NCBI GenBank assembly: GCA_017410605.1
Contig: JAFQQN010000017.1
Location: forward strand, 1-64,000
Length of the DNA stretch: 64,000 nt
Direction of reading: 5' to 3'
Source: Clostridia bacterium
GTDB taxonomy: Bacteria > Bacillota > Clostridia > Oscillospirales > Acutalibacteraceae
The stretch's first letter is position 1. Every line of letters begins with the position of its first letter. This document shows, piece after piece, positions 1 to 64,000 of this stretch. Below the pieces are notes generated by a model. That model was not told where the DNA came from. It made no database searches and saw only the letters and a program-made list of their open reading frames with translations. The translations under genes were made by a program, and so were the position numbers.

Positions 1-9
1 CGTTAGGCG

Positions 10-171
10 TATGTAATCCGTTTGCTGTGCAAACGGTATGTCATCAAAGCGTTAGCTTTGTATGTTTTTCCTTCGGATTGATTACATACCACCTACGGTG
101 GATTACATCAAACACTCCGTGTTGACTACATACCGCAACAAGTTGCGGATTACATACAATGCTTCGCATTG
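10..171. repeat. Array of seven short hairpins joined by an ATTACATA-type linker
   Basis: Seven consecutive small inverted repeats are visible: 18-36, 45-60, 69-77, 89-101, 109-124, 133-148 and 157-171. Stems are 3-8 bp and loops 2-4 nt (TGT, GTTA, TTC, TAC, TCC, AA, TTC). Stem sequences all differ, but linkers are alike: TATGTAAT, TATGTCAT and TATGTTTT on the left; ATTACAT(A), ACTACATA and ATTACATA on the right. TATGTAAT is the reverse complement of ATTACATA, so linker orientation flips around the third hairpin. No coding potential is seen. The array may continue beyond the left edge of the window. Confidence 0.8.
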
Positions 172-274
172 ATTTATCGCCGCTTTTATGCTATGGTTGA
201 GTTACAATAGGGACAAATAGCTATTTATCTTTGCCTGTTTCATCAAATGAGTAAGGCAAGGCAGGAATAACTGT

Positions 275-356
275 CATACCATACTATAATGTATCCTTGT
301 AAAACAAGGAAAAGTATGGTATGATTTCTTATGTAGAAGTATGATTTTTGTCATAC
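275..356. repeat. Two adjacent inverted repeats upstream of the first lipoprotein gene
   Basis: CATACCATACT (275-285) pairs with AGTATGGTATG (313-323) and encloses an inner hairpin CCTTGT/ACAAGG (295-300/304-309). A second inverted repeat GTATGA/TCATAC lies at 339-344/351-356. GTCATACC and its near complement thus recur three times in 80 bp. It could be a structured leader or an operator cluster for the gene at 388. I see no consensus promoter and nothing else in the first 387 bases apart from the hairpin array. Confidence 0.55.
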
Positions 357-387
357 CTTGAGGAATGACTGTCAGGAGAGATAGGTA

Positions 388-933
388 ATGAAAAAAAGAC
401 TAATTATCCTATGCTTAATAAAAGTTCTTATTTTGATTTTTTCGGGTTGTAATGGTAATTATGATATCAACCAATTATATAAAATTACTGATAACGGCAA
501 CTTTACCTATGATTATGTAATCAAAGACAGACATGATAATATTCTCATAAGTGATAAGAATGTATCACGGGAACCTAAGGTGAATGTTATAAATGAGGAT
601 TTATTGAGCGTTTCAGTTCAAACAGGTACGGGTATTTCTACTCGTTGGACAATTTATTGTGATGTTAACAGTGGGGATGTATCGGACACATATTATTCTG
701 TTTTAGGCGAATACGCAGAGAATGTTGTATTTGCAAATTATGATAATGGAAGGCATAGTGTTATAATACAGGATATATTTAACAAAGGAGAGTATTTGAA
801 AGAAGTAGTACTTGAGGATGTTTCTGAAACAGTAGACCCTATTGTTGACTATGTTAAATTTGATGATAAGATAAAGATAGTGTATTTAAGAGGCAACAAC
901 TTTTTAGAGACCGAATTAATAATAGAAATGTAA
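388..933 (+). CDS. Hypothetical lipoprotein
   Basis: Predicted 181-residue exported lipoprotein of unknown function. The N-terminus has two lysines and an arginine, a hydrophobic stretch, then a lipobox FSGC with the acylated Cys at residue 21. The mature part is rich in Asn, Asp, Tyr and beta-branched residues and looks like a beta-rich globular domain. I recognise no family. The start is supported by an AGGAGA ribosome site about 9 bases upstream. The gene sits alone between hairpin-rich DNA (left) and a GC-rich dispersed repeat (right), and its composition is more AT-rich than the core genes further right, which suggests an accessory gene. Confidence 0.7.
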   Translation: MKKRLIILCLIKVLILIFSGCNGNYDINQLYKITDNGNFTYDYVIKDRHDNILISDKNVSREPKVNVINEDLLSVSVQTGTGISTRWTIYCDVNSGDVSDTYYSVLGEYAENVVFANYDNGRHSVIIQDIFNKGEYLKEVVLEDVSETVDPIVDYVKFDDKIKIVYLRGNNFLETELIIEM

Positions 934-953
934 TCTGTGTATTCAAAAAACAG

Positions 954-1060
954 CCTCCACTTGTCAGGGGAGGTGGCAAAACGAAGTTTTGACGGAGGGG
1001 TAGTTTTTCTCTCCCTCAGTCTTTTGCTTCGCAAAATCCAGCTCCCTCGTCAGAGGGAGC
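954..1060. repeat. GC-rich dispersed intergenic repeat (MITE/REP-like) made of hairpins
   Basis: Four inverted repeats lie in tandem: CCTCC/GGAGG (954-958/969-973), CAAAAC-GAA-GTTTTG (977-991), TTTTGC-TTC-GCAAAA (1022-1036) and GCTCCCTC-GTCA-GAGGGAGC (1041-1060). The block is far more GC-rich than its surroundings and non-coding. From memory, very similar blocks are scattered between genes of gut Clostridia; I cannot verify copy number here. It also contains the C-terminal part of a spurious minus-strand reading frame, which I reject. Confidence 0.65.
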
Positions 1061-1071
1061 CAAGGGTTAAT

Positions 1072-1100
1072 TTGTTCCCAATTTGACACAAGCATATAAT
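1072..1100 (+). promoter_or_regulatory. Promoter of the GNAT gene (copy 1 of a repeated promoter block)
   Basis: TTGTTC (1072-1077), 17 bases, TATAAT (1095-1100). The spacer and the flanking bases are almost identical to the block at 1691-1719. Confidence 0.6.
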
Positions 1101-1122
1101 ACACCCAAGGCGGTGATGATAA

Positions 1123-1689
1123 ATGCTAACACACAAAGGCACACAAAATTTATATACTGATAGATTAGTTTTACGCAGATTTACGGTTGATGATGCCGAA
1201 GATATGTTTTATAACTGGGCAAACGATGAAAAAGTCACTCGTTTTTTAACTTGGCAACCACATGAATCTGTAGAGGTTACAAGACAAATGTTAGTAGGCT
1301 GGGTAGGAGCTTATGATAACATTAAAACATATAATTGGGTTATATCATTTGATAAAAAAGCTATTGGTAGCATAAGTGTGGTTAGATTGAGCGATAAATG
1401 CGAATATGCAGAACTTGGGTACTGTCTGGGTTATGAATATTGGAATAATGGTTTTATGTCAGAGGCTGCCAATGCCGTTATTGAATATTTGTTTTCTGAA
1501 ATAGGTGTTAATCGTGTGGGCATATCTCATGCTGTTGAAAATCCTGGTTCGGGTAAGGTCGCTCAAAAATGTGGTATGACTTACGAGGGAACTAAACGAG
1601 AATATTTTAAAACCTCAACAGGTAAATTTGTTGATATAGCAGACTACGGTATTTTAAGAAGTGAGTGGAAAATCAATAAAATGAGATGA
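1123..1689 (+). CDS. GNAT-family N-acetyltransferase, RimJ/RimL type
   Basis: A 188-residue acetyltransferase of the RimJ/RimL branch of the GNAT superfamily, expected to transfer acetyl from acetyl-CoA to an amino group (protein N-terminus or small molecule). The N-terminus has the typical 'TDRLVLRRFTVDDAEDMF' pattern, and the middle carries the family's LGYCLGYEYWNNGF..EA motif around residues 104-125, followed by a conserved 'NPGSGKVAQKCGM' segment. Length is normal and there is no signal peptide. The start follows a purine-rich AAGGCGGTGAT ribosome site. The substrate cannot be told. The promoter is a duplicate of the one in front of the next gene, so the pair probably arrived together. 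Confidence 0.88.
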   Translation: MLTHKGTQNLYTDRLVLRRFTVDDAEDMFYNWANDEKVTRFLTWQPHESVEVTRQMLVGWVGAYDNIKTYNWVISFDKKAIGSISVVRLSDKCEYAELGYCLGYEYWNNGFMSEAANAVIEYLFSEIGVNRVGISHAVENPGSGKVAQKCGMTYEGTKREYFKTSTGKFVDIADYGILRSEWKINKMR

Positions 1690-1690
1690 C

Positions 1691-1719
1691 TTGTCCCTAA
1701 TTTAACACAAGCATATAAT
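1691..1719 (+). promoter_or_regulatory. Promoter of the SecD-head lipoprotein gene (copy 2 of the repeated block)
   Basis: TTGTCC (1691-1696), 17 bases, TATAAT (1714-1719). Matches the block at 1072-1100 base for base over most of its length, including the ACACAAGCA just before the -10 element. Confidence 0.6.
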
Positions 1720-1741
1720 ACACATAGAGGTTGGTGATTTT

Positions 1742-2236
1742 ATGAAAAGAATATTTATCTTAATAACAATAATTATTGTTATTTTGAGTTTGTCTGCTTG
1801 TGATTTGAATCCTATTGTAAATAAATTAAATGGCAATGAAGCATCCGCAAAAGCTCAGCAAGAAAAAGAAAAACACACAGAACTTACAGACGGGACATAT
1901 TTATATAAACAATCTAGTGTTTCTGCTGAGAACAACATACAATTTATGGATGAAGAGAATAATGTTTTGCTTGATTCCTCTGATATTATGTTTGTATCTG
2001 CAAAATGGTCAGAATATAACAGTTATTATATACAACTTGAATTTAATGAACAAGGAACTATTGCTTTTGCAAACGCAACAAAAGAAAACATAGGTAAAAA
2101 AATGTACATTGTTTTGGATGAACAGATTCTATCTTCTCCAATGGTTGTTGATGAAATAACGGATGGCGTTGTAATAATTTCTAACTACGAAAGTTATGAC
2201 GAATTAATTTCATTTTTTAATAAATTGGTTGATTAA
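1742..2236 (+). CDS. Lipoprotein with an orphan SecD-like P1-head domain
   Basis: A 164-residue predicted lipoprotein: a hydrophobic N-terminus ending in lipobox LSAC with Cys at residue 20, a charged Lys/Glu/Gln-rich linker to about residue 50, then one domain. Residues about 95-155 follow the pattern of the head subdomain of SecD periplasmic domain P1: 'IQLEFNEQGTIAFANAT', 'NIGKKMYIVLDEQILSSPMV', then 'ITDGVVIIS'. SecD itself has six membrane helices, which are absent here. Function is unknown; a substrate- or protein-binding role outside the membrane is only an inference. It ends just before a strong terminator. Confidence 0.75.
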   Translation: MKRIFILITIIIVILSLSACDLNPIVNKLNGNEASAKAQQEKEKHTELTDGTYLYKQSSVSAENNIQFMDEENNVLLDSSDIMFVSAKWSEYNSYYIQLEFNEQGTIAFANATKENIGKKMYIVLDEQILSSPMVVDEITDGVVIISNYESYDELISFFNKLVD

Positions 2237-2285
2237 TCTCAGTTTTCAGGCACATTTAATTTGTGTCACTAAGTTCAAATTTCCC

Positions 2286-2319
2286 AAAAATCCCGTTCAC
2301 GCAAGTGGGCGGGATTTTT
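2286..2319 (+). terminator. Rho-independent terminator after the lipoprotein gene
   Basis: AAAAATCCCG pairs with CGGGATTTTT around a short loop, followed by T-rich DNA. Confidence 0.8.
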
Positions 2320-2402
2320 ACCTATTACCTTTTCACTTTTCACTAAATAAAACTTTGTAACGGAATTTTTTGGGAAGCAATAGTAAAGAGGTAATAAGTA
2401 TT
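2320..2402. repeat. Imperfect inverted repeat flanking an A/T-rich spacer
   Basis: A pyrimidine-rich segment beginning TATTACCT near 2324 resembles the reverse complement of the segment AGAGGTAATAAGT at about 2388-2400. It lies between two terminators and has no coding potential; probably a decayed intergenic repeat. Confidence 0.35.
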
Positions 2403-2433
2403 TCGGCTTTGCCCTTGCACCACACCTTGATAT

Positions 2434-2463
2434 AAAAAAGCCTTGATTTTTCAAGGCTTTTTT
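2434..2463. terminator. Symmetrical terminator hairpin
   Basis: AAAAAAGCCTTGA-TTTT-TCAAGGCTTTTTT is a perfect hairpin with a U-run on either strand. It insulates the MATE promoter from upstream transcription. Confidence 0.8.
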
Positions 2464-2475
2464 CTCATTTTACGG

Positions 2476-2504
2476 TTGATTTATTCGTCACAGGACTATA
2501 TAAT
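2476..2504 (+). promoter_or_regulatory. Promoter of the MATE transporter gene
   Basis: TTGATT (2476-2481), 17 bases, TATAAT (2499-2504). Transcription would begin near 2511, leaving a leader of only about ten bases. Confidence 0.75.
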
Positions 2505-2521
2505 ATTGTTTGGAAAAAATA

Positions 2522-3940
2522 ATGGCCGAGAATTATATGGCAGAAGAGGTAAAAAAATTGTCAAGAAAAGCAAATGCCCCCATTGATATGACCGTGGGCT
2601 CTCCATGGAAAAATATTTTAAGATTCACACTGCCTATGCTCATAGGCAACATAGCACAGCAGTTTTACAGCACTGTAGATACCATTGTTGTTGGACGTTA
2701 CGCTGCGAACGGTGATAATGCCATTGCCGCTGTTGGAAGCGCATTACCCATTCTTAATATGCTACTTGTTTTGTTTATAGGAATTTCGGCCGGTGCCAGT
2801 GTTATGGTGGCTCAGTATTTTGGTGCTAAAAATAGAAAGGCACTGTCTTATACTGTTGGTAATTGCATTACAGTTACGGCTATAGCCTGTGTTTTGCTTA
2901 TTGCAGTTGCGGCGCCCTTTATAAAGCAGGTTTTAACCCTTTTAAATACCCCAAGCACTATTTTAGAGGACTGCTATAGCTACCTTATGATTTCGCTTAT
3001 TGGTATAGCCGGAATGGCCTATTATAACATTTTAAGTGGAATTATGCGTGGTCTTGGTGATTCTGTTTCGGCTCTTATTTATCTTTTAGTTGCTACGGTA
3101 ATTAACATTGTGCTTGACATAATTTTCGTGGCAATTTTAGGAATGGGGGTTGCAGGTGTTGCCCTTGCTACGGTTATTGCCCAGTTTATTTCGTCTGTAC
3201 TTTGTCTTATTAAGCTCGCAAGAATGAGGGAAAGCTTTGACTTTGGTTTAAAATACCTAAAACCGGTGGGAAGCTATGTTAAAACTATAATAAGCCTTGG
3301 GTTGCCATCGGGTCTTACTCAGGCAATTTTCTCTTCGGCTATGATAATTGTACAGTCCCTTACAAACCAGTTTGGTGAGATGTTTATTGCTGCAAATGTT
3401 GTTGTAATGCGTGTTGACGGTTTTGCTATGATGCCAAACTTTTCTTTCGGAACTGCCCTTACCACCTATGCGGGGCAGAATGTTGGTGCCGGGCTTTATG
3501 ACAGAGTTACAAAGGGCGCAAAGCAGGGCACCTTTATGGCGGTTGGCTGTTCAACACTTATTACCCTTATAATACTTATCTTCGGTAAGGGTCTTATGGG
3601 TGTTTTCACCGAAACTGACTCCCTAGTTCAGCTTAGCTATAGTCTTATGCAGATTTTAGCTGTGGGATATATTGCAGTTGCGGTCACCCAAAGCCTTTCG
3701 GGTATTATGCGCGGAGCGGGTGACACCATGACCCCAATGTGGATTTCTCTTATGACTACCGTTTTAGCCCGTGTTCCATTGGCTTACGGAATTTCTTTCC
3801 TTACTAGAACAGAGGAGTTACCCTTTGGCCGAAAGGAATGTATTCAAATTTCGTTACTTATTTCTTGGGTGTTGGGCGCAGTTCTGACAGCTATATTTTA
3901 TAAGGTTGGAAAATGGAAGAAAAAAGCTATAAATCAATAA
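2522..3940 (+). CDS. MATE-family multidrug/metabolite efflux transporter
   Basis: A 472-residue integral membrane protein of the MATE family (NorM/DinF/MepA-like), an exporter of cationic or drug-like compounds driven by Na+ or H+. Twelve hydrophobic segments are visible in two MatE halves (about 30-190 and 250-410), starting with the typical 'PMLIGNIAQQFYSTVDTIVVGRY' region and the repeat-like 'GIMRGLGDS' and 'GIMRGAGDT' motifs, one in each half. I place the start at ATG 2522 because the promoter at 2476-2504 puts the transcript start near 2511, after the alternative in-frame TTG at 2510. GGAAAA just upstream is a weak ribosome site. The next gene follows after 32 bases and is probably co-transcribed. 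Confidence 0.92.
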   Translation: MAENYMAEEVKKLSRKANAPIDMTVGSPWKNILRFTLPMLIGNIAQQFYSTVDTIVVGRYAANGDNAIAAVGSALPILNMLLVLFIGISAGASVMVAQYFGAKNRKALSYTVGNCITVTAIACVLLIAVAAPFIKQVLTLLNTPSTILEDCYSYLMISLIGIAGMAYYNILSGIMRGLGDSVSALIYLLVATVINIVLDIIFVAILGMGVAGVALATVIAQFISSVLCLIKLARMRESFDFGLKYLKPVGSYVKTIISLGLPSGLTQAIFSSAMIIVQSLTNQFGEMFIAANVVVMRVDGFAMMPNFSFGTALTTYAGQNVGAGLYDRVTKGAKQGTFMAVGCSTLITLIILIFGKGLMGVFTETDSLVQLSYSLMQILAVGYIAVAVTQSLSGIMRGAGDTMTPMWISLMTTVLARVPLAYGISFLTRTEELPFGRKECIQISLLISWVLGAVLTAIFYKVGKWKKKAINQ

Positions 3941-3972
3941 ACCAATAAAAATGCAATAAAGGAGCTCTCGAA

Positions 3973-4749
3973 ATGGAAAAAATTGTATTTGAGCATTTTG
4001 TTACCGGCGGCACTGAAAGCAAGGGCTATTTACCTTTGCTTGAAATGTGTAGTGTGCCAATGCACCCCGGCGAAAACCCCGAAGATAGCCCTTTTGGTAT
4101 TGTTATGAAAAGGCGCATAATGGGTGAATATAAAGATATTTGCACCGACAATTATTATATTGCCTATAATGAAGAAAAATGCCTTTCCAGGCTTTGGACA
4201 GGTTGGGGCAAACATAAAGACAGCATCGGTAATTTCGGTCACTTTTTAACCCTACCCGAATGCAGAGGAAAGGGTATTGGCCGAGAGGTTTTAAAAATGT
4301 GGATAAAGGATATGAAAGAAAGACCTGATGCTCCAGTGGCTTTGTTTTGTACCGCATCCCCCGAAATTGCAGAAATTTATCGACCTTATGGCTTTAGAGA
4401 GGCTTTGCCTAACCAAAAGGGAGGACCTCTTTATATGCCTATTGGCAATTCCCCCGAAACTTTCAATGACTTTTGTGAGGAATACTTTAAGCCCTCTGAC
4501 ACCCTGGTTCATAAAAAGGCTACCCTTGAATACCGTCATGAGGTTGATTGCCTTTTGAGGTTTGCGTTTTCCTTAAAAGGCTTAGGGTTTACTATGGGTG
4601 AGAGCTATTATATTGAAGAATACCTTGTTCGTTGCCCTGAAAGGGTAGGCTTTTTGTTTTCTAATGACGGTCACTGTGTTGGCTGGAGCCTTGACGATGA
4701 AAAGAAGATCTATCCTCTTTATGAAAATGCAGAAATTATAGAAGAATAA
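3973..4749 (+). CDS. GNAT-family N-acetyltransferase, two-part
   Basis: A 258-residue GNAT protein. The acetyl-CoA binding motif A is seen as 'LPECRGKGIGREVLKMWI' around residues 94-112, after a beta-strand 'FGHFLTL'. After the GNAT core (to about residue 160) there is an extra, uncharacterised C-terminal region of about 100 residues. No membrane segments or signal are present. An AAAGGAG ribosome site lies 8 bases before the ATG. It follows the MATE gene by 32 bases in what looks like one operon, which hints at a role in drug or metabolite modification alongside export, but the substrate is unknown. Confidence 0.8.
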   Translation: MEKIVFEHFVTGGTESKGYLPLLEMCSVPMHPGENPEDSPFGIVMKRRIMGEYKDICTDNYYIAYNEEKCLSRLWTGWGKHKDSIGNFGHFLTLPECRGKGIGREVLKMWIKDMKERPDAPVALFCTASPEIAEIYRPYGFREALPNQKGGPLYMPIGNSPETFNDFCEEYFKPSDTLVHKKATLEYRHEVDCLLRFAFSLKGLGFTMGESYYIEEYLVRCPERVGFLFSNDGHCVGWSLDDEKKIYPLYENAEIIEE

Positions 4750-4759
4750 AAAACAATAC

Positions 4760-4837
4760 AAAAACACGCCGCTTGTGATATGCACCCCATAAGTTAGATA
4801 TTTTTGGAGGCACATATCACTCACACGGTGTGTTTTT
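4760..4837 (+). terminator. Long imperfect terminator hairpin with an IS3-end-like core
   Basis: The outer stem AAAAACAC/GTGTTTTT (4760-4767/4830-4837), then CCG/CGG, then GTGATATG/CATATCAC (4775-4782/4813-4820) make a long interrupted stem followed by T-rich DNA. The loop begins TGCACCCCATAAGTTAGATA, which resembles the terminal inverted repeats of IS3-family (IS150-group) elements. Confidence 0.55.
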
Positions 4838-4877
4838 ATAACTTAATCTGTTATATTTTGTAAAAAAAGAAAAAACT

Positions 4878-4906
4878 TTGCATTTTTGTGTTGGATGTGG
4901 TAAAAT
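4878..4906 (+). promoter_or_regulatory. Promoter of the acyltransferase gene
   Basis: TTGCAT (4878-4883), 17 bases, TAAAAT (4901-4906). Confidence 0.65.
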
Positions 4907-4944
4907 ATATCAAACAGTAACATATATAAAAAGGGAGGGGTTTA

Positions 4945-6144
4945 ATGAAGCAGAATATATTTGTTTACAGGGTTGCTCAGGCCGCCTCTTTTTTAGTTGC
5001 CAAATTAATTTTCAACAGGCAGGTAATACGTAACGAAATAAAGGGCAAAAAGGGTCCTTTTGTAATCATTGCCAATCACCAGTGCGCATTAGATTTTGTG
5101 AGCCTTATTAGCCTTACAAAAACCCCTATGTCTTTTGTTATAAGCAACGCTTTTTATAATTCTTTGCCAATAAAGGGTCTTTTAGATAGAATGGGTCTTA
5201 TTCCCAAACAGCAATTTCAAACAACAGTTAAAGATATGAAAAATATGAAGGCGGTTATAGAAAAGGGGAACCCCCTTGTAATATACCCTGCCGGGCTTAT
5301 GTGTGAGGACGGAATATCTACCCCTATTCCCGAGGCTACATATAAATTTTTAAAATGGTTGGGCGTAGATGTTTATGTTGCAAAGGTTAGCGGAACATAT
5401 TTTTCTATGCCAAAGTGGGCAAAGGGCTTCAGGCCCGGTAAAACCTTTATAGATGTCTATAAGCTTTTTTCAAAGGAGGAGCTTTTAGGCTCTGATGTGG
5501 ATGAAATTAAAAACAGGGCTGAAGCGGCCCTTGTTTTCGATGCCTACAAAGAACAGGAAACCTTGCGTGTAAGGTTTAAAAACAACAAAATAAGCGGTCT
5601 TGAAAGCGTCCTTTATATGTGCCCACACTGTTTAAGGGAATTTGAAATGTGGGTAAGGGATAAAAACGTTATTGGCTGTAAACACTGTGGCTTTGAGCAG
5701 GTGAGCGACGAATTTTCTTTTTTACATAACCACAAGGGAATAGGTAACGAAATTCGTTATGTTTCTGACTGGAGCAGAAAAATTTTTACTCAACTTAAAG
5801 AAAAAATTGAAACAGGGCAGTTGCGTGACCTTTCGGCTAAAACAACAATAATGGTTATTGATAGTAAAAAGCACAAATTTGTAACGGTGGGTCAAGGTAC
5901 GGTCACACTAAATGAAAAGGGCTTTATTATTGATGGAAAGATTAACGGCGAGAAAAGTGTTATTGAAGTATCAACTGCCAATTTTCCAACCCTGCCTTTC
6001 AGCCCGGGGAAATATTTTGAAATTCAGCAAGGCAAAAATATTTACCGTTGCTGTTTAGAAGACGGAAAACTTGTAATGAAGTTTATTAATATGGTTAAAG
6101 CATTTTACCTTTTAAAAAAGCAAAAAGTTGGTGCTAATTTGTAA
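4945..6144 (+). CDS. PlsC-type 1-acyl-glycerophosphate acyltransferase fold protein with zinc ribbon
   Basis: A 399-residue member of the LPLAT acyltransferase superfamily, which acylates lysophospholipids or related lipids at the inner membrane face. The catalytic NHX4D motif is seen as NHQCALD (N44, H45, D50) and the substrate-binding loop as 'YPAGLMCEDG' near residue 113. The protein is longer than plain PlsC (about 200-250): a four-cysteine zinc ribbon, CPHC...CKHC, lies at about 222-247, followed by a 150-residue C-terminal extension of unknown role. An AAAGGGAGGGG ribosome site precedes the ATG. It is a single-gene unit with its own promoter and terminator. The acyl acceptor cannot be told from sequence. 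Confidence 0.82.
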   Translation: MKQNIFVYRVAQAASFLVAKLIFNRQVIRNEIKGKKGPFVIIANHQCALDFVSLISLTKTPMSFVISNAFYNSLPIKGLLDRMGLIPKQQFQTTVKDMKNMKAVIEKGNPLVIYPAGLMCEDGISTPIPEATYKFLKWLGVDVYVAKVSGTYFSMPKWAKGFRPGKTFIDVYKLFSKEELLGSDVDEIKNRAEAALVFDAYKEQETLRVRFKNNKISGLESVLYMCPHCLREFEMWVRDKNVIGCKHCGFEQVSDEFSFLHNHKGIGNEIRYVSDWSRKIFTQLKEKIETGQLRDLSAKTTIMVIDSKKHKFVTVGQGTVTLNEKGFIIDGKINGEKSVIEVSTANFPTLPFSPGKYFEIQQGKNIYRCCLEDGKLVMKFINMVKAFYLLKKQKVGANL

Positions 6145-6146
6145 AT

Positions 6147-6183
6147 AAAACAAGGGGTGGCCTGGCCACCCCTTGTTTATTTA
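6147..6183. terminator. Bidirectional terminator after the acyltransferase gene
   Basis: ATAAACAAGGGGTGGCC-type arms pair perfectly around a two-base loop and are flanked by A- and T-rich tails. It serves the plus-strand acyltransferase; the minus-strand PHP gene ends about 60 bases to the right. Confidence 0.85.
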
Positions 6184-6243
6184 TGTTTATTTTTTATCTT
6201 TTGGTGCCAAAACCCCAATTTTTTATAAAATGCATTTCTTTTA

Positions 6244-6960
6244 TTACCTTAAATTTTTTAAAGCCTTTAATATTGAGTGAGAAGTTAATTCTTCAACCTC
6301 AATAAAATTTTTGGCATCATTTATATCGGTCAAATAGTGTGCGTCAGAGTTTGAAATAAGGCCGCACTTTTTAAAATATGGATGATTTGCCAAAAGTTGC
6401 CCAGAATTAGATAAATTTTTAAGCTCTGCCACCGTAAAGGTTGCATCGGGCGGAACAAAGCCAAGGTTGGCAATAAGAGAATTGGCGTTTTTGTCAACAT
6501 GGGCAGGAATGGCAATTCCCCCGAGGGCTTCCACCGGGGCAAAAACATCGTCAAAGGAAATATTGGTAGCGTTTATAAGAAGGTTTTCTTCACGGCCAAT
6601 TTCAACATCAGTTTCATCAAGAAGTATCTGTTCACCGAAAATGTGAGGATTATTTTTTATTTTATTTAGCTTAGAATAAACAAAGCTGTCCCATTTCGTT
6701 GCGCTTTCTTCGTCGGGGAAGAGGCAAAGAACATGAACCTCCTCCATGGTTGTAAGCTCCATACCGTATAGTACGATAATGCCATACTGCTTCGCCGCTT
6801 TTTTTAGGGCGGTACAGTTGCGGCAGGTGTTGTGGTCGGCAAGGGCTATTGCCTGAAGTCCGTTTAAAAAGGCCATTCCGGCTATGTTGTTTGGTGTCAT
6901 ATCGTTATCGCCGCAAGGGGACAGACAAGAATGAATGTGAAAATCGTAGGCCAGTTTCAT
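6244..6960 (-). CDS. PHP-domain metal-dependent phosphoesterase
   Basis: A 238-residue PHP-superfamily protein, normally a metal-dependent phosphoesterase/nuclease-type hydrolase. Metal-ligand motifs are seen in order: HIHS (H8, H10), 'ADHNT' near 42-46, the Glu of 'GMELTT', 'PAHVD' near 152, and 'SNSDAH' near 207. It lies 2 bases downstream of the DRTGG gene and shares its promoter. In other Clostridia this PHP/DRTGG pair is found inside [FeFe] hydrogenase operons, so a role in hydrogenase maturation or regulation is a contextual guess; the substrate is not known. Confidence 0.85.
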   Translation of the reverse strand: MKLAYDFHIHSCLSPCGDNDMTPNNIAGMAFLNGLQAIALADHNTCRNCTALKKAAKQYGIIVLYGMELTTMEEVHVLCLFPDEESATKWDSFVYSKLNKIKNNPHIFGEQILLDETDVEIGREENLLINATNISFDDVFAPVEALGGIAIPAHVDKNANSLIANLGFVPPDATFTVAELKNLSNSGQLLANHPYFKKCGLISNSDAHYLTDINDAKNFIEVEELTSHSILKALKNLR

Positions 6961-6962
6961 AA

Positions 6963-7292
6963 TTATTTTAGCGCCTCATAAAGGGCAAGAGCAGTATCAA
7001 AAATGTTATTATCACTGGCAACAATATTAATACCGTTTTCGGCTGCTTTCTGCAAAACAATATCATCAGGTTTGGTGCCGTCAGCAAAAATAACAAGACC
7101 AATTTCGGTAAGGGAGGCAACCGCCACGGCATTAACATTTGCCATAACCGTTACCCAGGCACAGCCCACAGAGGCCTTGCCCATAACAACGCTTAGCAGG
7201 TCACAGCAATAAACACCTGTTATTTCGCAGTTTTCATTTCCAAGAGAAAGAATTTTAAGGTTGCATTTTAAGGCTAATTCTTTTGCAGTCAT
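6963..7292 (-). CDS. DRTGG-domain protein, hydrogenase-associated
   Basis: A 109-residue single-domain protein matching the DRTGG family (the domain also found between CBS and kinase domains in regulatory proteins). The pattern 'ITGVYCCDLLSVVMGKASVGCAWVT' is typical of the stand-alone versions that accompany [FeFe] hydrogenase genes. No membrane segment or signal. It is the first gene of a two-gene minus-strand operon with the PHP gene, driven from the promoter at 7320-7348. It likely binds a nucleotide or acts as a sensor, but its biochemical role is not established. Confidence 0.8.
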   Translation of the reverse strand: MTAKELALKCNLKILSLGNENCEITGVYCCDLLSVVMGKASVGCAWVTVMANVNAVAVASLTEIGLVIFADGTKPDDIVLQKAAENGINIVASDNNIFDTALALYEALK

Positions 7293-7319
7293 AATTTTAC
7301 CTCCAAGGCCGTTTTTATA

Positions 7320-7348
7320 ATTTTAGCATAATATTTAAAGAATATCAA
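7320..7348 (-). promoter_or_regulatory. Promoter of the DRTGG-PHP operon
   Basis: On the minus strand: TTGATA (7348-7343), 17 bases, TAAAAT (7325-7320). It stands back to back with the plus-strand promoter at 7381. Confidence 0.7.
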
Positions 7349-7380
7349 TCCCCAGAAAGCTCACTTGGAATATAAAACCG

Positions 7381-7409
7381 TTGACATTTTTCGGGTTATA
7401 AAGTATAAT
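7381..7409 (+). promoter_or_regulatory. Consensus promoter of the small membrane protein
   Basis: Perfect TTGACA (7381-7386), 17 bases, perfect TATAAT (7404-7409). This is one of the best sigma-A promoters in the window, so the 56-residue product is probably abundant. Confidence 0.9.
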
Positions 7410-7451
7410 AATTTTGTTAAGTTAAAAACTATTCTCAGGAGGATATATATT

Positions 7452-7622
7452 ATGAAGCTAAGACATGTTATGTGGATTTTGGCCGCTTTAGTTGCTGTTG
7501 TTGCTATGGCAGCAGGTGTGGCCGTGTTGGTAAACCGTTATCTTTCTTCTAAAAACAACACCGATTATATTGAGTGTGACTGTTCTTCAGACGATTTTGA
7601 TACCGATATTACCGAAGAATAA
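7452..7622 (+). CDS. Small single-pass membrane protein
   Basis: A 56-residue protein: basic N-terminus (MKLRH), one transmembrane helix at about 6-31, then a short acidic tail with two cysteines close together (ECDCSSDDFDTD). The start is fixed by an AGGAGG ribosome site 9 bases upstream and by the promoter: a longer in-frame reading from 7365 would begin upstream of the promoter's -35 element. No family recognised. It has its own perfect promoter and terminator, so it is a real gene despite its size. Confidence 0.75.
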   Translation: MKLRHVMWILAALVAVVAMAAGVAVLVNRYLSSKNNTDYIECDCSSDDFDTDITEE

Positions 7623-7642
7623 TTAACCGTTAAAAATAACTG

Positions 7643-7685
7643 CCCGGAATTAGCGTGTTGTACGTTAATTCCGGGTAATTTTTTA
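7643..7685 (+). terminator. Terminator of the small membrane protein gene
   Basis: CCCGGAATTAGCG pairs with CGTTAATTCCGGG (one mismatch region near the loop), followed by TAATTTTTTAT. Confidence 0.85.
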
Positions 7686-7701
7686 TAAATAGTATAGGTT
7701 A

Positions 7702-8805
7702 TCACAGTACATTATATCTGCTTATAATATGTACAAGCTCTTCCTTGCTTTGCAAATTGGCGGTGGTAAGCATTTTTTTAATGCGGTATTTAACGGCGCT
7801 TACTGAAATAAAAAGCCCTTCTGCAATAGCAACAATGGTTTTCCCCTTTAAAAGGCCCTTTATAATACTGCGGTCAATGTCGTCCCACATACGCAGAAGC
7901 TCTTCGGTTTGTAAAATCATCATAATATCGGGGTCGGCATCGTAAAGGGGCATACTTAGTTCGTGCCTGAGCTGGGGTAAGGTTTTTTTGAATTTTAAGC
8001 AACCTGTAGAATTTCTTTCAATAAGAGGACAGTCTACCAAAACAGAGGAACAAGAAATATCTGTATTGCGCTGTAAAAATTGATGTAGCTTAACGGCCTG
8101 GCGTCCAAGTTCAACATAATCGCTTTCCAGGGTGGTTATTGAGGGTTTAATAGCTTCGCATACTGCCGAATTACCGAAGCCTATTATAAAAATATCCTCC
8201 GGAACCGATATGTTTCTGTCTTCAAGCCATTTAAGAAGAAAAATAGCCGCCGAATCGCTTGAGCAGATAACAGCATTATAGCGGTGCATACTCATTTCAA
8301 AGCTTTTTGCACAATCTGAAAGAGAAATATCTTTATAAACATCGCTATTGTTAACGTTAAGACCAAAATGACGGGAAAGGGTAACAAATTCTTCAGCTTT
8401 AACGTTATCGCTGTGTGTTTCGTCGTGGCCACCGAAAAAGGCCACGCGGTTTCTTCTGGCTAAAACTAAATAATTAAGAACGTTGTATATCGCTTTTTTT
8501 ATTCCAAAGCCCACAAAACCGGCAGAAGTTAAGGCCTGAATATCGTTGTTTTGGGCGGCATTAACCAAAAGCGGCTCAATACCACGGTTTTTCATTTTGT
8601 TGCAGGTACTTTCCATCCATTGTGAGGAATAACCAACAGCCAAAACCAAAGGACGGGCAAATTCGCCGTCGACCTCTAGGTCTTGTCCGTTATAATCAAC
8701 AACATTAAGATTTTTTTTGAGGGCTTCTTTGCCAATACCGGCGAGAATATCGGTTATCCAATACCCCTCTAGACCCACCTGTTCAGATGTAACATAGATG
8801 TTCAT
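7702..8805 (-). CDS. LacI-fold sensor protein with C-terminal LuxR-like helix-turn-helix
   Basis: A 367-residue probable transcription regulator. Residues about 1-260 have the periplasmic-binding-protein fold used by LacI/GalR regulators ('AVICSSDSAAIFLLKWLEDRN', 'VPEDIFIIGFGNS', 'PSITTLESDYVELGRQAV'). The usual N-terminal LacI DNA-binding domain is missing. Instead, residues about 312-362 resemble a LuxR/FixJ-type helix-turn-helix ('LLKGKTIVAIAEGLFISVSAVKYRIKKML'). The start ATG has a weak GGACGG site. Neighbours (TSUP genes, divergent) give no clear target. The ligand is probably a sugar or other small molecule. Confidence 0.75.
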   Translation of the reverse strand: MNIYVTSEQVGLEGYWITDILAGIGKEALKKNLNVVDYNGQDLEVDGEFARPLVLAVGYSSQWMESTCNKMKNRGIEPLLVNAAQNNDIQALTSAGFVGFGIKKAIYNVLNYLVLARRNRVAFFGGHDETHSDNVKAEEFVTLSRHFGLNVNNSDVYKDISLSDCAKSFEMSMHRYNAVICSSDSAAIFLLKWLEDRNISVPEDIFIIGFGNSAVCEAIKPSITTLESDYVELGRQAVKLHQFLQRNTDISCSSVLVDCPLIERNSTGCLKFKKTLPQLRHELSMPLYDADPDIMMILQTEELLRMWDDIDRSIIKGLLKGKTIVAIAEGLFISVSAVKYRIKKMLTTANLQSKEELVHIISRYNVL

Positions 8806-8896
8806 AATAAACCGTCCAAAAAATTTACTATTTTAACTATTATACACCGATCTTTTTGGAAATACTATACCTAATTTCAAAAAAGGCGGTGTTTTT

Positions 8897-9256
8897 TTGA
8901 AAAAAAGACTATTATTTATAAAAAATTCGCTTATCGGAATGTTAGTGGGAGGAATAAATGCATTTTTCGGCGCAGGCGGCGGTATTGTTTGTGTACCTCT
9001 TCTTATGAAATTAGGATTTGAAAGAAAAACAGCCCATGCAAACGCAGTAGCGGTCATACTTCCTATAACGTTTATAAGCGCAGTCAACTATGTTTTAAGG
9101 GGATATGTTTCAATTTCTGACAGCCTTATTTTTATTCCGGGAGGTGTAATTGGCGCGTTTTTAGGCACCTGGCTTATGAAAAAGTTACCCACAAATATTA
9201 TAAGGCGAGTTTTTGCCGGATTTATGATTTGGGCAGGTTGGAGGTTGATTTTTTGA
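8897..9256 (+). CDS. TSUP-family transporter, N-terminal half gene
   Basis: A 119-residue membrane protein with four hydrophobic segments and the TSUP (TauE/SafE/DUF81) motif 'INAFFGAGGGIVCVPLLM' near residues 20-38. TSUP exporters move sulfite, sulfonates or other organic anions and normally have about 250 residues in two homologous halves. Here the first half is a separate gene. The start codon is TTG with an AAAGGCGGTG ribosome site; no ATG is available. Its TGA stop overlaps the TTG start of the second half, so the two are translationally coupled. Confidence 0.82.
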   Translation: MKKRLLFIKNSLIGMLVGGINAFFGAGGGIVCVPLLMKLGFERKTAHANAVAVILPITFISAVNYVLRGYVSISDSLIFIPGGVIGAFLGTWLMKKLPTNIIRRVFAGFMIWAGWRLIF

Positions 9257-9645
9257 ACGGTTATATCATTTCGGTTTTGGCGGGTTTTTTGGCCGGGGTA
9301 GCAGGAGCAATGGGTCTTGGCGGAGGTAGTGTGCTTTTAATATATTTAACGGTTTTTGCAGGGGTTGAGCAACTAAGTGCACAGGGAATTAACCTTATTT
9401 TTTTCATTCCTATAGCCCTTACAGCGGTTATAATTTATTCAAGGAAAGGAATTATAAAATTCAAACAAATAATACCTATTATAATAGCCGGAATGTTTGC
9501 AAGTATTACGGTAGGGTATTTTGTTAAATTTTTAGATACAGGGCTTTTGAGAAAAATTTTTGGCGGTTTTGTTTTAGTCTATGGCATTATACAGCTGTTT
9601 ACAAAAAACAAAACAGAAAATAAAAGCAATGACCGTGCCGGTTAG
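9253..9645 (+). CDS. TSUP-family transporter, C-terminal half gene
   Basis: A 130-residue membrane protein, the second TSUP half, with the repeated motif 'GVAGAMGLGGGSVLLIYLTV' near residues 15-35 and four hydrophobic segments. I choose the TTG at 9253, which overlaps the TGA of the preceding gene (TTGA) and has GGAGGT 7 bases upstream; an ATG at 9229 reads further into the upstream gene but has no ribosome site. Together the two products would make the normal eight-helix transporter as a heterodimer. Confidence 0.82.
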   Translation: MNGYIISVLAGFLAGVAGAMGLGGGSVLLIYLTVFAGVEQLSAQGINLIFFIPIALTAVIIYSRKGIIKFKQIIPIIIAGMFASITVGYFVKFLDTGLLRKIFGGFVLVYGIIQLFTKNKTENKSNDRAG

Positions 9646-9674
9646 ATGGCACAGTCATAAATTTTAAAAAGGCC

Positions 9675-10502
9675 TTATTGCTCAATCAAAGCCTTATAAA
9701 TATCACTTTTTTTAATTCCGCTATAGGCGGCGGCAAGCTTTGCGGCCATAGAAGCCGACTGCCCCTCATTAAGCTGTTTTTTCGCAAAAGCTACCGCTTG
9801 TTCCAGGGTTATTTCTTGCTTTTCTTCTTCCTTTGCGCCCGAAACTATAAGAACATATTCGCCCTTTGGTGGGGTTGCTTCAAAAGTTGACAGAGCCCCC
9901 GAAAAGGTTGTGTGAATGACCGTTTCGTGAAGCTTGGTAAGCTCTTTGCAAAGGGCAATATCCCTTTCCCCGAAAACAGTAAGCATATCTTTAAGGGTGG
10001 ACTGTAGCTTGTGTGGAGCCTCGTAAAAAATAAGGGTACGGGTGTCGTTTTTAAGACTTTCAAGGTGCTCTTTACGGCTTAGCTTGGCGGTAGAAAGAAA
10101 ACCCTCAAAGCTAAATCTTCCACTTGGCATACCCGAAATTGCAAGGGCAGTAATTACAGCGCTGGGGCCGGGAACAGAGTTTACGGTTATACCGTTTTTG
10201 TGGGCAAGACAAACCAACTCCTCACCGGGGTCAGAAACGGCCGGCATACCTGCGTCGGTTACAAGGGCACAGCTTTCGCCCGATAGCAGACGGGCAATAA
10301 TTTGCTCACTTCGGGTTTTGTGGTTATGCTCGTGGTAGCTCACCATAGGGGTATTAATTTCAAACTTATTAAGCAGTTTTAAGGTTACCCTGGTGTCCTC
10401 TGCGGCAATAAAGTCACTGTTTAACAAAACTTCCTTTGCGCGGGGCGACCAGTCACCAAGGTTGCCAATAGGGGTTCCCACAACATATAAAATACCGGAC
10501 AA
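9675..10502 (-). CDS. rsmI: 16S rRNA (cytidine(1402)-2'-O)-methyltransferase
   Basis: RsmI, 275 residues, transfers a methyl group from S-adenosylmethionine to the 2'-OH of C1402 in the decoding centre of 16S rRNA. The tetrapyrrole-methylase fold is clear: 'LYVVGTPIGNLGDWSPRA' at 5-22, 'AAEDTRVTLKLL', 'ALVTDAGMPAVSDPG' and 'VPGPSAVITAL', with a normal length. The start is TTG at 10502 with an AGAAGGTG ribosome site. It is a single-gene unit with its own promoter. Confidence 0.95.
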   Translation of the reverse strand: MSGILYVVGTPIGNLGDWSPRAKEVLLNSDFIAAEDTRVTLKLLNKFEINTPMVSYHEHNHKTRSEQIIARLLSGESCALVTDAGMPAVSDPGEELVCLAHKNGITVNSVPGPSAVITALAISGMPSGRFSFEGFLSTAKLSRKEHLESLKNDTRTLIFYEAPHKLQSTLKDMLTVFGERDIALCKELTKLHETVIHTTFSGALSTFEATPPKGEYVLIVSGAKEEEKQEITLEQAVAFAKKQLNEGQSASMAAKLAAAYSGIKKSDIYKALIEQ

Positions 10503-10532
10503 AAAAGCACCTTCTTTTTAAGTAGTGAAACA

Positions 10533-10561
10533 ATTATACCCTTTAAGGTAAAATAAGTCAA
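10533..10561 (-). promoter_or_regulatory. Promoter of rsmI
   Basis: On the minus strand: TTGACT (10561-10556), 17 bases, TATAAT (10538-10533). Confidence 0.75.
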
Positions 10562-10575
10562 GGCGGCTTTTGAGG

Positions 10576-10604
10576 TTGAAAAGTTTATAGCAATATGTTA
10601 TACT
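10576..10604 (+). promoter_or_regulatory. Promoter of the GT2 gene
   Basis: TTGAAA (10576-10581), 17 bases, TATACT (10599-10604). Divergent from the rsmI promoter. Confidence 0.65.
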
Positions 10605-10644
10605 ACTAGAAGTATTTTATTACTTATTGAAAAGTAGGTTAAAT

Positions 10645-12075
10645 ATGGTTTTTGTAAACTTAATTGTAAAAATATTTAACTTGTTGTTTAAAACAGTTAA
10701 TATTTTTTATTTTCAGTTGCCCTTTTATATTATTCTGGGGCTGTTTAAAACCCGAAAATTTAAAGAGGCAAAAAAACTTCATAAATATGCAGTAATGGTT
10801 GCCGCAAGAAACGAAGAGGCGGTTATTGGCAATTTGATTAAAAGCATTAAATCGCAGAACTACCCGTCAGAGCTTATAACGGTTTTTGTTGTAGCAGACA
10901 ATTGCACCGATAATACAGCAAAAATTGTGCGCGAACAGGGTGCGGTTTGCTACGAGCGGTTTGATACCAAAAAATGCACAAAGGGTTATGCTTTGCAATT
11001 TTTAGTTGAGCAGATAAAAAAGGATTATGGCATTTTTTCTTTCGACGGTTATTTTGTCTTCGATGCAGATAACCTTTTAAAGGAAGATTATATTACCCGA
11101 ATGAATGAAAGCTTCGACGCAGGGGAAAAAATTGTAACCTCTTACAGAAGCAGCAAAAACTTCGACGATAACTGGATATCGGCTTCATATGCCCTGCATT
11201 GGCTAAGAACCGCCCGTACCGAACACAGGGCAAGGTCGGTGCTAAGGTTAGCCTCGCGTGTACAGGGGACAGGCTTTCTTTTTGCAAGTGAGATTATTAA
11301 AAACGGTTGGAACTATGTTCGTCTTACCGAAGACCGCTCATTTTGTGCAGACGCTGTGGTAAACGGTTATCGCATTTCTTATAATAATGAGGCTATTTTT
11401 TACGATGAACAGCCTACCGATATTAAAATTGAAATGCGTCAGCGTATTCGCTGGGCAAAGGGCAATTTGCAGTCCTTTACCGAGTCGGGAGGAAAACTGT
11501 TCTGGCATATTTTAAGGGGTAGAAAAGGCCCGTCGGACAAATCTAAAAGCAGGTGGACACGGTTTAAAGAGAGCCTTAAATACCGTTTTATGAGCTTCGA
11601 TATGCTAACTGTAACCTTTCCGTACCCATTGCTTTCCTTTGTAAGAAAGCTTGTGGTAGACATAATGGCGGTAATAACCCTAATTAATGTTGGGTTTATA
11701 AATGATGTTGGTTTTGTTTCAAAAATAACACAGTCTGTTATGGATATTTTTGGGGTTTCACCATTTATAGAAAAAACTGCAATTGGCTTTATTTTTCTTT
11801 TTGCGGTAATGTTGGCCGAGTTTGTTATAACCTGGTTTTGCAGTATGTGTATTGCGGTTTTTGTGTTTATTACCGAAAGAAAAAGGATTAAGCCTATTAA
11901 ATGGTATAAGAAGATTTTTTACTGCTTATGCTTCCCATTTTTCGACATTATCGGCGAAATTTCTATGTGTATTGCCCTTTTTTCAAAGGTAGAGTGGAAG
12001 CCAATTCCCCACAACTCACAGGTAAAAATTGAAGAGCTGGAAAAGGCCGAAGAAAAAACATATTTGGCTAAATAA
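10645..12075 (+). CDS. Family 2 glycosyltransferase, processive/membrane type
   Basis: A 476-residue GT2 enzyme anchored by an N-terminal hydrophobic segment and several C-terminal ones, arranged like processive synthases (BcsA/hyaluronan synthase group) but without a PilZ domain. Catalytic motifs: 'VVADNCTDNT' near 94, the DxD of 'VFDADN' near 136, 'TEDRSFC' near 229 and the QxxRW-type 'QRIRWAKG' near 265. It should polymerise or transfer a sugar from a nucleotide donor to an exported glycan; the sugar is unknown. I prefer ATG 10645 (AGTAGG site) to an upstream TTG at 10627. The hydrolase gene follows after 44 bases, suggesting co-transcription. Confidence 0.85.
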   Translation: MVFVNLIVKIFNLLFKTVNIFYFQLPFYIILGLFKTRKFKEAKKLHKYAVMVAARNEEAVIGNLIKSIKSQNYPSELITVFVVADNCTDNTAKIVREQGAVCYERFDTKKCTKGYALQFLVEQIKKDYGIFSFDGYFVFDADNLLKEDYITRMNESFDAGEKIVTSYRSSKNFDDNWISASYALHWLRTARTEHRARSVLRLASRVQGTGFLFASEIIKNGWNYVRLTEDRSFCADAVVNGYRISYNNEAIFYDEQPTDIKIEMRQRIRWAKGNLQSFTESGGKLFWHILRGRKGPSDKSKSRWTRFKESLKYRFMSFDMLTVTFPYPLLSFVRKLVVDIMAVITLINVGFINDVGFVSKITQSVMDIFGVSPFIEKTAIGFIFLFAVMLAEFVITWFCSMCIAVFVFITERKRIKPIKWYKKIFYCLCFPFFDIIGEISMCIALFSKVEWKPIPHNSQVKIEELEKAEEKTYLAK

Positions 12076-12119
12076 AACCTTCAAAACTGCGTAAAATACA
12101 AGGGTTGGAGGTTTTAGTT

Positions 12120-13067
12120 ATGTTTGTTTTGTTAATATTGTTTGTTGCGGCCGCAGTTTTTATTGGCATTTGCTATTTTACTTATAGAATTGTTTTTTAT
12201 TCGTCGTCTAAAAACAGGGTAGATATTTTAGATTCCCCTGCCGGTGAAGAATATTTAAAAAGAAGACCCGAGCTTGCCGCCCTTGTGGCTCAAATAAGCT
12301 TTGTACCCTTTGAAGAGGTTTATATAAAGGCAAATGATGGCACCCTTCTTTTTGCTAAATATTATCATATTAAAGACGAAGCGCCACTGCATATTCAGTG
12401 CCATGGCTACCGCGGAAGCGGTATCAGAGATTTTTGCGGCGGCAATAAAATGGCCAGAGAAATGGGGCATAATACCCTACTAATTGACCAGCGAGGACAT
12501 GGCAAAAGCAAAGGTGAGCAAATAACCTTTGGAATAAAAGAGCGGTATGACATTATTTCTTGGTGCAATTATGCGGTGGAGCGGTTTGGAAAAAATGTTC
12601 AAATTATTCTTTCGGGTATTTCAATGGGTGCCTCAACAGTTTTATTGGCCAGTGAACTAAAGCTTCCCAAAAACGTTAAGGGCATTATTGCCGACTGCCC
12701 CTATTCTTCGGCTGAGGGCATAATTCGTAAGGTTTGTAAGGATATGAAACTGCCACATAGGTTAGTTTTCCCGTTTATAAAAATTGGAGCAAGGCTTTTC
12801 GGTGGCTTTGATATTTGTGAAGTGACGGCAGAAAATGCGGTTGAAAATGCCACAATCCCCATTTTGCTTATTCACGGTAAGGGGGATAAGTTTGTGCCCT
12901 GCAATATGAGTGACAGCATTTTTGAAAAGTGCCCCAAGGGTACCGTTTATGAAACCTTTGAGGGGGCAGGTCACGGAATGAGTTATATAACTGATAGGAA
13001 TAGATACACAAAAATTTGTGCCCATTTTATAAATGGGTGTTTAAAGCAAAATCAGGAGGAAGTTTAA
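12120..13067 (+). CDS. Membrane-anchored alpha/beta hydrolase
   Basis: A 315-residue alpha/beta-hydrolase-fold protein with an N-terminal membrane anchor (about residues 1-22). The oxyanion region 'IQCHGYRGSG', the nucleophile elbow G-I-S-M-G ('LSGISMGAS' near 164), the acid in 'LIHGKGDKFVP' and the His of 'EGAGHGMSY' complete the Ser-Asp-His set. Resembles YqkD/BEM46-type esterases. The start is ATG 12120, 8 bases after GGTTGGAGG; an in-frame TTG at 12105 lies inside that ribosome site. The stop overlaps the next gene's start (TAATG), so translation is coupled to the SNF transporter. Confidence 0.86.
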   Translation: MFVLLILFVAAAVFIGICYFTYRIVFYSSSKNRVDILDSPAGEEYLKRRPELAALVAQISFVPFEEVYIKANDGTLLFAKYYHIKDEAPLHIQCHGYRGSGIRDFCGGNKMAREMGHNTLLIDQRGHGKSKGEQITFGIKERYDIISWCNYAVERFGKNVQIILSGISMGASTVLLASELKLPKNVKGIIADCPYSSAEGIIRKVCKDMKLPHRLVFPFIKIGARLFGGFDICEVTAENAVENATIPILLIHGKGDKFVPCNMSDSIFEKCPKGTVYETFEGAGHGMSYITDRNRYTKICAHFINGCLKQNQEEV

Positions 13068-14434
13068 TGCAAAGAGAAAAGTTGGGCAGTAGGCTCGGGT
13101 TTATTTTGCTTAGTGCCGGTTGTGCAATAGGTATAGGCAATGTATGGAAGTTTCCTTATATTACAGGGCAAAACGGCGGGGGAATATTTGTACTGCTTTA
13201 TTTGTTTTTTCTTATTATTTTGGGTATTCCTGTTATGACGGTGGAATTTGCACTGGGAAGAGCAAGTCAAAAAAGCCCTGCAAAAATTTACGAAGGCCTT
13301 GCCCCGAAGGGCTCTAAGTGGCATATACATAGCTATTTTGCTGTAGCGGGTAATTATATACTTATGATGTTTTATATGGTGGTTGCCGGTTGGATGCTAC
13401 GCTATTTTGTTTCTACCGCCTTTGGAGGGCTGGAGGGAATGAATACCGCCGCCATAGAAGCCGATTTTGAAAGCATGTTAACCAGTTGGCCTTCGATGAT
13501 AATTTATACATTTTTAGTTATAATTATAGCGGCAGTTGTTTGCTCGGCCGGTCTTCAAAAGGGTGTTGAAAAGGTTACAAAATATATGATGTTGGCCTTG
13601 CTTTTTATTATGGTGGCCTTGGCGGTTCGCAATCTGTTTTTTAAAAGCGGATATGAGGGCTTAAGGTTTTATCTTATGCCAAGCATAGAAAATCTTAAAA
13701 AGGTCGGGGTGGGCAATGTTATAGTTGCCGCTATGAATCAGGCCTTTTTCACCCTTAGCCTTGGTATGGGTTCAATGGCAATATTCGGAAGCTATCTTAA
13801 AAAAGACAGAAGTCTTATGGGCGAGTCGGTGTTGGTTGCCGCTTTAGACACCTTTGTGGCTATAGCCTCGGGTCTTATTATTTTCCCGGCTTGTGCCGCG
13901 TATGATGTTTCGGTAGACAGCGGCCCTAACTTAATTTTTGTAACCTTACCTAATGTATTTAACAATATGCCCTTTGGTAGAATTTTTGGAAGCTTGTTTT
14001 TTGTCTTTATGTCCTTCGCCGCGCTTACAACCGTTATAACAGTTTTTGAAAATATAGTTGCCTGTTGTAACGAGCTTTTTGGTTGGTCTAAGAAAAAGGC
14101 AAGTGTTATAAACGGCTTGCTGTTTACAGTATTAACTCTGCCTTGTGTATTTGGTTTTAATTTGCTAAGCGGTTTTACACCCTTTGGAAAAGGCTCTAAC
14201 ATTATGGATTTAGAGGATTTTGCTGTAAGTAACATCTTGCTACCCCTTGGCGCCTTTATTTTTGTTGTGTTTACCACTTCGAAAAAGGGTTGGGGTTGGG
14301 AAAAGTTTCTTGAAGAGGCGAATACCGGCCGTGGACTTAAGGTTCCCCGTTGGCTTAAGGGCTATATGGCCTATGTTCTGCCTGTGATAATTTTAGGCTT
14401 ATTTGTTATAGGTATTTATAACTTTTTTAAATAG
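13067..14434 (+). CDS. Sodium:neurotransmitter symporter family (SNF/NSS) transporter
   Basis: A 455-residue LeuT-fold secondary transporter that uses the Na+ gradient to import amino acids or related compounds. The signature unwound helix 1 with Na+ and substrate ligands is clear: 'GCAIGIGNVWKFPYITGQNG' at residues 18-37. Eleven to twelve hydrophobic segments follow. The start is ATG 13067 behind AGGAGGAAGTTTA, overlapping the hydrolase stop by one base; a longer in-frame reading from 13016 lies within the previous gene and is not needed. Bacterial members often lack helix 12, which would fit this length. Confidence 0.93.
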   Translation: MQREKLGSRLGFILLSAGCAIGIGNVWKFPYITGQNGGGIFVLLYLFFLIILGIPVMTVEFALGRASQKSPAKIYEGLAPKGSKWHIHSYFAVAGNYILMMFYMVVAGWMLRYFVSTAFGGLEGMNTAAIEADFESMLTSWPSMIIYTFLVIIIAAVVCSAGLQKGVEKVTKYMMLALLFIMVALAVRNLFFKSGYEGLRFYLMPSIENLKKVGVGNVIVAAMNQAFFTLSLGMGSMAIFGSYLKKDRSLMGESVLVAALDTFVAIASGLIIFPACAAYDVSVDSGPNLIFVTLPNVFNNMPFGRIFGSLFFVFMSFAALTTVITVFENIVACCNELFGWSKKKASVINGLLFTVLTLPCVFGFNLLSGFTPFGKGSNIMDLEDFAVSNILLPLGAFIFVVFTTSKKGWGWEKFLEEANTGRGLKVPRWLKGYMAYVLPVIILGLFVIGIYNFFK

Positions 14435-14444
14435 AACAGAGCAT

Positions 14445-14476
14445 AAAAAAAAGTCGGCATTCGCCGACTTTTTTTT
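14445..14476. terminator. Bidirectional terminator between convergent genes
   Basis: AAAAAAAAGTCGGC pairs perfectly with GCCGACTTTTTTTT around a four-base loop. It serves the SNF transporter (plus) and the thioesterase (minus). Confidence 0.92.
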
Positions 14477-14477
14477 A

Positions 14478-15197
14478 TCATTCCCACTCAAGTTTGCAGG
14501 TAAACATATTTTCGCCTAAACTATTCTTTCCAAGGGCTATGGTATAATCTTCACAAGAGGTGGTGTGTATTTTTAAATCACACCCTGCAAAAACCTCTTT
14601 GTGATAATCTATCTGAAAGGCTTTTATTGTCCTTTCAGGGGACAAGGCATCCATAACAAAATTAGCATATTTGGTGTTGTTAACGTGGCCGTTAAGGTCA
14701 ATATCACAGTATCGGGGGCAGATTTCAAACCCGTCGCCCTGCGTTTCAAAGGGCTTTAGTTTTGTCCCTTTTTCTTCAAAACAAAGAGCCAAGCAAAACT
14801 GCTCTTGGCTTATATTATAAATTGGCTTGGCAGGCATAATTCTTCGTCTTGTGCTATGTACCGTAACCCATTCAGAGCTGCCCAGAATTAGAGTATTGCC
14901 CTCCTCGTCTAAGATTTCATACTCTCTGCGGTAGCTTATGCGGTCGGGGGGAAGAGGCCAGGTTTTAACTAGCACCTTTTGGTGAAGCTTAGGCTCTTTT
15001 AGAACCTTGTACCTAACCTTAACAAGAACCCACATAAGCTCGTTTTTTTGCATATCTTTAAGGCCTACGCCCAAAGCTTCACTGTGAAGCCCCGCAACCT
15101 CTTGAAAAATATCTAAAACTGCGCCGGGAAGAAGCTTTTTCCTGCAGTCAAAATCAGAGGTTCTAAGGTTAAAGGCAGTTTCAAAAATGCCACTCAT
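14478..15197 (-). CDS. Acyl-ACP thioesterase
   Basis: A 239-residue double-hotdog acyl-ACP thioesterase (FatA/FatB-like bacterial family), which releases free fatty acids from acyl carrier protein. The N-terminal hotdog carries 'LDIFQEVAGLHSEALGVG' and the C-terminal one the active-site pattern 'CDIDLNGHVNNTKYANFV' near residue 163, with the Asn-His pair of the family. Length is normal. It starts one base after the stop of the upstream phosphoglycerol-transferase gene, so the two are one operon, linking lipid supply and envelope-glycerophosphate chemistry by context only. Confidence 0.9.
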   Translation of the reverse strand: MSGIFETAFNLRTSDFDCRKKLLPGAVLDIFQEVAGLHSEALGVGLKDMQKNELMWVLVKVRYKVLKEPKLHQKVLVKTWPLPPDRISYRREYEILDEEGNTLILGSSEWVTVHSTRRRIMPAKPIYNISQEQFCLALCFEEKGTKLKPFETQGDGFEICPRYCDIDLNGHVNNTKYANFVMDALSPERTIKAFQIDYHKEVFAGCDLKIHTTSCEDYTIALGKNSLGENMFTCKLEWE

Positions 15198-15198
15198 A

Positions 15199-16716
15199 TT
15201 AGTTTTCTCCTTTTTTGGGGGTTAAAAAGGTTGACTTATAAAAGGGTGAGTTCTTTTGAAGTTCGGCCATAACAAAGCTCCTGCCTCTGCTTTCCATTAT
15301 GGTAGGAACTGTAGAGAACAAATTCACTCCAAGCCCCAAGCGTTCACCGTTAATTTTACAGCCCATTGCCACAAGGGTTGTGGGGAACATATCTAAAGGC
15401 GAAAAATCTCTGTTTTTGGTGTTGTCGGTTTTTATAGCGGAATTTATAATGCAGTTATAAACTCTACGCGTATAATCTGGAGATACATTTCGTTTTATAT
15501 ATTCGTTATCCATACTAAGGTGGTCGCCCACAATAACAATGGTGGTGTTTTCGTAAAAATCTTGCTGTTTTACCCAAGCTATAAACTCTGACACCTGTTT
15601 TGAAGCGCAAGAAATAACATTTGAATACTGCTCGTTATGAGTGTTTTTACATTCACTGCAAAGGTATCCGTCAACGTGGTGGGTATCTACAGTTAGCATA
15701 GAAAAGGCAAAGGGACGGTCTTTTTTGGCAATTTCGGTCAGCTCTTCTTTAGCATATTTATATAAATACTTATCCTCCATACCCCACCATACATAATAGT
15801 CGTTGGGCACAATATTGTCCTCACGGGCGGTATTGAGGTCATAAATTCTATCTACCTTATGTTGGGTGTAATACAGCCCTCTGTTACCAAAGGCGGCATC
15901 AGAGCCTATCATAAAGGTTTGGTAATACCCGTTATCGTGTAACACATCGTTAATGGTGACTGCACCGGGCAAATAACCATAGCGGGGATTTTTTTCATTG
16001 CCGTCTGTTGTAATAATAAGGCCTGAGGTTTGTGCCACTAAAGAGGCTATAGTCCAGCTTGTGCCGGTGGTGGTGGGCCAACCGCCAACGCCCATGTTTT
16101 GTGAAAAATTTATATTTTCCCCGGCTAGGCTATAAAGCTCGGGAACAAGGTTTTTTTTCATAGCGCCGCCCATTGCCCTAGCCATAAAGGTTGTTTCCAT
16201 AGATTCCATAAAAATATAAATAAGGTTGCGCTTTTTTTCGGGAAAGGTTATAAGTGTTTTCTCAGGGAATACATATTCTTCCTCAATAAGGGAAGAGCTT
16301 TCTGTTTTGCTGAACAACCACTGGGGAAGCTCAACAGCAAATGCGCCTTGCAAAAAAAGAACTATACTTAGAACAAGTGAAATAATAACACTAATGCGGT
16401 TTTTTATGGGTAGAAGTTTAATGCTTTTTTTGTTTCTTTTGCTTTTAATTATAAAAGGCTTACCGTGGTAAAAAAGCAAGAGCGACGTGGCAATGGTGCA
16501 TAATACGGCAGGTAAAAGTCCTTTTAAAAGGTAATTATAAACAAGCCCGGGTTCAACACCGGCATTGTTTCCAAAAAGGGTGAAAAGAATAGAATCAAAG
16601 CCGGTATTCCCGTAAACTATTTTATACCAAGCGGCAGAAAATGTTGCGGTAAAGCCAAAAAGCAATAAAAATATTAATAAACTTCTAACAAGTATTTTTC
16701 TTCTGATTTTGGTCAT
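15199..16716 (-). CDS. MdoB/LtaS-like phosphoglycerol transferase
   Basis: A 505-residue membrane enzyme of the LTA-synthase/OpgB group of the alkaline phosphatase superfamily: four hydrophobic segments in the first 150 residues, then an extracellular sulfatase-like domain. Seen are 'IYIFMESMETTF' (metal-binding Glu), 'GTSWTIASLVAQTSG' (matching the MdoB nucleophile region), 'TVDTHHVDGY' and 'VGDHLSM'. It would transfer glycerol phosphate from phosphatidylglycerol to an extracellular glycan or lipid. The start is ATG 16716 with an AAGGTGGT ribosome site; a longer in-frame reading to 16773 would start inside the promoter. Confidence 0.86.
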   Translation of the reverse strand: MTKIRRKILVRSLLIFLLLFGFTATFSAAWYKIVYGNTGFDSILFTLFGNNAGVEPGLVYNYLLKGLLPAVLCTIATSLLLFYHGKPFIIKSKRNKKSIKLLPIKNRISVIISLVLSIVLFLQGAFAVELPQWLFSKTESSSLIEEEYVFPEKTLITFPEKKRNLIYIFMESMETTFMARAMGGAMKKNLVPELYSLAGENINFSQNMGVGGWPTTTGTSWTIASLVAQTSGLIITTDGNEKNPRYGYLPGAVTINDVLHDNGYYQTFMIGSDAAFGNRGLYYTQHKVDRIYDLNTAREDNIVPNDYYVWWGMEDKYLYKYAKEELTEIAKKDRPFAFSMLTVDTHHVDGYLCSECKNTHNEQYSNVISCASKQVSEFIAWVKQQDFYENTTIVIVGDHLSMDNEYIKRNVSPDYTRRVYNCIINSAIKTDNTKNRDFSPLDMFPTTLVAMGCKINGERLGLGVNLFSTVPTIMESRGRSFVMAELQKNSPFYKSTFLTPKKGEN

Positions 16717-16744
16717 TGGTACCACCTTAAAATATATTTGTTTA

Positions 16745-16773
16745 ATTATATTACTTTTTAAGCGCAAAATCAA
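16745..16773 (-). promoter_or_regulatory. Promoter of the phosphoglycerol transferase-thioesterase operon
   Basis: On the minus strand: TTGATT (16773-16768), 17 bases, TATAAT (16750-16745). Confidence 0.75.
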
Positions 16774-16833
16774 GATTTCTTTATGAACTTAAGTTGTTGT
16801 ATCGATTTGTGCATATTTTTAAACATTATTGTA

Positions 16834-16862
16834 TTGAAAGGCAGAGGAAACTATTGTATAAT
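16834..16862 (+). promoter_or_regulatory. Promoter of the beta-galactosidase gene
   Basis: TTGAAA (16834-16839), 17 bases, TATAAT (16857-16862). No obvious operator repeat or catabolite-repression site is seen next to it. Confidence 0.75.
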
Positions 16863-16877
16863 TCAGTTAAATAATAA

Positions 16878-19961
<3,084 letters not shown>

Positions 19962-19965
19962 TATA

Positions 19966-20008
19966 AAAAACAGGCTTCTCCTTTTGGGGAGAAGCCTGTT
20001 TGTCATTT
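19966..20008. terminator. Terminator between lacZ and the BspA-like gene
   Basis: AACAGGCTTCTCC pairs with GGAGAAGCCTGTT, flanked by A-run and T-rich DNA; usable from both converging genes. Confidence 0.88.
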
Positions 20009-21957
20009 TACGGGTTTGTACAAACTCCGCTTGAATTGAAATAATAGGTTTTGTTTTTAATATAGCGTGATGTGTTATAAAGCATATATCCGTCAGCATC
20101 TATGTAATACCACTTTCCGCCGTCAAACACCCAGTTGTTCTTAACCTGACTGCCGCTTTCACCAAGATAGCACCAACCAATGCTGTCTTGCTTCCAGCAA
20201 TTTGTTACGGCATATCCGTCGGCTCCTACATAGCACCAACCCTGTGAGTCGGTACACCAAGCGTTGGTAAGCATTGCACCGTTTGAACCAAGATAAACCC
20301 AGCCTACCGAATCCTTGCGCCATTGGTTAGCCACCATATAGCCGTTTTCATCAATAAAATACCATAAACCGCCATCAAAAACCCAATTGTTTTTTACTTG
20401 ACTGCCGTTTGAACCAAGATAGCACCAACCAACAAAGTCTTTCTTCCAACAATTTGTTACGGCGTAACCGTCGGCGCCCACATAACATTTACCTTGAGAA
20501 TCCTCGCACCATGAATTAGTGAGCATCATACCTTTTTCTCCAAGATAAACCCAACCTACCGAATCCTTACGCCATGCATTTTTAACCATATTTCCGTTTT
20601 CGTAGTAGTACCAATAAATGCCATCATAATCCCAACCGGTAAAGGTTATTTCGCGAATATATCCGCAGGTGTTACAATCTATATCTGTTTCGTTGTTATA
20701 TGTGTGCAGTTCATCAGAAGAACACACATTATAATGCCAAGTGATGTTTTTCATCTCGTAATATGAATCGTCTATATCAATTCCATTTTTGTCTGCTTCA
20801 GAGCCTAAATACCATATATCTTTAAGCTTTTCGCAACACTTAAATGCAGAAGTATCGATACGTGTAACATCATTGGTTATAGTTATATTTGTAAGACCGG
20901 TGCAACCATAAAATGCAGAATTACCGATACTTGTAACACCATTGGGTATAGTTATACTTGTAAGACCAGTGCAACCTAAAAATGCATCTATACCAACTTT
21001 TGTAATGCTGCCATCTGTTGGCATCATACTGTTTTTGCAACCTGCAATAAGGGTCTTTCTTTTAGTTTCTATAAGACAATTGCCCGAGCTATGATAAACT
21101 GCATTGCCTTGCTCAACAGTTATGCTTTCGAGACAAGAACAATAGGAAAATGCAATAGCACCTATCCTTGTAACGCTGTTTGGGATTGTTATGCTTTTTA
21201 GTCCTGTGCAACCGTTAAAAGAACTGTTACCTATATTTGTAACTCTATCAGGTATGGTTATACTTGTAAGTCCTGTGCAACCGAAAAAGGCAAAATCACC
21301 TATACTTATAGCGCTTTTAGGGATTGTTATGCTTTTTAGTCCTGTGCAACCCAAAAAGGCAAAATCACCTATACTTGTAACACTGTTGTTTGTTGGTATA
21401 ACGCTGTTATCGCAACCCACGACCAGAATCTTACGCCCTGTTTCTATAAGGCAGTTACCTGAGCTATGATAAATTGCATTGCCTTGCTCAACAGTTATAC
21501 TTTCAAGCCCTGAGCAACCTCTAAATGCTTCATCACCTATACTTGTAACGCTATCAGGTATTGTTATATTTTCTAGCCCAGCACAACCTCTAAATGCTCC
21601 ATCATCTATACTTGTAACGCCGGCAGGAATTACTACGCTCTTAAGACCCGTGCAACCTTCGAAAGCATATACATTTATACTTTTAACGGTATCCGAAATT
21701 ATAATGCTTGTGATTTTGTTGCAATATCTAAATGCAGTAGCGCTTATACTTGTAACAGGATAACCACCAAGGGTAGATGGAATAGTAATATCTCCGGAAA
21801 TTGATTTATCTACATTTGTTATTGTAGCATTGCCATCAGACACTGAATATGTATAGAACCCCTCTGTTTCGGCGCTTGCTGTTAATAAGAACAATCCTGA
21901 CGGAAAAACAGAAAGGGTTAACAACAATGTTAAAACAAATGATAATAGTTTTTTCAT
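20008..21957 (-). CDS. Secreted BspA-type leucine-rich-repeat protein with cell-wall-binding repeats
   Basis: A 649-residue exported surface protein. Residues 1-29 form a Sec signal peptide ending 'LLTASAETE'. Residues about 60-400 hold tandem LRR_5 (BspA/Treponema-type) repeats with the core 'LTSITIPxxVTSIGxxAFxGC'. Two longer insertions beginning 'LESITVEQGNA' recur about 130 residues apart. Residues about 435-640 carry aromatic 20-residue repeats of the choline/glucan-binding (CW-binding) type ('WYYYENGNMV', 'GWCYLGSNGSQVKNNWV'). They repeat as a longer unit, visible in the DNA between 20100 and 20600. No LPXTG is seen, so attachment is probably through the repeats. Likely adhesion or host-glycan interaction. 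Confidence 0.9.
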   Translation of the reverse strand: MKKLLSFVLTLLLTLSVFPSGLFLLTASAETEGFYTYSVSDGNATITNVDKSISGDITIPSTLGGYPVTSISATAFRYCNKITSIIISDTVKSINVYAFEGCTGLKSVVIPAGVTSIDDGAFRGCAGLENITIPDSVTSIGDEAFRGCSGLESITVEQGNAIYHSSGNCLIETGRKILVVGCDNSVIPTNNSVTSIGDFAFLGCTGLKSITIPKSAISIGDFAFFGCTGLTSITIPDRVTNIGNSSFNGCTGLKSITIPNSVTRIGAIAFSYCSCLESITVEQGNAVYHSSGNCLIETKRKTLIAGCKNSMMPTDGSITKVGIDAFLGCTGLTSITIPNGVTSIGNSAFYGCTGLTNITITNDVTRIDTSAFKCCEKLKDIWYLGSEADKNGIDIDDSYYEMKNITWHYNVCSSDELHTYNNETDIDCNTCGYIREITFTGWDYDGIYWYYYENGNMVKNAWRKDSVGWVYLGEKGMMLTNSWCEDSQGKCYVGADGYAVTNCWKKDFVGWCYLGSNGSQVKNNWVFDGGLWYFIDENGYMVANQWRKDSVGWVYLGSNGAMLTNAWCTDSQGWCYVGADGYAVTNCWKQDSIGWCYLGESGSQVKNNWVFDGGKWYYIDADGYMLYNTSRYIKNKTYYFNSSGVCTNP

Positions 21958-22038
21958 TTCTTGTTCCTCCTAATGTAGAAAGTAAATCCACTAATCAACG
22001 GCAAATAAAAGTGAGAAGAAAGGCTTTCTCACAACTAT

Positions 22039-22067
22039 ATTTTACCAAAAAAACCGAAGCATTGCAA
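22039..22067 (-). promoter_or_regulatory. Promoter of the BspA-like gene
   Basis: On the minus strand: TTGCAA (22067-22062), 17 bases, TAAAAT (22044-22039). Confidence 0.65.
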
Positions 22068-22183
22068 TAATTAATATCTTTGGTTTGGCAAAAATATGTT
22101 TATTTGCTATAAAATCGAGCAAATTTTTGTTAAAAAGCCATAATTTAAACTAAAAAGCAAGAGTTTTTTCTAAAATATGTCAA

Positions 22184-22212
22184 TTGACTTTTATTTGTTT
22201 AATCTTTACAAT
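22184..22212 (+). promoter_or_regulatory. Promoter of the NlpC/P60-like surface protein gene
   Basis: TTGACT (22184-22189), 17 bases, TACAAT (22207-22212). Confidence 0.7.
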
Positions 22213-22253
22213 GTGTATTAGCATATTTCAAAAATCCCATTTTTGGAGGACAT

Positions 22254-23648
22254 ATGAAAGAAATTCTAAAAAAAATTACATCAGCTATAGCCACATCAGC
22301 TATGGCCGCCTTAGTTTTTGTATTAGAGCATAAAACTATTTCTGCCGTGGTTGCACTGGTTTTAACCTTGGCAATTATATTAACAAGCCTGGGGCTGACA
22401 GGCGCCTTTTCGAAAAATGAAGTTACTGTAGATGCTTCGTCTTCACAGGAAACAACTTCGGTTGTTACATCTGAGGTTTCGTCGCTTATAGAGGAGTCGT
22501 CCTCTGAGCCGACTTCAAGCCAAGAGTCTTCCTCTAGTGAGGAGGCACCGGTAACATCTAAGCCGGTTGTTACCTCAACGCCTGTTGTTACAAGCAAACC
22601 CAGTGAGCCTGTTAAGCAAAACACGGGCTTTCAGTATAACACAAATCTTGATATTGAAGATAACGTGTTTATGGACGCCCTTGTTTATACCGGCTATAAC
22701 ATAAATAAGCACCGCGCAGACGGAATGATGTGGGAATATCTTCTTGCTTCTAAGAAAAGGGCAAGGGGTTGGCTTTCTAACATTGGTTATAACGGTGGCT
22801 CTACAGGTTATGAAACTACTGCCAACGGTCTGCCCGACATAAAGGCCTTTGAGAAAAAGGGTATGGTCTGCGCCTCTTTTGTGACCTATGTTTATTTTAA
22901 CTATCTTCCCAATGTGGCAGGAATTGATACATCTTCTTTACCCAAGCCTGTTGACCCAAAACTGGCTCACGACTGGTATATGGCCGCCAACCAGTGGATA
23001 AAAAACGGTTATTCAAAATCTATTCCCTTTACCGCCACAAAAATACCTGCCGGTTCTGCAGGGTATGTTAAGTTTAATCCGTCCGAGAGTATCCCCATTG
23101 GCTCAATAGTTATTTTCCGCGATGCAAGGTACCCCAACAGCACCCACGGAAGCCACGCTTCAATTTATGCCGGTTATAAAAACGGCTACAACTGGATATA
23201 CCACGTAGGCAACGATAACGGCCCAGAATTTTGTGCAATTGAAAGGGTGCTTTTCGGCCCCGACCCGCAGTGGCCACTTGCGGTTATTACACCGCCCTCT
23301 AACATTCGTATGGCGGCTATGGCAAGTGTGACCGTAAAGGACGATAGCGGTGCCGCAGTTGAGGGTGCTGAGGTATCTGTTAAAAACAACACCACCGGCG
23401 CAGTAACCCTTTTAGGCAAGACTGATGCAAATGGATTAGTTTCTAAAGAGGGGCTAAAATACGGCGATTACACCGTTACTTATACTCTGCCAACCGGCTA
23501 TACAGCGGCTGAAACTTCGGTTACTGCAAGTCTTACCACCAAAAACAACAGCTTAAATGAAATTTTAATTTCTGTAGTAAAGGAAAGGCAAGTTTCTTCT
23601 GTTACAGAGGAAACAACAACCACAAGTACAACAGAAAGTATTCAGTAA
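22254..23648 (+). CDS. Membrane-anchored NlpC/P60-like (CHAP-like) hydrolase with Cna_B-type domain
   Basis: A 464-residue surface protein. A single membrane helix lies at about 29-50, followed by a Ser/Thr/Glu/Pro-rich stalk (about 60-125). A papain-like peptidoglycan-hydrolase domain follows, with Cys206 in 'GMVCASFVTYV' and His301 in 'GSHASIYAG', consistent with an NlpC/P60-type Cys-His pair. Residues about 355-440 form a Cna_B/SpaA-like beta-sandwich ('VTVKDDSGAAVEGAEVSVKN', 'GLKYGDYTVTYTLPTGY'), ending in a Thr-rich tail without an LPXTG. GGAGG stands before the ATG. Probably a cell-wall amidase or endopeptidase displayed on a stalk. Exact cleavage specificity is unknown. Confidence 0.8.
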   Translation: MKEILKKITSAIATSAMAALVFVLEHKTISAVVALVLTLAIILTSLGLTGAFSKNEVTVDASSSQETTSVVTSEVSSLIEESSSEPTSSQESSSSEEAPVTSKPVVTSTPVVTSKPSEPVKQNTGFQYNTNLDIEDNVFMDALVYTGYNINKHRADGMMWEYLLASKKRARGWLSNIGYNGGSTGYETTANGLPDIKAFEKKGMVCASFVTYVYFNYLPNVAGIDTSSLPKPVDPKLAHDWYMAANQWIKNGYSKSIPFTATKIPAGSAGYVKFNPSESIPIGSIVIFRDARYPNSTHGSHASIYAGYKNGYNWIYHVGNDNGPEFCAIERVLFGPDPQWPLAVITPPSNIRMAAMASVTVKDDSGAAVEGAEVSVKNNTTGAVTLLGKTDANGLVSKEGLKYGDYTVTYTLPTGYTAAETSVTASLTTKNNSLNEILISVVKERQVSSVTEETTTTSTTESIQ

Positions 23649-23649
23649 C

Positions 23650-23690
23650 AAAAAGGCTCTCTGCCAACGCAGAGAGCCTTTAAAATTTTT
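23650..23690. terminator. Bidirectional terminator
   Basis: AAAGGCTCTCTGC pairs with GCAGAGAGCCTTT, followed by TAAAATTTTT; lies between two convergent genes. Confidence 0.88.
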
Positions 23691-24375
23691 ACAGTCCACA
23701 AACGATTGGGATTTCTTCCAAACTATTTACCACAAAATTTGCATTTATTTTTTGGGGAACCGCTTGACCCCTTAAATTAACAAAGCAACAGTCAAAACTT
23801 ATGTTATTAGCCCCTAAAATATCACTGCTGAGAGAGTCGCCCAGAACTAATACCTGATTTTTGGGAGGGTTTCCCAAGGCATTTAGAATATATTCAAAAT
23901 ATTCTTTTTGAGGTTTTTGAAGGCCTATTTCCTCAGAAATATATATTCCACCCTTAAAATATCCCCCAATACCCGAAGCCGCTATTCTTCTTTTTTGGGT
24001 AATAAGAGCGCCGTTGGTGGCGGCAGAGAGGGTATATTTTTTGTAAAGATATTCTAAAAGGGGAACTGTGTAGGGAAAAATTTGCCCACCAAGGGAAAGA
24101 GCCTCAAAATACTTCTGACTCATTTTTCTGGTATCAATAGAAATTTTAAGAGCCTTTGTAAATTCAATAAATCGACCCTCGAAAATTTTCTCTCGCTCTA
24201 TTTCGCCTTTTTCAAACCTCTTCCAAAAGCTAAGGTTAATACCCGAATAAAGTTCTACATTTTCGTCATTAGGGTCAATGCCAAACTCAGCCATAACCTG
24301 TTTTATGGCTGAGGCCTCGGCAGTTTTAAAATCCAAAAGGGTATCGTCTAAATCGAAAATCAGATGTTTGTACAT
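23689..24375 (-). CDS. HAD-superfamily hydrolase, YjjG-like pyrimidine nucleotidase
   Basis: A 228-residue haloacid-dehalogenase hydrolase of the YjjG (noncanonical pyrimidine nucleotidase, YfnB) subgroup, dephosphorylating small phosphometabolites. Motif I is FDLDDTLLD with nucleophile D8 and D10; motif II is the Thr/Asn of 'SAATNGA' near 117; motif III/IV is 'KPQKEYF' and 'VLGDSLSSDILGANN' near 177. The cap is the helical C1 type. It lies 9 bases downstream of the RING-type membrane protein gene, last in a three-gene operon with the Nudix gene, suggesting a nucleotide-housekeeping theme. Confidence 0.88.
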   Translation of the reverse strand: MYKHLIFDLDDTLLDFKTAEASAIKQVMAEFGIDPNDENVELYSGINLSFWKRFEKGEIEREKIFEGRFIEFTKALKISIDTRKMSQKYFEALSLGGQIFPYTVPLLEYLYKKYTLSAATNGALITQKRRIAASGIGGYFKGGIYISEEIGLQKPQKEYFEYILNALGNPPKNQVLVLGDSLSSDILGANNISFDCCFVNLRGQAVPQKINANFVVNSLEEIPIVCGL

Positions 24376-24384
24376 ATTCTTACT

Positions 24385-25335
24385 CTACAATAATGAAAAG
24401 ATTAAATAGGCAACCCAATTTGAGGCCATAATACCTAATAATCCCAGAAAAATGTTAACGCCGCCCATTTTTCTTATTCTAAGCCTTTCTTCGTCATAAC
24501 CGTCAAGGTCTTCCTTGGCTTTTTTTATGCGTTCAATAGATGAGGTTTTATACATCCAGTCGCCGAAGAGTGCGGCGGTAATTCTAAGAAAAATTTCTAA
24601 AAGAAGCCCTACAAGAGAAATGAGCAGTGGCACCATATTTATTGTAGATGCGTTTTGAACAATATAATTTGCCATTTGCTGATAGTTTTCAAAAACCAAA
24701 TTTTCAAAGGATAAATTTACCGCCAGACCCATAAGGGAACATATGGTATAAAGAAGGAAGAAAAGAATACCGGGGAAATATATTTTTCGGTAAAAGAACC
24801 AAGCATAGGGAAAAAGAAAGGCGCCCCAGTTCCAAGATGATTTGTTTTTTTGGTGTAGCTTAAAAAACTTAGGAACATAACGGGGTGTGTTAACCGCAAC
24901 ATAGTTTGCAATCTCTACCGCGCTTATGCCCTCTTTAAGCTTAGAATGAGGCATAACACCACCCAAGGGGTCAATGCTTAAACCACCCACAAGGGGATTG
25001 AACATAATAGGAGCAGGGGTTTGACAATGAGGACATTCCTCTTCGGTAGCGGAATAAGGCTTTCCACAGGCCTGACATAAAATTTGTTTTTCTACATTTG
25101 AGTCAACGGGTTTTGCGGTTTCTTCTTTAGGCGCATCATTAGAGTTTTGTGCCGGTTCAGATTTTTTATATTGCTTTTCGGTGCCGTGAAAGGCTTCTAA
25201 ACCGCAGTGGCCTATTGCCTTAAAACATTCCCTATGGTGGGGCGCACCACACTCAGGGCAGTAGACAATATCGTCTTCATCAAACATATATCCACTGCAT
25301 ATGGGGCATTTTTGACCCTCAACAGAAAGTGACAT
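24385..25335 (-). CDS. Prokaryotic RING-finger/zinc-ribbon membrane protein (DUF2628-like)
   Basis: A 316-residue protein with an N-terminal treble-clef zinc domain of the prokaryotic RING type at about residues 10-50 (CPIC...CPEC...HHREC...HCG). A low-complexity linker follows, then a second zinc ribbon at about 86-106 (CQAC...CPHC). A DUF2628-like membrane region begins at about 165 ('NWGAFLFPYAWFFYRKIY') with three hydrophobic segments. The function is not known; the soluble zinc domains should face the cytoplasm. It lies in an operon between a Nudix hydrolase (28 bases upstream) and a HAD phosphatase (9 bases downstream). Confidence 0.75.
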   Translation of the reverse strand: MSLSVEGQKCPICSGYMFDEDDIVYCPECGAPHHRECFKAIGHCGLEAFHGTEKQYKKSEPAQNSNDAPKEETAKPVDSNVEKQILCQACGKPYSATEEECPHCQTPAPIMFNPLVGGLSIDPLGGVMPHSKLKEGISAVEIANYVAVNTPRYVPKFFKLHQKNKSSWNWGAFLFPYAWFFYRKIYFPGILFFLLYTICSLMGLAVNLSFENLVFENYQQMANYIVQNASTINMVPLLISLVGLLLEIFLRITAALFGDWMYKTSSIERIKKAKEDLDGYDEERLRIRKMGGVNIFLGLLGIMASNWVAYLIFSLL

Positions 25336-25363
25336 TCAAATTACTCCTTTAAGCTAAACTGCT

Positions 25364-25876
25364 TTAGCTGTTTTTAGTTTTTTCTACAAGCTGCCAAATG
25401 TGTTCGAAATATTCCTTACCGTAGTTGTGGTATTCGCCGTTTTGTATCATATTTAAAAGGGTGGCTTTGTTAACCCACTTAGCCTCAGCAACTTCGCTTT
25501 TTTGAAGCTTTAGCTCGGGCACCTTTGCCTTGGTTTTAATGGTCCACACATCTACAAAAGAGTTTCGCCTTTTAATACGGGTGACAAACCGTAGTGATTC
25601 TTCAGAAGAGGGAATACCAAGCTCTTCATAAAGCTCTCTTGCGGCTGCAGTGAACGAGCTTTCCCCCGAAATGGCCGCGCCGCCTGTGGCCGCCCATATA
25701 CCAGGCATAAGGCGTTTGGTTTTCGACCGCTTTTGTATAAGAAGACTGCCATATTCGTTGACCGGCCAAATGTGAACCACAAGGTGGTATTCACCTGAAC
25801 GGAGGGTAGAGCTACCACGGACAGCAGTTCTTCCCATAGGCTCACCCTTAGCGTTTAAAATATCCCAAAGTTCCAT
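25364..25876 (-). CDS. Nudix hydrolase
   Basis: A 170-residue Nudix-family pyrophosphohydrolase resembling the YfcD/IPP-isomerase-like group ('MELWDILNAKGEPMGRTAVRG'). The Nudix box GX5EX7REUXEEXGU is complete: GGAAISGESS...REL.EELG near residues 68-90. It would hydrolyse a nucleoside diphosphate linked to another moiety; the substrate is unknown. I prefer the ATG at 25876 as the family's usual N-terminus; an ATG four codons earlier (25888) sits only one base after AGGA. It is first in a three-gene operon with a leader of about 100 bases. Confidence 0.85.
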   Translation of the reverse strand: MELWDILNAKGEPMGRTAVRGSSTLRSGEYHLVVHIWPVNEYGSLLIQKRSKTKRLMPGIWAATGGAAISGESSFTAAARELYEELGIPSSEESLRFVTRIKRRNSFVDVWTIKTKAKVPELKLQKSEVAEAKWVNKATLLNMIQNGEYHNYGKEYFEHIWQLVEKTKNS

Positions 25877-25990
25877 AATTATATTCATTTCCTAGCGTTA
25901 CGGCATTAACCGTTTTTTGTGGCTCAGACAAAGGCGAAAACCCTTGAGTTTAAAATTGGTTTCGGTTGCCTGGCAAGTAATAATACATAT

Positions 25991-26019
25991 ATTTTACCAA
26001 ATTTTTAATAAGGTTACAA
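25991..26019 (-). promoter_or_regulatory. Promoter of the Nudix-RING-HAD operon
   Basis: On the minus strand: TTGTAA (26019-26014), 17 bases, TAAAAT (25996-25991). The transcript would carry a leader of about 100 bases containing a 4-bp hairpin ACGG/CCGT shortly before the start codon. Confidence 0.6.
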
Positions 26020-26120
26020 TAGTTTTATAACAATTAATTTAATAATAGACAAGCGATGTACAATTTGTAAATATATTTATCCGTTTTGTATAATAGCGCT
26101 AATAAAATATAAATTAACTA

Positions 26121-26149
26121 TTGTATTTAAAGATATTATGTGTTAAAAT
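26121..26149 (+). promoter_or_regulatory. Promoter of the SRP RNA gene and probably the dnaX operon
   Basis: TTGTAT (26121-26126), 17 bases, TAAAAT (26144-26149). The RNA as delimited by pairing begins about 20 bases after the -10 element, so a short 5' trim is possible. Confidence 0.65.
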
Positions 26150-26169
26150 ATATAAAGATATCATACTTT

Positions 26170-26290
26170 GGGGCGTGCGAACGGGCGGGTCCTGTGCGAT
26201 GGACTGCTATGAACCATGTCAGGCGGGGAACCGAGCAGCATTAAGTAGATTTGTCTGTGCGCCGCAGTAAATCGGTTCGTTCGTACACCC
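26170..26290 (+). ncRNA. ffs: Signal recognition particle RNA (small bacterial SRP RNA)
   Basis: The conserved apical domain is visible: GAACCATGTCAGGC at about 26211-26224, then GGGGAACCGAGCAGCA, the symmetrical loop that binds Ffh. The ends GGGCGTGCGAACG and CGTTCGTACACCC pair to close the rod. The position directly upstream of dnaX is the classic one in Firmicutes. It scaffolds Ffh for targeting membrane and secreted proteins. Confidence 0.88.
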
Positions 26291-26327
26291 GAAAGTGTGA
26301 TTTATTTTTTTGTAAAGGGGGAGAAAA

Positions 26328-27974
26328 ATGTATCAGGCATTATATAGAAAATACCGCCCAACAGTTTTTGAAGACGTTGTAGGGCAGGACCACATTACAA
26401 GCACCCTTAAAAGCAGTTTTGAAAAGGGCAAGGTTTTTCATGCCTATCTTTTTACCGGAACTAGGGGTACAGGAAAAACCACCTGTGCTAAAATTTTGGC
26501 CAAGGCAATTTGCTGTGAAAACCCAAAACAGGGTGAGCCTTGTGGGGAGTGTTCGGCTTGTCTTAGCATTGCACAGGGCAACGCTACCGATATTAGTGAA
26601 ATTGACGCCGCTTCTAACAACGGTGTTAACGATATTAGAGACCTTAAAGAGCAGGTTAATTTTTTACCAGTTGCTTTAAAATATAGGGTTTATATTATTG
26701 ACGAGGTTCATATGCTTTCAACCCCGGCCTTTAATGCGCTTTTAAAAACCTTGGAAGAACCCCCCGCACACGTTGTTTTTATTCTCGCAACAACCGAGGT
26801 GCACAAGCTTCCGGCCACCATTCTTTCCCGTTGCCAGAGGTTTGATTTTCATAGGTTAGAGCCTGAGGTTATTTGCGGTAGAATGGAAAAAATCGCTAAA
26901 GAAGAGGGCTTTACAATAACCCCCGGCGCGGCACTTAAAATTGCCGCCTTGGCAGATGGCGGAATGCGTGATGCTCTTTCAATTTTAGACCAGTGCTCTG
27001 CTTGTGAAAAAAACATAACCGAACAGGTTATAGCCGATGTTTGCGGCGTGGCAGACCAGGCTGAAACGTCTTTACTTGTTGAATATATTAAAAATAAAGA
27101 TGCCGCCGGGGCAATAGCTATAGTTGACAAGCTTTACCGAAATTCGGTAGATATGAAAAAACTTGTGTTTGAGCTGATTTCTTGTTTTAGAAACCTTATG
27201 ATAGTTAAAACAGTTAAGGATAGCCGAAAGCTTATTGTATGCTCAGACCAAGAGTATATAAATCTTAAGTCCTTGTCCGAGGGCTTCACCCTTTCTGAAA
27301 TTATTGAAAATTTGTCTACCCTTCAAGTGGCAGGGGAAACAATGAGCGTTACCGCGGCTCGAAGCGATGTTGAGCTTTGCATTGTTCGTCTTTGCACACC
27401 CGAGCTTCAAAGCTCTGCGGCGGCACTTTCTAAAAGAATTTCAGATTTAGAAAAACAGGTTTTGGCCCTTTCGAGCGGCACAGTAAAGGTGACAGCCCCT
27501 AAAAAAGAGGTGGCAAAAACACCCCCACAAAAGCCTGTGGAAGAAAAGCTTATAGATGAAGAAATTCCCTTACCGGTAAGTGAAAACGATGCCCCGGCAC
27601 AGGAGGAATTTTTAAAGGAAACCCACATAGTGCAACCGGTTGAAGAGCCCACACAAACCCAGCCCGAGCTTGTTTCACAGTGGCCCGAAATTTTGGCTGT
27701 TTTAAAGAAAAGTTGTCCACTTATGGCCGGTGTCCTTAAAGATTCGAGAGCCTATATAGGCGGCGGACGACTTCTTATAGATTCTAAGCTTTCCCAGTTT
27801 AGAGAGCTTATTAATTCAGACGTTAAATATCGCGACCACATTAGAAAAGCGGCAGAGCAGGTTTTAGGTGTTTCCTATAATTTGGGCCCTTACCGCCCGG
27901 CTCCAAAGGTTCAGCAAACTGCTGACGACCCGTTATTAGAGTTTAAAAAGAATGTTGATAATTTAATGAAATAA
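26328..27974 (+). CDS. dnaX: DNA polymerase III subunit gamma/tau
   Basis: A 548-residue clamp-loader ATPase subunit. The AAA+ core has Walker A 'GTRGTGKTT' (residues 44-52), a four-Cys zinc module (about 64-79, with CGECSAC), Walker B 'DEVHML' and the sensor 'TTEVHKLP' plus SRC finger 'LSRCQRFDF'. The C-terminal part after residue 370 is a Pro/Glu-rich linker and a tau-type domain ending at 548. GGGGGAGAAAA precedes the ATG. It heads a tight six-gene run to gatB. I looked for, but do not claim, a programmed frameshift for gamma. Confidence 0.96.
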   Translation: MYQALYRKYRPTVFEDVVGQDHITSTLKSSFEKGKVFHAYLFTGTRGTGKTTCAKILAKAICCENPKQGEPCGECSACLSIAQGNATDISEIDAASNNGVNDIRDLKEQVNFLPVALKYRVYIIDEVHMLSTPAFNALLKTLEEPPAHVVFILATTEVHKLPATILSRCQRFDFHRLEPEVICGRMEKIAKEEGFTITPGAALKIAALADGGMRDALSILDQCSACEKNITEQVIADVCGVADQAETSLLVEYIKNKDAAGAIAIVDKLYRNSVDMKKLVFELISCFRNLMIVKTVKDSRKLIVCSDQEYINLKSLSEGFTLSEIIENLSTLQVAGETMSVTAARSDVELCIVRLCTPELQSSAAALSKRISDLEKQVLALSSGTVKVTAPKKEVAKTPPQKPVEEKLIDEEIPLPVSENDAPAQEEFLKETHIVQPVEEPTQTQPELVSQWPEILAVLKKSCPLMAGVLKDSRAYIGGGRLLIDSKLSQFRELINSDVKYRDHIRKAAEQVLGVSYNLGPYRPAPKVQQTADDPLLEFKKNVDNLMK

Positions 27975-28003
27975 CAAATATTTTAAGACAGGATGGTTAA
28001 TAT

Positions 28004-28348
28004 ATGAAAGTAAGACTTCCCCAAGGACCCAGCAGAAACGATATGTTAAAACAGGTTCAAAAAATGCAGGAGGATATGGAAAATCTTCAGGCAGATTTAG
28101 ACGAGCGTGAATATACCGCAACCTCAGGCGGCGGCGTAGTGTCGGTTACTGTTAACGGAAAGCACCAAATAACAAAACTTACAATTTCACCCGACGCTAT
28201 TGACCCGGAAGATACCGAAATGTTAGAAGACCTTGTTACTGTAGCGGTTAATGAGGCTATTTCTATAGCGGCGAAAACAAGCGAGGAAGAAATGGGCGCC
28301 CTCACAGGTGGGCTTAACATTCCCGGAATGCCCGGAGGCTTGTTTTAA
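28004..28348 (+). CDS. YbaB/EbfC family nucleoid-associated protein
   Basis: A 114-residue DNA-binding protein of the YbaB/EbfC family. The typical N-terminal helix 'MLKQVQKMQEDMENLQADL', the beta-rich 'GGGVVSVTVNGKHQITKLTI' and the Gly-rich tail 'GGLNIPGMPGGLF' are present. It forms dimers that bind DNA and coat the nucleoid. The conserved order dnaX-ybaB-recR supports the identification and a link to replication and recombination. Confidence 0.93.
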   Translation: MKVRLPQGPSRNDMLKQVQKMQEDMENLQADLDEREYTATSGGGVVSVTVNGKHQITKLTISPDAIDPEDTEMLEDLVTVAVNEAISIAAKTSEEEMGALTGGLNIPGMPGGLF

Positions 28349-28351
28349 AAA

Positions 28352-28954
28352 ATGGCTTACCGTGTAGCTCCCTTAGAAAAGCTGGTAGAACAGTTTGAAA
28401 GGTTGCCCGGAATTGGTCACAAAACAGCCGGGCGGCTTGCTTATCATATTCTGTCCAGAAGCGAAACAGAGGCAAGGGCCTTTGCCGATGCAATAATAGA
28501 AGCAAAAGAAAAAATACATTATTGTTCTTGCTGTCAAAACCTTACCGATGATGATATTTGCCCAATTTGTAAGGATACCTCAAAAGACCGCTCGGTAATT
28601 TGTGTTGTTGAAGACCCAAGAGATGTTATGGCCTTTGAACGAACAAGAGAATATAATGGTCTTTACCACGTTCTTCATGGCGCTATTTCGCCGTTAGACG
28701 GTATAGGCCCCGATAATTTGCGTATAAAAGAGCTTATGTCCCGCCTTGCCGGTGACGAGGTAAAAGAAATTATTATGGCTACCAACCCTACCGTAGAGGG
28801 GGAAGCCACCGCCAGTTACCTTTCAAGGCTTATAAGGCCTATGGGTCTTAAGGTTACGCGACTTGCCTATGGTATTCCCGTTGGGGGAGATTTAGAATAT
28901 GCAGACGAAATTACTCTTTCCAGAGCCTTAGAGGGCAGGAATGAAATAGGGTGA
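28352..28954 (+). CDS. recR: Recombination mediator protein RecR
   Basis: RecR, 200 residues, forms a DNA-encircling ring that works with RecO/RecF to load RecA at gaps. Seen are the helix-hairpin-helix '[17 protein letters not shown]' at about 18-34, the C4 zinc finger CSCC...CPIC at 54-71, and the TOPRIM domain '[15 protein letters not shown]' from about 80 with '[15 protein letters not shown]' later. It starts 3 bases after ybaB, using a GGAGG inside the end of that gene. Confidence 0.96.
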
Positions 28955-28958
28955 TAAT

Positions 28959-29228
28959 TTGTTTACCAGCAAAGATGCTTTGCGATTGGCCGACCTTTCG
29001 AGGTTAGAGTTTTCAAAAAAAGACCTTGAAAGAATGAGGGCAGAGCTTGAAAGCGCAATTGACCGAGCAAAAAAGGTTTTCGAAAACGAGGGTTCAAGGC
29101 CTGAGGTTGATAGAATAACCGTAACAAAGCTTAGGGAAGATAATGTTAAGGCTCTAGAAGATACAAAGCCCCTTACCCAAAACGGGCAAATCAAGAATAA
29201 TCTTTTTATTTCAAAAAGGGTGGTATAG
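28959..29228 (+). CDS. gatC: Asp/Glu-tRNA amidotransferase subunit C
   Basis: GatC, 89 residues, the small belt-like subunit of the GatCAB amidotransferase that makes Gln-tRNA(Gln) (and Asn-tRNA) from misacylated Glu/Asp-tRNA. The family pattern 'ALRLADLSRLEFSKKDLERMRAEL' and a C-terminal 'REDNVKALEDTKPLTQN' are recognisable. The start codon is TTG, with AGGGTGA just upstream. It follows recR by 4 bases and ends one base before gatA, so the operon couples DNA-repair and translation genes. Confidence 0.88.
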   Translation: MFTSKDALRLADLSRLEFSKKDLERMRAELESAIDRAKKVFENEGSRPEVDRITVTKLREDNVKALEDTKPLTQNGQIKNNLFISKRVV

Positions 29229-29229
29229 C

Positions 29230-30660
29230 TTGAAAGAGCTTTTAAAAAAAGCAACACTCAAACAGTTAAGGCAGTGCCTTATAAACAAAGAATTTACCTC
29301 GGTCGAATTGACCGGGGTTTCTCTGTCTTTGGCAGAGGCAGATAAAACCAACAGCTTTATAACTCTTAGCCACGAAAAAGCCTTGGCGGCGGCCGAAAAT
29401 GCTGACAAAAAACTTGCCCAAAAATGTGCCCAGCCCCTTTGCGGAATACCCTTGTCGGTCAAAGACAATATATGTACTAAGGGCATAAAAACCACCTGTG
29501 CTTCAAAAATGCTTGAGGATTTTATTCCCCCATATAGCGCAACTGCTGTAGAGCGGCTTGAACAGGACGGTGGCGTTATAATAGGAAAAACAAATATGGA
29601 CGAATTTGCAATGGGCAGTAGCTCTAAAACCTCTTATTTCGGCAGAGTTTTAAACCCTTGTAATGAAAATTATGTAGCCGGAGGCTCATCAGGTGGCTCT
29701 GCGGCCGCAGTGGCCGCGGGAATTTGCCCTGCTTCTTTAGGAAGTGATACAGGCGGTTCTATTCGTCAGCCTGCCTCTTTTTGCGGTGTTACTGCCATAA
29801 AGCCCACTTACGGAACAGTTTCAAGACAGGGCCTTATTGCCTTTGCTAGTTCTTTAGACCAAATTGGTGTTGTTGCTAAAACGGCAGAGTACTGCGCCAT
29901 AATTTTAAGCACTATAGCCGGAAAAGATGGTAAGGATATGACCTGTGTTAAAGAGAAAGAAGAGTATGAAAAAGGCCTTGAAATAGGCCTTAAGGGTAAA
30001 ACTATTGGCATTCCAAGTGAGCTTTTGCTCAGAGTAGATGAAGAGGTTTTAACCGCCTTTTGGCAAGGTATAGAGGTTTTTAAAGATTTTGGCTGTAGGG
30101 TTAAAACCATATCCCTTCCCTTTAATAATTTTTCGTCTACGGTATATTCGGTTATCTCTTCGGCTGAGGCGGCAAGTAACCTTGCAAGGTATGACGGTAT
30201 TCGTTATGGGCACAGAAATAATAACGGAGAAACCTTTGAAGAAGCTTTAAAAAGCTTAAGGGGAGAGGCCTTTGGTTTTGAGGTTAAGCGACGAATAATG
30301 CTTGGCAATTTTGTTTTAAGCGATGTGAATTTTGAGGGGTATTATAAAAGGGCAACACAGCTTCGACAAAAAATTAAAGAGCTTTACAATAATGCTTTTA
30401 ATGAATGTGATGTAATTTTAAACCCAACAGCACCCACCACAGCATTTCCTGTAAAAGATGGTGTTTTAAACGAATTTAGCGAGGCGGCAGATGTTTTAAC
30501 CCTTCCGGTAAATCTTGCGGGACTTCCTTCGGTAACCACCACCTGTGGATATGATAAAAGAGGTTTACCTATAGGACTTAGTATTACAGCACCCGCGTTC
30601 TGTGACAAATTGGCTTTGGGCTTTGCCCACCGCTTTGAAAATGGGGGTGGCCGCAAATGA
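29230..30660 (+). CDS. gatA: Asp/Glu-tRNA amidotransferase subunit A
   Basis: GatA, 476 residues, the glutaminase/amidase subunit that supplies ammonia to GatB. The amidase signature is clear: the catalytic Lys in 'PLSVKDNI' near 78, the Gly/Ser-rich 'GGSSGGSAAAVAAG' near 152, and 'SDTGGSIRQPASFCG' with the cis-Ser and nucleophile Ser near 175. The start codon is TTG behind GGTGG. Its final codon overlaps the gatB start (ATGA). Confidence 0.96.
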   Translation: MKELLKKATLKQLRQCLINKEFTSVELTGVSLSLAEADKTNSFITLSHEKALAAAENADKKLAQKCAQPLCGIPLSVKDNICTKGIKTTCASKMLEDFIPPYSATAVERLEQDGGVIIGKTNMDEFAMGSSSKTSYFGRVLNPCNENYVAGGSSGGSAAAVAAGICPASLGSDTGGSIRQPASFCGVTAIKPTYGTVSRQGLIAFASSLDQIGVVAKTAEYCAIILSTIAGKDGKDMTCVKEKEEYEKGLEIGLKGKTIGIPSELLLRVDEEVLTAFWQGIEVFKDFGCRVKTISLPFNNFSSTVYSVISSAEAASNLARYDGIRYGHRNNNGETFEEALKSLRGEAFGFEVKRRIMLGNFVLSDVNFEGYYKRATQLRQKIKELYNNAFNECDVILNPTAPTTAFPVKDGVLNEFSEAADVLTLPVNLAGLPSVTTTCGYDKRGLPIGLSITAPAFCDKLALGFAHRFENGGGRK

Positions 30661-32063
30661 AAGGTTACAAGACGGTTATAGGGCTTGAAATACATGCCGA
30701 GTTAAGCACAAAATCTAAGCTGTTTTGTGGCTGCGATACCACTTTTGGTCAAAGTGAAAATACAGCTATTTGCCCATTTTGTATGGGTATGCCGGGCACA
30801 CTGCCCAACCTTAATAAAAAGGCTGTTGAACTTGCGGTAAAAGCCGGTTTAGCCTTTCGGTGTGATATACAAAAAATAAGTAGTTTTGACAGAAAAAATT
30901 ATTATTACCCCGACCTGCCAAAGGCCTACCAAATAACACAGTTTTTCAGACCCATAGCCTTAGGCGGAGGTTTAGAGATTTTTGACAAGTTTATACCCAT
31001 AGAGCGTATTCATATAGAAGAAGATGCGGGTAAGCTTTACCACAAGGGGGAAAACTCACTTGCGGATTACAATCGCTGTTCGGTTCCCCTTATTGAAATT
31101 GTAACTGCGCCAAAAATTACCTCGGCAAAAATGGCAAGGGCCTTCGCCGAAAGGGTATCCCGTGTGTTAAGTTATACACAAGTGTGTGACTGCAAAATGG
31201 AACAAGGCTCTTTAAGGGTAGATGTTAATGTTTCGGTCTGCCCTGAGGATAGCAATACCCTTGGAACACGCACAGAAATTAAAAACCTTAATTCTTTCAG
31301 GGCGGTAGAACATGCAATTGAAGCCGAGGCTAAAAGGCAGATAGCATTAATAAACGGCGGCCAAAGGGTTGTTATGCAAACCTTACATTTTGATGATGTT
31401 AAGGGTAAACTTACTGTTCTTAGGACCAAGGAGGAAAGGGTGGATTACCGCTATTTCCCCGAACCCGACATTCCAAATATAGAGCTTAATGATGAATATA
31501 TTGAAAACATTAAAAAGAGTCTTCCAAGGTTACCACATCAGGTGGAAAAGACCCTTGTTGAAGAATATTCTCTATCAACCCAGGCGGCGGAACAAATTTC
31601 TGAGGAAAGGGCTACGGCAGAGCTTTTTGAAGCGGCGGCCTTGTCTACCCAAAACATTAAAACCCTAACCTCTCTTTTTATAACAGAGCTACCGAGAATT
31701 AAAAGAGCAAACAACAAGCCTTGCCTTTTAATACCCCAAGAAATAGCCTGTCTTTGCAATATGGTTAAAGACCGAAAAATAAATAACAACGCGGCTAAAG
31801 AAATTTTTGAGGAAATGTTTTTAACCGGCAAAAAAGCTTTGGAGCTGGCAGAACAAAAAGGTTTTTTAATTTCTGTCACCCAAGGAGATATAGAGCTTGC
31901 GGTAAAAGAGGTTATAGAGCAAAACCCTGTGGCAGTAAAGCAATATGTTGATGGTAGCCAAAAGGTGTTTGGTTTTTTAGTTGGGCAAATTGCCAAAAAA
32001 TTTAACGGCGCGGCCGACCCTGTTAAAATAAGAGAAATATTAGAAAAGGCACTTAATAAATAA
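30657..32063 (+). CDS. gatB: Asp/Glu-tRNA amidotransferase subunit B
   Basis: GatB, 468 residues, binds the misacylated tRNA, phosphorylates the Glu or Asp carboxylate with ATP and transfers ammonia from GatA. It starts with the hallmark 'GLEIHAELST', then 'CPFCMGMPGTLPNLN', 'FDRKNYYYPDLPKAYQI', 'IHIEEDAGK' and 'DYNRCSVPLIEIVT'. The C-terminal YqeY-like tail domain is present. It overlaps gatA by 4 bases and ends the operon at a strong terminator. Confidence 0.96.
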   Translation: MKGYKTVIGLEIHAELSTKSKLFCGCDTTFGQSENTAICPFCMGMPGTLPNLNKKAVELAVKAGLAFRCDIQKISSFDRKNYYYPDLPKAYQITQFFRPIALGGGLEIFDKFIPIERIHIEEDAGKLYHKGENSLADYNRCSVPLIEIVTAPKITSAKMARAFAERVSRVLSYTQVCDCKMEQGSLRVDVNVSVCPEDSNTLGTRTEIKNLNSFRAVEHAIEAEAKRQIALINGGQRVVMQTLHFDDVKGKLTVLRTKEERVDYRYFPEPDIPNIELNDEYIENIKKSLPRLPHQVEKTLVEEYSLSTQAAEQISEERATAELFEAAALSTQNIKTLTSLFITELPRIKRANNKPCLLIPQEIACLCNMVKDRKINNNAAKEIFEEMFLTGKKALELAEQKGFLISVTQGDIELAVKEVIEQNPVAVKQYVDGSQKVFGFLVGQIAKKFNGAADPVKIREILEKALNK

Positions 32064-32103
32064 AAGCAAAAACAGACGGGAAAACCGTCTGTTTTTGCTT
32101 TTT
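32062..32103 (+). terminator. Terminator of the dnaX-gatB operon
   Basis: AAAAGCAAAAACAGACGG pairs perfectly with CCGTCTGTTTTTGCTTTT around GAAAA, followed by more T. Confidence 0.92.
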
Positions 32104-32215
32104 TGGGGAGATATATATTGAAAAAGACGTTGTTGAATTAAGGCAATTTTTTCAATTGCTACAACTACATTATAATGGTTTTTATGCCCAATGTAAAGGC
32201 TAAATATTTATGAAT

Positions 32216-32253
32216 ATTGCACATACATAAAAAATATTTTGTGCAAATTGCTT
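32216..32253. repeat. Inverted repeat in a convergent intergenic space
   Basis: ATTGCACA and TGTGCAAAT are inverted copies about 17 bases apart, within the 190-base gap between gatB and the methionine-gamma-lyase-family gene. Weak as a terminator because no T-run follows; nothing else is seen in the gap. Confidence 0.3.
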
Positions 32254-32295
32254 TAAATTTGCCTCATATTTTGTAGCACCTATAAAAAGTTCTAA

Positions 32296-33555
32296 TTATT
32301 TTATCTTCAACACTTCGTTTGCGGCCATCAGAATACCTGCACGGGCGCTATGAAAATTAATTCCGCCCTGCATCCACACAGCAAAGGGCTCTCTTAAAGG
32401 GGCATCTGCCGAAAGCTCTATTGAAGAACCGCCGGTAAAAGCACCGGCCGCCATAATAACCTGGTCGTCGTACCCGGGCATATCCCAAGGCTCAGGGGTA
32501 AGGTGAGAATCTACCGGGGCGGCACTTTGCATTCCCTTGCAAAAGGCAATAAGCTTTTTAGAATCACCTAGCTTAATACTTTGAATAATGTCGCCTCTTG
32601 CTTCGTTAACAGCGGGGGAAACCTCGTAGCCCATCTGAGAGAAAAGGGCGGCGGCAAAAACTGCCGATTTCATAGCCTCTCCGGTAACGTGGGGCGCATG
32701 AAAAATTCCCATATAAAGCTCTCTGTTATGGCCTAAAGAGGCACCTACCTCACGGCCAACCCCTGCCGCCGTCATACGGTATGAACACTTTTCAATCAAA
32801 TCTTTTCTTCCGGCTATGTATCCGCCGCAAGGGGCAATTCCGCCACCGGGATTTTTAATAAGAGAACCGGCCATAATGTCGGCTCCAACCTGTACAGGCT
32901 CTTTTTCCTCAGTAAATTCTCCATAACAGTTATCAACCATTATAACCGAGTTTGGTGAAGCTTCTTTAACGGTTTTGCAAAGCCTTTCAATATCTTTAAT
33001 TTTAAGGCTCGGTCGAAGAGAATAACCTCTTGAGCGTTGTATGTAAACCACCTTATACTCGTCTTCTCGAAGAGCCTTTTTTATGCCCTCTTCATCGGGT
33101 GTACCGTCGGGTAAAAGGTCTACCTGGTTATAGCCTATTTTAAAATCGGCCAGAGAGCCGTCAATGGGATTATCACAACCAAGAACACCAATAAGGGTGT
33201 CGTAAGGTCTTCCTGTAATACACAGCATTTTCTCTCCCGGCCTTAAAAGGCCGAAGAGGGCAACGGTAAGGGTGTGTGTGCCACTTGCAAAGGTATGTCG
33301 TATAAGGGCATCCTCACAGCCGAAAATATCTGCCAAAACTGTGTCTAGGTCATCGCGTCCTTTGTCGCCGTAGCCATAGCCTGTTGTGGGTGCAAAATTG
33401 CTTTCGCTAACACGGTTTTTAATAAAGGCAGATAACACCTTAAGTTGGTTGTACTCGGTCATTTTTTCTATTTTTTCAAAGGCCTCTTTACAGTCTTCCT
33501 TTGCATTTCGGTCTAAGTCATTTAATGCGCCGTTAATTTCAAAAAAGTCTAACAT
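32296..33555 (-). CDS. Methionine gamma-lyase family protein (aluminium-resistance-like, PLP enzyme)
   Basis: A 419-residue PLP-dependent enzyme of the Met_gamma_lyase/YnbB group within the fold-type I Cys/Met-metabolism superfamily. Recognisable are 'FAPTTGYGYGDKGRDDLD' near 57, 'RHTFASGTHTLTVALFGLL' near 86, the PLP Asp in 'VIMVDNCYGEF' near 208, and the Schiff-base Lys in 'GSLIKNPGGGIAP' near 234. Members are often labelled aluminium-resistance protein, but the true reaction is not firmly known. It overlaps the upstream GNAT gene by 7 bases and is last in a four-gene operon. Confidence 0.9.
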   Translation of the reverse strand: MLDFFEINGALNDLDRNAKEDCKEAFEKIEKMTEYNQLKVLSAFIKNRVSESNFAPTTGYGYGDKGRDDLDTVLADIFGCEDALIRHTFASGTHTLTVALFGLLRPGEKMLCITGRPYDTLIGVLGCDNPIDGSLADFKIGYNQVDLLPDGTPDEEGIKKALREDEYKVVYIQRSRGYSLRPSLKIKDIERLCKTVKEASPNSVIMVDNCYGEFTEEKEPVQVGADIMAGSLIKNPGGGIAPCGGYIAGRKDLIEKCSYRMTAAGVGREVGASLGHNRELYMGIFHAPHVTGEAMKSAVFAAALFSQMGYEVSPAVNEARGDIIQSIKLGDSKKLIAFCKGMQSAAPVDSHLTPEPWDMPGYDDQVIMAAGAFTGGSSIELSADAPLREPFAVWMQGGINFHSARAGILMAANEVLKIK

Positions 33556-34274
33556 TTTGTAAAAACTCCTATTTCGCCTATGGGATTAAACCCACATTTA
33601 ATATAAAATTTTGCAGTTTTGCAGTCTGTTGCGGTATAAACCGTTTTTCCCGGAAGCAGGTTTAACAGTTTTTTTATAAGCAGGGTTCCTTTACCTTGCC
33701 CGCGGCTTTCTTTTAAAACCCTAACACCACTGATTACGGCAGAGTAGGGTGTAATGTGGGAGGCTATTGCTCCACCTGAAGTTTCTTCCATAACGGCCAC
33801 AGCGGTGCTGTGACGAATACGGTGTGAAAGGTCGGCATACCACCCGTCAAATTCCGGCGGGGTAAGGTTTTTATCCTGTGCCTCAAAAATAATGTCGTAA
33901 AGTCTTTTAAGGTTAACTGCGTGGGGCTTTTTGTTACCGTCACAAGCATTTTGAAGCTTAAGACAAACATATTTGCTGTACCCCGAAAAGCCCAGTCTTT
34001 CCAAAACACTCACCTCGGCCTGTATAGAAGAAAAGCCTATAACCTCTAAAAAATCTTTAAGCTCGTTATAATCAGAATCATCTGAAACCGAAAGAAAAAC
34101 TGTATCTTCAAATTTGCAGATTACAGAGGTGATTTTTTCATTTTTCTTCCCTTGCCAAAAGGTTAAAAAGGGGTAAGCTGTTTTATATGCTAAAAAGTTT
34201 GATAGTATTTTAGTTTCAACAAACCCTAAATTTTCACCTAAAACAGGGGCCGAATTTTCTAAAAGGGTTATCAT
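33549..34274 (-). CDS. GNAT-family N-acetyltransferase
   Basis: A 241-residue protein with a divergent N-terminal half (about 1-115) and a C-terminal GNAT domain. The acetyl-CoA loop is 'LKESRGQGKGTLLIKKLL' near residues 188-205, followed by 'TATDCKTAKFYIKCGF'. The substrate is unknown. It overlaps the M42 peptidase upstream (ATGA, 4 bases) and the methionine-gamma-lyase-family gene downstream, so all are translationally coupled. The context suggests peptide or amino-acid metabolism. Confidence 0.85.
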   Translation of the reverse strand: MITLLENSAPVLGENLGFVETKILSNFLAYKTAYPFLTFWQGKKNEKITSVICKFEDTVFLSVSDDSDYNELKDFLEVIGFSSIQAEVSVLERLGFSGYSKYVCLKLQNACDGNKKPHAVNLKRLYDIIFEAQDKNLTPPEFDGWYADLSHRIRHSTAVAVMEETSGGAIASHITPYSAVISGVRVLKESRGQGKGTLLIKKLLNLLPGKTVYTATDCKTAKFYIKCGFNPIGEIGVFTKC

Positions 34275-35296
34275 TCTTCTAAAAGGCCCTGTGCCAGGCG
34301 GTCTTTAAGTTCACGGGTAAGGTTAAGGGCGGCTTTCATATCTTTGGTACTTGCCACACTGTTTGGGGAATGTATATACCGACAGGGAAGTGAAACGGCT
34401 ATGGTTTTAACACCGCCCCTTGAAAGGTGTATAGCACCCGAATTATTTCCACCGGCAACGGCACATTTAGGCTGAACACATATATCCTTTTCCTTTGCCG
34501 TTTCAAAAGCATAGTCAAAAAGCTTTCTATCATAAAGGGTAGAGCGATCCATAAATGAAACTACCGCCCCTTCATTAAGTGAACAAACACGCAGTTCATT
34601 TGAAGTGCCATGCAGGTCGGCAGCGGTGGTAGCCTCTAAAACTATCGCATAGTTGGGGTCAACCGAATAGGTGGCTGTTGAAGCACCCCTTAACCCTAAT
34701 TCTTCACCAACCGTAAAGGTAGCATAAAAATCATACTCGCTGTCTTCCTTTAAAAGCTCAATAAGGGCGGCACAGCCAAACCTGTCATCAATAGCCTTTG
34801 ACTTGACTGTGTCGTTTGAAAGATATTTAAAATCCCTTAAAAAAGTACCAATGTCACCTACAGAAACAAACTTCTTAGCCTCTTGCTCATTATTAGCACC
34901 AATATCAATAACCAGCGAGTCTTTTTTTGGAAGTTGTTTTCTTTCTTCTTCCGAGCAAAGGTGAACCGGCTTCAAGCCAATAACACCTGTAACATTGTTG
35001 ACTGTAACGAGTGTAGAAAGAAGTGTTTCGGTTTCAATTCCGCCTACTGTGGCAAATTTCAAAAATCCATCCTCGGTTATGTGGGTTATTATAAAGCCAA
35101 CCTCGTCCATATGGGCATCTATCATTACCCTTCGAAGAGCGGCTTTTTTACCCTTTTTAAAGGCAATAATGTTGCCGTTTTGGTCGGTCTTAGCATCACA
35201 GTGGTCGAAAATTTCTTTTAAAATATAATCTCTCACAGCATCTTCTTTGCCGGAGGGGCCGTAAAGGTTACAAAGCCTTTCAAGATTATTTAACAT
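34271..35296 (-). CDS. M42-family metallo-aminopeptidase (first paralogue)
   Basis: A 341-residue M42 aminopeptidase (glutamyl aminopeptidase/PepA-CelM/FrvX group), a cytoplasmic di-zinc exopeptidase that normally assembles into a dodecameric shell. Metal and catalytic residues are in place: H and D in 'MIDAHMDEVGF' near 62-65, the bridging Asp in 'KAIDDRFGCAA' near 170, the catalytic Glu pair in 'TVGEELGLRG' near 201, a metal acid in 'IVLEATTAAD' and the final His in 'CRYIHSP' near 308. It overlaps the next paralogue by 7 bases. Confidence 0.92.
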   Translation of the reverse strand: MLNNLERLCNLYGPSGKEDAVRDYILKEIFDHCDAKTDQNGNIIAFKKGKKAALRRVMIDAHMDEVGFIITHITEDGFLKFATVGGIETETLLSTLVTVNNVTGVIGLKPVHLCSEEERKQLPKKDSLVIDIGANNEQEAKKFVSVGDIGTFLRDFKYLSNDTVKSKAIDDRFGCAALIELLKEDSEYDFYATFTVGEELGLRGASTATYSVDPNYAIVLEATTAADLHGTSNELRVCSLNEGAVVSFMDRSTLYDRKLFDYAFETAKEKDICVQPKCAVAGGNNSGAIHLSRGGVKTIAVSLPCRYIHSPNSVASTKDMKAALNLTRELKDRLAQGLLEE

Positions 35297-36288
35297 TCAA
35301 AGCCCTCCTTTGCAAAAAGATAAAGAAGCAGCGCAGAGTTTTCAATATCATTAAGATTTACCACCTCAAGGGAGGTGTGCATATTTCTAAGGGGAATAGA
35401 TACCAAACCACAGGGGATACCGCCGCGGCTTATAGAAATTATATCGGCATTTGTCCCGGTGCGGCCACCCATAACCTCTTTTGTAAAGGTAATATTATTT
35501 TTTTCGGCCACAGCTATAAGGTTTGAATAAACATTTTTGCTTAAAATGGGAGAAATGCCAAGCATAGGACCGCTTTGAAGCTGGGCGGTTTTTGTTTTAG
35601 AAACACCCTCAAAATTTCCAAAGCTGACATCAACGGCAACTGCCAGGTCGGCCTTGCTTTCAAAGGAGGCAACCTTGGCCCCTCTAAGACCCAATTCTTC
35701 CCCCATGGTTAAAAGAATTTCTACATTCATTCCGCCCTCTTCGGCGGCAATTCTCTCGGCCGCCAAAAGCACAGCGGTACACCCGGCCCGGTTGTCTAAG
35801 CCACAGGCAGTAAAGCTATCGGCTGACAGTTGTTTGGGGGATGTTGCAAAAAAGCCAATATCCCCGGGGGACACAACATCTTTAACATCGGCCCTACCGG
35901 TATCAACAAAGCAAACATCAAAATCGGGCATAGTGTCGCTTTTTTTAAGGTGGGGAGGAATGCTTGTGAAAACACCGCTAACCTTTTCTTTACCAAAAAA
36001 CTCTACCTCTGTAGAGGGTAAAAAGCGTGTATCTATGCTTCCCACAGGGGCAACCTTTAAAAAGCCGTCGTCAAAAACAGAGGTAACAATAAAACCAACC
36101 TGGTCTATGTGTGCCTCAAGCATAAGGGTTTTGGTGCTGTTTTTATCTATAAAAGCTTTTAAATAGTTTTCGTTTATTTCAACCTCGGCAAAGTTTTTAA
36201 GGTATTCTGCGGCCGGTATAAAGGCTTCCTTTATATGACCGGCGCACCGGCTTTGACAAAGGGTTGTTATAAGGGTTTTACAGTCCAT
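35290..36288 (-). CDS. M42-family metallo-aminopeptidase (second paralogue)
   Basis: A 332-residue M42 peptidase, homologous to its neighbour but clearly diverged. Residues match position by position: 'MLEAHIDQVGF' near 56-66, 'CGLDNRAGCTA' near 165, 'TMGEELGLRG' near 194, 'VAVDVSFG' near 214 and 'LRNMHTS' near 306. It is the first gene of the four-gene operon. Its ribosome site GGAG lies just past the murD terminator, so it may be served by read-through from murD or by a promoter I cannot see. Two side-by-side paralogues suggest a hetero-oligomer or split specificity. Confidence 0.9.
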   Translation of the reverse strand: MDCKTLITTLCQSRCAGHIKEAFIPAAEYLKNFAEVEINENYLKAFIDKNSTKTLMLEAHIDQVGFIVTSVFDDGFLKVAPVGSIDTRFLPSTEVEFFGKEKVSGVFTSIPPHLKKSDTMPDFDVCFVDTGRADVKDVVSPGDIGFFATSPKQLSADSFTACGLDNRAGCTAVLLAAERIAAEEGGMNVEILLTMGEELGLRGAKVASFESKADLAVAVDVSFGNFEGVSKTKTAQLQSGPMLGISPILSKNVYSNLIAVAEKNNITFTKEVMGGRTGTNADIISISRGGIPCGLVSIPLRNMHTSLEVVNLNDIENSALLLYLFAKEGFEC

Positions 36289-36299
36289 ATTAATCTACT

Positions 36300-36331
36300 C
36301 CAAAAACAGGCGGAAGCCTAACTTCCGCCCG
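36300..36331 (-). terminator. Terminator downstream of murD
   Basis: On the minus strand: GGCGGAAG pairs with CTTCCGCC around five bases, followed by TGTTTTTGG. Confidence 0.7.
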
Positions 36332-36345
36332 AGGTTAATAAAAAT

Positions 36346-37731
36346 TTATTTTAAATTATTAACTAACTCTTTAAATTTATCCCCTCTTACGGCAAAATTG
36401 GGGAATGCGTCGAAGCTGGCACAGGCCGGGCTTAAAAGTACAGTGTCACCCGTGACGGCTTCTTTGTGGGCAAGTTCTACTGCGCGGGACAGGTTTTCGG
36501 TATGAATAATAGTGGGGTTATAACCTGCATACCCCTCTTGGGCTTTTACCGCCTTTTCAATTTTGGCGGCCGTTGGGCCGGTGAGAATAAGAAGCTTAAC
36601 CTTATCTATAATATAGGGTGCCATAGGCTCAAAGGGAATTTGCTTATCATAGCCACCGGCTAAAAGAATAACATTCCCCTCAAATGATTTAAGACCCGCA
36701 ATGGTTCGGGTAGGACTGGTTCCAATAGAGTCGTTATAATAGCGAACACCATTTAGCTCTCTTACAAATTCAATGCGGTGCTCAACACCCATAAACTCTC
36801 TGGCAACCTTGCGAATTTCGTCGGCACCAACATAGCCCCAAACGGCCGAGATGGCGGCAAGATAATTTTCAACGTTGTGTTCACCGCGAATAGCTATATC
36901 TTTTTTGTTCATAAGAGGCACCTTAAGACCTCTGTAGCTCATAAAAATATTGCCCTCTTCGTCTAAAAAGGCACCGTTTTTAATGGCATTGTTCATACTG
37001 AAATGAAGCATTTGGCCTCTTACATCCTTTGAGAAGCCGTTGGTAATTGTGTCTTCAAAATTAAGCACCGTACGAGAGAATGCATTTTGGTGAAGCATAA
37101 TGTTTTTCTTGGCACCAATATATTCATCCATATCCTTATGAACATCTAAATGATTGGGGGCAACATTAGTAATAACTGCAACATCAGGGCTTTTTCTCAT
37201 AGAAATAAGCTGAAAAGAGGAAAGCTCAACAACAACAAAATCTTCAGCTTTAATTTTATCTATTTCGGGCAGAAGCGGACGGCCGATGTTTCCGCCCACG
37301 TGAACCGTTTTACCTGCTGCCTCAAGCATTTTTGCAATAAGTGTTGTTGTGGTGGTTTTACCGTCAGAACCGGTTACTGCAAAAATTGTGGCAGGGCAAA
37401 GGTCAAAGAAAACTTCCATTTCAGAGGTTACTGCAATGCCCTTATGCCGCGCTTCCTTAAGCTCGGGAAGATTGAAGTTCATACCCGGAGTGCGGAATAT
37501 CATATCTACCTCAAGGTTTTTTAAATAATTTTCCCCAAGGCGAAGCTCTGCTCCTGCGGCCTCTAAACGGTCTGCAAGTTCACCTATGGTAGCCCTATCT
37601 CTACGGTCACAGGCAAAAACCCTGGCCCCCATACTTAAAAATTTTAAAACGAGAGGTGTATTGCTTACACCTATGCCGCAAAGGGCTATACGTTTGGTTT
37701 CTAAGGAATTGAAAAACTGTTTGCAGTCCAT
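36346..37731 (-). CDS. murD: UDP-N-acetylmuramoyl-L-alanine--D-glutamate ligase
   Basis: MurD, 461 residues, adds D-glutamate to UDP-MurNAc-L-Ala during cytoplasmic peptidoglycan precursor synthesis. Mur-ligase features: an N-terminal Rossmann domain ('IALCGIGVSNTPLVLKF'), the ATP loop 'AVTGSDGKTTTTTL' near 111-124, 'VVELSSFQL', 'TNVAPNHLDVH', and the C-terminal domain with 'EHRIEFV', 'YYNDSIGTSPTRTIAGL' and 'LLSPACASFDAFPNF'. The start is ATG 37731, 6 bases after GGGAGGT; a longer in-frame reading to 37746 lies inside that ribosome site. It is not in a division-cell-wall cluster here. Confidence 0.96.
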   Translation of the reverse strand: MDCKQFFNSLETKRIALCGIGVSNTPLVLKFLSMGARVFACDRRDRATIGELADRLEAAGAELRLGENYLKNLEVDMIFRTPGMNFNLPELKEARHKGIAVTSEMEVFFDLCPATIFAVTGSDGKTTTTTLIAKMLEAAGKTVHVGGNIGRPLLPEIDKIKAEDFVVVELSSFQLISMRKSPDVAVITNVAPNHLDVHKDMDEYIGAKKNIMLHQNAFSRTVLNFEDTITNGFSKDVRGQMLHFSMNNAIKNGAFLDEEGNIFMSYRGLKVPLMNKKDIAIRGEHNVENYLAAISAVWGYVGADEIRKVAREFMGVEHRIEFVRELNGVRYYNDSIGTSPTRTIAGLKSFEGNVILLAGGYDKQIPFEPMAPYIIDKVKLLILTGPTAAKIEKAVKAQEGYAGYNPTIIHTENLSRAVELAHKEAVTGDTVLLSPACASFDAFPNFAVRGDKFKELVNNLK

Positions 37732-37761
37732 AAAAATACCTCCCAAATAACATCATTTATT

Positions 37762-37790
37762 ATTATACAAATTTTTGTTAAAAATATCAA
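37762..37790 (-). promoter_or_regulatory. Promoter of murD
   Basis: On the minus strand: TTGATA (37790-37785), 17 bases, TATAAT (37767-37762). Confidence 0.75.
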
Positions 37791-37882
37791 CAGCTTTCTT
37801 CCAAAAACCTTTCGTGTATATAAATAAATGGTTAAAAAAGCTTTTCTGGGGAAAAATAACAAAAAATTATGGAGGATGTTAT

Positions 37883-39223
37883 ATGACCTTTTCATTCAAA
37901 AAACGAAATCTGGTAAGGGTTACAAGCTTTTTTCTGGCAGGAGTTCTAGCCCTTGCCGGAGGTGTTATACAATCTCGCCACCGCTTAAAAATGACCACAA
38001 GACAGCTTTCCCACCGCTATCAGGCCGCTCTAGAAGAGCTTACAAGCGGAATAGATAATATTGCCGTCACCTTAGAAAAAAGTATGTATGCCGGAACCTC
38101 TGGAGGTATGTGCGGCCTCACTGGAGAATTGGAGCTTCAGGCAGGGGCGGTAGAAACTGCAATATCGGCGTTGCCCTTAGACCAAGAGGGTATAGGTGCG
38201 GTATCAAAATTCGTTTCTCAGGTTAGTGATTTTGCTTCGGTGTTGCTGCGAAAGGCGGTAAACGGAAGTGATATTACTACAGAAGAAAGAAAGTCGCTTT
38301 CTTCTCTTGCTGAAACCGCAAAAACCTTAAGCACCCGCCTTGACGAGGCTCTGTCCACATATAATTCAGCTGATAATTGGCAACGGGGCATAAACGACGC
38401 TTTAGCCGGAGTGAAAACTGAAGAGGGACTTAGTGCATCAGTGGAAGAGATGGCTAAACAGCTTAGCGACTCACCCACCCTTATTTATGACGGACCCTTT
38501 TCCGACCATATTGAGGAAAGAAGCTCACAGATGTTAGCCTCTGCCGAAGAAATAAATGAAGAACAGGCAAAAAATATAGCGGCAGAATATTGCGGTGTTT
38601 CGGCCGAGGAGCTTGAGTTTACATCTGAGGAACACGGGAAAATGCCGTCTTATCATTTTGGTAATGACAGCATTAGCATTTCGGTTACAAAAAGAGGCGG
38701 CTTTGTTTCTTATTTTAGAAATGATAGAGATATAAACGGCTCGTCGGTAAAATATGAAGAAGCGCTTATAAAGGCGAAAACATTTTTAGAAAACAAAAAT
38801 TTAAAAGAATTTTCACCCACCTACTATTACACTGAAGAAAATATGTGTGTTATAAATTTCGCTTATACTCAAAACGGAGTTATATGCTATCCAGACCTTA
38901 TAAAGGTAGGTGTTGCCTTAGACGATTCAGAGATTTTGTTTTATGAGGCTAGGGGTTATATTATGAATCATTCGGCGCGAACCCTAAGTACCCCGCTATA
39001 TACCGAGCAACAGGCGGCGGCTGTTTTAAGTCCCAGGCTTAAATACAAAAGTGTTAATAAAGCCATAATACCCTCAGGCGGCCAAAACGAGCTTTATTGT
39101 TATGAATTTTTGTGTGAGGGGCTAAAGGGTGAAGAGGTGTTGGTATATGTTAACACACAGACTCTTTACGAAGAAAACATTTTAATTCTGCTTAAAACTG
39201 ATGGCGGAACCTTAACTAAATAA
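37883..39223 (+). CDS. ypeB: Germination protein YpeB-like, PepSY-containing
   Basis: A 446-residue YpeB-type protein. In spore-formers YpeB is needed for incorporation and activity of the cortex-lytic enzyme SleB. There is an N-terminal signal anchor (about residues 10-28), a long helical region ('RYQAALEELTSGIDNIAVTLEKSMYAGT'), then two to three PepSY-like repeats in the C-terminal half ('ITEEQAKNIAAEYCG'-like, 'YEEALIKAKTFLENK', 'YTEQQAAAVLSPRL'). The start is ATG 37883 behind GGAGGATG; a longer in-frame reading from 37775 has no ribosome site. No sleB is adjacent. It suggests a sporulating organism. Confidence 0.85.
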   Translation: MTFSFKKRNLVRVTSFFLAGVLALAGGVIQSRHRLKMTTRQLSHRYQAALEELTSGIDNIAVTLEKSMYAGTSGGMCGLTGELELQAGAVETAISALPLDQEGIGAVSKFVSQVSDFASVLLRKAVNGSDITTEERKSLSSLAETAKTLSTRLDEALSTYNSADNWQRGINDALAGVKTEEGLSASVEEMAKQLSDSPTLIYDGPFSDHIEERSSQMLASAEEINEEQAKNIAAEYCGVSAEELEFTSEEHGKMPSYHFGNDSISISVTKRGGFVSYFRNDRDINGSSVKYEEALIKAKTFLENKNLKEFSPTYYYTEENMCVINFAYTQNGVICYPDLIKVGVALDDSEILFYEARGYIMNHSARTLSTPLYTEQQAAAVLSPRLKYKSVNKAIIPSGGQNELYCYEFLCEGLKGEEVLVYVNTQTLYEENILILLKTDGGTLTK

Positions 39224-39248
39224 CTATATAAGAGGACTCTCTTTGTCA

Positions 39249-39290
39249 CAACAGACCCAAGTGTTATATAGAGCACTTGGGTCTGTTTGG
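39249..39290 (+). terminator. Terminator of ypeB
   Basis: AACAGACCCAAGTG pairs with CACTTGGGTCTGTT around a ten-base loop. Confidence 0.8.
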
Positions 39291-39314
39291 CTGCTTGTCG
39301 AAATTGCACAAAAA

Positions 39315-39331
39315 TTGTATATATTATACAA
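39315..39331. promoter_or_regulatory. Palindrome upstream of the hydrogenase operon (possible operator)
   Basis: TTGTATA-TAT-TATACAA, a 7-bp perfect inverted repeat with a 3-base centre, about 57 bases upstream of the -10 element. It is reminiscent of redox-repressor (Rex) sites, but Rex sites are normally 18 bases; this one is 17. Confidence 0.35.
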
Positions 39332-39364
39332 AAAAATTTACAATGTTCTGTAGGATATTTTATA

Positions 39365-39393
39365 TGGATTTTAAAAGGGTTTTATGTTATAAT
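39365..39393 (+). promoter_or_regulatory. Promoter of the hydrogenase operon
   Basis: TATAAT at 39388-39393, preceded by TATGT (extended -10-like); the -35 region TGGATT (39365-39370) is weak with 17-base spacing. Confidence 0.55.
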
Positions 39394-39454
39394 GAATGTA
39401 ACTGAAAATGCGGGGGTTTAGGCTCTCGTTGCTTTTGTTAATATTTTCACATTC
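39394..39454 (+). promoter_or_regulatory. Structured 5' leader of the hydrogenase operon
   Basis: GAATG (39394-39398) and TGAAAAT (39403-39409) can pair with ATTTTCA (39443-39449) and CATTC (39450-39454), closing a stem around a G-rich loop. The stem ends right before the AAGGAGG ribosome site of the first gene, so it may influence translation or mRNA stability. No known riboswitch class recognised. Confidence 0.35.
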
Positions 39455-39470
39455 CAAGGAGGATTTTTAG

Positions 39471-39962
39471 ATGGACGAAAAGAAATCCATTCCCTTCAAA
39501 GGAACACCTGAGCAGGAAGAACAACTGCTTAAGGTAATTGCTGAGGGAAAAGATGTAAAAGGCGCTTTGATGGCTATTATGCAAAAGGCACAGGACATCT
39601 ATGGTTACTTGCCAATTGAAGTTCAGACCATCATTGCCAGAGAGATGGGAATTCCGCTTCAGGAAGTTTATGGCGTTGCCACTTTCTATGCACAGTTCTC
39701 ACTGTATCCGAAGGGTGAATATAAAATTTCTGTTTGCCTTGGTACTGCTTGTTATGTTAAGGGTGCCGGAGATATTTTTGACAAGCTTCAGGAAAAGCTT
39801 GGCATTGCCGGAGGAGAATGTACTCCCGACGGAAAGTTCTCACTTGAGGCTTGCCGCTGTATTGGTGCTTGTGGTCTTGCACCTGTTCTCACCGTTAACG
39901 AGGATGTTTACGGCCGTCTTACCAAAGATGATGTAGAGGGTATTCTCGCTAAATACTTATGA
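39471..39962 (+). CDS. hydC: NuoE/HydC-like subunit of electron-bifurcating [FeFe] hydrogenase
   Basis: A 163-residue thioredoxin-like [2Fe-2S] protein (24-kDa NuoE family). Cluster ligands are C88 and C93 region 'CLGTACYVKGA' and 'CRCIGACGLAPV' near 129-135. The helical N-terminus 'LMAIMQKAQDIYGYLPIEVQ' is typical. It forms the electron-transfer arm of the trimeric NADH/ferredoxin-dependent hydrogenase with HydB and HydA encoded downstream. Its strong AAGGAGG site and first position suggest high expression. It overlaps the next gene (ATGA). Confidence 0.93.
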   Translation: MDEKKSIPFKGTPEQEEQLLKVIAEGKDVKGALMAIMQKAQDIYGYLPIEVQTIIAREMGIPLQEVYGVATFYAQFSLYPKGEYKISVCLGTACYVKGAGDIFDKLQEKLGIAGGECTPDGKFSLEACRCIGACGLAPVLTVNEDVYGRLTKDDVEGILAKYL

Positions 39963-40516
39963 TGACAGAAATTTCTTTAAATATATTAGATGTTGCAGAA
40001 AATTCTGTTAAGGCTAAAGCCACACTTATTAAGCTTACCGTTTGTGCAGATTTTAAGGAAAATCTTTTAACTGTTGTCATTGAAGACAATGGCTGTGGAA
40101 TGACCGACGAGCAGATAAAAAGGGTTACCGACCCTTTTTATACAACCCGAACCACCCGAAAGGTTGGTCTTGGGGTTCCCTTTTTCAAAAGCGCCGCCGA
40201 GAGCGCAGGAGGAAGCTTTCATATTTCTTCTCAGGTTGGAAAGGGTACTGCGGTTACCGCAAGTTTTCAGCTTAATAATATTGACAGAATGCCCCTTGGT
40301 GATATTTGTGCTACGGTGCACACCCTTGTTACTATGCATGAGGATATAGACTTTTTGTTTACATATAAGGTAGATGAAAAGGGTTTTGTGCTTGATACAA
40401 GAGAGTTCAGAGAAATTCTTGGTGATATTTCTTTTAAAAGCTTTGAGGTTAGCAACTATATTAAAGATTATTTAAAGGAAAATTTAACTGCCGTAAATGG
40501 AGAAAGAATTATATAA
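39959..40516 (+). CDS. GHKL-type ATPase (histidine-kinase-like ATP-binding protein) of the hydrogenase operon
   Basis: A 185-residue stand-alone HATPase_c domain protein. The N-box 'LNILDVAENSVKAKA', G1 box 'VIEDNGCGMTDEQ' and G2-like 'VGLGVPFFKSAAESAGG' are present. There is no dimerisation/His domain and no transmembrane segment. Similar anti-sigma-like ATPases are commonly embedded in clostridial hydrogenase operons. A regulatory or maturation role is probable but unproven. It overlaps hydC by 4 bases. Confidence 0.85.
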   Translation: MMTEISLNILDVAENSVKAKATLIKLTVCADFKENLLTVVIEDNGCGMTDEQIKRVTDPFYTTRTTRKVGLGVPFFKSAAESAGGSFHISSQVGKGTAVTASFQLNNIDRMPLGDICATVHTLVTMHEDIDFLFTYKVDEKGFVLDTREFREILGDISFKSFEVSNYIKDYLKENLTAVNGERII

Positions 40517-40532
40517 CTAGGAGGAAATTCCA

Positions 40533-40895
40533 ATGAAATCGCTTGAAGAACTTAAAGCAATTCGAGAGAGAATGCAGGGTCAGGTTGGTATGCGCGGCGA
40601 AGAAGAAAATTCTATCCGTGTTGTTGTTGGTATGGCCACCTGCGGTATTGCAGCCGGTGCCCGCCCCGTTCTTACTGCATTTTCTGACCTTGTTCAGGAA
40701 AAGAATTTAACAAACGTAACTGTAACACAGACCGGTTGTATTGGTATGTGTATGTATGAGCCCATTGTTGAGATTACAATGCCCGGCAAAGAAAAGGTTA
40801 CTTATGTAAAAATGACAGCTGAGAAGGCTGCCGAGGTTGTTGAATCACATATTATCGGCGGTAACGTTCTTACAAAATACACTATTAAGGACTAA
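40533..40895 (+). CDS. Thioredoxin-like [2Fe-2S] ferredoxin of the hydrogenase operon
   Basis: A 120-residue [2Fe-2S] protein. Ligand pattern: 'MATCGIAAGA' (Cys near 36) and 'QTGCIGMCMYEPIVEI' (Cys near 70 and 74), the thioredoxin-like ferredoxin fold that also forms the N-terminus of HydB. It probably shuttles or buffers electrons for the NADH-dependent hydrogenase. It stands 12 bases before hydB and has a good AGGAGG site. Confidence 0.87.
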   Translation: MKSLEELKAIRERMQGQVGMRGEEENSIRVVVGMATCGIAAGARPVLTAFSDLVQEKNLTNVTVTQTGCIGMCMYEPIVEITMPGKEKVTYVKMTAEKAAEVVESHIIGGNVLTKYTIKD

Positions 40896-40907
40896 GGAGG
40901 AAAACTT

Positions 40908-42716
40908 ATGTATCGTTCACATGTTTTGGTTTGCGGTGGTACAGGTTGTACATCCTCCGGAAGCCAGGCTATTATTAATGCGCTTGAAACAGAAATCAAG
41001 AAAAACGGCCTTGAGACAGAGGTTCAGGTAGTTAAAACAGGTTGCTTCGGTCTTTGTGCTTTAGGCCCGATTATGATTGTTTATCCCGAAGGAACCTTCT
41101 ATTCAATGGTTAAGGAAGAGGATATTGCAGAGATAGTTTCTGAGCATCTTCTTAAGGGAAGAATTGTAAGCCGTTTGGTTTATGATGAAACAGTTGCAGA
41201 TACCGGAATTAAATCCCTTAACGACACCGCTTTCTATAAAAAGCAAATGCGTGTTGCTCTTCGTAACTGCGGTGTTATCAATCCCGAATGTATTGATGAA
41301 TATATTGGTTGCGACGGTTATGAGGCACTTGGTAAGGTTCTTACCACTATGACCCCCGACCAGGTTATTGACACCATTTTAGACAGTGGTCTTCGTGGCC
41401 GAGGCGGCGGCGGATTCCCCACAGGTCTTAAGTGGAAACTTGCTAAGGGCAACGACGCAGACCAGAAATATGTTTGCTGTAACGCTGATGAGGGTGACCC
41501 CGGTGCATTTATGGACCGTTCGATCCTTGAAGGTGACCCCCACGTAGTATTAGAGGCTATGACCATTGCCGGTTATGCTATTGGCGCAACCCAGGGTTAC
41601 ATTTACATTCGTGCTGAGTATCCTATTGCTGTTGATAGACTTAATGTTGCCATTAAGCAGGCCCGTGAATACGGTCTTCTTGGCAAAAACATATTCGGTA
41701 CCGATTTTAGCTTTGATATTGAGCTTCGTCTTGGCGCCGGTGCTTTCGTTTGCGGTGAAGAAACTGCACTTATGACCTCTATCGAGGGTCATCGCGGTGA
41801 GCCCAGACCCCGTCCTCCGTTCCCGGCAGTTAAGGGTCTTTTCGGCAAACCCACCATTCTTAACAACGTTGAAACCTATGCAAATATTCCCCGTATAATT
41901 CTTCTTGGTGCAGATTGGTTTAAGTCAATCGGTACTGAGAAATCTAAGGGTACAAAGGTATTTGCTCTTGGCGGTAAAATTAAAAATACCGGTCTTGTTG
42001 AAATTCCTATGGGAACAACCCTTCGCGAGGTTGTTGAGGAAATCGGCGGCGGTATTCCTAACGGCAAAAAGTTTAAGGCTGCTCAAACCGGCGGTCCTTC
42101 CGGCGGATGTATTCCTGCCCACCTTATTGACACCCCCATTGACTATGACAACCTTATTGCCATTGGTTCAATGATGGGTTCGGGCGGACTTATTGTTATG
42201 GACGAAGACACCTGTATGGTTGATATTGCTAAATTCTTCCTTGAGTTTACTGTTGACGAGTCCTGCGGTAAATGTACTCCTTGCCGTATCGGTACTAAGA
42301 GACTTCTCGAAATGCTTGACAATATTACCAAGGGTAAGGCTACTCTTGAAGATATTGACAAGATGGAAGAGCTTTGCTACTACATTAAAGATAACTCTCT
42401 TTGCGGTCTTGGTCAGACAGCCCCCAATCCTGTGCTTTCTACACTTAAGTTCTTTAGAGATGAGTATGTAGCTCACGTTGTTGATAAGAAGTGCCCCGCC
42501 GGTGTATGTAAGGATCTTCTTTCCTACAGCATCATTAAAGATAAGTGCTTTGGCTGCGGTATGTGTGCTAAGGCCTGTCCTGCAGGAGCAATTACAAAGA
42601 CAGATTATGTTGCCCCCGGTAAGAAATTACCTGCTTATGAAATTGACACAGCTAAGTGCGTTAAGTGTGGAGCCTGTGTTGGTACTTGTAAGTTTAAGGC
42701 TATTGTTAAAGAATAA
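40908..42716 (+). CDS. hydB: NuoF/HydB-like NADH-binding subunit of electron-bifurcating hydrogenase
   Basis: A 602-residue flavin/NADH subunit. Domains: an N-terminal thioredoxin-like [2Fe-2S] module (about 1-95), the FMN/NADH-binding NuoF core ('GLRGRGGGGFPTGLKW' near 160, 'NADEGDPGAFMDR' near 189, 'ETALMTSIEGHRGEPRPRPP' near 285), the SLBB region, the [4Fe-4S] motif 'CGKCTPCRIGT' near 451, and a C-terminal two-cluster ferredoxin domain (CFGCGMCAKACP and CVKCGACVGTCK). It oxidises NADH and is the likely bifurcation site with HydA and HydC. Confidence 0.95.
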   Translation: MYRSHVLVCGGTGCTSSGSQAIINALETEIKKNGLETEVQVVKTGCFGLCALGPIMIVYPEGTFYSMVKEEDIAEIVSEHLLKGRIVSRLVYDETVADTGIKSLNDTAFYKKQMRVALRNCGVINPECIDEYIGCDGYEALGKVLTTMTPDQVIDTILDSGLRGRGGGGFPTGLKWKLAKGNDADQKYVCCNADEGDPGAFMDRSILEGDPHVVLEAMTIAGYAIGATQGYIYIRAEYPIAVDRLNVAIKQAREYGLLGKNIFGTDFSFDIELRLGAGAFVCGEETALMTSIEGHRGEPRPRPPFPAVKGLFGKPTILNNVETYANIPRIILLGADWFKSIGTEKSKGTKVFALGGKIKNTGLVEIPMGTTLREVVEEIGGGIPNGKKFKAAQTGGPSGGCIPAHLIDTPIDYDNLIAIGSMMGSGGLIVMDEDTCMVDIAKFFLEFTVDESCGKCTPCRIGTKRLLEMLDNITKGKATLEDIDKMEELCYYIKDNSLCGLGQTAPNPVLSTLKFFRDEYVAHVVDKKCPAGVCKDLLSYSIIKDKCFGCGMCAKACPAGAITKTDYVAPGKKLPAYEIDTAKCVKCGACVGTCKFKAIVKE

Positions 42717-42734
42717 GAAGGGAGTGTGCCTAGA

Positions 42735-44480
42735 ATGGATATGATCAATATTAAAATTAATGGTATGCCCCTGAGCGTACCTGCCGGTACTACTATTCTG
42801 GAAGCTGCAAGAGAGCTTGGTATAGAAATTCCTACTCTTTGCCATATGAAGGACCTTAACGAAATCGGCGCTTGTCGTATTTGCGTTGTTGAGGTTAAGG
42901 GAGCTCGTTCTTTGGTTGCTTCCTGTGTGTACCCTGTTAATGAGGGTATGGAGGTATTCACAAATACCCCCCGTGTGCTTAATGCAAGAAAGAAAACATT
43001 AGAGCTTATTCTCTCTACTCACGACCGTAAGTGCCTTTCCTGTACACGTAGCGGTAAGTGTGAGCTTCAGTCTCTTTGTAATGAGCTTGGTGTTGAGGAC
43101 GAAGGTAAATATGATGGCGAGAGAAAGGTTTACACTTTAGATACCAGCTCTGCCCATATGGTTCGTGATAACAACAAGTGTATTCTTTGCCGTCGTTGCG
43201 TTGCCGCTTGCCGTCAGCAGTTTGTTGGCGTTATCGGTCCTAACAACCGTGGTTTTGAAACCTCAATCGGTTGCGCATTTGAAAAGAATTTGGGCGAAAC
43301 CGCTTGTATCAACTGCGGTCAGTGTATTGTAAGCTGTCCCACCGGTGCTCTTGCTGAGCGTGATGATACCGATAAGGTATTTGCCGCTTTGGCAGACCCC
43401 ACAAAGCACGTTGTTGTTCAAACAGCTCCTTCTATTCGTGCTACTTTGGGCGAATGCTTCGATATGCCTGTTGGCACCAATGTTGAGGGCAAAATGGTTG
43501 CAGCTCTTCGTCGTCTTGGCTTTGATAAGGTGTTCGACACCGACTTTGCCGCCGACCTTACCATTATGGAAGAGGCAAACGAGTTTATTGACCGCGTTCA
43601 AAACGGTGGAAAGCTTCCCCTTATTACCTCCTGCTCACCTGGTTGGGTTAAGTTCTGCGAAATGTATCACCCCGACCTTTTAGAAAATGTTTCCAGCTGT
43701 AAATCTCCTCAGCAGATGTTTGGTGCAGTTATTAAAACTTGGTATGCTGAAACAAACGGTATTGACCCTAAAGATATTGTTTCTGTTTCTGTTATGCCCT
43801 GTACTGCCAAAAAGTTTGAGGTTGACCGTGACGATCAGGCTGCCGCAGGTGTTGCTGATGTTGATATTTCTATCACAACCCGCGAGCTTGCACGTATGAT
43901 TCAAAAGGCTGCTATAAACTTCAACCTCCTCCCCGATGAGGCATTCGACAATCCTCTTGGCGAAAGCACCGGCGCAAGTGTTATCTTCGGTGCTACCGGC
44001 GGTGTTATGGAAGCTGCTCTTCGTACAGCTGTTGAAACCCTTACAGGTAAAGAGCTTGACAGTGTAGATTTCGAAGCTGTTCGCGGTACTGCTCCTATTA
44101 AAGAGGCTACTTTAAATGTTGAGGGTATGGATGTTAAGGTTGCTGTTGCCAGTGGTGCTTCTGCAGCACACGTTCTTCTTAACCGTGTTAAGAATGGCGA
44201 ACAGTTCCACTTTATTGAGATTATGGGTTGCCCCGGCGGCTGTGTAAACGGCGGCGGTCAGCCTCATCAGCCTGCATCAGTTCGTAGCTTTACCGACCTT
44301 AAGGCCCTTCGTGCAGCAGCACTTTATGCAGACGATGCTTCTAAGGCAATAAGAAAATCTCACGAGAATCCTATGATTAAAAAGCTTTATGCAGAGTATT
44401 TGGAGAAGCCCGGCAGCCACAAGGCTCACGAAATTCTCCATACCTCTTATGTAGACCGCTCTAAGGACTACATTAAATAA
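42735..44480 (+). CDS. hydA: [FeFe] hydrogenase catalytic subunit, trimeric NADH-dependent type
   Basis: A 581-residue [FeFe] hydrogenase making H2 from reduced ferredoxin plus NADH with HydB and HydC. Order: N-terminal [2Fe-2S] domain (about 1-75), a His-ligated [4Fe-4S] motif ('CLSCTRSGKCELQSLC'), two [4Fe-4S] motifs ('CILCRRCVAAC', 'CINCGQCIVSCP'), then the H-cluster domain with L1 'TSCSPGW' at 298-304, L2 'MPCTAKKFE' and L3 'EIMGCPGGCVNGGGQP', plus the small-subunit domain. S301 in L1 replaces the usual second Cys (TSCCPxW). The start is ATG 42735 behind GGGAG; a GTG nine bases earlier is too close to that site. Confidence 0.95.
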   Translation: MDMINIKINGMPLSVPAGTTILEAARELGIEIPTLCHMKDLNEIGACRICVVEVKGARSLVASCVYPVNEGMEVFTNTPRVLNARKKTLELILSTHDRKCLSCTRSGKCELQSLCNELGVEDEGKYDGERKVYTLDTSSAHMVRDNNKCILCRRCVAACRQQFVGVIGPNNRGFETSIGCAFEKNLGETACINCGQCIVSCPTGALAERDDTDKVFAALADPTKHVVVQTAPSIRATLGECFDMPVGTNVEGKMVAALRRLGFDKVFDTDFAADLTIMEEANEFIDRVQNGGKLPLITSCSPGWVKFCEMYHPDLLENVSSCKSPQQMFGAVIKTWYAETNGIDPKDIVSVSVMPCTAKKFEVDRDDQAAAGVADVDISITTRELARMIQKAAINFNLLPDEAFDNPLGESTGASVIFGATGGVMEAALRTAVETLTGKELDSVDFEAVRGTAPIKEATLNVEGMDVKVAVASGASAAHVLLNRVKNGEQFHFIEIMGCPGGCVNGGGQPHQPASVRSFTDLKALRAAALYADDASKAIRKSHENPMIKKLYAEYLEKPGSHKAHEILHTSYVDRSKDYIK

Positions 44481-44497
44481 TTTAAGCAAGCTTGTTT

Positions 44498-44530
44498 TAA
44501 GAACCGTGCCGTTTGGTGCGGTTCTTTTTA
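44498..44530 (+). terminator. Terminator of the hydrogenase operon
   Basis: AAGAACCG pairs with CGGTTCTT (with inner GCC/GGT pairing), followed by TTTAT. Confidence 0.8.
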
Positions 44531-44582
44531 TGTTTAAAATACTAAGAAATGTTAAGAGAATGTAAAACCTCAGATAGCGTTA

Positions 44583-44611
44583 TTGACTTATAAAAAAAAT
44601 AGTGATAAAAT
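44583..44611 (+). promoter_or_regulatory. Promoter of the marR-ABC exporter operon
   Basis: TTGACT (44583-44588), 17 bases, TAAAAT (44606-44611). Confidence 0.8.
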
Positions 44612-44627
44612 GTTAGGGTACTAACAT
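44610..44627. promoter_or_regulatory. MarR-type operator
   Basis: ATGTTAG-GGTA-CTAACAT is a perfect 7-bp inverted repeat that begins in the -10 element and covers the transcription start. Position and symmetry fit autoregulation by the MarR protein encoded 27 bases downstream. Confidence 0.72.
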
Positions 44628-44653
44628 ATTTTATAACGGTTATGAGGTGAAGT

Positions 44654-45091
44654 ATGGAAAAAAACCAAAGAATAGGCCTTACTGTAAAAAGAATAGCCAA
44701 CCTTTTTAAAAGGGAAGTAGATAAAGCCATTGCAGATAGGGGTATAGAAGAACTGACAGGAATGCAAAGCTTCGTAATACGCTACCTTGTGCGTAACGGT
44801 GAAAAAGATGTTTTTCAAAAGGATATTGAAAAAGAGTTTGCTGTAAGGCGCTCTACAGCTACAGCTATGCTTCAGCTTTTAGAAAAAAACGGTTATATAA
44901 TAAGGGTCACAAGCCCTAATGATGCTCGGCTTAAAAAAATTGTTTTAACCGACAAGGCTTTTCAGCGGCATAATATTATTTGTGAAGAGATTGATAAGAC
45001 CGAACAGCGGCTGTATGATGGTCTTACTAAAGAAGAAATTGCTATCTTTTTTAAGGTTGCCGAAAAACTTAAAGAAAATTTAGGAGAGTGA
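44654..45091 (+). CDS. MarR-family transcriptional repressor
   Basis: A 145-residue winged-helix regulator of the MarR family. Residues about 55-100 carry the recognition region ('KDIEKEFAVRRSTATAMLQLLEKNGYI') and wing ('SPNDARLKKIVLT'), flanked by dimerisation helices. It should repress its own operon from the palindrome at 44610-44627 until a drug-like or other ligand releases it. The ABC genes follow after 3 bases. A GAGGTGAAG ribosome site precedes the ATG. Confidence 0.92.
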   Translation: MEKNQRIGLTVKRIANLFKREVDKAIADRGIEELTGMQSFVIRYLVRNGEKDVFQKDIEKEFAVRRSTATAMLQLLEKNGYIIRVTSPNDARLKKIVLTDKAFQRHNIICEEIDKTEQRLYDGLTKEEIAIFFKVAEKLKENLGE

Positions 45092-45094
45092 CTT

Positions 45095-46837
45095 ATGTTA
45101 AAACGTCTTGCAAAATGCATAAGGGAATATAAACTGCCTTCAATTATAGCGCCAATAACAATAATGCTTGAGGTTGCTATGGAGGTAATTATACCAATTC
45201 TTATGGCGGAGCTTATAGATAACGGTATTCAGGGTAACGGTGGCGCCGGAGATATGCCTTATGTATTAAAAATAGGTATAATTCTAATTGTGTGCTGCGT
45301 TCTTTCAATGTTGTTTGGCATAATATCGGGAAGATGCGCCGCTAAAGCTTCTACAGGTTTTGCGAAAAATGTTCGCCACGATATGTATTATAACATTCAA
45401 AACTTTTCTTTTAAAAGCATTGATAAGTTTTCAACCTCTAGTCTTGTGACCCGCCTTACAACCGATGTTTCTAATTTGCAAAATACATATCAAATGCTTA
45501 TTAGAATTGCATTCAGAAGCCCGGCGATATTTGTGTTTTCTCTTGTTATGGCTTTTAAGGTTAATGCGAGTCTGTCGTTAGTCTTCCTTTGCATTATTCC
45601 CATTTTGGCTTTAGGGCTTTTATATATTATGGGAAATGCCCACCCAATTTTCAGAAGAGTTTTTAAAACCTATGATAAGCTTAACAACGTTGTTCAGGAA
45701 AATCTTAGAGGAATAAGGGTAGTAAAATCCTATGTAAGAGCTGACTACGAGATAGAAAAATTTGAAGATGTTTCGGGAGATATTTATAAAAAATTCTCAC
45801 GGGCAGAAAAGCTTGTTGCCATAAATGCCCCCCTTATGCAAAGTTGTATGTACGGCTCAATGCTACTAGTTGCTTGGTTTGGCTCGAAGCTAATTGTTTC
45901 CTCCACAATGACCCAAGGCGAATTGCTTAGTATGATAACCTATTCAATGCAAATTCTTTCCAGTCTTATGATGCTTTCAATGAATATTGTTATGATTTCA
46001 ATTTCCAGAGCTTCGGCAGAAAGAATTTACGAGGTTTTGGCAGAAGAAACAGATTTGACTAATCCTGAAAATCCGGTGTTCGTGGTTGAAGACGGAAGTA
46101 TTCAGTTTGAAAAGGTTTGTTTTTCATACGGTAAAAAGGGTGCCGGTCTTTGCCTTGATAATATAGATTTAAAAATCAATTCTGGCGAAACAGTGGGAAT
46201 AATAGGTGGCACAGGAAGTGCAAAATCCACCCTTATAAGTATGATTCCTCGCCTTTATGACGTTCAAAGCGGCTCGGTAAAGGTAGGCGGTAAAGACGTT
46301 AGGGAATATGACATAACTGCCCTAAGAAACGAGGTTGCAATCGTACTTCAGAAAAACGAGTTGTTTTCAGGCACTATTAAAGAAAATCTGCGTTGGGGTA
46401 ATGAAAATGCAACTGACGAAGAGATTATTCATGCCTGCAAATTAGCACAGGCCGATGGTTTTATTACCTCTTTCCCCAAGGGGTATGATACATATATTGA
46501 ACAGGGCGGAAGCAATGTTTCGGGCGGTCAGAAGCAAAGGCTTTGTATAGCCAGGGCTCTTCTTAAAAACCCAAAGATACTTATTTTAGACGATTCTACC
46601 AGTGCTGTTGATACCGCAACTGATGCTAGTATTCGAAAGGCCTTTGCTGAGGAGATACCCGGCACAACAAAGCTTATTATAGCGCAAAGAATTTCTTCGG
46701 TGCAGTTTGCCGATAAAATTATTGTGCTTGACAATGGTAAGATTAACGCCGTTGGAACACATGAAGAGTTGCTTGCAGGCAATGAGATTTATAGAGAAGT
46801 ATATTTATCACAGCAGAAAGGGGGAAATGAGAAATGA
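45095..46837 (+). CDS. ABC exporter half-transporter A (degenerate catalytic site)
   Basis: A 580-residue fused membrane/ATPase half-transporter of the heterodimeric type (BmrC/LmrC-like). Six transmembrane helices occupy about 1-310. The ATPase has Walker A 'GGTGSAKST', signature 'NVSGGQKQRL' and Walker B 'ILILDDSTSAVD', in which Asp stands where the catalytic Glu is normally found. The partner encoded next has a full Glu, so only one of the two composite ATP sites should be fully catalytic, as in known heterodimers. Walker A has Ala before the Lys (SAKST). Its stop overlaps the partner's ATG by 4 bases. The likely role is multidrug or peptide export. Confidence 0.9.
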   Translation: MLKRLAKCIREYKLPSIIAPITIMLEVAMEVIIPILMAELIDNGIQGNGGAGDMPYVLKIGIILIVCCVLSMLFGIISGRCAAKASTGFAKNVRHDMYYNIQNFSFKSIDKFSTSSLVTRLTTDVSNLQNTYQMLIRIAFRSPAIFVFSLVMAFKVNASLSLVFLCIIPILALGLLYIMGNAHPIFRRVFKTYDKLNNVVQENLRGIRVVKSYVRADYEIEKFEDVSGDIYKKFSRAEKLVAINAPLMQSCMYGSMLLVAWFGSKLIVSSTMTQGELLSMITYSMQILSSLMMLSMNIVMISISRASAERIYEVLAEETDLTNPENPVFVVEDGSIQFEKVCFSYGKKGAGLCLDNIDLKINSGETVGIIGGTGSAKSTLISMIPRLYDVQSGSVKVGGKDVREYDITALRNEVAIVLQKNELFSGTIKENLRWGNENATDEEIIHACKLAQADGFITSFPKGYDTYIEQGGSNVSGGQKQRLCIARALLKNPKILILDDSTSAVDTATDASIRKAFAEEIPGTTKLIIAQRISSVQFADKIIVLDNGKINAVGTHEELLAGNEIYREVYLSQQKGGNEK

Positions 46838-48783
46838 TGCAAGGCAGAGCACCCGGAAGAAGAGGCCCGGGAAATTATGCAAAACCACAAAACAAGGTGC
46901 AAAAGAAAACCTTGGTAAGGCTTTCAAAATATTTGTGGGAATATAAGGTACGACTTGTTTTTGTTATACTTTGTATTATTATAAGTTCTATAGTCGGCGT
47001 TGCTATTTCTACTTCTATCGGTCGTTTGATAGACGATTATATAACCCCTATGCTTGTTACTGGCTCTACAGATTTTTCACCCCTTTTAAAGGCGGTAATC
47101 ACTATGGCAGTTATATGCGCTATGGGTGTAATTTCCACCTTTTTATACAACCGTTTTATGGTAGATATTGCTCAGGGAGTTTTAAAAAGTATTAGAAACA
47201 AAATGTTTTCTCATATGCAAGGTCTTTCTATAAAATATTTTGATACACACTCTCATGGTGATGTAATGAGCCATTACACTAACGATACTGATACCTTAAG
47301 GCAAATGATTTCTCAAACCGTGCCACACCTTTTTTCTTCGTTAGTTTCTATAGTTTCGGTCTTTGCGGCAATGGTATCAACAAGTATTTATCTTACAGTT
47401 TTTGTTCTTATTTCGGTAAGCGGAATGTTATTTTTGGCCGGTAAGATTGGTGGAAAAAGCGGAAGCTTCTTTGTAAAGCAACAAAAATCTTTAGGAAAAA
47501 TTAACGGTTTTATAGAAGAAATGGTTAACGGCCAAAAGGTTGTTAAGGTATTTTGTCATGAAGAAAAGGCCAAAAAACAGTTTGATGAGTTAAATGAAGA
47601 CCTTTGTTATAACGCTGCCGAGGCAAATAAATTTGCAAATATAATGGGGCCTCTTACCAACAACTACGGCCATATTCAATATGTATTGGTGGCCGCCCTT
47701 GGTGCCCTTTTGGCAATAACTAAGCTTGGCGCGTTTCCGCAGCTTGGCATTAGCTTTGGCGGTCTTGCAGGGCTTACTTTAGGTGATATTGCCGCGTTTT
47801 TACTTCTTAGCAAAAGCTTTACAATGCCCATAAACCAAATATCTCAGCAGTTTAATTCAGTGGTTATGGCTTTAGCCGGAGCAGACAGAATTTTTGAGCT
47901 TATGGACCAAGAGGAAGAAGAGGACGAGGGCTATGTAACCCTTGTTAACGCAAAAGAGGTTGACGGAAATCTTGTAGAAAGCGAAAAAAGAACCGGAATT
48001 TGGGCTTGGAAGCACCCGCACGGTGATGGCACAGTAACCTATACACGTTTGAACGGTGATGTTCGCCTTACCGATGTAGATTTTGGCTATAAGCCTGAAA
48101 AACAGGTTTTGCACAACATTTCTCTTTACGCTAAGCCGGGTCAAAAGGTGGCCTTTGTTGGTGCTACCGGTGCCGGCAAAACAACCATAACAAATTTAAT
48201 AAACCGTTTTTACGATATTCAAGGTGGAAAAATACATTACGATGGCATTAATATTAATAAAATAAAGAAAACCGACCTGCGCCTCTCGCTTGGTGTGGTT
48301 TTACAAGAGGTTAATCTTTTCACCGGCACAGTTATGGAAAACATTCGCTATGGAAAACTAGATGCCACCGACGAGGAATGTATTGCCGCCGCTAAACTTG
48401 CAAATGCCGATGGTTTTATAAAAATGTTGCCAGAGGGTTATAATACGGTTCTAAAGGGTGACGGCGCAGGGCTGTCACAAGGTCAGCGTCAGCTTATTTC
48501 TATAGCAAGGGCGGCGGTTGCCGATCCCCCTGTTATGATTTTAGACGAGGCCACCTCTAGTATTGACACAAGAACCGAGGCTATAGTTTCAAAGGGAATG
48601 GATAAGCTAATGGAGGGCAGAACGGTATTTGTTATTGCCCACCGTCTTTCTACTGTTCAAAATGCAGATGTTATTATGGTACTTGAACAGGGAAAAATAA
48701 TAGAAAGAGGAAGCCATGATGACCTTATAGCCCAAAAGGGAAAGTATTATCAATTATATACAGGCGCTTTTGAGCTTGAATGA
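46834..48783 (+). CDS. ABC exporter half-transporter B (catalytic partner)
   Basis: A 649-residue half-transporter, partner of the preceding gene product. After a basic N-terminal tail (about 1-35) come six helices to about 340. An unusual acidic insertion of about 60 residues (about 350-410, including 'DQEEEEDEGY') separates the membrane part from the ATPase domain, which has Walker A 'GATGAGKTT', signature 'LSQGQRQL' and Walker B 'MILDEATSSID' with the catalytic Glu. The signature LSQGQ deviates from LSGGQ and would face the other subunit's site. This matches the asymmetry of BmrCD/LmrCD-like exporters. Confidence 0.9.
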   Translation: MMQGRAPGRRGPGNYAKPQNKVQKKTLVRLSKYLWEYKVRLVFVILCIIISSIVGVAISTSIGRLIDDYITPMLVTGSTDFSPLLKAVITMAVICAMGVISTFLYNRFMVDIAQGVLKSIRNKMFSHMQGLSIKYFDTHSHGDVMSHYTNDTDTLRQMISQTVPHLFSSLVSIVSVFAAMVSTSIYLTVFVLISVSGMLFLAGKIGGKSGSFFVKQQKSLGKINGFIEEMVNGQKVVKVFCHEEKAKKQFDELNEDLCYNAAEANKFANIMGPLTNNYGHIQYVLVAALGALLAITKLGAFPQLGISFGGLAGLTLGDIAAFLLLSKSFTMPINQISQQFNSVVMALAGADRIFELMDQEEEEDEGYVTLVNAKEVDGNLVESEKRTGIWAWKHPHGDGTVTYTRLNGDVRLTDVDFGYKPEKQVLHNISLYAKPGQKVAFVGATGAGKTTITNLINRFYDIQGGKIHYDGININKIKKTDLRLSLGVVLQEVNLFTGTVMENIRYGKLDATDEECIAAAKLANADGFIKMLPEGYNTVLKGDGAGLSQGQRQLISIARAAVADPPVMILDEATSSIDTRTEAIVSKGMDKLMEGRTVFVIAHRLSTVQNADVIMVLEQGKIIERGSHDDLIAQKGKYYQLYTGAFELE

Positions 48784-48826
48784 TTGGCGAAAAAATTAAG
48801 CCATTTTTCAAAGTTTAAATCTATTT

Positions 48827-48864
48827 AATCTGCCCCGAAGTAATGCTTCGGGGCAGATTTTTTA
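48827..48864 (+). terminator. Terminator of the ABC exporter operon
   Basis: ATCTGCCCCGAAG pairs perfectly with CTTCGGGGCAGAT around TAATG, followed by TTTTTATG. Confidence 0.9.
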
Positions 48865-48901
48865 TGTAGGGGGATTATATTTTAAATTTCAATTAAAATT
48901 G

Positions 48902-48927
48902 TATTACAGGGCGGCAGACCTGTAATA
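48902..48927. promoter_or_regulatory. Perfect inverted repeat in the promoter region of the phage packaging cassette
   Basis: TATTACAGG (48902-48910), 8-base spacer, CCTGTAATA (48919-48927). It overlaps a possible promoter (TTGTAT 48899-48904 and TAATAA 48923-48928, 18-base spacing). Could be an operator for an unlinked repressor, or a terminase-recognition (pac/cos-like) site. Confidence 0.6.
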
Positions 48928-48945
48928 ATTTATGGAAGTGATAAT

Positions 48946-49227
48946 ATGGAAGAAAAAGCCGACAGCAGTAGCAAGGCAAGGGATAAAAGACCCAGAAAAA
49001 TGGGCAATAAAAAAAGAAAGGATAATTTATTACTTGCAACCGATAGCGCAATACACCGCCTAAAGTCTTTGGCACAGCCGGGTGGAGATGTGGAAAAGAT
49101 GGATATAAAGGACCTAAAAAATTTTATATCATCTATAAAAGAGCTTTCGGGAATATCGTCAGATTTGAATGATTCAACTTTGGGCGGAGTGGTAGTTTTG
49201 CCAGAGGTAAAAATAGATGAACAGTAA
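48946..49227 (+). CDS. Small basic protein upstream of the terminase (possible small-terminase-position gene)
   Basis: A 93-residue protein of unknown family: a strongly basic, charged N-terminus (about 1-27, many Lys/Arg/Ser), then a helical stretch (about 30-75). It overlaps the large-terminase gene by 11 bases, the position where phages encode the small terminase, and the basic N-terminus could contact DNA. I do not recognise the fold of any known TerS, so this is a positional guess. Codon use looks like that of its neighbours. Confidence 0.5.
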   Translation: MEEKADSSSKARDKRPRKMGNKKRKDNLLLATDSAIHRLKSLAQPGGDVEKMDIKDLKNFISSIKELSGISSDLNDSTLGGVVVLPEVKIDEQ

Positions 49228-50653
49228 AGTTTGGGTTCCGCAGAAGAAACAGCTTATGTTTATGGAACGCCCTGAATATGAGTGTTTATATGGCGGCGCT
49301 GCAGGTGGAGGAAAGAGCGATGCCTTGTTGGCTGAGGCTCTTCGCCAGGTTCATATACCTCACTATACGGCGATAATTTTTCGCAAAACCGTGCCTCAAC
49401 TAAGCGAACTTGTTGACCGAAGCCGAACTATTTATAAGGCGGCTTTCCCCGGGGCGGTGTTTAATGCTCAAGAGCATTGTTGGAGATTTCCTTCAGGCGC
49501 AAAAATCTATTTCGGTAGTATGCAATATACAAAGGATAGGTTTAACTATCAGGGCAGAAGATATGATTTTATTGCCTTTGATGAGTTAACGCATTTTACG
49601 TGGGATGAATACAGCTATCTATTTTCAAGAAACCGCCCCTCCGGCCCCGGAACAAGAGTGTATCTAAGAGCAACCACAAACCCGGGCGGGGTAGGTCATG
49701 CCTGGGTTAAGGAAAGGTTTATAACGGCCGCGCCACCAATGACACCTATAAACGAGGAATATAAGGTGGCCTCCCCTGAGGGTAAGCTTCTAACCCTAAA
49801 CAGAAAGAGAATTTTTATACCCTCTTCGGTTTTCGATAACCGAGTGTTGCTGAAAAACGACCCCGATTATCTTGCCAACCTTGCCATGCTTCCCGAGGCC
49901 GAGAAAAAGGCTTTGCTTTACGGGAATTGGGATAGCTTTGATGGTCAGGTATTCACCGAATGGCGAAATGACCCCGAGCATTATGATGATATGCGCTTTA
50001 CCCACGTTGTAGAGCCCTTTAAAATTCCGAAAACCTGGCAGATATACAGGGGCTTTGACTTTGGTTACACAAGGCCGTTTAGCGTGGGCTGGTATGCCGC
50101 CGACTGTGACGGAAGACTTTATAGATTCAGAGAATACTACGGGTGCGACGGTGTTCCTAATAACGGACTTAGATTAGAACCTGCTCAGATTGCTCAGGGT
50201 ATAAAAGAAATAGAAGAGCAAGACCCCAACATAAGGGGGCGTACAGTTATAGGCATAGCCGACCCCTCAATTTTTGACGGCTCAAGAGGGCGAAGCGTGG
50301 CAGAGGTAATGGAAAAAAGCGGTGTATATTTCCGTCCGGGGGACAATGCTAGAATACCTGGAAAAATGCAGTTTCATTATCGCTTTGCCTTTGATAGCGA
50401 GGGAGTTCCAATGCTTTATATATTTAAAGGCTGTAAAAATTTTATAAGAACTATACCATCACTCAATTATTCTCAGTCTAATGTTGAAGATATTGACACC
50501 TCGGCCGAGGACCACATTTATGATGAATGCAGATATGTGTTAATGCATATTCCAATAAAAGCGCGGCGCAATCAATTGCAAAGTGGCAAAAATTCAAGCG
50601 AAATATTTTCGCCACTAGAAACAGGCCGCAAGGTAGAATTTTTGAGAATATAA
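49217..50653 (+). CDS. Phage terminase large subunit
   Basis: A 478-residue, seemingly complete TerL: the ATP-driven motor and nuclease that packages phage DNA. ATPase: Walker A 'GGAAGGGKS' (residues 26-34), Walker B 'FIAFDEL' near 121, coupling motif 'ATTNPGG' near 152. The RNase-H-like nuclease shows acidic residues in 'FDFGY' near 281, 'GIADPS' near 351 and 'DHIYDECRY' near 434. No frameshift or stop is present. It lies between a small ORF and a portal gene, with no capsid, tail, lysis or integrase genes nearby, which is unusual. Confidence 0.93.
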   Translation: MNSKVWVPQKKQLMFMERPEYECLYGGAAGGGKSDALLAEALRQVHIPHYTAIIFRKTVPQLSELVDRSRTIYKAAFPGAVFNAQEHCWRFPSGAKIYFGSMQYTKDRFNYQGRRYDFIAFDELTHFTWDEYSYLFSRNRPSGPGTRVYLRATTNPGGVGHAWVKERFITAAPPMTPINEEYKVASPEGKLLTLNRKRIFIPSSVFDNRVLLKNDPDYLANLAMLPEAEKKALLYGNWDSFDGQVFTEWRNDPEHYDDMRFTHVVEPFKIPKTWQIYRGFDFGYTRPFSVGWYAADCDGRLYRFREYYGCDGVPNNGLRLEPAQIAQGIKEIEEQDPNIRGRTVIGIADPSIFDGSRGRSVAEVMEKSGVYFRPGDNARIPGKMQFHYRFAFDSEGVPMLYIFKGCKNFIRTIPSLNYSQSNVEDIDTSAEDHIYDECRYVLMHIPIKARRNQLQSGKNSSEIFSPLETGRKVEFLRI

Positions 50654-50670
50654 CTGAAAGGAAAATTTAT

Positions 50671-52242
50671 ATGAAGAAACGTTTAATAAAAATTGGTGAA
50701 GAGCAAATAAAAAAGGCTTATTCTACGCTTGTAAAATACAAGGAGGGGAAGAGTGAGCTTGAAAGAAGGATTATAGAAAATGAAGAGTGGTTTAAGCTTC
50801 GCTGCTGCGGTGAAAAATCCTCTGAGGAGGAAATAAAGCAAAGTTCGGGTTGGCTTTTTAATTCAATAATAAATAAACATGCTGATGCAATGGACAGCTT
50901 TCCGGAGCCTAATGTTTTACCAAGAGAGGAAAACGACAAAGAACAGGCCGCCACCCTTTCTGCAATTCTTCCTGTAGTGCTTGACCAGTGTGGTTTTGAG
51001 CAAACATATTCTGATGTTTGGTGGTACAAGCTAAAAACAGGAACTGGTGTTTACGGTGTGTTTTGGAACAGCGCCTTACAGGGTGGCTTGGGTGATGTTG
51101 ATATTAAGCAAATAGATATTTTAAATTTATTTTGGCAACCCGGTATAAAAAATATAGAGCAGTCGGAAAATATTTTTTATGTTCAGGCGGTGGAAAAAGA
51201 AAAACTATGCAGTATTTATAAATTAGATGCCGAAAGTCTTAAAACGGCCAACCCCCTTTTAGAGGCCTATCGCCTTTCAGACGGGGTTTATGAAGATAAT
51301 AAGGCCTTGGTGGTTGATTGGTATTATAAAAAGAATATTGATGGCTACGAGGTGCTTCATTACTGTAAGTTTGTAGGCGATAGGGTGTTGTTTGCCTCAG
51401 AGAACGAGGAATGTTATGCAAGGCGCGGCTTTTACGACCACGGAAAATATCCCTTTATATTTGATACAATGTTTGTAACAGAGGGAAGCCCGGCAGGGTT
51501 TGGGTATATAGATGTTATGAAAGGCTGTCAGCGTTCTATTGACCGTTTAGACAGTGCAATTTTAAGAAATACTCTTATAGGCGAAACACCCCGTTGGTTT
51601 ATAAGCGATGCCGCCGGCATAAATGAAGAAGAATATGCAGATTGGTCCAGCCCCTTTATTCACACAACCGGCCGTATAGACGACCAGACTTTAAAACAGG
51701 TTAAGGTTGAAGGGGTAAATTCTGCCGCGCTACAGCTTTTGCAATATAAGGTTGAGGAGCTTAAAGAGATATCGGGAAATAGAGATTTTACCCAGGGTGG
51801 CACAAAATACGGTGTTACTGCGGCCTCGGCTATTCTGGCTTTGCAAGAGGCCGGGGGGAAGCTTTCAAGAGATATGATAAAGGCCTCTTTTAGGGCATAT
51901 AGCCAAATTTGTTATCTTTGTGTTGAGCTAATAAGACAGTTTTATACCGAGCCCAGAAGCTTTAGAATTCTTTCTAAAGAAAAGGGGACAGGCTTTGTAA
52001 CCTATAATAACCAAAATATTATAGGTAAAACAGATGGAATTTTAAACTTAGTAAGAAAGCCGATTTTTGATATAAAAATTGTACCCCAAAAACAAAATCC
52101 TTATCAAAAGGCGCAGCAAAATGAACTTGCTAAAGAGCTTTTCAACCTTGGAATGTTATCGCCCGACAGAAGAGAAGAGGCTCGTATGGCCATTAAAATG
52201 ATGGATTTTGAGGGCAAGGAAGAAATTTTAGCACAGCTGTAG
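50671..52242 (+). CDS. Phage portal-like protein
   Basis: A 523-residue protein directly downstream of TerL, with length and features of a P22/SPP1-type portal: a charged N-terminal region, the middle 'DVWWYKLKTGTGVYGVFW' and 'GFGYIDVMKGCQRSIDRLDSAILRN' segments typical of dodecameric portal stems, and a C-terminal helical region. It forms the ring through which TerL would pump DNA. The start is ATG 50671 behind AAAGGAA; a longer in-frame reading from 50527 lies inside terL. No capsid genes follow; a terminator does. Confidence 0.82.
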   Translation: MKKRLIKIGEEQIKKAYSTLVKYKEGKSELERRIIENEEWFKLRCCGEKSSEEEIKQSSGWLFNSIINKHADAMDSFPEPNVLPREENDKEQAATLSAILPVVLDQCGFEQTYSDVWWYKLKTGTGVYGVFWNSALQGGLGDVDIKQIDILNLFWQPGIKNIEQSENIFYVQAVEKEKLCSIYKLDAESLKTANPLLEAYRLSDGVYEDNKALVVDWYYKKNIDGYEVLHYCKFVGDRVLFASENEECYARRGFYDHGKYPFIFDTMFVTEGSPAGFGYIDVMKGCQRSIDRLDSAILRNTLIGETPRWFISDAAGINEEEYADWSSPFIHTTGRIDDQTLKQVKVEGVNSAALQLLQYKVEELKEISGNRDFTQGGTKYGVTAASAILALQEAGGKLSRDMIKASFRAYSQICYLCVELIRQFYTEPRSFRILSKEKGTGFVTYNNQNIIGKTDGILNLVRKPIFDIKIVPQKQNPYQKAQQNELAKELFNLGMLSPDRREEARMAIKMMDFEGKEEILAQL

Positions 52243-52288
52243 CCGAAGAGGTTTGAACCACATAAGGCTTTAAATTGAAAATATAATT

Positions 52289-52338
52289 AAACACCCCATA
52301 ATAGCTTTTGATATTTGCCAAAGCTATTGTGGGGCGTT
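52289..52338. terminator. Terminator between the portal gene and the ATP synthase operon
   Basis: AAACACCCCATAATAGCTTT pairs with AAGCTATTGTGGGGCGTTT around a 12-base loop, then TTGTTTAT; usable from both converging units. Confidence 0.85.
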
Positions 52339-52362
52339 TTGTTTATAAATTAACTTTTTAAA

Positions 52363-52626
52363 TTAATCCTCCCATTTGAAGCCAGAGGATAAAAGGGTTA
52401 CACTTTCTTTCGAAACGGTAAGAAGACCGCCCTCAAGCTGTGCCAGTCGCTCACTGTCATCGGGGAAAATGATTTTACACTTTCCCGGCACTACAGAGGT
52501 TAAAAATGGTGTATGACCGGCCATAATGGCTAAATCGCCCTCTGTTCCTCTAAGGGATAAAAAGGCCGCATCACCTTTAAAAATATCACCGTCAGGGGAG
52601 GAAATAATAAGAGAAAAGGTGTTCAT
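52363..52626 (-). CDS. atpC: ATP synthase epsilon subunit, short form
   Basis: Only 87 residues, covering the N-terminal beta-sandwich of epsilon ('FSLIISSPDGDIFKGDAAFLSL', 'GDLAIMAGHTPFLTSV', 'LEGGLLTVSKESVTLLS'). The C-terminal two-helix domain (about 45-50 residues in the usual 130-140-residue protein) is absent; a clean stop follows and no second fragment is seen downstream. In most F1 complexes that domain inhibits ATP hydrolysis. Last gene of the atp operon, 2 bases after atpD. Confidence 0.9.
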   Translation of the reverse strand: MNTFSLIISSPDGDIFKGDAAFLSLRGTEGDLAIMAGHTPFLTSVVPGKCKIIFPDDSERLAQLEGGLLTVSKESVTLLSSGFKWED

Positions 52627-52628
52627 AA

Positions 52629-54846
<2,218 letters not shown>

Positions 54847-54851
54847 TTATA

Positions 54852-56345
54852 TCACCCCTGAAAAGCCGTTAAAGCAGATTTAAGCTTTTCAATATCCTCA
54901 GGCTCAAAATATCCGCTTTCAAAACGAACAAGCAGTTCTTCTTCACGGTTTTCCAAATATTCAAAAAGATTTTTTTCATATTCCTTAACCTGGCTCACCG
55001 CAATACTGTCAAGGTAGCCGTTTATAACGGCATAAACAATGGCAACCTGAAGACCTACTCTTACAGGGCTGTTGCGGTCTTGCTTAAGCACCTCAACAAT
55101 TCTTTCCCCAAGAGCCAGTCTTTCCTTAGTGTCGGCATCTAAATCACTGCCAAACTGCGCAAAGGACTTAAGCTCTCTGTACTGAGAATATAATAGCTTA
55201 AGTTCACCCGAAACCTTTTTCATAGCCTTAAGCTGCGCCGAGCCACCAACACGGCTAACCGAAATACCGGGGTTTATAGCAGGTCTTATACCGGAATGGA
55301 AAAGCTCTGTTTCTAAAAAAATCTGTCCGTCGGTAATAGAAATAACATTGGTGGGAATATAGGCAGAAACATCACCTGCCTGTGTTTCAATAATGGGAAG
55401 AGCGGTAATTGAGCCACCGCCGTACTGGGGCGCAACACAAGCGGCTCTTTCCAAAAGTCGTGAGTGAAGATAGAAAACATCGCCGGGGTAGGCCTCTCTT
55501 CCAGGTGGACGGCGAATAAGCAGAGAAAGTGCGCGGTATGCTACGGCGTGTTTGCTTAAATCGTCATAAACTATTAAAACGTCCTTGCCTTGTTCCCTAA
55601 AATGCTCTGCCATTGCACAGCCAGAGTAGGGGGCAATATATTGTAACGGGGCGCTCTCTGAGGCTGAAGCCGAAACAACTATTGTATATTCCATAGCACC
55701 GGCCTTTTCAAGGTCGTTTGTAAGCTGAACCACCGAGGTGTTTTTTTGACCAATAGCAACATAGATGCAAATAACATCCTTGCCCTTTTGGTTTATAATG
55801 GTATCGGTAGCAATAACGGTTTTTCCTGTCTGGCGGTCGCCTATAATAAGCTCACGCTGACCGCGGCCTATAGGAATCATACTGTCAATAGACTTAATAC
55901 CTGTTTGAAGAGGCCTTGAAACGCTTTCGCGCTCTATTATTCCGGGGGCTTCGGCCTCAATTGGCCTTGCACCCGAATATTCTATAGGTCCTTTACCGTC
56001 AATAGGCTCACCCAAGGCGTTGACAACTCGGCCAAGAAGTGCATCTCCTACAGGAACCGAAACAACCTTTCCTGTACGGTGAACCGAGGAGCCTTCTTTA
56101 ATGTTGTTGCGGTCTGAAAGCAAGGCGACCGAAACGGTATCCTCTTCAAGGTTTTGCGCCATACCAAAGCTGCCGTCATCAAACTCTAAAAGCTCACTGG
56201 ACATACAGTTTGTAAGGCCGTATACTCTGGCTATTCCGTCACCTACAAGAATAACAGTTCCTGTTTCTTTCATTTCGGTGTGTGAACGGTAGTTTTTAAT
56301 TTGTTCTTTTATAATGAAACTAATTTCTTCAGGTTTAGTGCTCAC
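54852..56345 (-). CDS. atpA: ATP synthase F1 alpha subunit
   Basis: The non-catalytic nucleotide-binding subunit, 497 residues. P-loop 'GDRQTGKT' near 169-176, the signature '[17 protein letters not shown]' near 360, and '[20 protein letters not shown]' are clear. It alternates with beta in the hexamer. It overlaps atpH by 4 bases (ATGA-type junction) and ends 5 bases before atpG. Confidence 0.97.
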
Positions 56346-56881
56346 TTTATTATCACTTCCTTAATACTGCGCATTTGACCGAGTAAGCTTCCGTCAATTA
56401 TTTTACCGTCAATTTTTACAACAAGTCCACCTATAAGCTGTGGTTCAATTTTAAAGCTCATTGAAACCTTTTTGCCGCTTATGGCCTCAAGCTTATTTAA
56501 AAGACGGGATTTTTGTTTATCACTTAGCTCTACGGCACTTATAATTTGGGCTGTGGTAGCCTTGCGGTGGTGTAGAACAAGGCTAAAAAAATCTTCAATA
56601 CAGTCTTCTAAAATTGCAATTTTATCTTGGTGAGATAAAAGGCTTAAAAAAGAAAGCAGATGTTCACAAACTGCGTCGCCAAAGGCATTTTTCAGAAGAC
56701 CTTCTTTTTCCGCTTTAGTAATGTTAGGGGAAGAAAGCAAAAGCTTATAATCGGGGTTTTCGCTAAACACAGTCTTAATTAGGTTTAGCTGTTTTTCAAA
56801 AAGGTCTACGGTATTTTCTTCAAGGGCTATCATAAACAGAGCCGAAGAAAACTCTCTGCAAACATTATTCATCGCCGTCAC
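56342..56881 (-). CDS. atpH: ATP synthase delta subunit
   Basis: Delta (OSCP-like), 179 residues, binding the top of F1 to the peripheral stalk. Helical N-terminal domain with '[22 protein letters not shown]' and C-terminal '[29 protein letters not shown]' are the family hallmarks. It overlaps both atpF (17 bases) and atpA (4 bases), so translation is tightly coupled. Confidence 0.94.
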
Positions 56882-57371
56882 CTAAACCGTCTATAAACGA
56901 GTCAATAAAGCCTTGGTGGTCTTCACGGCTCAGCTCTCGTTTTATAAGCTTCTCGGCCAGTTCGGAAGAAACCTCAACAAGCTCTTTCTTTATCTCGGCA
57001 TGGGCATTTTTTATTTCAAGCTTTGCGGCCTCTTCTGCACGGCGCACAATACCCTCTGCCTTGGTTTTAGCATCTGAAATTATACGATCGCCCCTAAGCT
57101 GCGCGGTAGAAGCAGCATTAGCAATCATATCGTCTGCGGTTTTTTTGGCCGTAGACATTTTTTCTTCCCAACGCAGTTTTTCGTTTAAGGCGCCCTGCTC
57201 GGCTTGCCTGGCATTTTCATAGTTTTTATCAATTTCTGCCTGTCTTTGGGCAAGAACCTTTTTTACCGGTTTATATAAAAACCTTTTAATTATAAGAAAA
57301 AGCAAAACCAAATTGGCAAGGGAAATAACTATGTGCCAAATATTAACCGATATAATATCTAGGGTTTGCAT
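56865..57371 (-). CDS. atpF: ATP synthase F0 b subunit
   Basis: The peripheral-stalk b subunit, 168 residues: one N-terminal membrane helix (about 12-30), then a long charged coiled coil ('KKVLAQRQAEIDKNYENARQAEQGAL') to the end. I choose ATG 57371 with GGAG 8 bases upstream; a GTG three codons earlier sits directly against that ribosome site. It overlaps atpH by 17 bases. Confidence 0.93.
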   Translation of the reverse strand: MQTLDIISVNIWHIVISLANLVLLFLIIKRFLYKPVKKVLAQRQAEIDKNYENARQAEQGALNEKLRWEEKMSTAKKTADDMIANAASTAQLRGDRIISDAKTKAEGIVRRAEEAAKLEIKNAHAEIKKELVEVSSELAEKLIKRELSREDHQGFIDSFIDGLGDGDE

Positions 57372-57396
57372 ATTATTCACTCCAAAATTTACGGTC

Positions 57397-58592
<1,196 letters not shown>

Positions 58593-58607
58593 CTGACAAG
58601 CACCTCC

Positions 58608-58991
58608 CTACTTTTCTTTTAAAAATAATGGGCGAAGGGCTATAGCAATGCGGGGAAAAAGCAGTGGAATTAAAACCGCCCATATGTTAAAAACCATAGG
58701 CAACAGTAAGCCTATAACCGCCACAACCAAAAGGGCAAGAGTTCTAAGCTTTTGTGAAGCTTTAATAAGACTTTTTGCCTCTTTTTCCTCTTTCAAAACC
58801 GCCTTTTGAACGGTTATTCCCATAAGTAAAAAATTGCCTATTGCGGCAATGCCACTTAAAATGTTACCAAGCAGTACAGTATAATCCCATATACCGGCAA
58901 TAAGAAACACCGATTGGGTTATTAAGCTGAAAATTACAACCCAAAGAGAAATATACTGTGTTTCTTTTTTTACTGTTGGGTCCAGTTTCAT
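58608..58991 (-). CDS. atpI: ATP synthase subunit I-like membrane protein
   Basis: A 127-residue protein with four hydrophobic segments at the head of the atp operon, the position of AtpI, which helps assemble the c-ring. Sequence conservation in this family is weak; identity rests on position, size and topology. The start is ATG 58991, 9 bases after GAAGGT; a longer in-frame reading to 59021 lacks a site. Confidence 0.78.
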   Translation of the reverse strand: MKLDPTVKKETQYISLWVVIFSLITQSVFLIAGIWDYTVLLGNILSGIAAIGNFLLMGITVQKAVLKEEKEAKSLIKASQKLRTLALLVVAVIGLLLPMVFNIWAVLIPLLFPRIAIALRPLFLKEK

Positions 58992-59014
58992 TATCTTATT
59001 ACCTTCTTTCATAC

Positions 59015-59080
59015 TAGCCAAAGCATTTAAACTTGAACCAGCCTTAAAAGGCTGATTTTAGGCACCTTTTGGCTAACTTA
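59015..59080 (-). promoter_or_regulatory. Structured leader of the atp operon
   Basis: On the minus strand transcript, TAGCCAAAA can pair with TTTGGCTA (about 59080-59072 with 59022-59014) and encloses a hairpin CAGCCTT/AAGGCTG (59054-59039). The stem ends just ahead of the first gene's ribosome site. Could tune expression; no known class recognised. Confidence 0.4.
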
Positions 59081-59085
59081 AAAAC

Positions 59086-59114
59086 ATTATACATCACATC
59101 CATAATCTATTCAA
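59086..59114 (-). promoter_or_regulatory. Promoter of the atp operon
   Basis: On the minus strand: TTGAAT (59114-59109), 17 bases, TATAAT (59091-59086). Confidence 0.75.
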
Positions 59115-59170
59115 TAAAAATTTGTTAAAAAAATTGTAAACTATTGTAATTTTAGAAAAAATATAAGAGG

Positions 59171-59199
59171 TTGTGTTTTTCAAAATATTATGATAAAAT
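59171..59199 (+). promoter_or_regulatory. Promoter of the YiiX-like gene
   Basis: TTGTGT (59171-59176), 17 bases, TAAAAT (59194-59199). Confidence 0.65.
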
Positions 59200-59226
59200 T
59201 AAGCAAATGTGTGGGAGATGACAGGC

Positions 59227-60054
59227 GTGAAAAGAAAAAAGCTTAAAATTTTTCTTGTTATAATAGCAGTTTTAAGTGCTTTTATTATTTTTCTCCAGTC
59301 GGGTATGTTATATACCCACAGCAATGTAGCCTGGGTACCCGATTATAAGAAACAAGATATATCTTCGATTATTAACAAGGCTAAGCTTGCCGAGGATGAT
59401 TATGAACTTTTGTTTGAGCAGACAGGCCTCACAAGGGTGGGCATTGACAGTCTTATAAAAGAAAAAAGTTATAATGAGATTTTAAAAATACAGCAAGATT
59501 TTTTTGCAAATTATGATTTTTATAATGAAATATTTGCCCCTTTTACCTGCAGTGACCGTTTGGTTAAAAATATAACCCTTGCACCCCTCAAAAAAGGTGA
59601 TATTATTATAAGCCGTTCATCACATGTTTCTTATATTCAAAGCGGTCATGCCGGTTTGGTGGTAGACGCTGAGAATGGCATTATAATGAATGCCAGTGGT
59701 TATGGGTACAAAAGCTGCAAGGAAGATATTTCGGTTTTAAGCTGTCGTCCTACCATTTTAGTTTTGAGGCCTAAAATAGGGGAGGATAAGGCTGCTGAGA
59801 TAGCAGACTTTGCACTTAAAAACCTTGAGGGTAAAAAATATTCCCTTTTTTCGGGAATTTTCGGCGAAAAGGGAGAGCAAAATGCTATAGAAAAGACCCA
59901 TTGCAGTCATTTGGTATGGTATGCATATAAAGCATTTGGAATAGATATAGATTCCAATAAAGGTCTTGCAGTATGGCCAAAGGATATAGAAAAAAGCGAA
60001 CATTTAGAGCTTGTACAGGTTTATGGAATTAATCCGGAAGAGTTTGAGGATTGA
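59227..60054 (+). CDS. YiiX/YebB-like permuted NlpC/P60 cysteine hydrolase, membrane-anchored
   Basis: A 275-residue protein with an N-terminal membrane anchor (about 6-25) and an extracytoplasmic domain of the circularly permuted NlpC/P60 (YiiX, DUF830-like) group. In this permuted fold the His comes first: H141 in 'SGHAGLVV', and the Cys later: C226 in 'THCSHLVWYAY'. Members act on acyl, peptide or amide bonds; the substrate here is unknown. I choose GTG 59227 because GGGAG lies 9 bases upstream; an in-frame GTG at 59209 and ATG at 59218 overlap that site. Confidence 0.82.
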   Translation: MKRKKLKIFLVIIAVLSAFIIFLQSGMLYTHSNVAWVPDYKKQDISSIINKAKLAEDDYELLFEQTGLTRVGIDSLIKEKSYNEILKIQQDFFANYDFYNEIFAPFTCSDRLVKNITLAPLKKGDIIISRSSHVSYIQSGHAGLVVDAENGIIMNASGYGYKSCKEDISVLSCRPTILVLRPKIGEDKAAEIADFALKNLEGKKYSLFSGIFGEKGEQNAIEKTHCSHLVWYAYKAFGIDIDSNKGLAVWPKDIEKSEHLELVQVYGINPEEFED

Positions 60055-60063
60055 AAAATTAAC

Positions 60064-60101
60064 GAGCCTCGGCAACCGTAATGGTTACCGAGGCGTTTTT
60101 G
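60064..60101 (+). terminator. Terminator of the YiiX-like gene
   Basis: GCCTCGG pairs with CCGAGGC, with an inner AACC/GGTT stem, followed by GTTTTTGT. Confidence 0.85.
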
Positions 60102-60141
60102 TATTTTAGGGTATATGTTCGAACCCCTACATATTATTTAC

Positions 60142-60243
60142 GTCGGCAAAGCCGACACCGAAATTATTCATTATTCATCAGCGCAAGCGACTTCATCATT
60201 CATTATTCATTCGCAAACCCGTTCTCTTTTAATGAATGATGAA
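60142..60243. repeat. Intergenic repeat with hairpins and ATTCATTATTCAT linkers
   Basis: GTCGGC-AAA-GCCGAC (60142-60156) is followed by ATTATTCATTATTCATC, a small CGC-AA-GCG hairpin, and a 13-bp inverted repeat TTCATCATTCATT/AATGAATGATGAA (60192-60204/60231-60243). Same building principle as the array at 10-171: variable mini-hairpins set in a repeated A/T-rich linker. Non-coding. Confidence 0.6.
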
Positions 60244-60266
60244 TAATACAAACCATTATGATGCTA

Positions 60267-60563
60267 CTACTTTCTTTCACAATAATTTGTTTTTTTGCAT
60301 TTTGGACATCTAATAAGCCTTTTGCCCATAAAATGAAAATATGCAGAAATTTGATACCATTTTGGTTTAAAATTTGCGCCACAATCAGGACAAACATAGG
60401 TTGCGGACATAATATAAAAATGGGCAACTATAAAAATTATAATAACCGGAACCGCAATCACAAACCAAGGAACATCATAATGCTTATCAAACCAATTTAC
60501 GGTACATCCTGATAAAGTTAACATTAAGAGAATCAAAGCAATAACGCTAAATAATTTTTTCAT
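60267..60563 (-). CDS. Small lipoprotein/membrane protein with zinc ribbon
   Basis: A 98-residue protein with a lipobox (LSGC, Cys at 20), a second hydrophobic segment (about 33-52) and a C-terminal zinc ribbon with CPDC (near 59-62) and CPKC (near 87-90). The lipobox puts the N-terminus outside, and the membrane helix then takes the zinc ribbon back to the cytoplasm. Function is unknown. The start overlaps the upstream four-helix-bundle gene (ATGA) with an AAGGAGAA site, so the two form one unit. Confidence 0.7.
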   Translation of the reverse strand: MKKLFSVIALILLMLTLSGCTVNWFDKHYDVPWFVIAVPVIIIFIVAHFYIMSATYVCPDCGANFKPKWYQISAYFHFMGKRLIRCPKCKKTNYCERK

Positions 60564-60859
60564 TTATTATTCTCCTTAGCGGTGTTTAGTGATGCTATTA
60601 ACATCCTTTTTATTTCTTCAGCAAGTGAAAGCAAATCATCAAAATTATAATCAATTAAGTTGGTTCTTTTTAAAAGCATAAGCCAATAAATACTTTCACC
60701 TGTTTCTTTAAGAGCAATATGTAATTTTGATATAAAATCGGCTTTACTGTTGCCGTATATTGCTTCGTTTATATTGGCACCCACACTTGTAGCAGAGCGC
60801 AGTAATTGTTTTGCAATTGTTGCATCTTTTTTTGTTTTAGAAAATTCTTCATAAAACAA
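60560..60859 (-). CDS. Four-helix-bundle protein (23S rRNA intervening-sequence family), N-terminus disrupted by an in-frame stop
   Basis: A 99-residue reading frame from a TTG codon, matching the four-helix-bundle family found in 23S rRNA intervening sequences and next to other loci ('AKQLLRSATSVGANINEA', 'KLHIALKETGESIYWLMLL'). The family's first helix continues upstream in the same frame: ATG 60908-60910, preceded by a good AAAGGTG ribosome site, opens eight codons, then an in-frame TAA (60884-60886), then 'LDFATKIV' straight into the body. So the intact gene was probably 60560-60910 and is now a nonsense pseudogene, or is translated from an internal start. Confidence 0.75.
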   Translation of the reverse strand: MFYEEFSKTKKDATIAKQLLRSATSVGANINEAIYGNSKADFISKLHIALKETGESIYWLMLLKRTNLIDYNFDDLLSLAEEIKRMLIASLNTAKENNK

Positions 60860-60883
60860 GACGATTTTTGTTGCAAAATCAAG

Positions 60884-60910
60884 TTATTTTTCCAGTAACG
60901 GACTATTCAT
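60884..60910 (-). pseudogene. Upstream remnant of the four-helix-bundle gene ending in a premature TAA
   Basis: Codons from ATG (60910) with AAAGGTG upstream run in the same frame as the four-helix-bundle body and end at TAA (60886-60884). Confidence 0.65.
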
Positions 60911-60959
60911 TATATTCACCTTTAAATTAATTATATCATAATTCATTTTTTTAATCAAC

Positions 60960-61065
60960 GCTTTGCGTAGCAAAGCACCTTTTCTTTTATCTCTTCTCTA
61001 TTATCTTTTCTCTGGAAACGACAATTTTAGAGAAGAGAGAAGAATGAAAAGAGAAAAGTGAAAAG
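60960..61065. repeat. Hairpin plus pyrimidine/purine tracts
   Basis: GCTTTGC-GTA-GCAAAGC (60960-60976) is followed by a pyrimidine-rich tract (about 60978-61013) and a purine-rich tract (about 61029-61065) that are roughly inverted copies. GAAACGACAA occurs at 61016 and again in the tRNA terminator. Likely a short dispersed intergenic element; nothing coding. Confidence 0.45.
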
Positions 61066-61068
61066 AAC

Positions 61069-61113
61069 AAAAAGAAACGACAACTTTCTTGTCGAAAATT
61101 GTCGTTTCTTTTT
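61069..61113 (-). terminator. Terminator of the tRNA operon
   Basis: AAAAAGAAACGACAA pairs perfectly with TTGTCGTTTCTTTTT around a 15-base loop, downstream of tRNA-Arg on the minus strand. Confidence 0.85.
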
Positions 61114-61115
61114 GG

Positions 61116-61189
61116 TACGCCGGAAGGGATTCGAACCCCCGACCTTTTGGTTCGTAGCCAAACACTCTATCCAACTGAGCTACCGGCGC
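61116..61189 (-). tRNA. tRNA-Arg (anticodon ACG)
   Basis: Cloverleaf on the minus strand: acceptor GCGCCGG/CCGGCGT, D-loop AGCTCAGTTGGATAGAGT, anticodon stem TTTGG/CCAAA with loop CTACGAA (anticodon ACG, read as ICG), T-loop GGTTCGAATCC. No CCA is encoded. Confidence 0.95.
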
Positions 61190-61203
61190 ATATGGAAAAA
61201 AAT

Positions 61204-61278
61204 TGGTGACCCGGACGGGAATCGAACCCGTGTTACCGCCGTGAAAGGGCGGTGTCTTAACCGCTTGACCACCGGGCC
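61204..61278 (-). tRNA. tRNA-Glu (anticodon TTC)
   Basis: Cloverleaf on the minus strand: acceptor GGCCCGG/CCGGGTC, anticodon stem CCGCC/GGCGG with loop CTTTCAC (anticodon TTC), T-loop GGTTCGATTCC, encoded CCA end. Charged with Glu; a misacylated partner for Gln is handled by the GatCAB enzyme encoded at 29-32 kb. Confidence 0.95.
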
Positions 61279-61315
61279 ATATGGAAAGAACATTGAAAGC
61301 AACGTTCTTTCAAAC

Positions 61316-61392
61316 TGGTAGCGGTAGTCGGATTTGAACCAACGACACTTCGGGTATGAACCGAATGCTCTAGCCAACTGAGCTATACCGCC
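61316..61392 (-). tRNA. tRNA-Met (anticodon CAT)
   Basis: Cloverleaf on the minus strand: acceptor GGCGGTA/TACCGCT, anticodon stem TTCGG/CCGAA with loop TTCATAC (anticodon CAT), T-loop GGTTCAAATCC, encoded CCA. The paired first base and lack of three G:C pairs in the anticodon stem point to elongator Met rather than initiator; an Ile2 (lysidine) identity cannot be excluded by eye. Confidence 0.9.
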
Positions 61393-61426
61393 ATTTTTTG
61401 GTGTTGCCGCGTTTGATGACTAAGTT

Positions 61427-61455
61427 ATTATAACCGCTGTTTGCAATAAAGTCAA
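61427..61455 (-). promoter_or_regulatory. Promoter of the tRNA Met-Glu-Arg operon
   Basis: On the minus strand: TTGACT (61455-61450), 17 bases, perfect TATAAT (61432-61427). Confidence 0.85.
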
Positions 61456-61548
61456 GCCTTTTTTATAAAATTTTAAAAAACTATTAAAATATCAAAAAAA
61501 GGCTTTGCAACTTGCTGTTTTTTAAGCAATATGTAAATATTTTTGGTG

Positions 61549-62349
61549 TTATTTTTTAGAGCTATCTACAGAGTTCTTGCTGATTACAAGCATATAAACC
61601 GCAATATAAAGGGTGATAAACATAATAGAAATGGGGCTGTCCGACTGAATATGCTCATATTGTTTTACCCCCAAAAGTGTCATAATAATTCTTGGAAGCA
61701 CAGCGGCTGTATTAAGCAGCACCGCTATCAGCCCGGCAGAAAAAAGCATTTGATTACCTGGTTTAAATTTTATGCCCACAAGACTTTTGGCATAAAAAAG
61801 CAGGAAAAACATTGTGGCTGTAAGTGCCAAAATGTCATACATATTATCCGAAATATTGGCCATTCCTGTAAAGCTTATAAAGGTTACAACTAAGCGAAAA
61901 ACAGCACAGGCCACCGGAACAACAGAGAAGACTGACTTTGGAGAGTTGCCTAAAAGCATTGTTATGCCGAAATAGCAAAAATAAACCCCCGACAATCCAA
62001 TGAACAAAAGCTTAAGAATATAAAGCAGGGGAGAGATTTCATAAGAAACGGCAATGCCAACAATGGGTTCGCTAAGCTGAGCAACACCAACAAGCAGAGC
62101 GGCACCACCCAAAAAGGCATTTGGTTTGGGTGAGGTGATAATCCCCTCGGTTTTTACAAAAAGGCCCAACAAAAAGCCAACTGCAACTATTAACAGTGTT
62201 GCCGCAGTAAGAGCAGCGCCCAAACCCTCCATACCATCAAAAAAGAAGCCGTTTTCCGGGTTTATAAGGTTAGTAACTTGCAAACATCTGATTACCGTAA
62301 TGCTTATAACAGCAACGGCACCGTAAAGGAAAAATTTAAGGTTTTTCAA
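61549..62349 (-). CDS. Hypothetical multi-pass membrane protein
   Basis: A 266-residue protein with about seven hydrophobic segments and short loops; no signal peptide beyond the first helix and no recognised family or catalytic motif. The C-terminus is hydrophilic ('SKNSVDSSKK'). It begins 21 bases after prfB ends and is probably the last gene of the prmA-prfB operon. The tRNA promoter starts about 95 bases downstream. The function is not known. Confidence 0.7.
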   Translation of the reverse strand: MKNLKFFLYGAVAVISITVIRCLQVTNLINPENGFFFDGMEGLGAALTAATLLIVAVGFLLGLFVKTEGIITSPKPNAFLGGAALLVGVAQLSEPIVGIAVSYEISPLLYILKLLFIGLSGVYFCYFGITMLLGNSPKSVFSVVPVACAVFRLVVTFISFTGMANISDNMYDILALTATMFFLLFYAKSLVGIKFKPGNQMLFSAGLIAVLLNTAAVLPRIIMTLLGVKQYEHIQSDSPISIMFITLYIAVYMLVISKNSVDSSKK

Positions 62350-62370
62350 AATATCGCCACCTACAATGTT

Positions 62371-63483
62371 TTACTGTTTAGAACCGGAAGCGTCTTTGAG
62401 ATATGCATTAATAAACACGTCAATATCGCCGTCCATAACCGAGTTAATATTTCCGTTTTCGGCGCCGGTTCTGTGGTCTTTTGCAAGGGTATAGGGCATA
62501 AATACATAAGAACGAATCTGTGAGCCCCAGGCAATTTCTTTTTGCACACCCTTAATATCTTCAATTTTATCTAAATGCTCTCTTTCCTTAATTTCAATAA
62601 GCTTAGATTTAAGCATTTTCAAAGCTACTTCTCTGTTCTGGTGCTGACTGCGTTCGTTCTGACAGGCAACAACAATACCTGTAGGCAAGTGGGTTATTCT
62701 TATAGCAGATTCGGTTTTATTAACGTGCTGTCCGCCTGCGCCTCCTGAACGGTAGGTGTCTACTTTAAGGTCTTCAGGGCGAATATCCACCTCTACGCTG
62801 TCGTCAATTTCGGGCATTACCTCTAACGAGGCAAAGGAGGTGTGTCTTCTTCCCGAAGAATCAAATGGGGAAACGCGAACCAAACGGTGAACACCGTTTT
62901 CACCTTTTAAAAAGCCGTATGCATTAACACCCTCAACCAATAACACAGCACTTTTAAGACCGGCTTCTTCGCCGTCTAAAAAGTCTAACATTTTAACCGA
63001 ATATCCGTGACGCTCACCCCAACGGGTATACATTCGAACAAGCATTTCGTTCCAGTCCTGCGCCTCGGTTCCGCCGGCGCCTGCGTGAAAGGTGAGAATA
63101 GCATTTTTAGAGTCATATTCACCGGTAAGCAGGGTGGCAAGCGTGGCAGAGGAAAGCTTTTCTTCAAACTCGTCAATAGCCGAAACAATTTCTTCTAAAA
63201 GTGAAAGGTCTTCCTCTTCGTCAGCAAGTTCAATGAGGGTAAGGGTATCTTCAAAAAGTGAATTGAGGCTATCACTGGTTTCAATTTTGGCTTTTTTGGC
63301 GCTAAGCTCTTTTAAAATTTTGCCCGAGTTTTCTTGGTCGTCCCAAAACCCCTCCTGCGCGGTGCGCTGTTCAAGCTGTTCTATATCTGTTTTAAGCTGG
63401 TCTAAACCTAAAGCGTCTTTTAAGGCTTCAAGCTCTTCAGAATGTGCTTCAAGACGAAGCCTTTGCTCTTCAAATTGAATCAT
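62371..63483 (-). CDS. prfB: Peptide chain release factor 2, encoded without a frameshift
   Basis: RF2, 370 residues, ends translation at UGA and UAA. The stop-codon-reading tripeptide SPF is in 'VSPFDSSGRRHTSFAS' near 201, and the catalytic GGQ in 'YRSGGAGGQHVNKTES' near 242. Most bacterial prfB genes have an in-frame UGA near codon 25 that needs a +1 frameshift; here the frame is open through 'ALKDALGLDQLKT', with no such stop, so autoregulation by frameshifting is absent. It lies 15 bases after prmA. Confidence 0.96.
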   Translation of the reverse strand: MIQFEEQRLRLEAHSEELEALKDALGLDQLKTDIEQLEQRTAQEGFWDDQENSGKILKELSAKKAKIETSDSLNSLFEDTLTLIELADEEEDLSLLEEIVSAIDEFEEKLSSATLATLLTGEYDSKNAILTFHAGAGGTEAQDWNEMLVRMYTRWGERHGYSVKMLDFLDGEEAGLKSAVLLVEGVNAYGFLKGENGVHRLVRVSPFDSSGRRHTSFASLEVMPEIDDSVEVDIRPEDLKVDTYRSGGAGGQHVNKTESAIRITHLPTGIVVACQNERSQHQNREVALKMLKSKLIEIKEREHLDKIEDIKGVQKEIAWGSQIRSYVFMPYTLAKDHRTGAENGNINSVMDGDIDVFINAYLKDASGSKQ

Positions 63484-63498
63484 AAATTAATCTCCATA

Positions 63499-64000
63499 TT
63501 ATTTGCAGGTTAGAAAAGCAACCCAGTTGTTGTTTTCAACGCGCTTTATTATCTTAAGTCCGTTTTCTATAAGAGCTTGTTCAACCTCTTGTGCCCTTAT
63601 ATCTATAATGCCTGAGCAAAGAAAATATCCCTTTTCGTTCATAAGATTTTTTACATCTTTAGCAAGAGAAATAATAACATCTGCCACAATATTTGCAACC
63701 ACAATATCATAGGTGTCATTTATTTTGTCGTTAAGGTTTCCAACCAAATATTCTGTTTTATTACTCATATTATTTATGGCGGCATTTTCCTTTGCTACCT
63801 TTACTGCAACGGGGTCAATATCTACACCGGTTGCACTTTCAGCCCCCAAAAGAACCGAGGCGATAGACAAAATACCACTGCCTGAGCCAATGTCTAAAAC
63901 CGTCATACCGGGGGCCACTTTTTCGTCTAAAAGCTCAAGGCACATAGAGGTTGTGGCATGGGTTCCGGTTCCAAAGGCGGCGCCGGGGTCAATGCTTAGC
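63499..64000 (-). CDS. prmA: Ribosomal protein L11 methyltransferase, 3' part (cut by window edge)
   Basis: The reading frame runs off the right edge; 167 residues are visible. PrmA methylates lysines and the N-terminus of ribosomal protein L11. The visible part begins in the conserved 'DPGAAFGTGTHATTSMC' segment, then the SAM-binding 'VLDIGSGSGILSIAS', 'GVDIDPVAVKVAKENA', and the catalytic-loop 'IVVANIVADVI'. An in-frame ATG at 63945 is internal and not the start. Same strand and spacing as prfB. Confidence 0.93.
   Translation of the reverse strand, partial: LSIDPGAAFGTGTHATTSMCLELLDEKVAPGMTVLDIGSGSGILSIASVLLGAESATGVDIDPVAVKVAKENAAINNMSNKTEYLVGNLNDKINDTYDIVVANIVADVIISLAKDVKNLMNEKGYFLCSGIIDIRAQEVEQALIENGLKIIKRVENNNWVAFLTCK

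Follow-up and report, generated by a model that had tools for sequence, protein, structure and literature searches.

Why would a bacterial chromosome keep a set of phage DNA-packaging genes with open reading frames among its housekeeping genes? Such a set, consisting of a small terminase subunit (TerS), a large terminase subunit (TerL), and a portal protein, is present within the window analysed here, 64,000 nt of DNA corresponding to bases 1-64000 of contig C17 (154,974 bp) in the 1.72-Mb draft genome G000. The original prediction held that no capsid gene lies nearby and proposed a domesticated packaging motor, a satellite or gene transfer agent (GTA) component that uses capsids encoded elsewhere, or a defence/interference decoy. 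In the reading that we consider likely, these three genes form the packaging operon of a short-tailed phage that has been domesticated and whose late genes are now spread over several operons under one promoter element. The bacterium probably makes GTA-like particles rather than carrying phage junk.

The packaging cassette and its surroundings

The three adjacent ORFs, of 93, 478, and 523 amino acids (aa), are present and open as predicted, and all are on the forward strand. They encode a truncated TerS (48946..49227), which was assigned by profile comparison and is conserved in five congeners; TerL, with its ATPase and nuclease (49217..50653); and a P22-type portal protein (50671..52242), for which the mechanical ORF begins further upstream, at 50527. 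The predicted bracketing by housekeeping genes and terminators is also seen. To the left lies an ABC exporter pair, followed by a strong intrinsic terminator (48827..48865, forward strand), which was called by the terminator scanner and has a 15-bp stem with 8 GC pairs and a T tail. Directly 3' of this terminator lies a promoter-like element, GTAGGGGGATT-N17-TAAAAT (48866..48899, forward strand). On the right is the F-ATPase operon, which runs in the opposite orientation. Between the portal gene and atpC there is a probable terminator (52291..52345, unstranded), visible as an inverted repeat and T-run that were read by eye; this repeat is not among the calls of the scanner.

No further phage gene adjoins the cassette in the window and no tRNA is found near it, and no integrase lies in or beside it in either the window or the congeners. 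The cassette itself contains neither a replication gene nor a repressor, and its G+C content of 42% is the same as that of its surroundings. The F-type ATPase operon (window 52363-58592) is found in only three of the eight genomes of the genus, the others having V-type-like ATPase matches only, and the ABC exporter has different right neighbours across the congeners. Consequently, an empty-site comparison between the exporter and atpC is uninformative.

TerL, portal, and a truncated TerS

TerL matches Terminase_6N (PF03237) and phrog_979. As predicted, it is complete: the Walker A lysine (K33), the Walker B residues (D122/E123), and the nuclease aspartates (D281, D349, and D436) are all intact and occupy columns that are at least 97% conserved among 166 homologues. 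An alternative assignment to PF03354 was rejected, since that family has no match in G000. In a tree of the 166 sequences, the seven rows of the genus group form one clade (support 99), and the Faecalibacterium rows form a separate supported group. The portal protein is likewise full-length and matches P22_portal (PF16510, 2.4e-29) and phrog_156 (7.9e-77). PDB sequence searches with TerL and the portal returned nothing at E 0.001.

The 93-aa ORF has no family match by hmmscan. However, the earlier suggestion that it might be a small terminase is borne out by profile comparison, which aligns it with the C-terminal part of the full-length TerS of related phages (hhalign 95.6%, E 1.3e-8) and with the TerS of Faecalibacterium (hhalign 93.6%, E 2.1e-7), which is of the type found in FpGTA, a GTA-like element of that genus (Nat Commun, January 2026; PMC12946183). 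The N-terminal helix-turn-helix of phage TerS is absent both in the six species that carry the cassette and in the Faecalibacterium proteins. The ORF is a TerS that, judged from its sequence, retains the C-terminal part and lacks the DNA-recognition part; it would thus have lost the ability to recognize DNA.

The cassette in related genomes

The genus set comprises eight genomes, G000 included, all of which are draft MAGs; TerL and portal are present in six. Compared with G000, the proteins of the five other carriers are 76-79% (TerL) and 66-70% (portal) identical. In these five the cassette is about 4.5 kb long, with housekeeping genes on both sides, and TerS, TerL, and portal are followed by an XhlA-like membrane/coiled-coil protein (phrog_1863), an r1t holin (PF16945), and an Amidase_3 endolysin. 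The window cassette contains only the first three of these six genes, and a search of the G000 genome yields no r1t holin and no close endolysin. An amidase match on contig C14 of G000, considered as the missing lysis gene, is a host gene near radA.

The insertion sites mostly differ between species, although two congeners share the same left neighbour, a TauE-like gene. In none of the congeners does a prophage lie beside the cassette, an arrangement that would have spoken against the original prediction. A separate observation concerns G092, a congener without TerL or capsid. At about 20000-22650 of its contig C21 (L228 10027-12623), a 444-aa protein, an SPP1 holin, and an endolysin that is 66-74% identical to the cassette endolysin are flanked by host genes.

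A separate head-tail operon

When phrog_1357, the capsid family of contiguous relatives, was used as the query, exactly one capsid gene was found in each of the six TerL-bearing genomes, always at a locus separate from the cassette, and none in the two congeners that lack TerL. In G000 this gene is at C11:106763-107968. Thus, the claim that there is no capsid nearby holds for the neighbourhood of the cassette but not for the genome as a whole, where the matching major capsid gene that had been proposed as a search target does exist.

The capsid gene is part of a head-tail operon that recurs in all six carriers, in line with the distant capsid/tail cluster that had been envisaged for relatives. 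This operon encodes a scaffold, the major capsid protein (MCP), a small head protein of ~115 aa, a fibre-like protein of ~350 aa, an adaptor-like protein of ~122 aa, and a nozzle of ~620 aa, and it adjoins mntP in at least four genomes (G000, G100, G102, and G103). A nozzle homologue from a contiguous phage was modelled with a mean pLDDT of 76; the structures it matches best are podovirus nozzles, P22 gp10 and T7 gp12 among them. The gene for the ~350-aa fibre-like protein is absent in G102 and G103. In G102 the nozzle gene is also absent at the head-operon locus and the capsid is unusually divergent, and the set may therefore be damaged, or arranged differently, in at least one species. A search of the genus with the A1 profile, which represents an ejection-type protein conserved in related phages and in Faecalibacterium loci, found no match, a weak negative obtained without a positive control. 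In G000, a MuF-barnase remnant lies beside the head operon (C11; L243 13938-14126).

A promoter-like element shared by the operons

The element consists of G[T/G]GGGG[G/A]GAA[A/G], exactly 17 bases, and then TANNNT (mostly TATAAT or TATACT). With this exact N17 spacing it is present upstream of all six head operons and five of the six packaging operons. The exception is the window operon, whose GTAGGGGGATT-N17-TAAAAT is a degenerate copy of GTGGGGGGAAA-N17-TATAAT. Even so, this copy is the single match to GTRGGGGGAWW-N17-TANNNT in the 64 kb, and 100 shuffles gave none. A scan across the genus returned 16 exact matches, 11 of them at the starts of packaging or head operons. When one mismatch is allowed, the total is similar to that of a reversed-pattern control, and single one-mismatch sites therefore rest on their context. 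A strict form, defined after the sites had been seen, gives 24 listed sites, against about 0.5 expected from base composition; 23 of them precede phage-type genes.

In the contiguous phage L025/L102 the same element immediately precedes TerS, and in L150 and L171 it is close to that gene; it is thus probably the ancestral late promoter. The upstream regions of the scanned Faecalibacterium TerL loci show no copy, and the element is therefore not used as a family-wide marker.

Other genes lie behind copies of the element. At C2:73033 of G000, a one-mismatch copy stands 28 bp before genes for an XhlA-like protein, a 63-aa holin (phrog_297), and an M15 endolysin with choline-binding repeats; this operon supplies the lysis functions absent from the window cassette. 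In G000 (C4), G100, and G104, the element is located ~30-45 bp before the gene for a protein of 527-607 aa. This candidate fibre or receptor-binding protein diverges fast (23-42% identity), and its G100 copy matches a virion structural family. In G100, G102, and G104 the element is followed by the gene for a truncated DnaD-like phage protein, a candidate regulator or relic.

Several further sites are recorded here as observations. The DnaD-like helicase-loader protein (~166 aa) is encoded at G100:C67, G102:C11, and G104:C38 and C22 (L336, L343, L339, and L338, respectively), in three cases beside a hydF-like gene, and is interrupted in G100. A short MuF C-terminal domain fused to barnase and followed by barstar, with the shared element directly upstream, occurs at about 55200-57300 of G000:C4 (L331), where one copy has stop codons, and at G100:C16 (L333); the fusion is possibly a toxin cargo of the particles. 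A serine recombinase (Resolvase, 83% identical) lies behind a similar promoter-like element at G100:C34 and G102:C40 (L335 and L328). Finally, an exact copy at G104:C9:25270 (L344) has no gene recognised downstream.

Selection and descent

The original prediction reasoned that the frames are intact and may be kept by selection, and that frameshifts or neutral evolution in TerL and portal across relatives would refute it. Neither is seen. The frames are open, and the pairwise NG86 dN/dS medians, which are approximate because dS is near or above saturation (about 1 or more), are 0.056 for TerL, 0.110 for portal, and 0.102 for MCP (that is, 0.06-0.11), with 0.088 for the amidase endolysin and 0.149 for TerS. 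For comparison, the corresponding values for host genes are 0.061-0.073 (ABC genes) and 0.149 (mntP). The scaffold, adaptor, and nozzle genes evolve faster (0.22-0.30).

Across ten genome pairs, identity follows that of the host gene mntP closely for portal (r 0.98), TerL (0.95), and TerS (0.94) and poorly for MCP (0.59), and the two congeners that lack the system are the more distant ones by the ABC exporter, too. These patterns fit a single acquisition and later descent together with the host, in a small sample of six related genomes. They indicate long-term vertical maintenance under purifying selection, with MCP tracking the host less well.

A candidate gene transfer agent and its alternatives

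Dispersed phage-derived particle genes with housekeeping flanks, and without an integrase or replication module, are thus present as packaging, head-tail, lysis, and fibre-like operons. In G000 the proposed set would comprise the packaging operon (window 48866-52242), the head-tail operon (C11), the lysis operon (C2), and the fibre-like gene (C4). Firing of the common promoters would lead to assembly of a small capsid, which the portal and TerL would then fill with DNA; holin and endolysin would release the particle. Because the DNA-recognition domain of TerS appears to have been lost, packaging would no longer begin at a phage pac site, and random loading of host DNA is expected; such a particle should act as a GTA. 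Co-transcription of the operons, particle formation, random packaging, and transfer of host DNA to recipients are what we infer from this gene content. Of the options raised originally, the domesticated motor or GTA component using capsids encoded elsewhere is the one that agrees with what was found: all six carriers have a capsid operon in trans, the genes are under purifying selection, TerS is truncated, and the operons share a promoter element. No sign of a defence decoy emerged from these analyses.

PBSX of Bacillus subtilis is a chromosomal phage-derived particle that packages host DNA (PMC12946183); unlike the dispersed system here, it is encoded at a contiguous locus, and it forms a tailed killer particle. 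A comparable particle here, one that packages host DNA without transferring it and kills relatives, possibly via the MuF-barnase toxins, is a minor but reasonable alternative. Four to five copies of the element stand directly before MuF-barnase/barstar or similar toxin-like cassettes (G000, G100, and G104), transfer by FpGTA is also unproven, and the authors of that work themselves raise the PBSX comparison (PMC12946183). However, no long-tail or contractile-tail genes were seen here, and the nozzle and fibre-like genes suit DNA delivery. Furthermore, the MuF cassettes occur in some genomes only, whereas packaging and head genes occur in all carriers. An extension of the GTA reading, which we hold only tentatively, would describe the system as a regulon in which copies of the ancestral late promoter drive at least four dispersed operons and also the MuF-barnase/barstar cassettes, and in which particles deliver both random host DNA and toxin. 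If so, the toxin would hit relatives that lack the immunity gene.

That these genes are relics of a decaying prophage whose frames have stayed open by chance is improbable. The window cassette does have three genes rather than the six of its congeners, and G102 lacks some head-operon genes; yet six species at or near synonymous saturation have open frames with dN/dS near host-gene values, the lysis genes absent from the cassette exist elsewhere behind the shared element, and every carrier shows the same arrangement into separate operons. A phage satellite that has its own packaging genes and borrows the capsid of a helper, an option also raised originally, would account for packaging genes without an adjacent capsid and for cassette sites that differ between species, but is very improbable and was dropped, as the capsid is encoded elsewhere in the same genome and co-occurs with the cassette, the divergence of the cassette follows that of a host gene, and the cassette lacks the integrase expected of a PICI or cf-PICI as well as any replication gene or repressor.

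Relationship to known systems

To our knowledge, GTAs outside the Alphaproteobacteria are barely known. Those within that class, RcGTA and its relatives, are encoded by several dispersed chromosomal clusters that are inherited vertically and kept by selection, and have a TerS without DNA recognition (literature cited in PMC12946183). The system described here resembles them in these respects, with a TerS predicted to lack DNA recognition. It differs in ancestry, which is tailed in RcGTA and marked here by a P22-type portal with a nozzle, in the separation of packaging from capsid genes, and in the phylum of the host.

The first GTA in gut Clostridia, FpGTA, was described in 2026 (PMC12946183). 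Its 10.5-kb operon contains TerS, TerL, portal, scaffold, MCP, and other genes, with a TerS that has no obvious DNA-binding domain; a second, 5.5-kb operon carries fibre, receptor-binding, and lysis genes; and its 40-nm, tail-less-looking particles hold about 9 kb of DNA (PMC12946183). Several of the Faecalibacterium loci found here probably correspond to FpGTA: their strains or species are named in that work, and their genes follow the order given there. The present system, known from its genes alone, shares with FpGTA a homologous TerL (about 64-70% identical), portal, scaffold, MCP family, and nozzle, a TerS without the helix-turn-helix, the lack of replication and integrase genes, the use of more than one operon, and a short-tailed type. 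Here the lysis genes are 3' of portal in five species and in their own operon in G000, and fibre-like genes are at other loci. In contrast to FpGTA I, which has TerS, TerL, portal, and capsid in one operon, the capsid locus is separate in all six carriers. In addition, TerL belongs to its own clade, apart from the Faecalibacterium set; no counterpart of the ejection-type gene of the Faecalibacterium loci turned up in the genus; and the GTRGGGGGAAA-N17 promoter was not seen upstream of the scanned Faecalibacterium TerL loci. The best reading is that the system is related to, and not identical with, FpGTA.

If this is correct, GTAs extend to another genus of gut Clostridia and to a further stage of domestication, in which packaging is separated from the capsid. 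Scattered GTA parts of this kind may escape prophage callers, and the combination of a shared late promoter and a TerS without helix-turn-helix provides a signature for finding them in draft genomes. The system also opens to testing the question of how the genes of a fragmented phage remain coordinated once its operon has been dispersed.

The contiguous phages (L025/L102 and L079) have homologous TerL, portal, scaffold, MCP, adaptor, and nozzle. Unlike the system described here, they keep these genes in one contiguous late region; L025 has a full-length TerS with the helix-turn-helix, and L079 has an integrase nearby. Genomes of other genera in the family mostly have TerL and capsid on one contig, a few kb apart. 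One genome from another genus, G065, has a scaffold-MCP-adaptor operon directly after host genes (C5; L287 3688-6105), and the split between packaging and capsid may therefore predate the genus. The TerS of G065 keeps the helix-turn-helix, and its scaffold-MCP operon is preceded by a weaker promoter element, GGGGAGA-N19-TATGCT.
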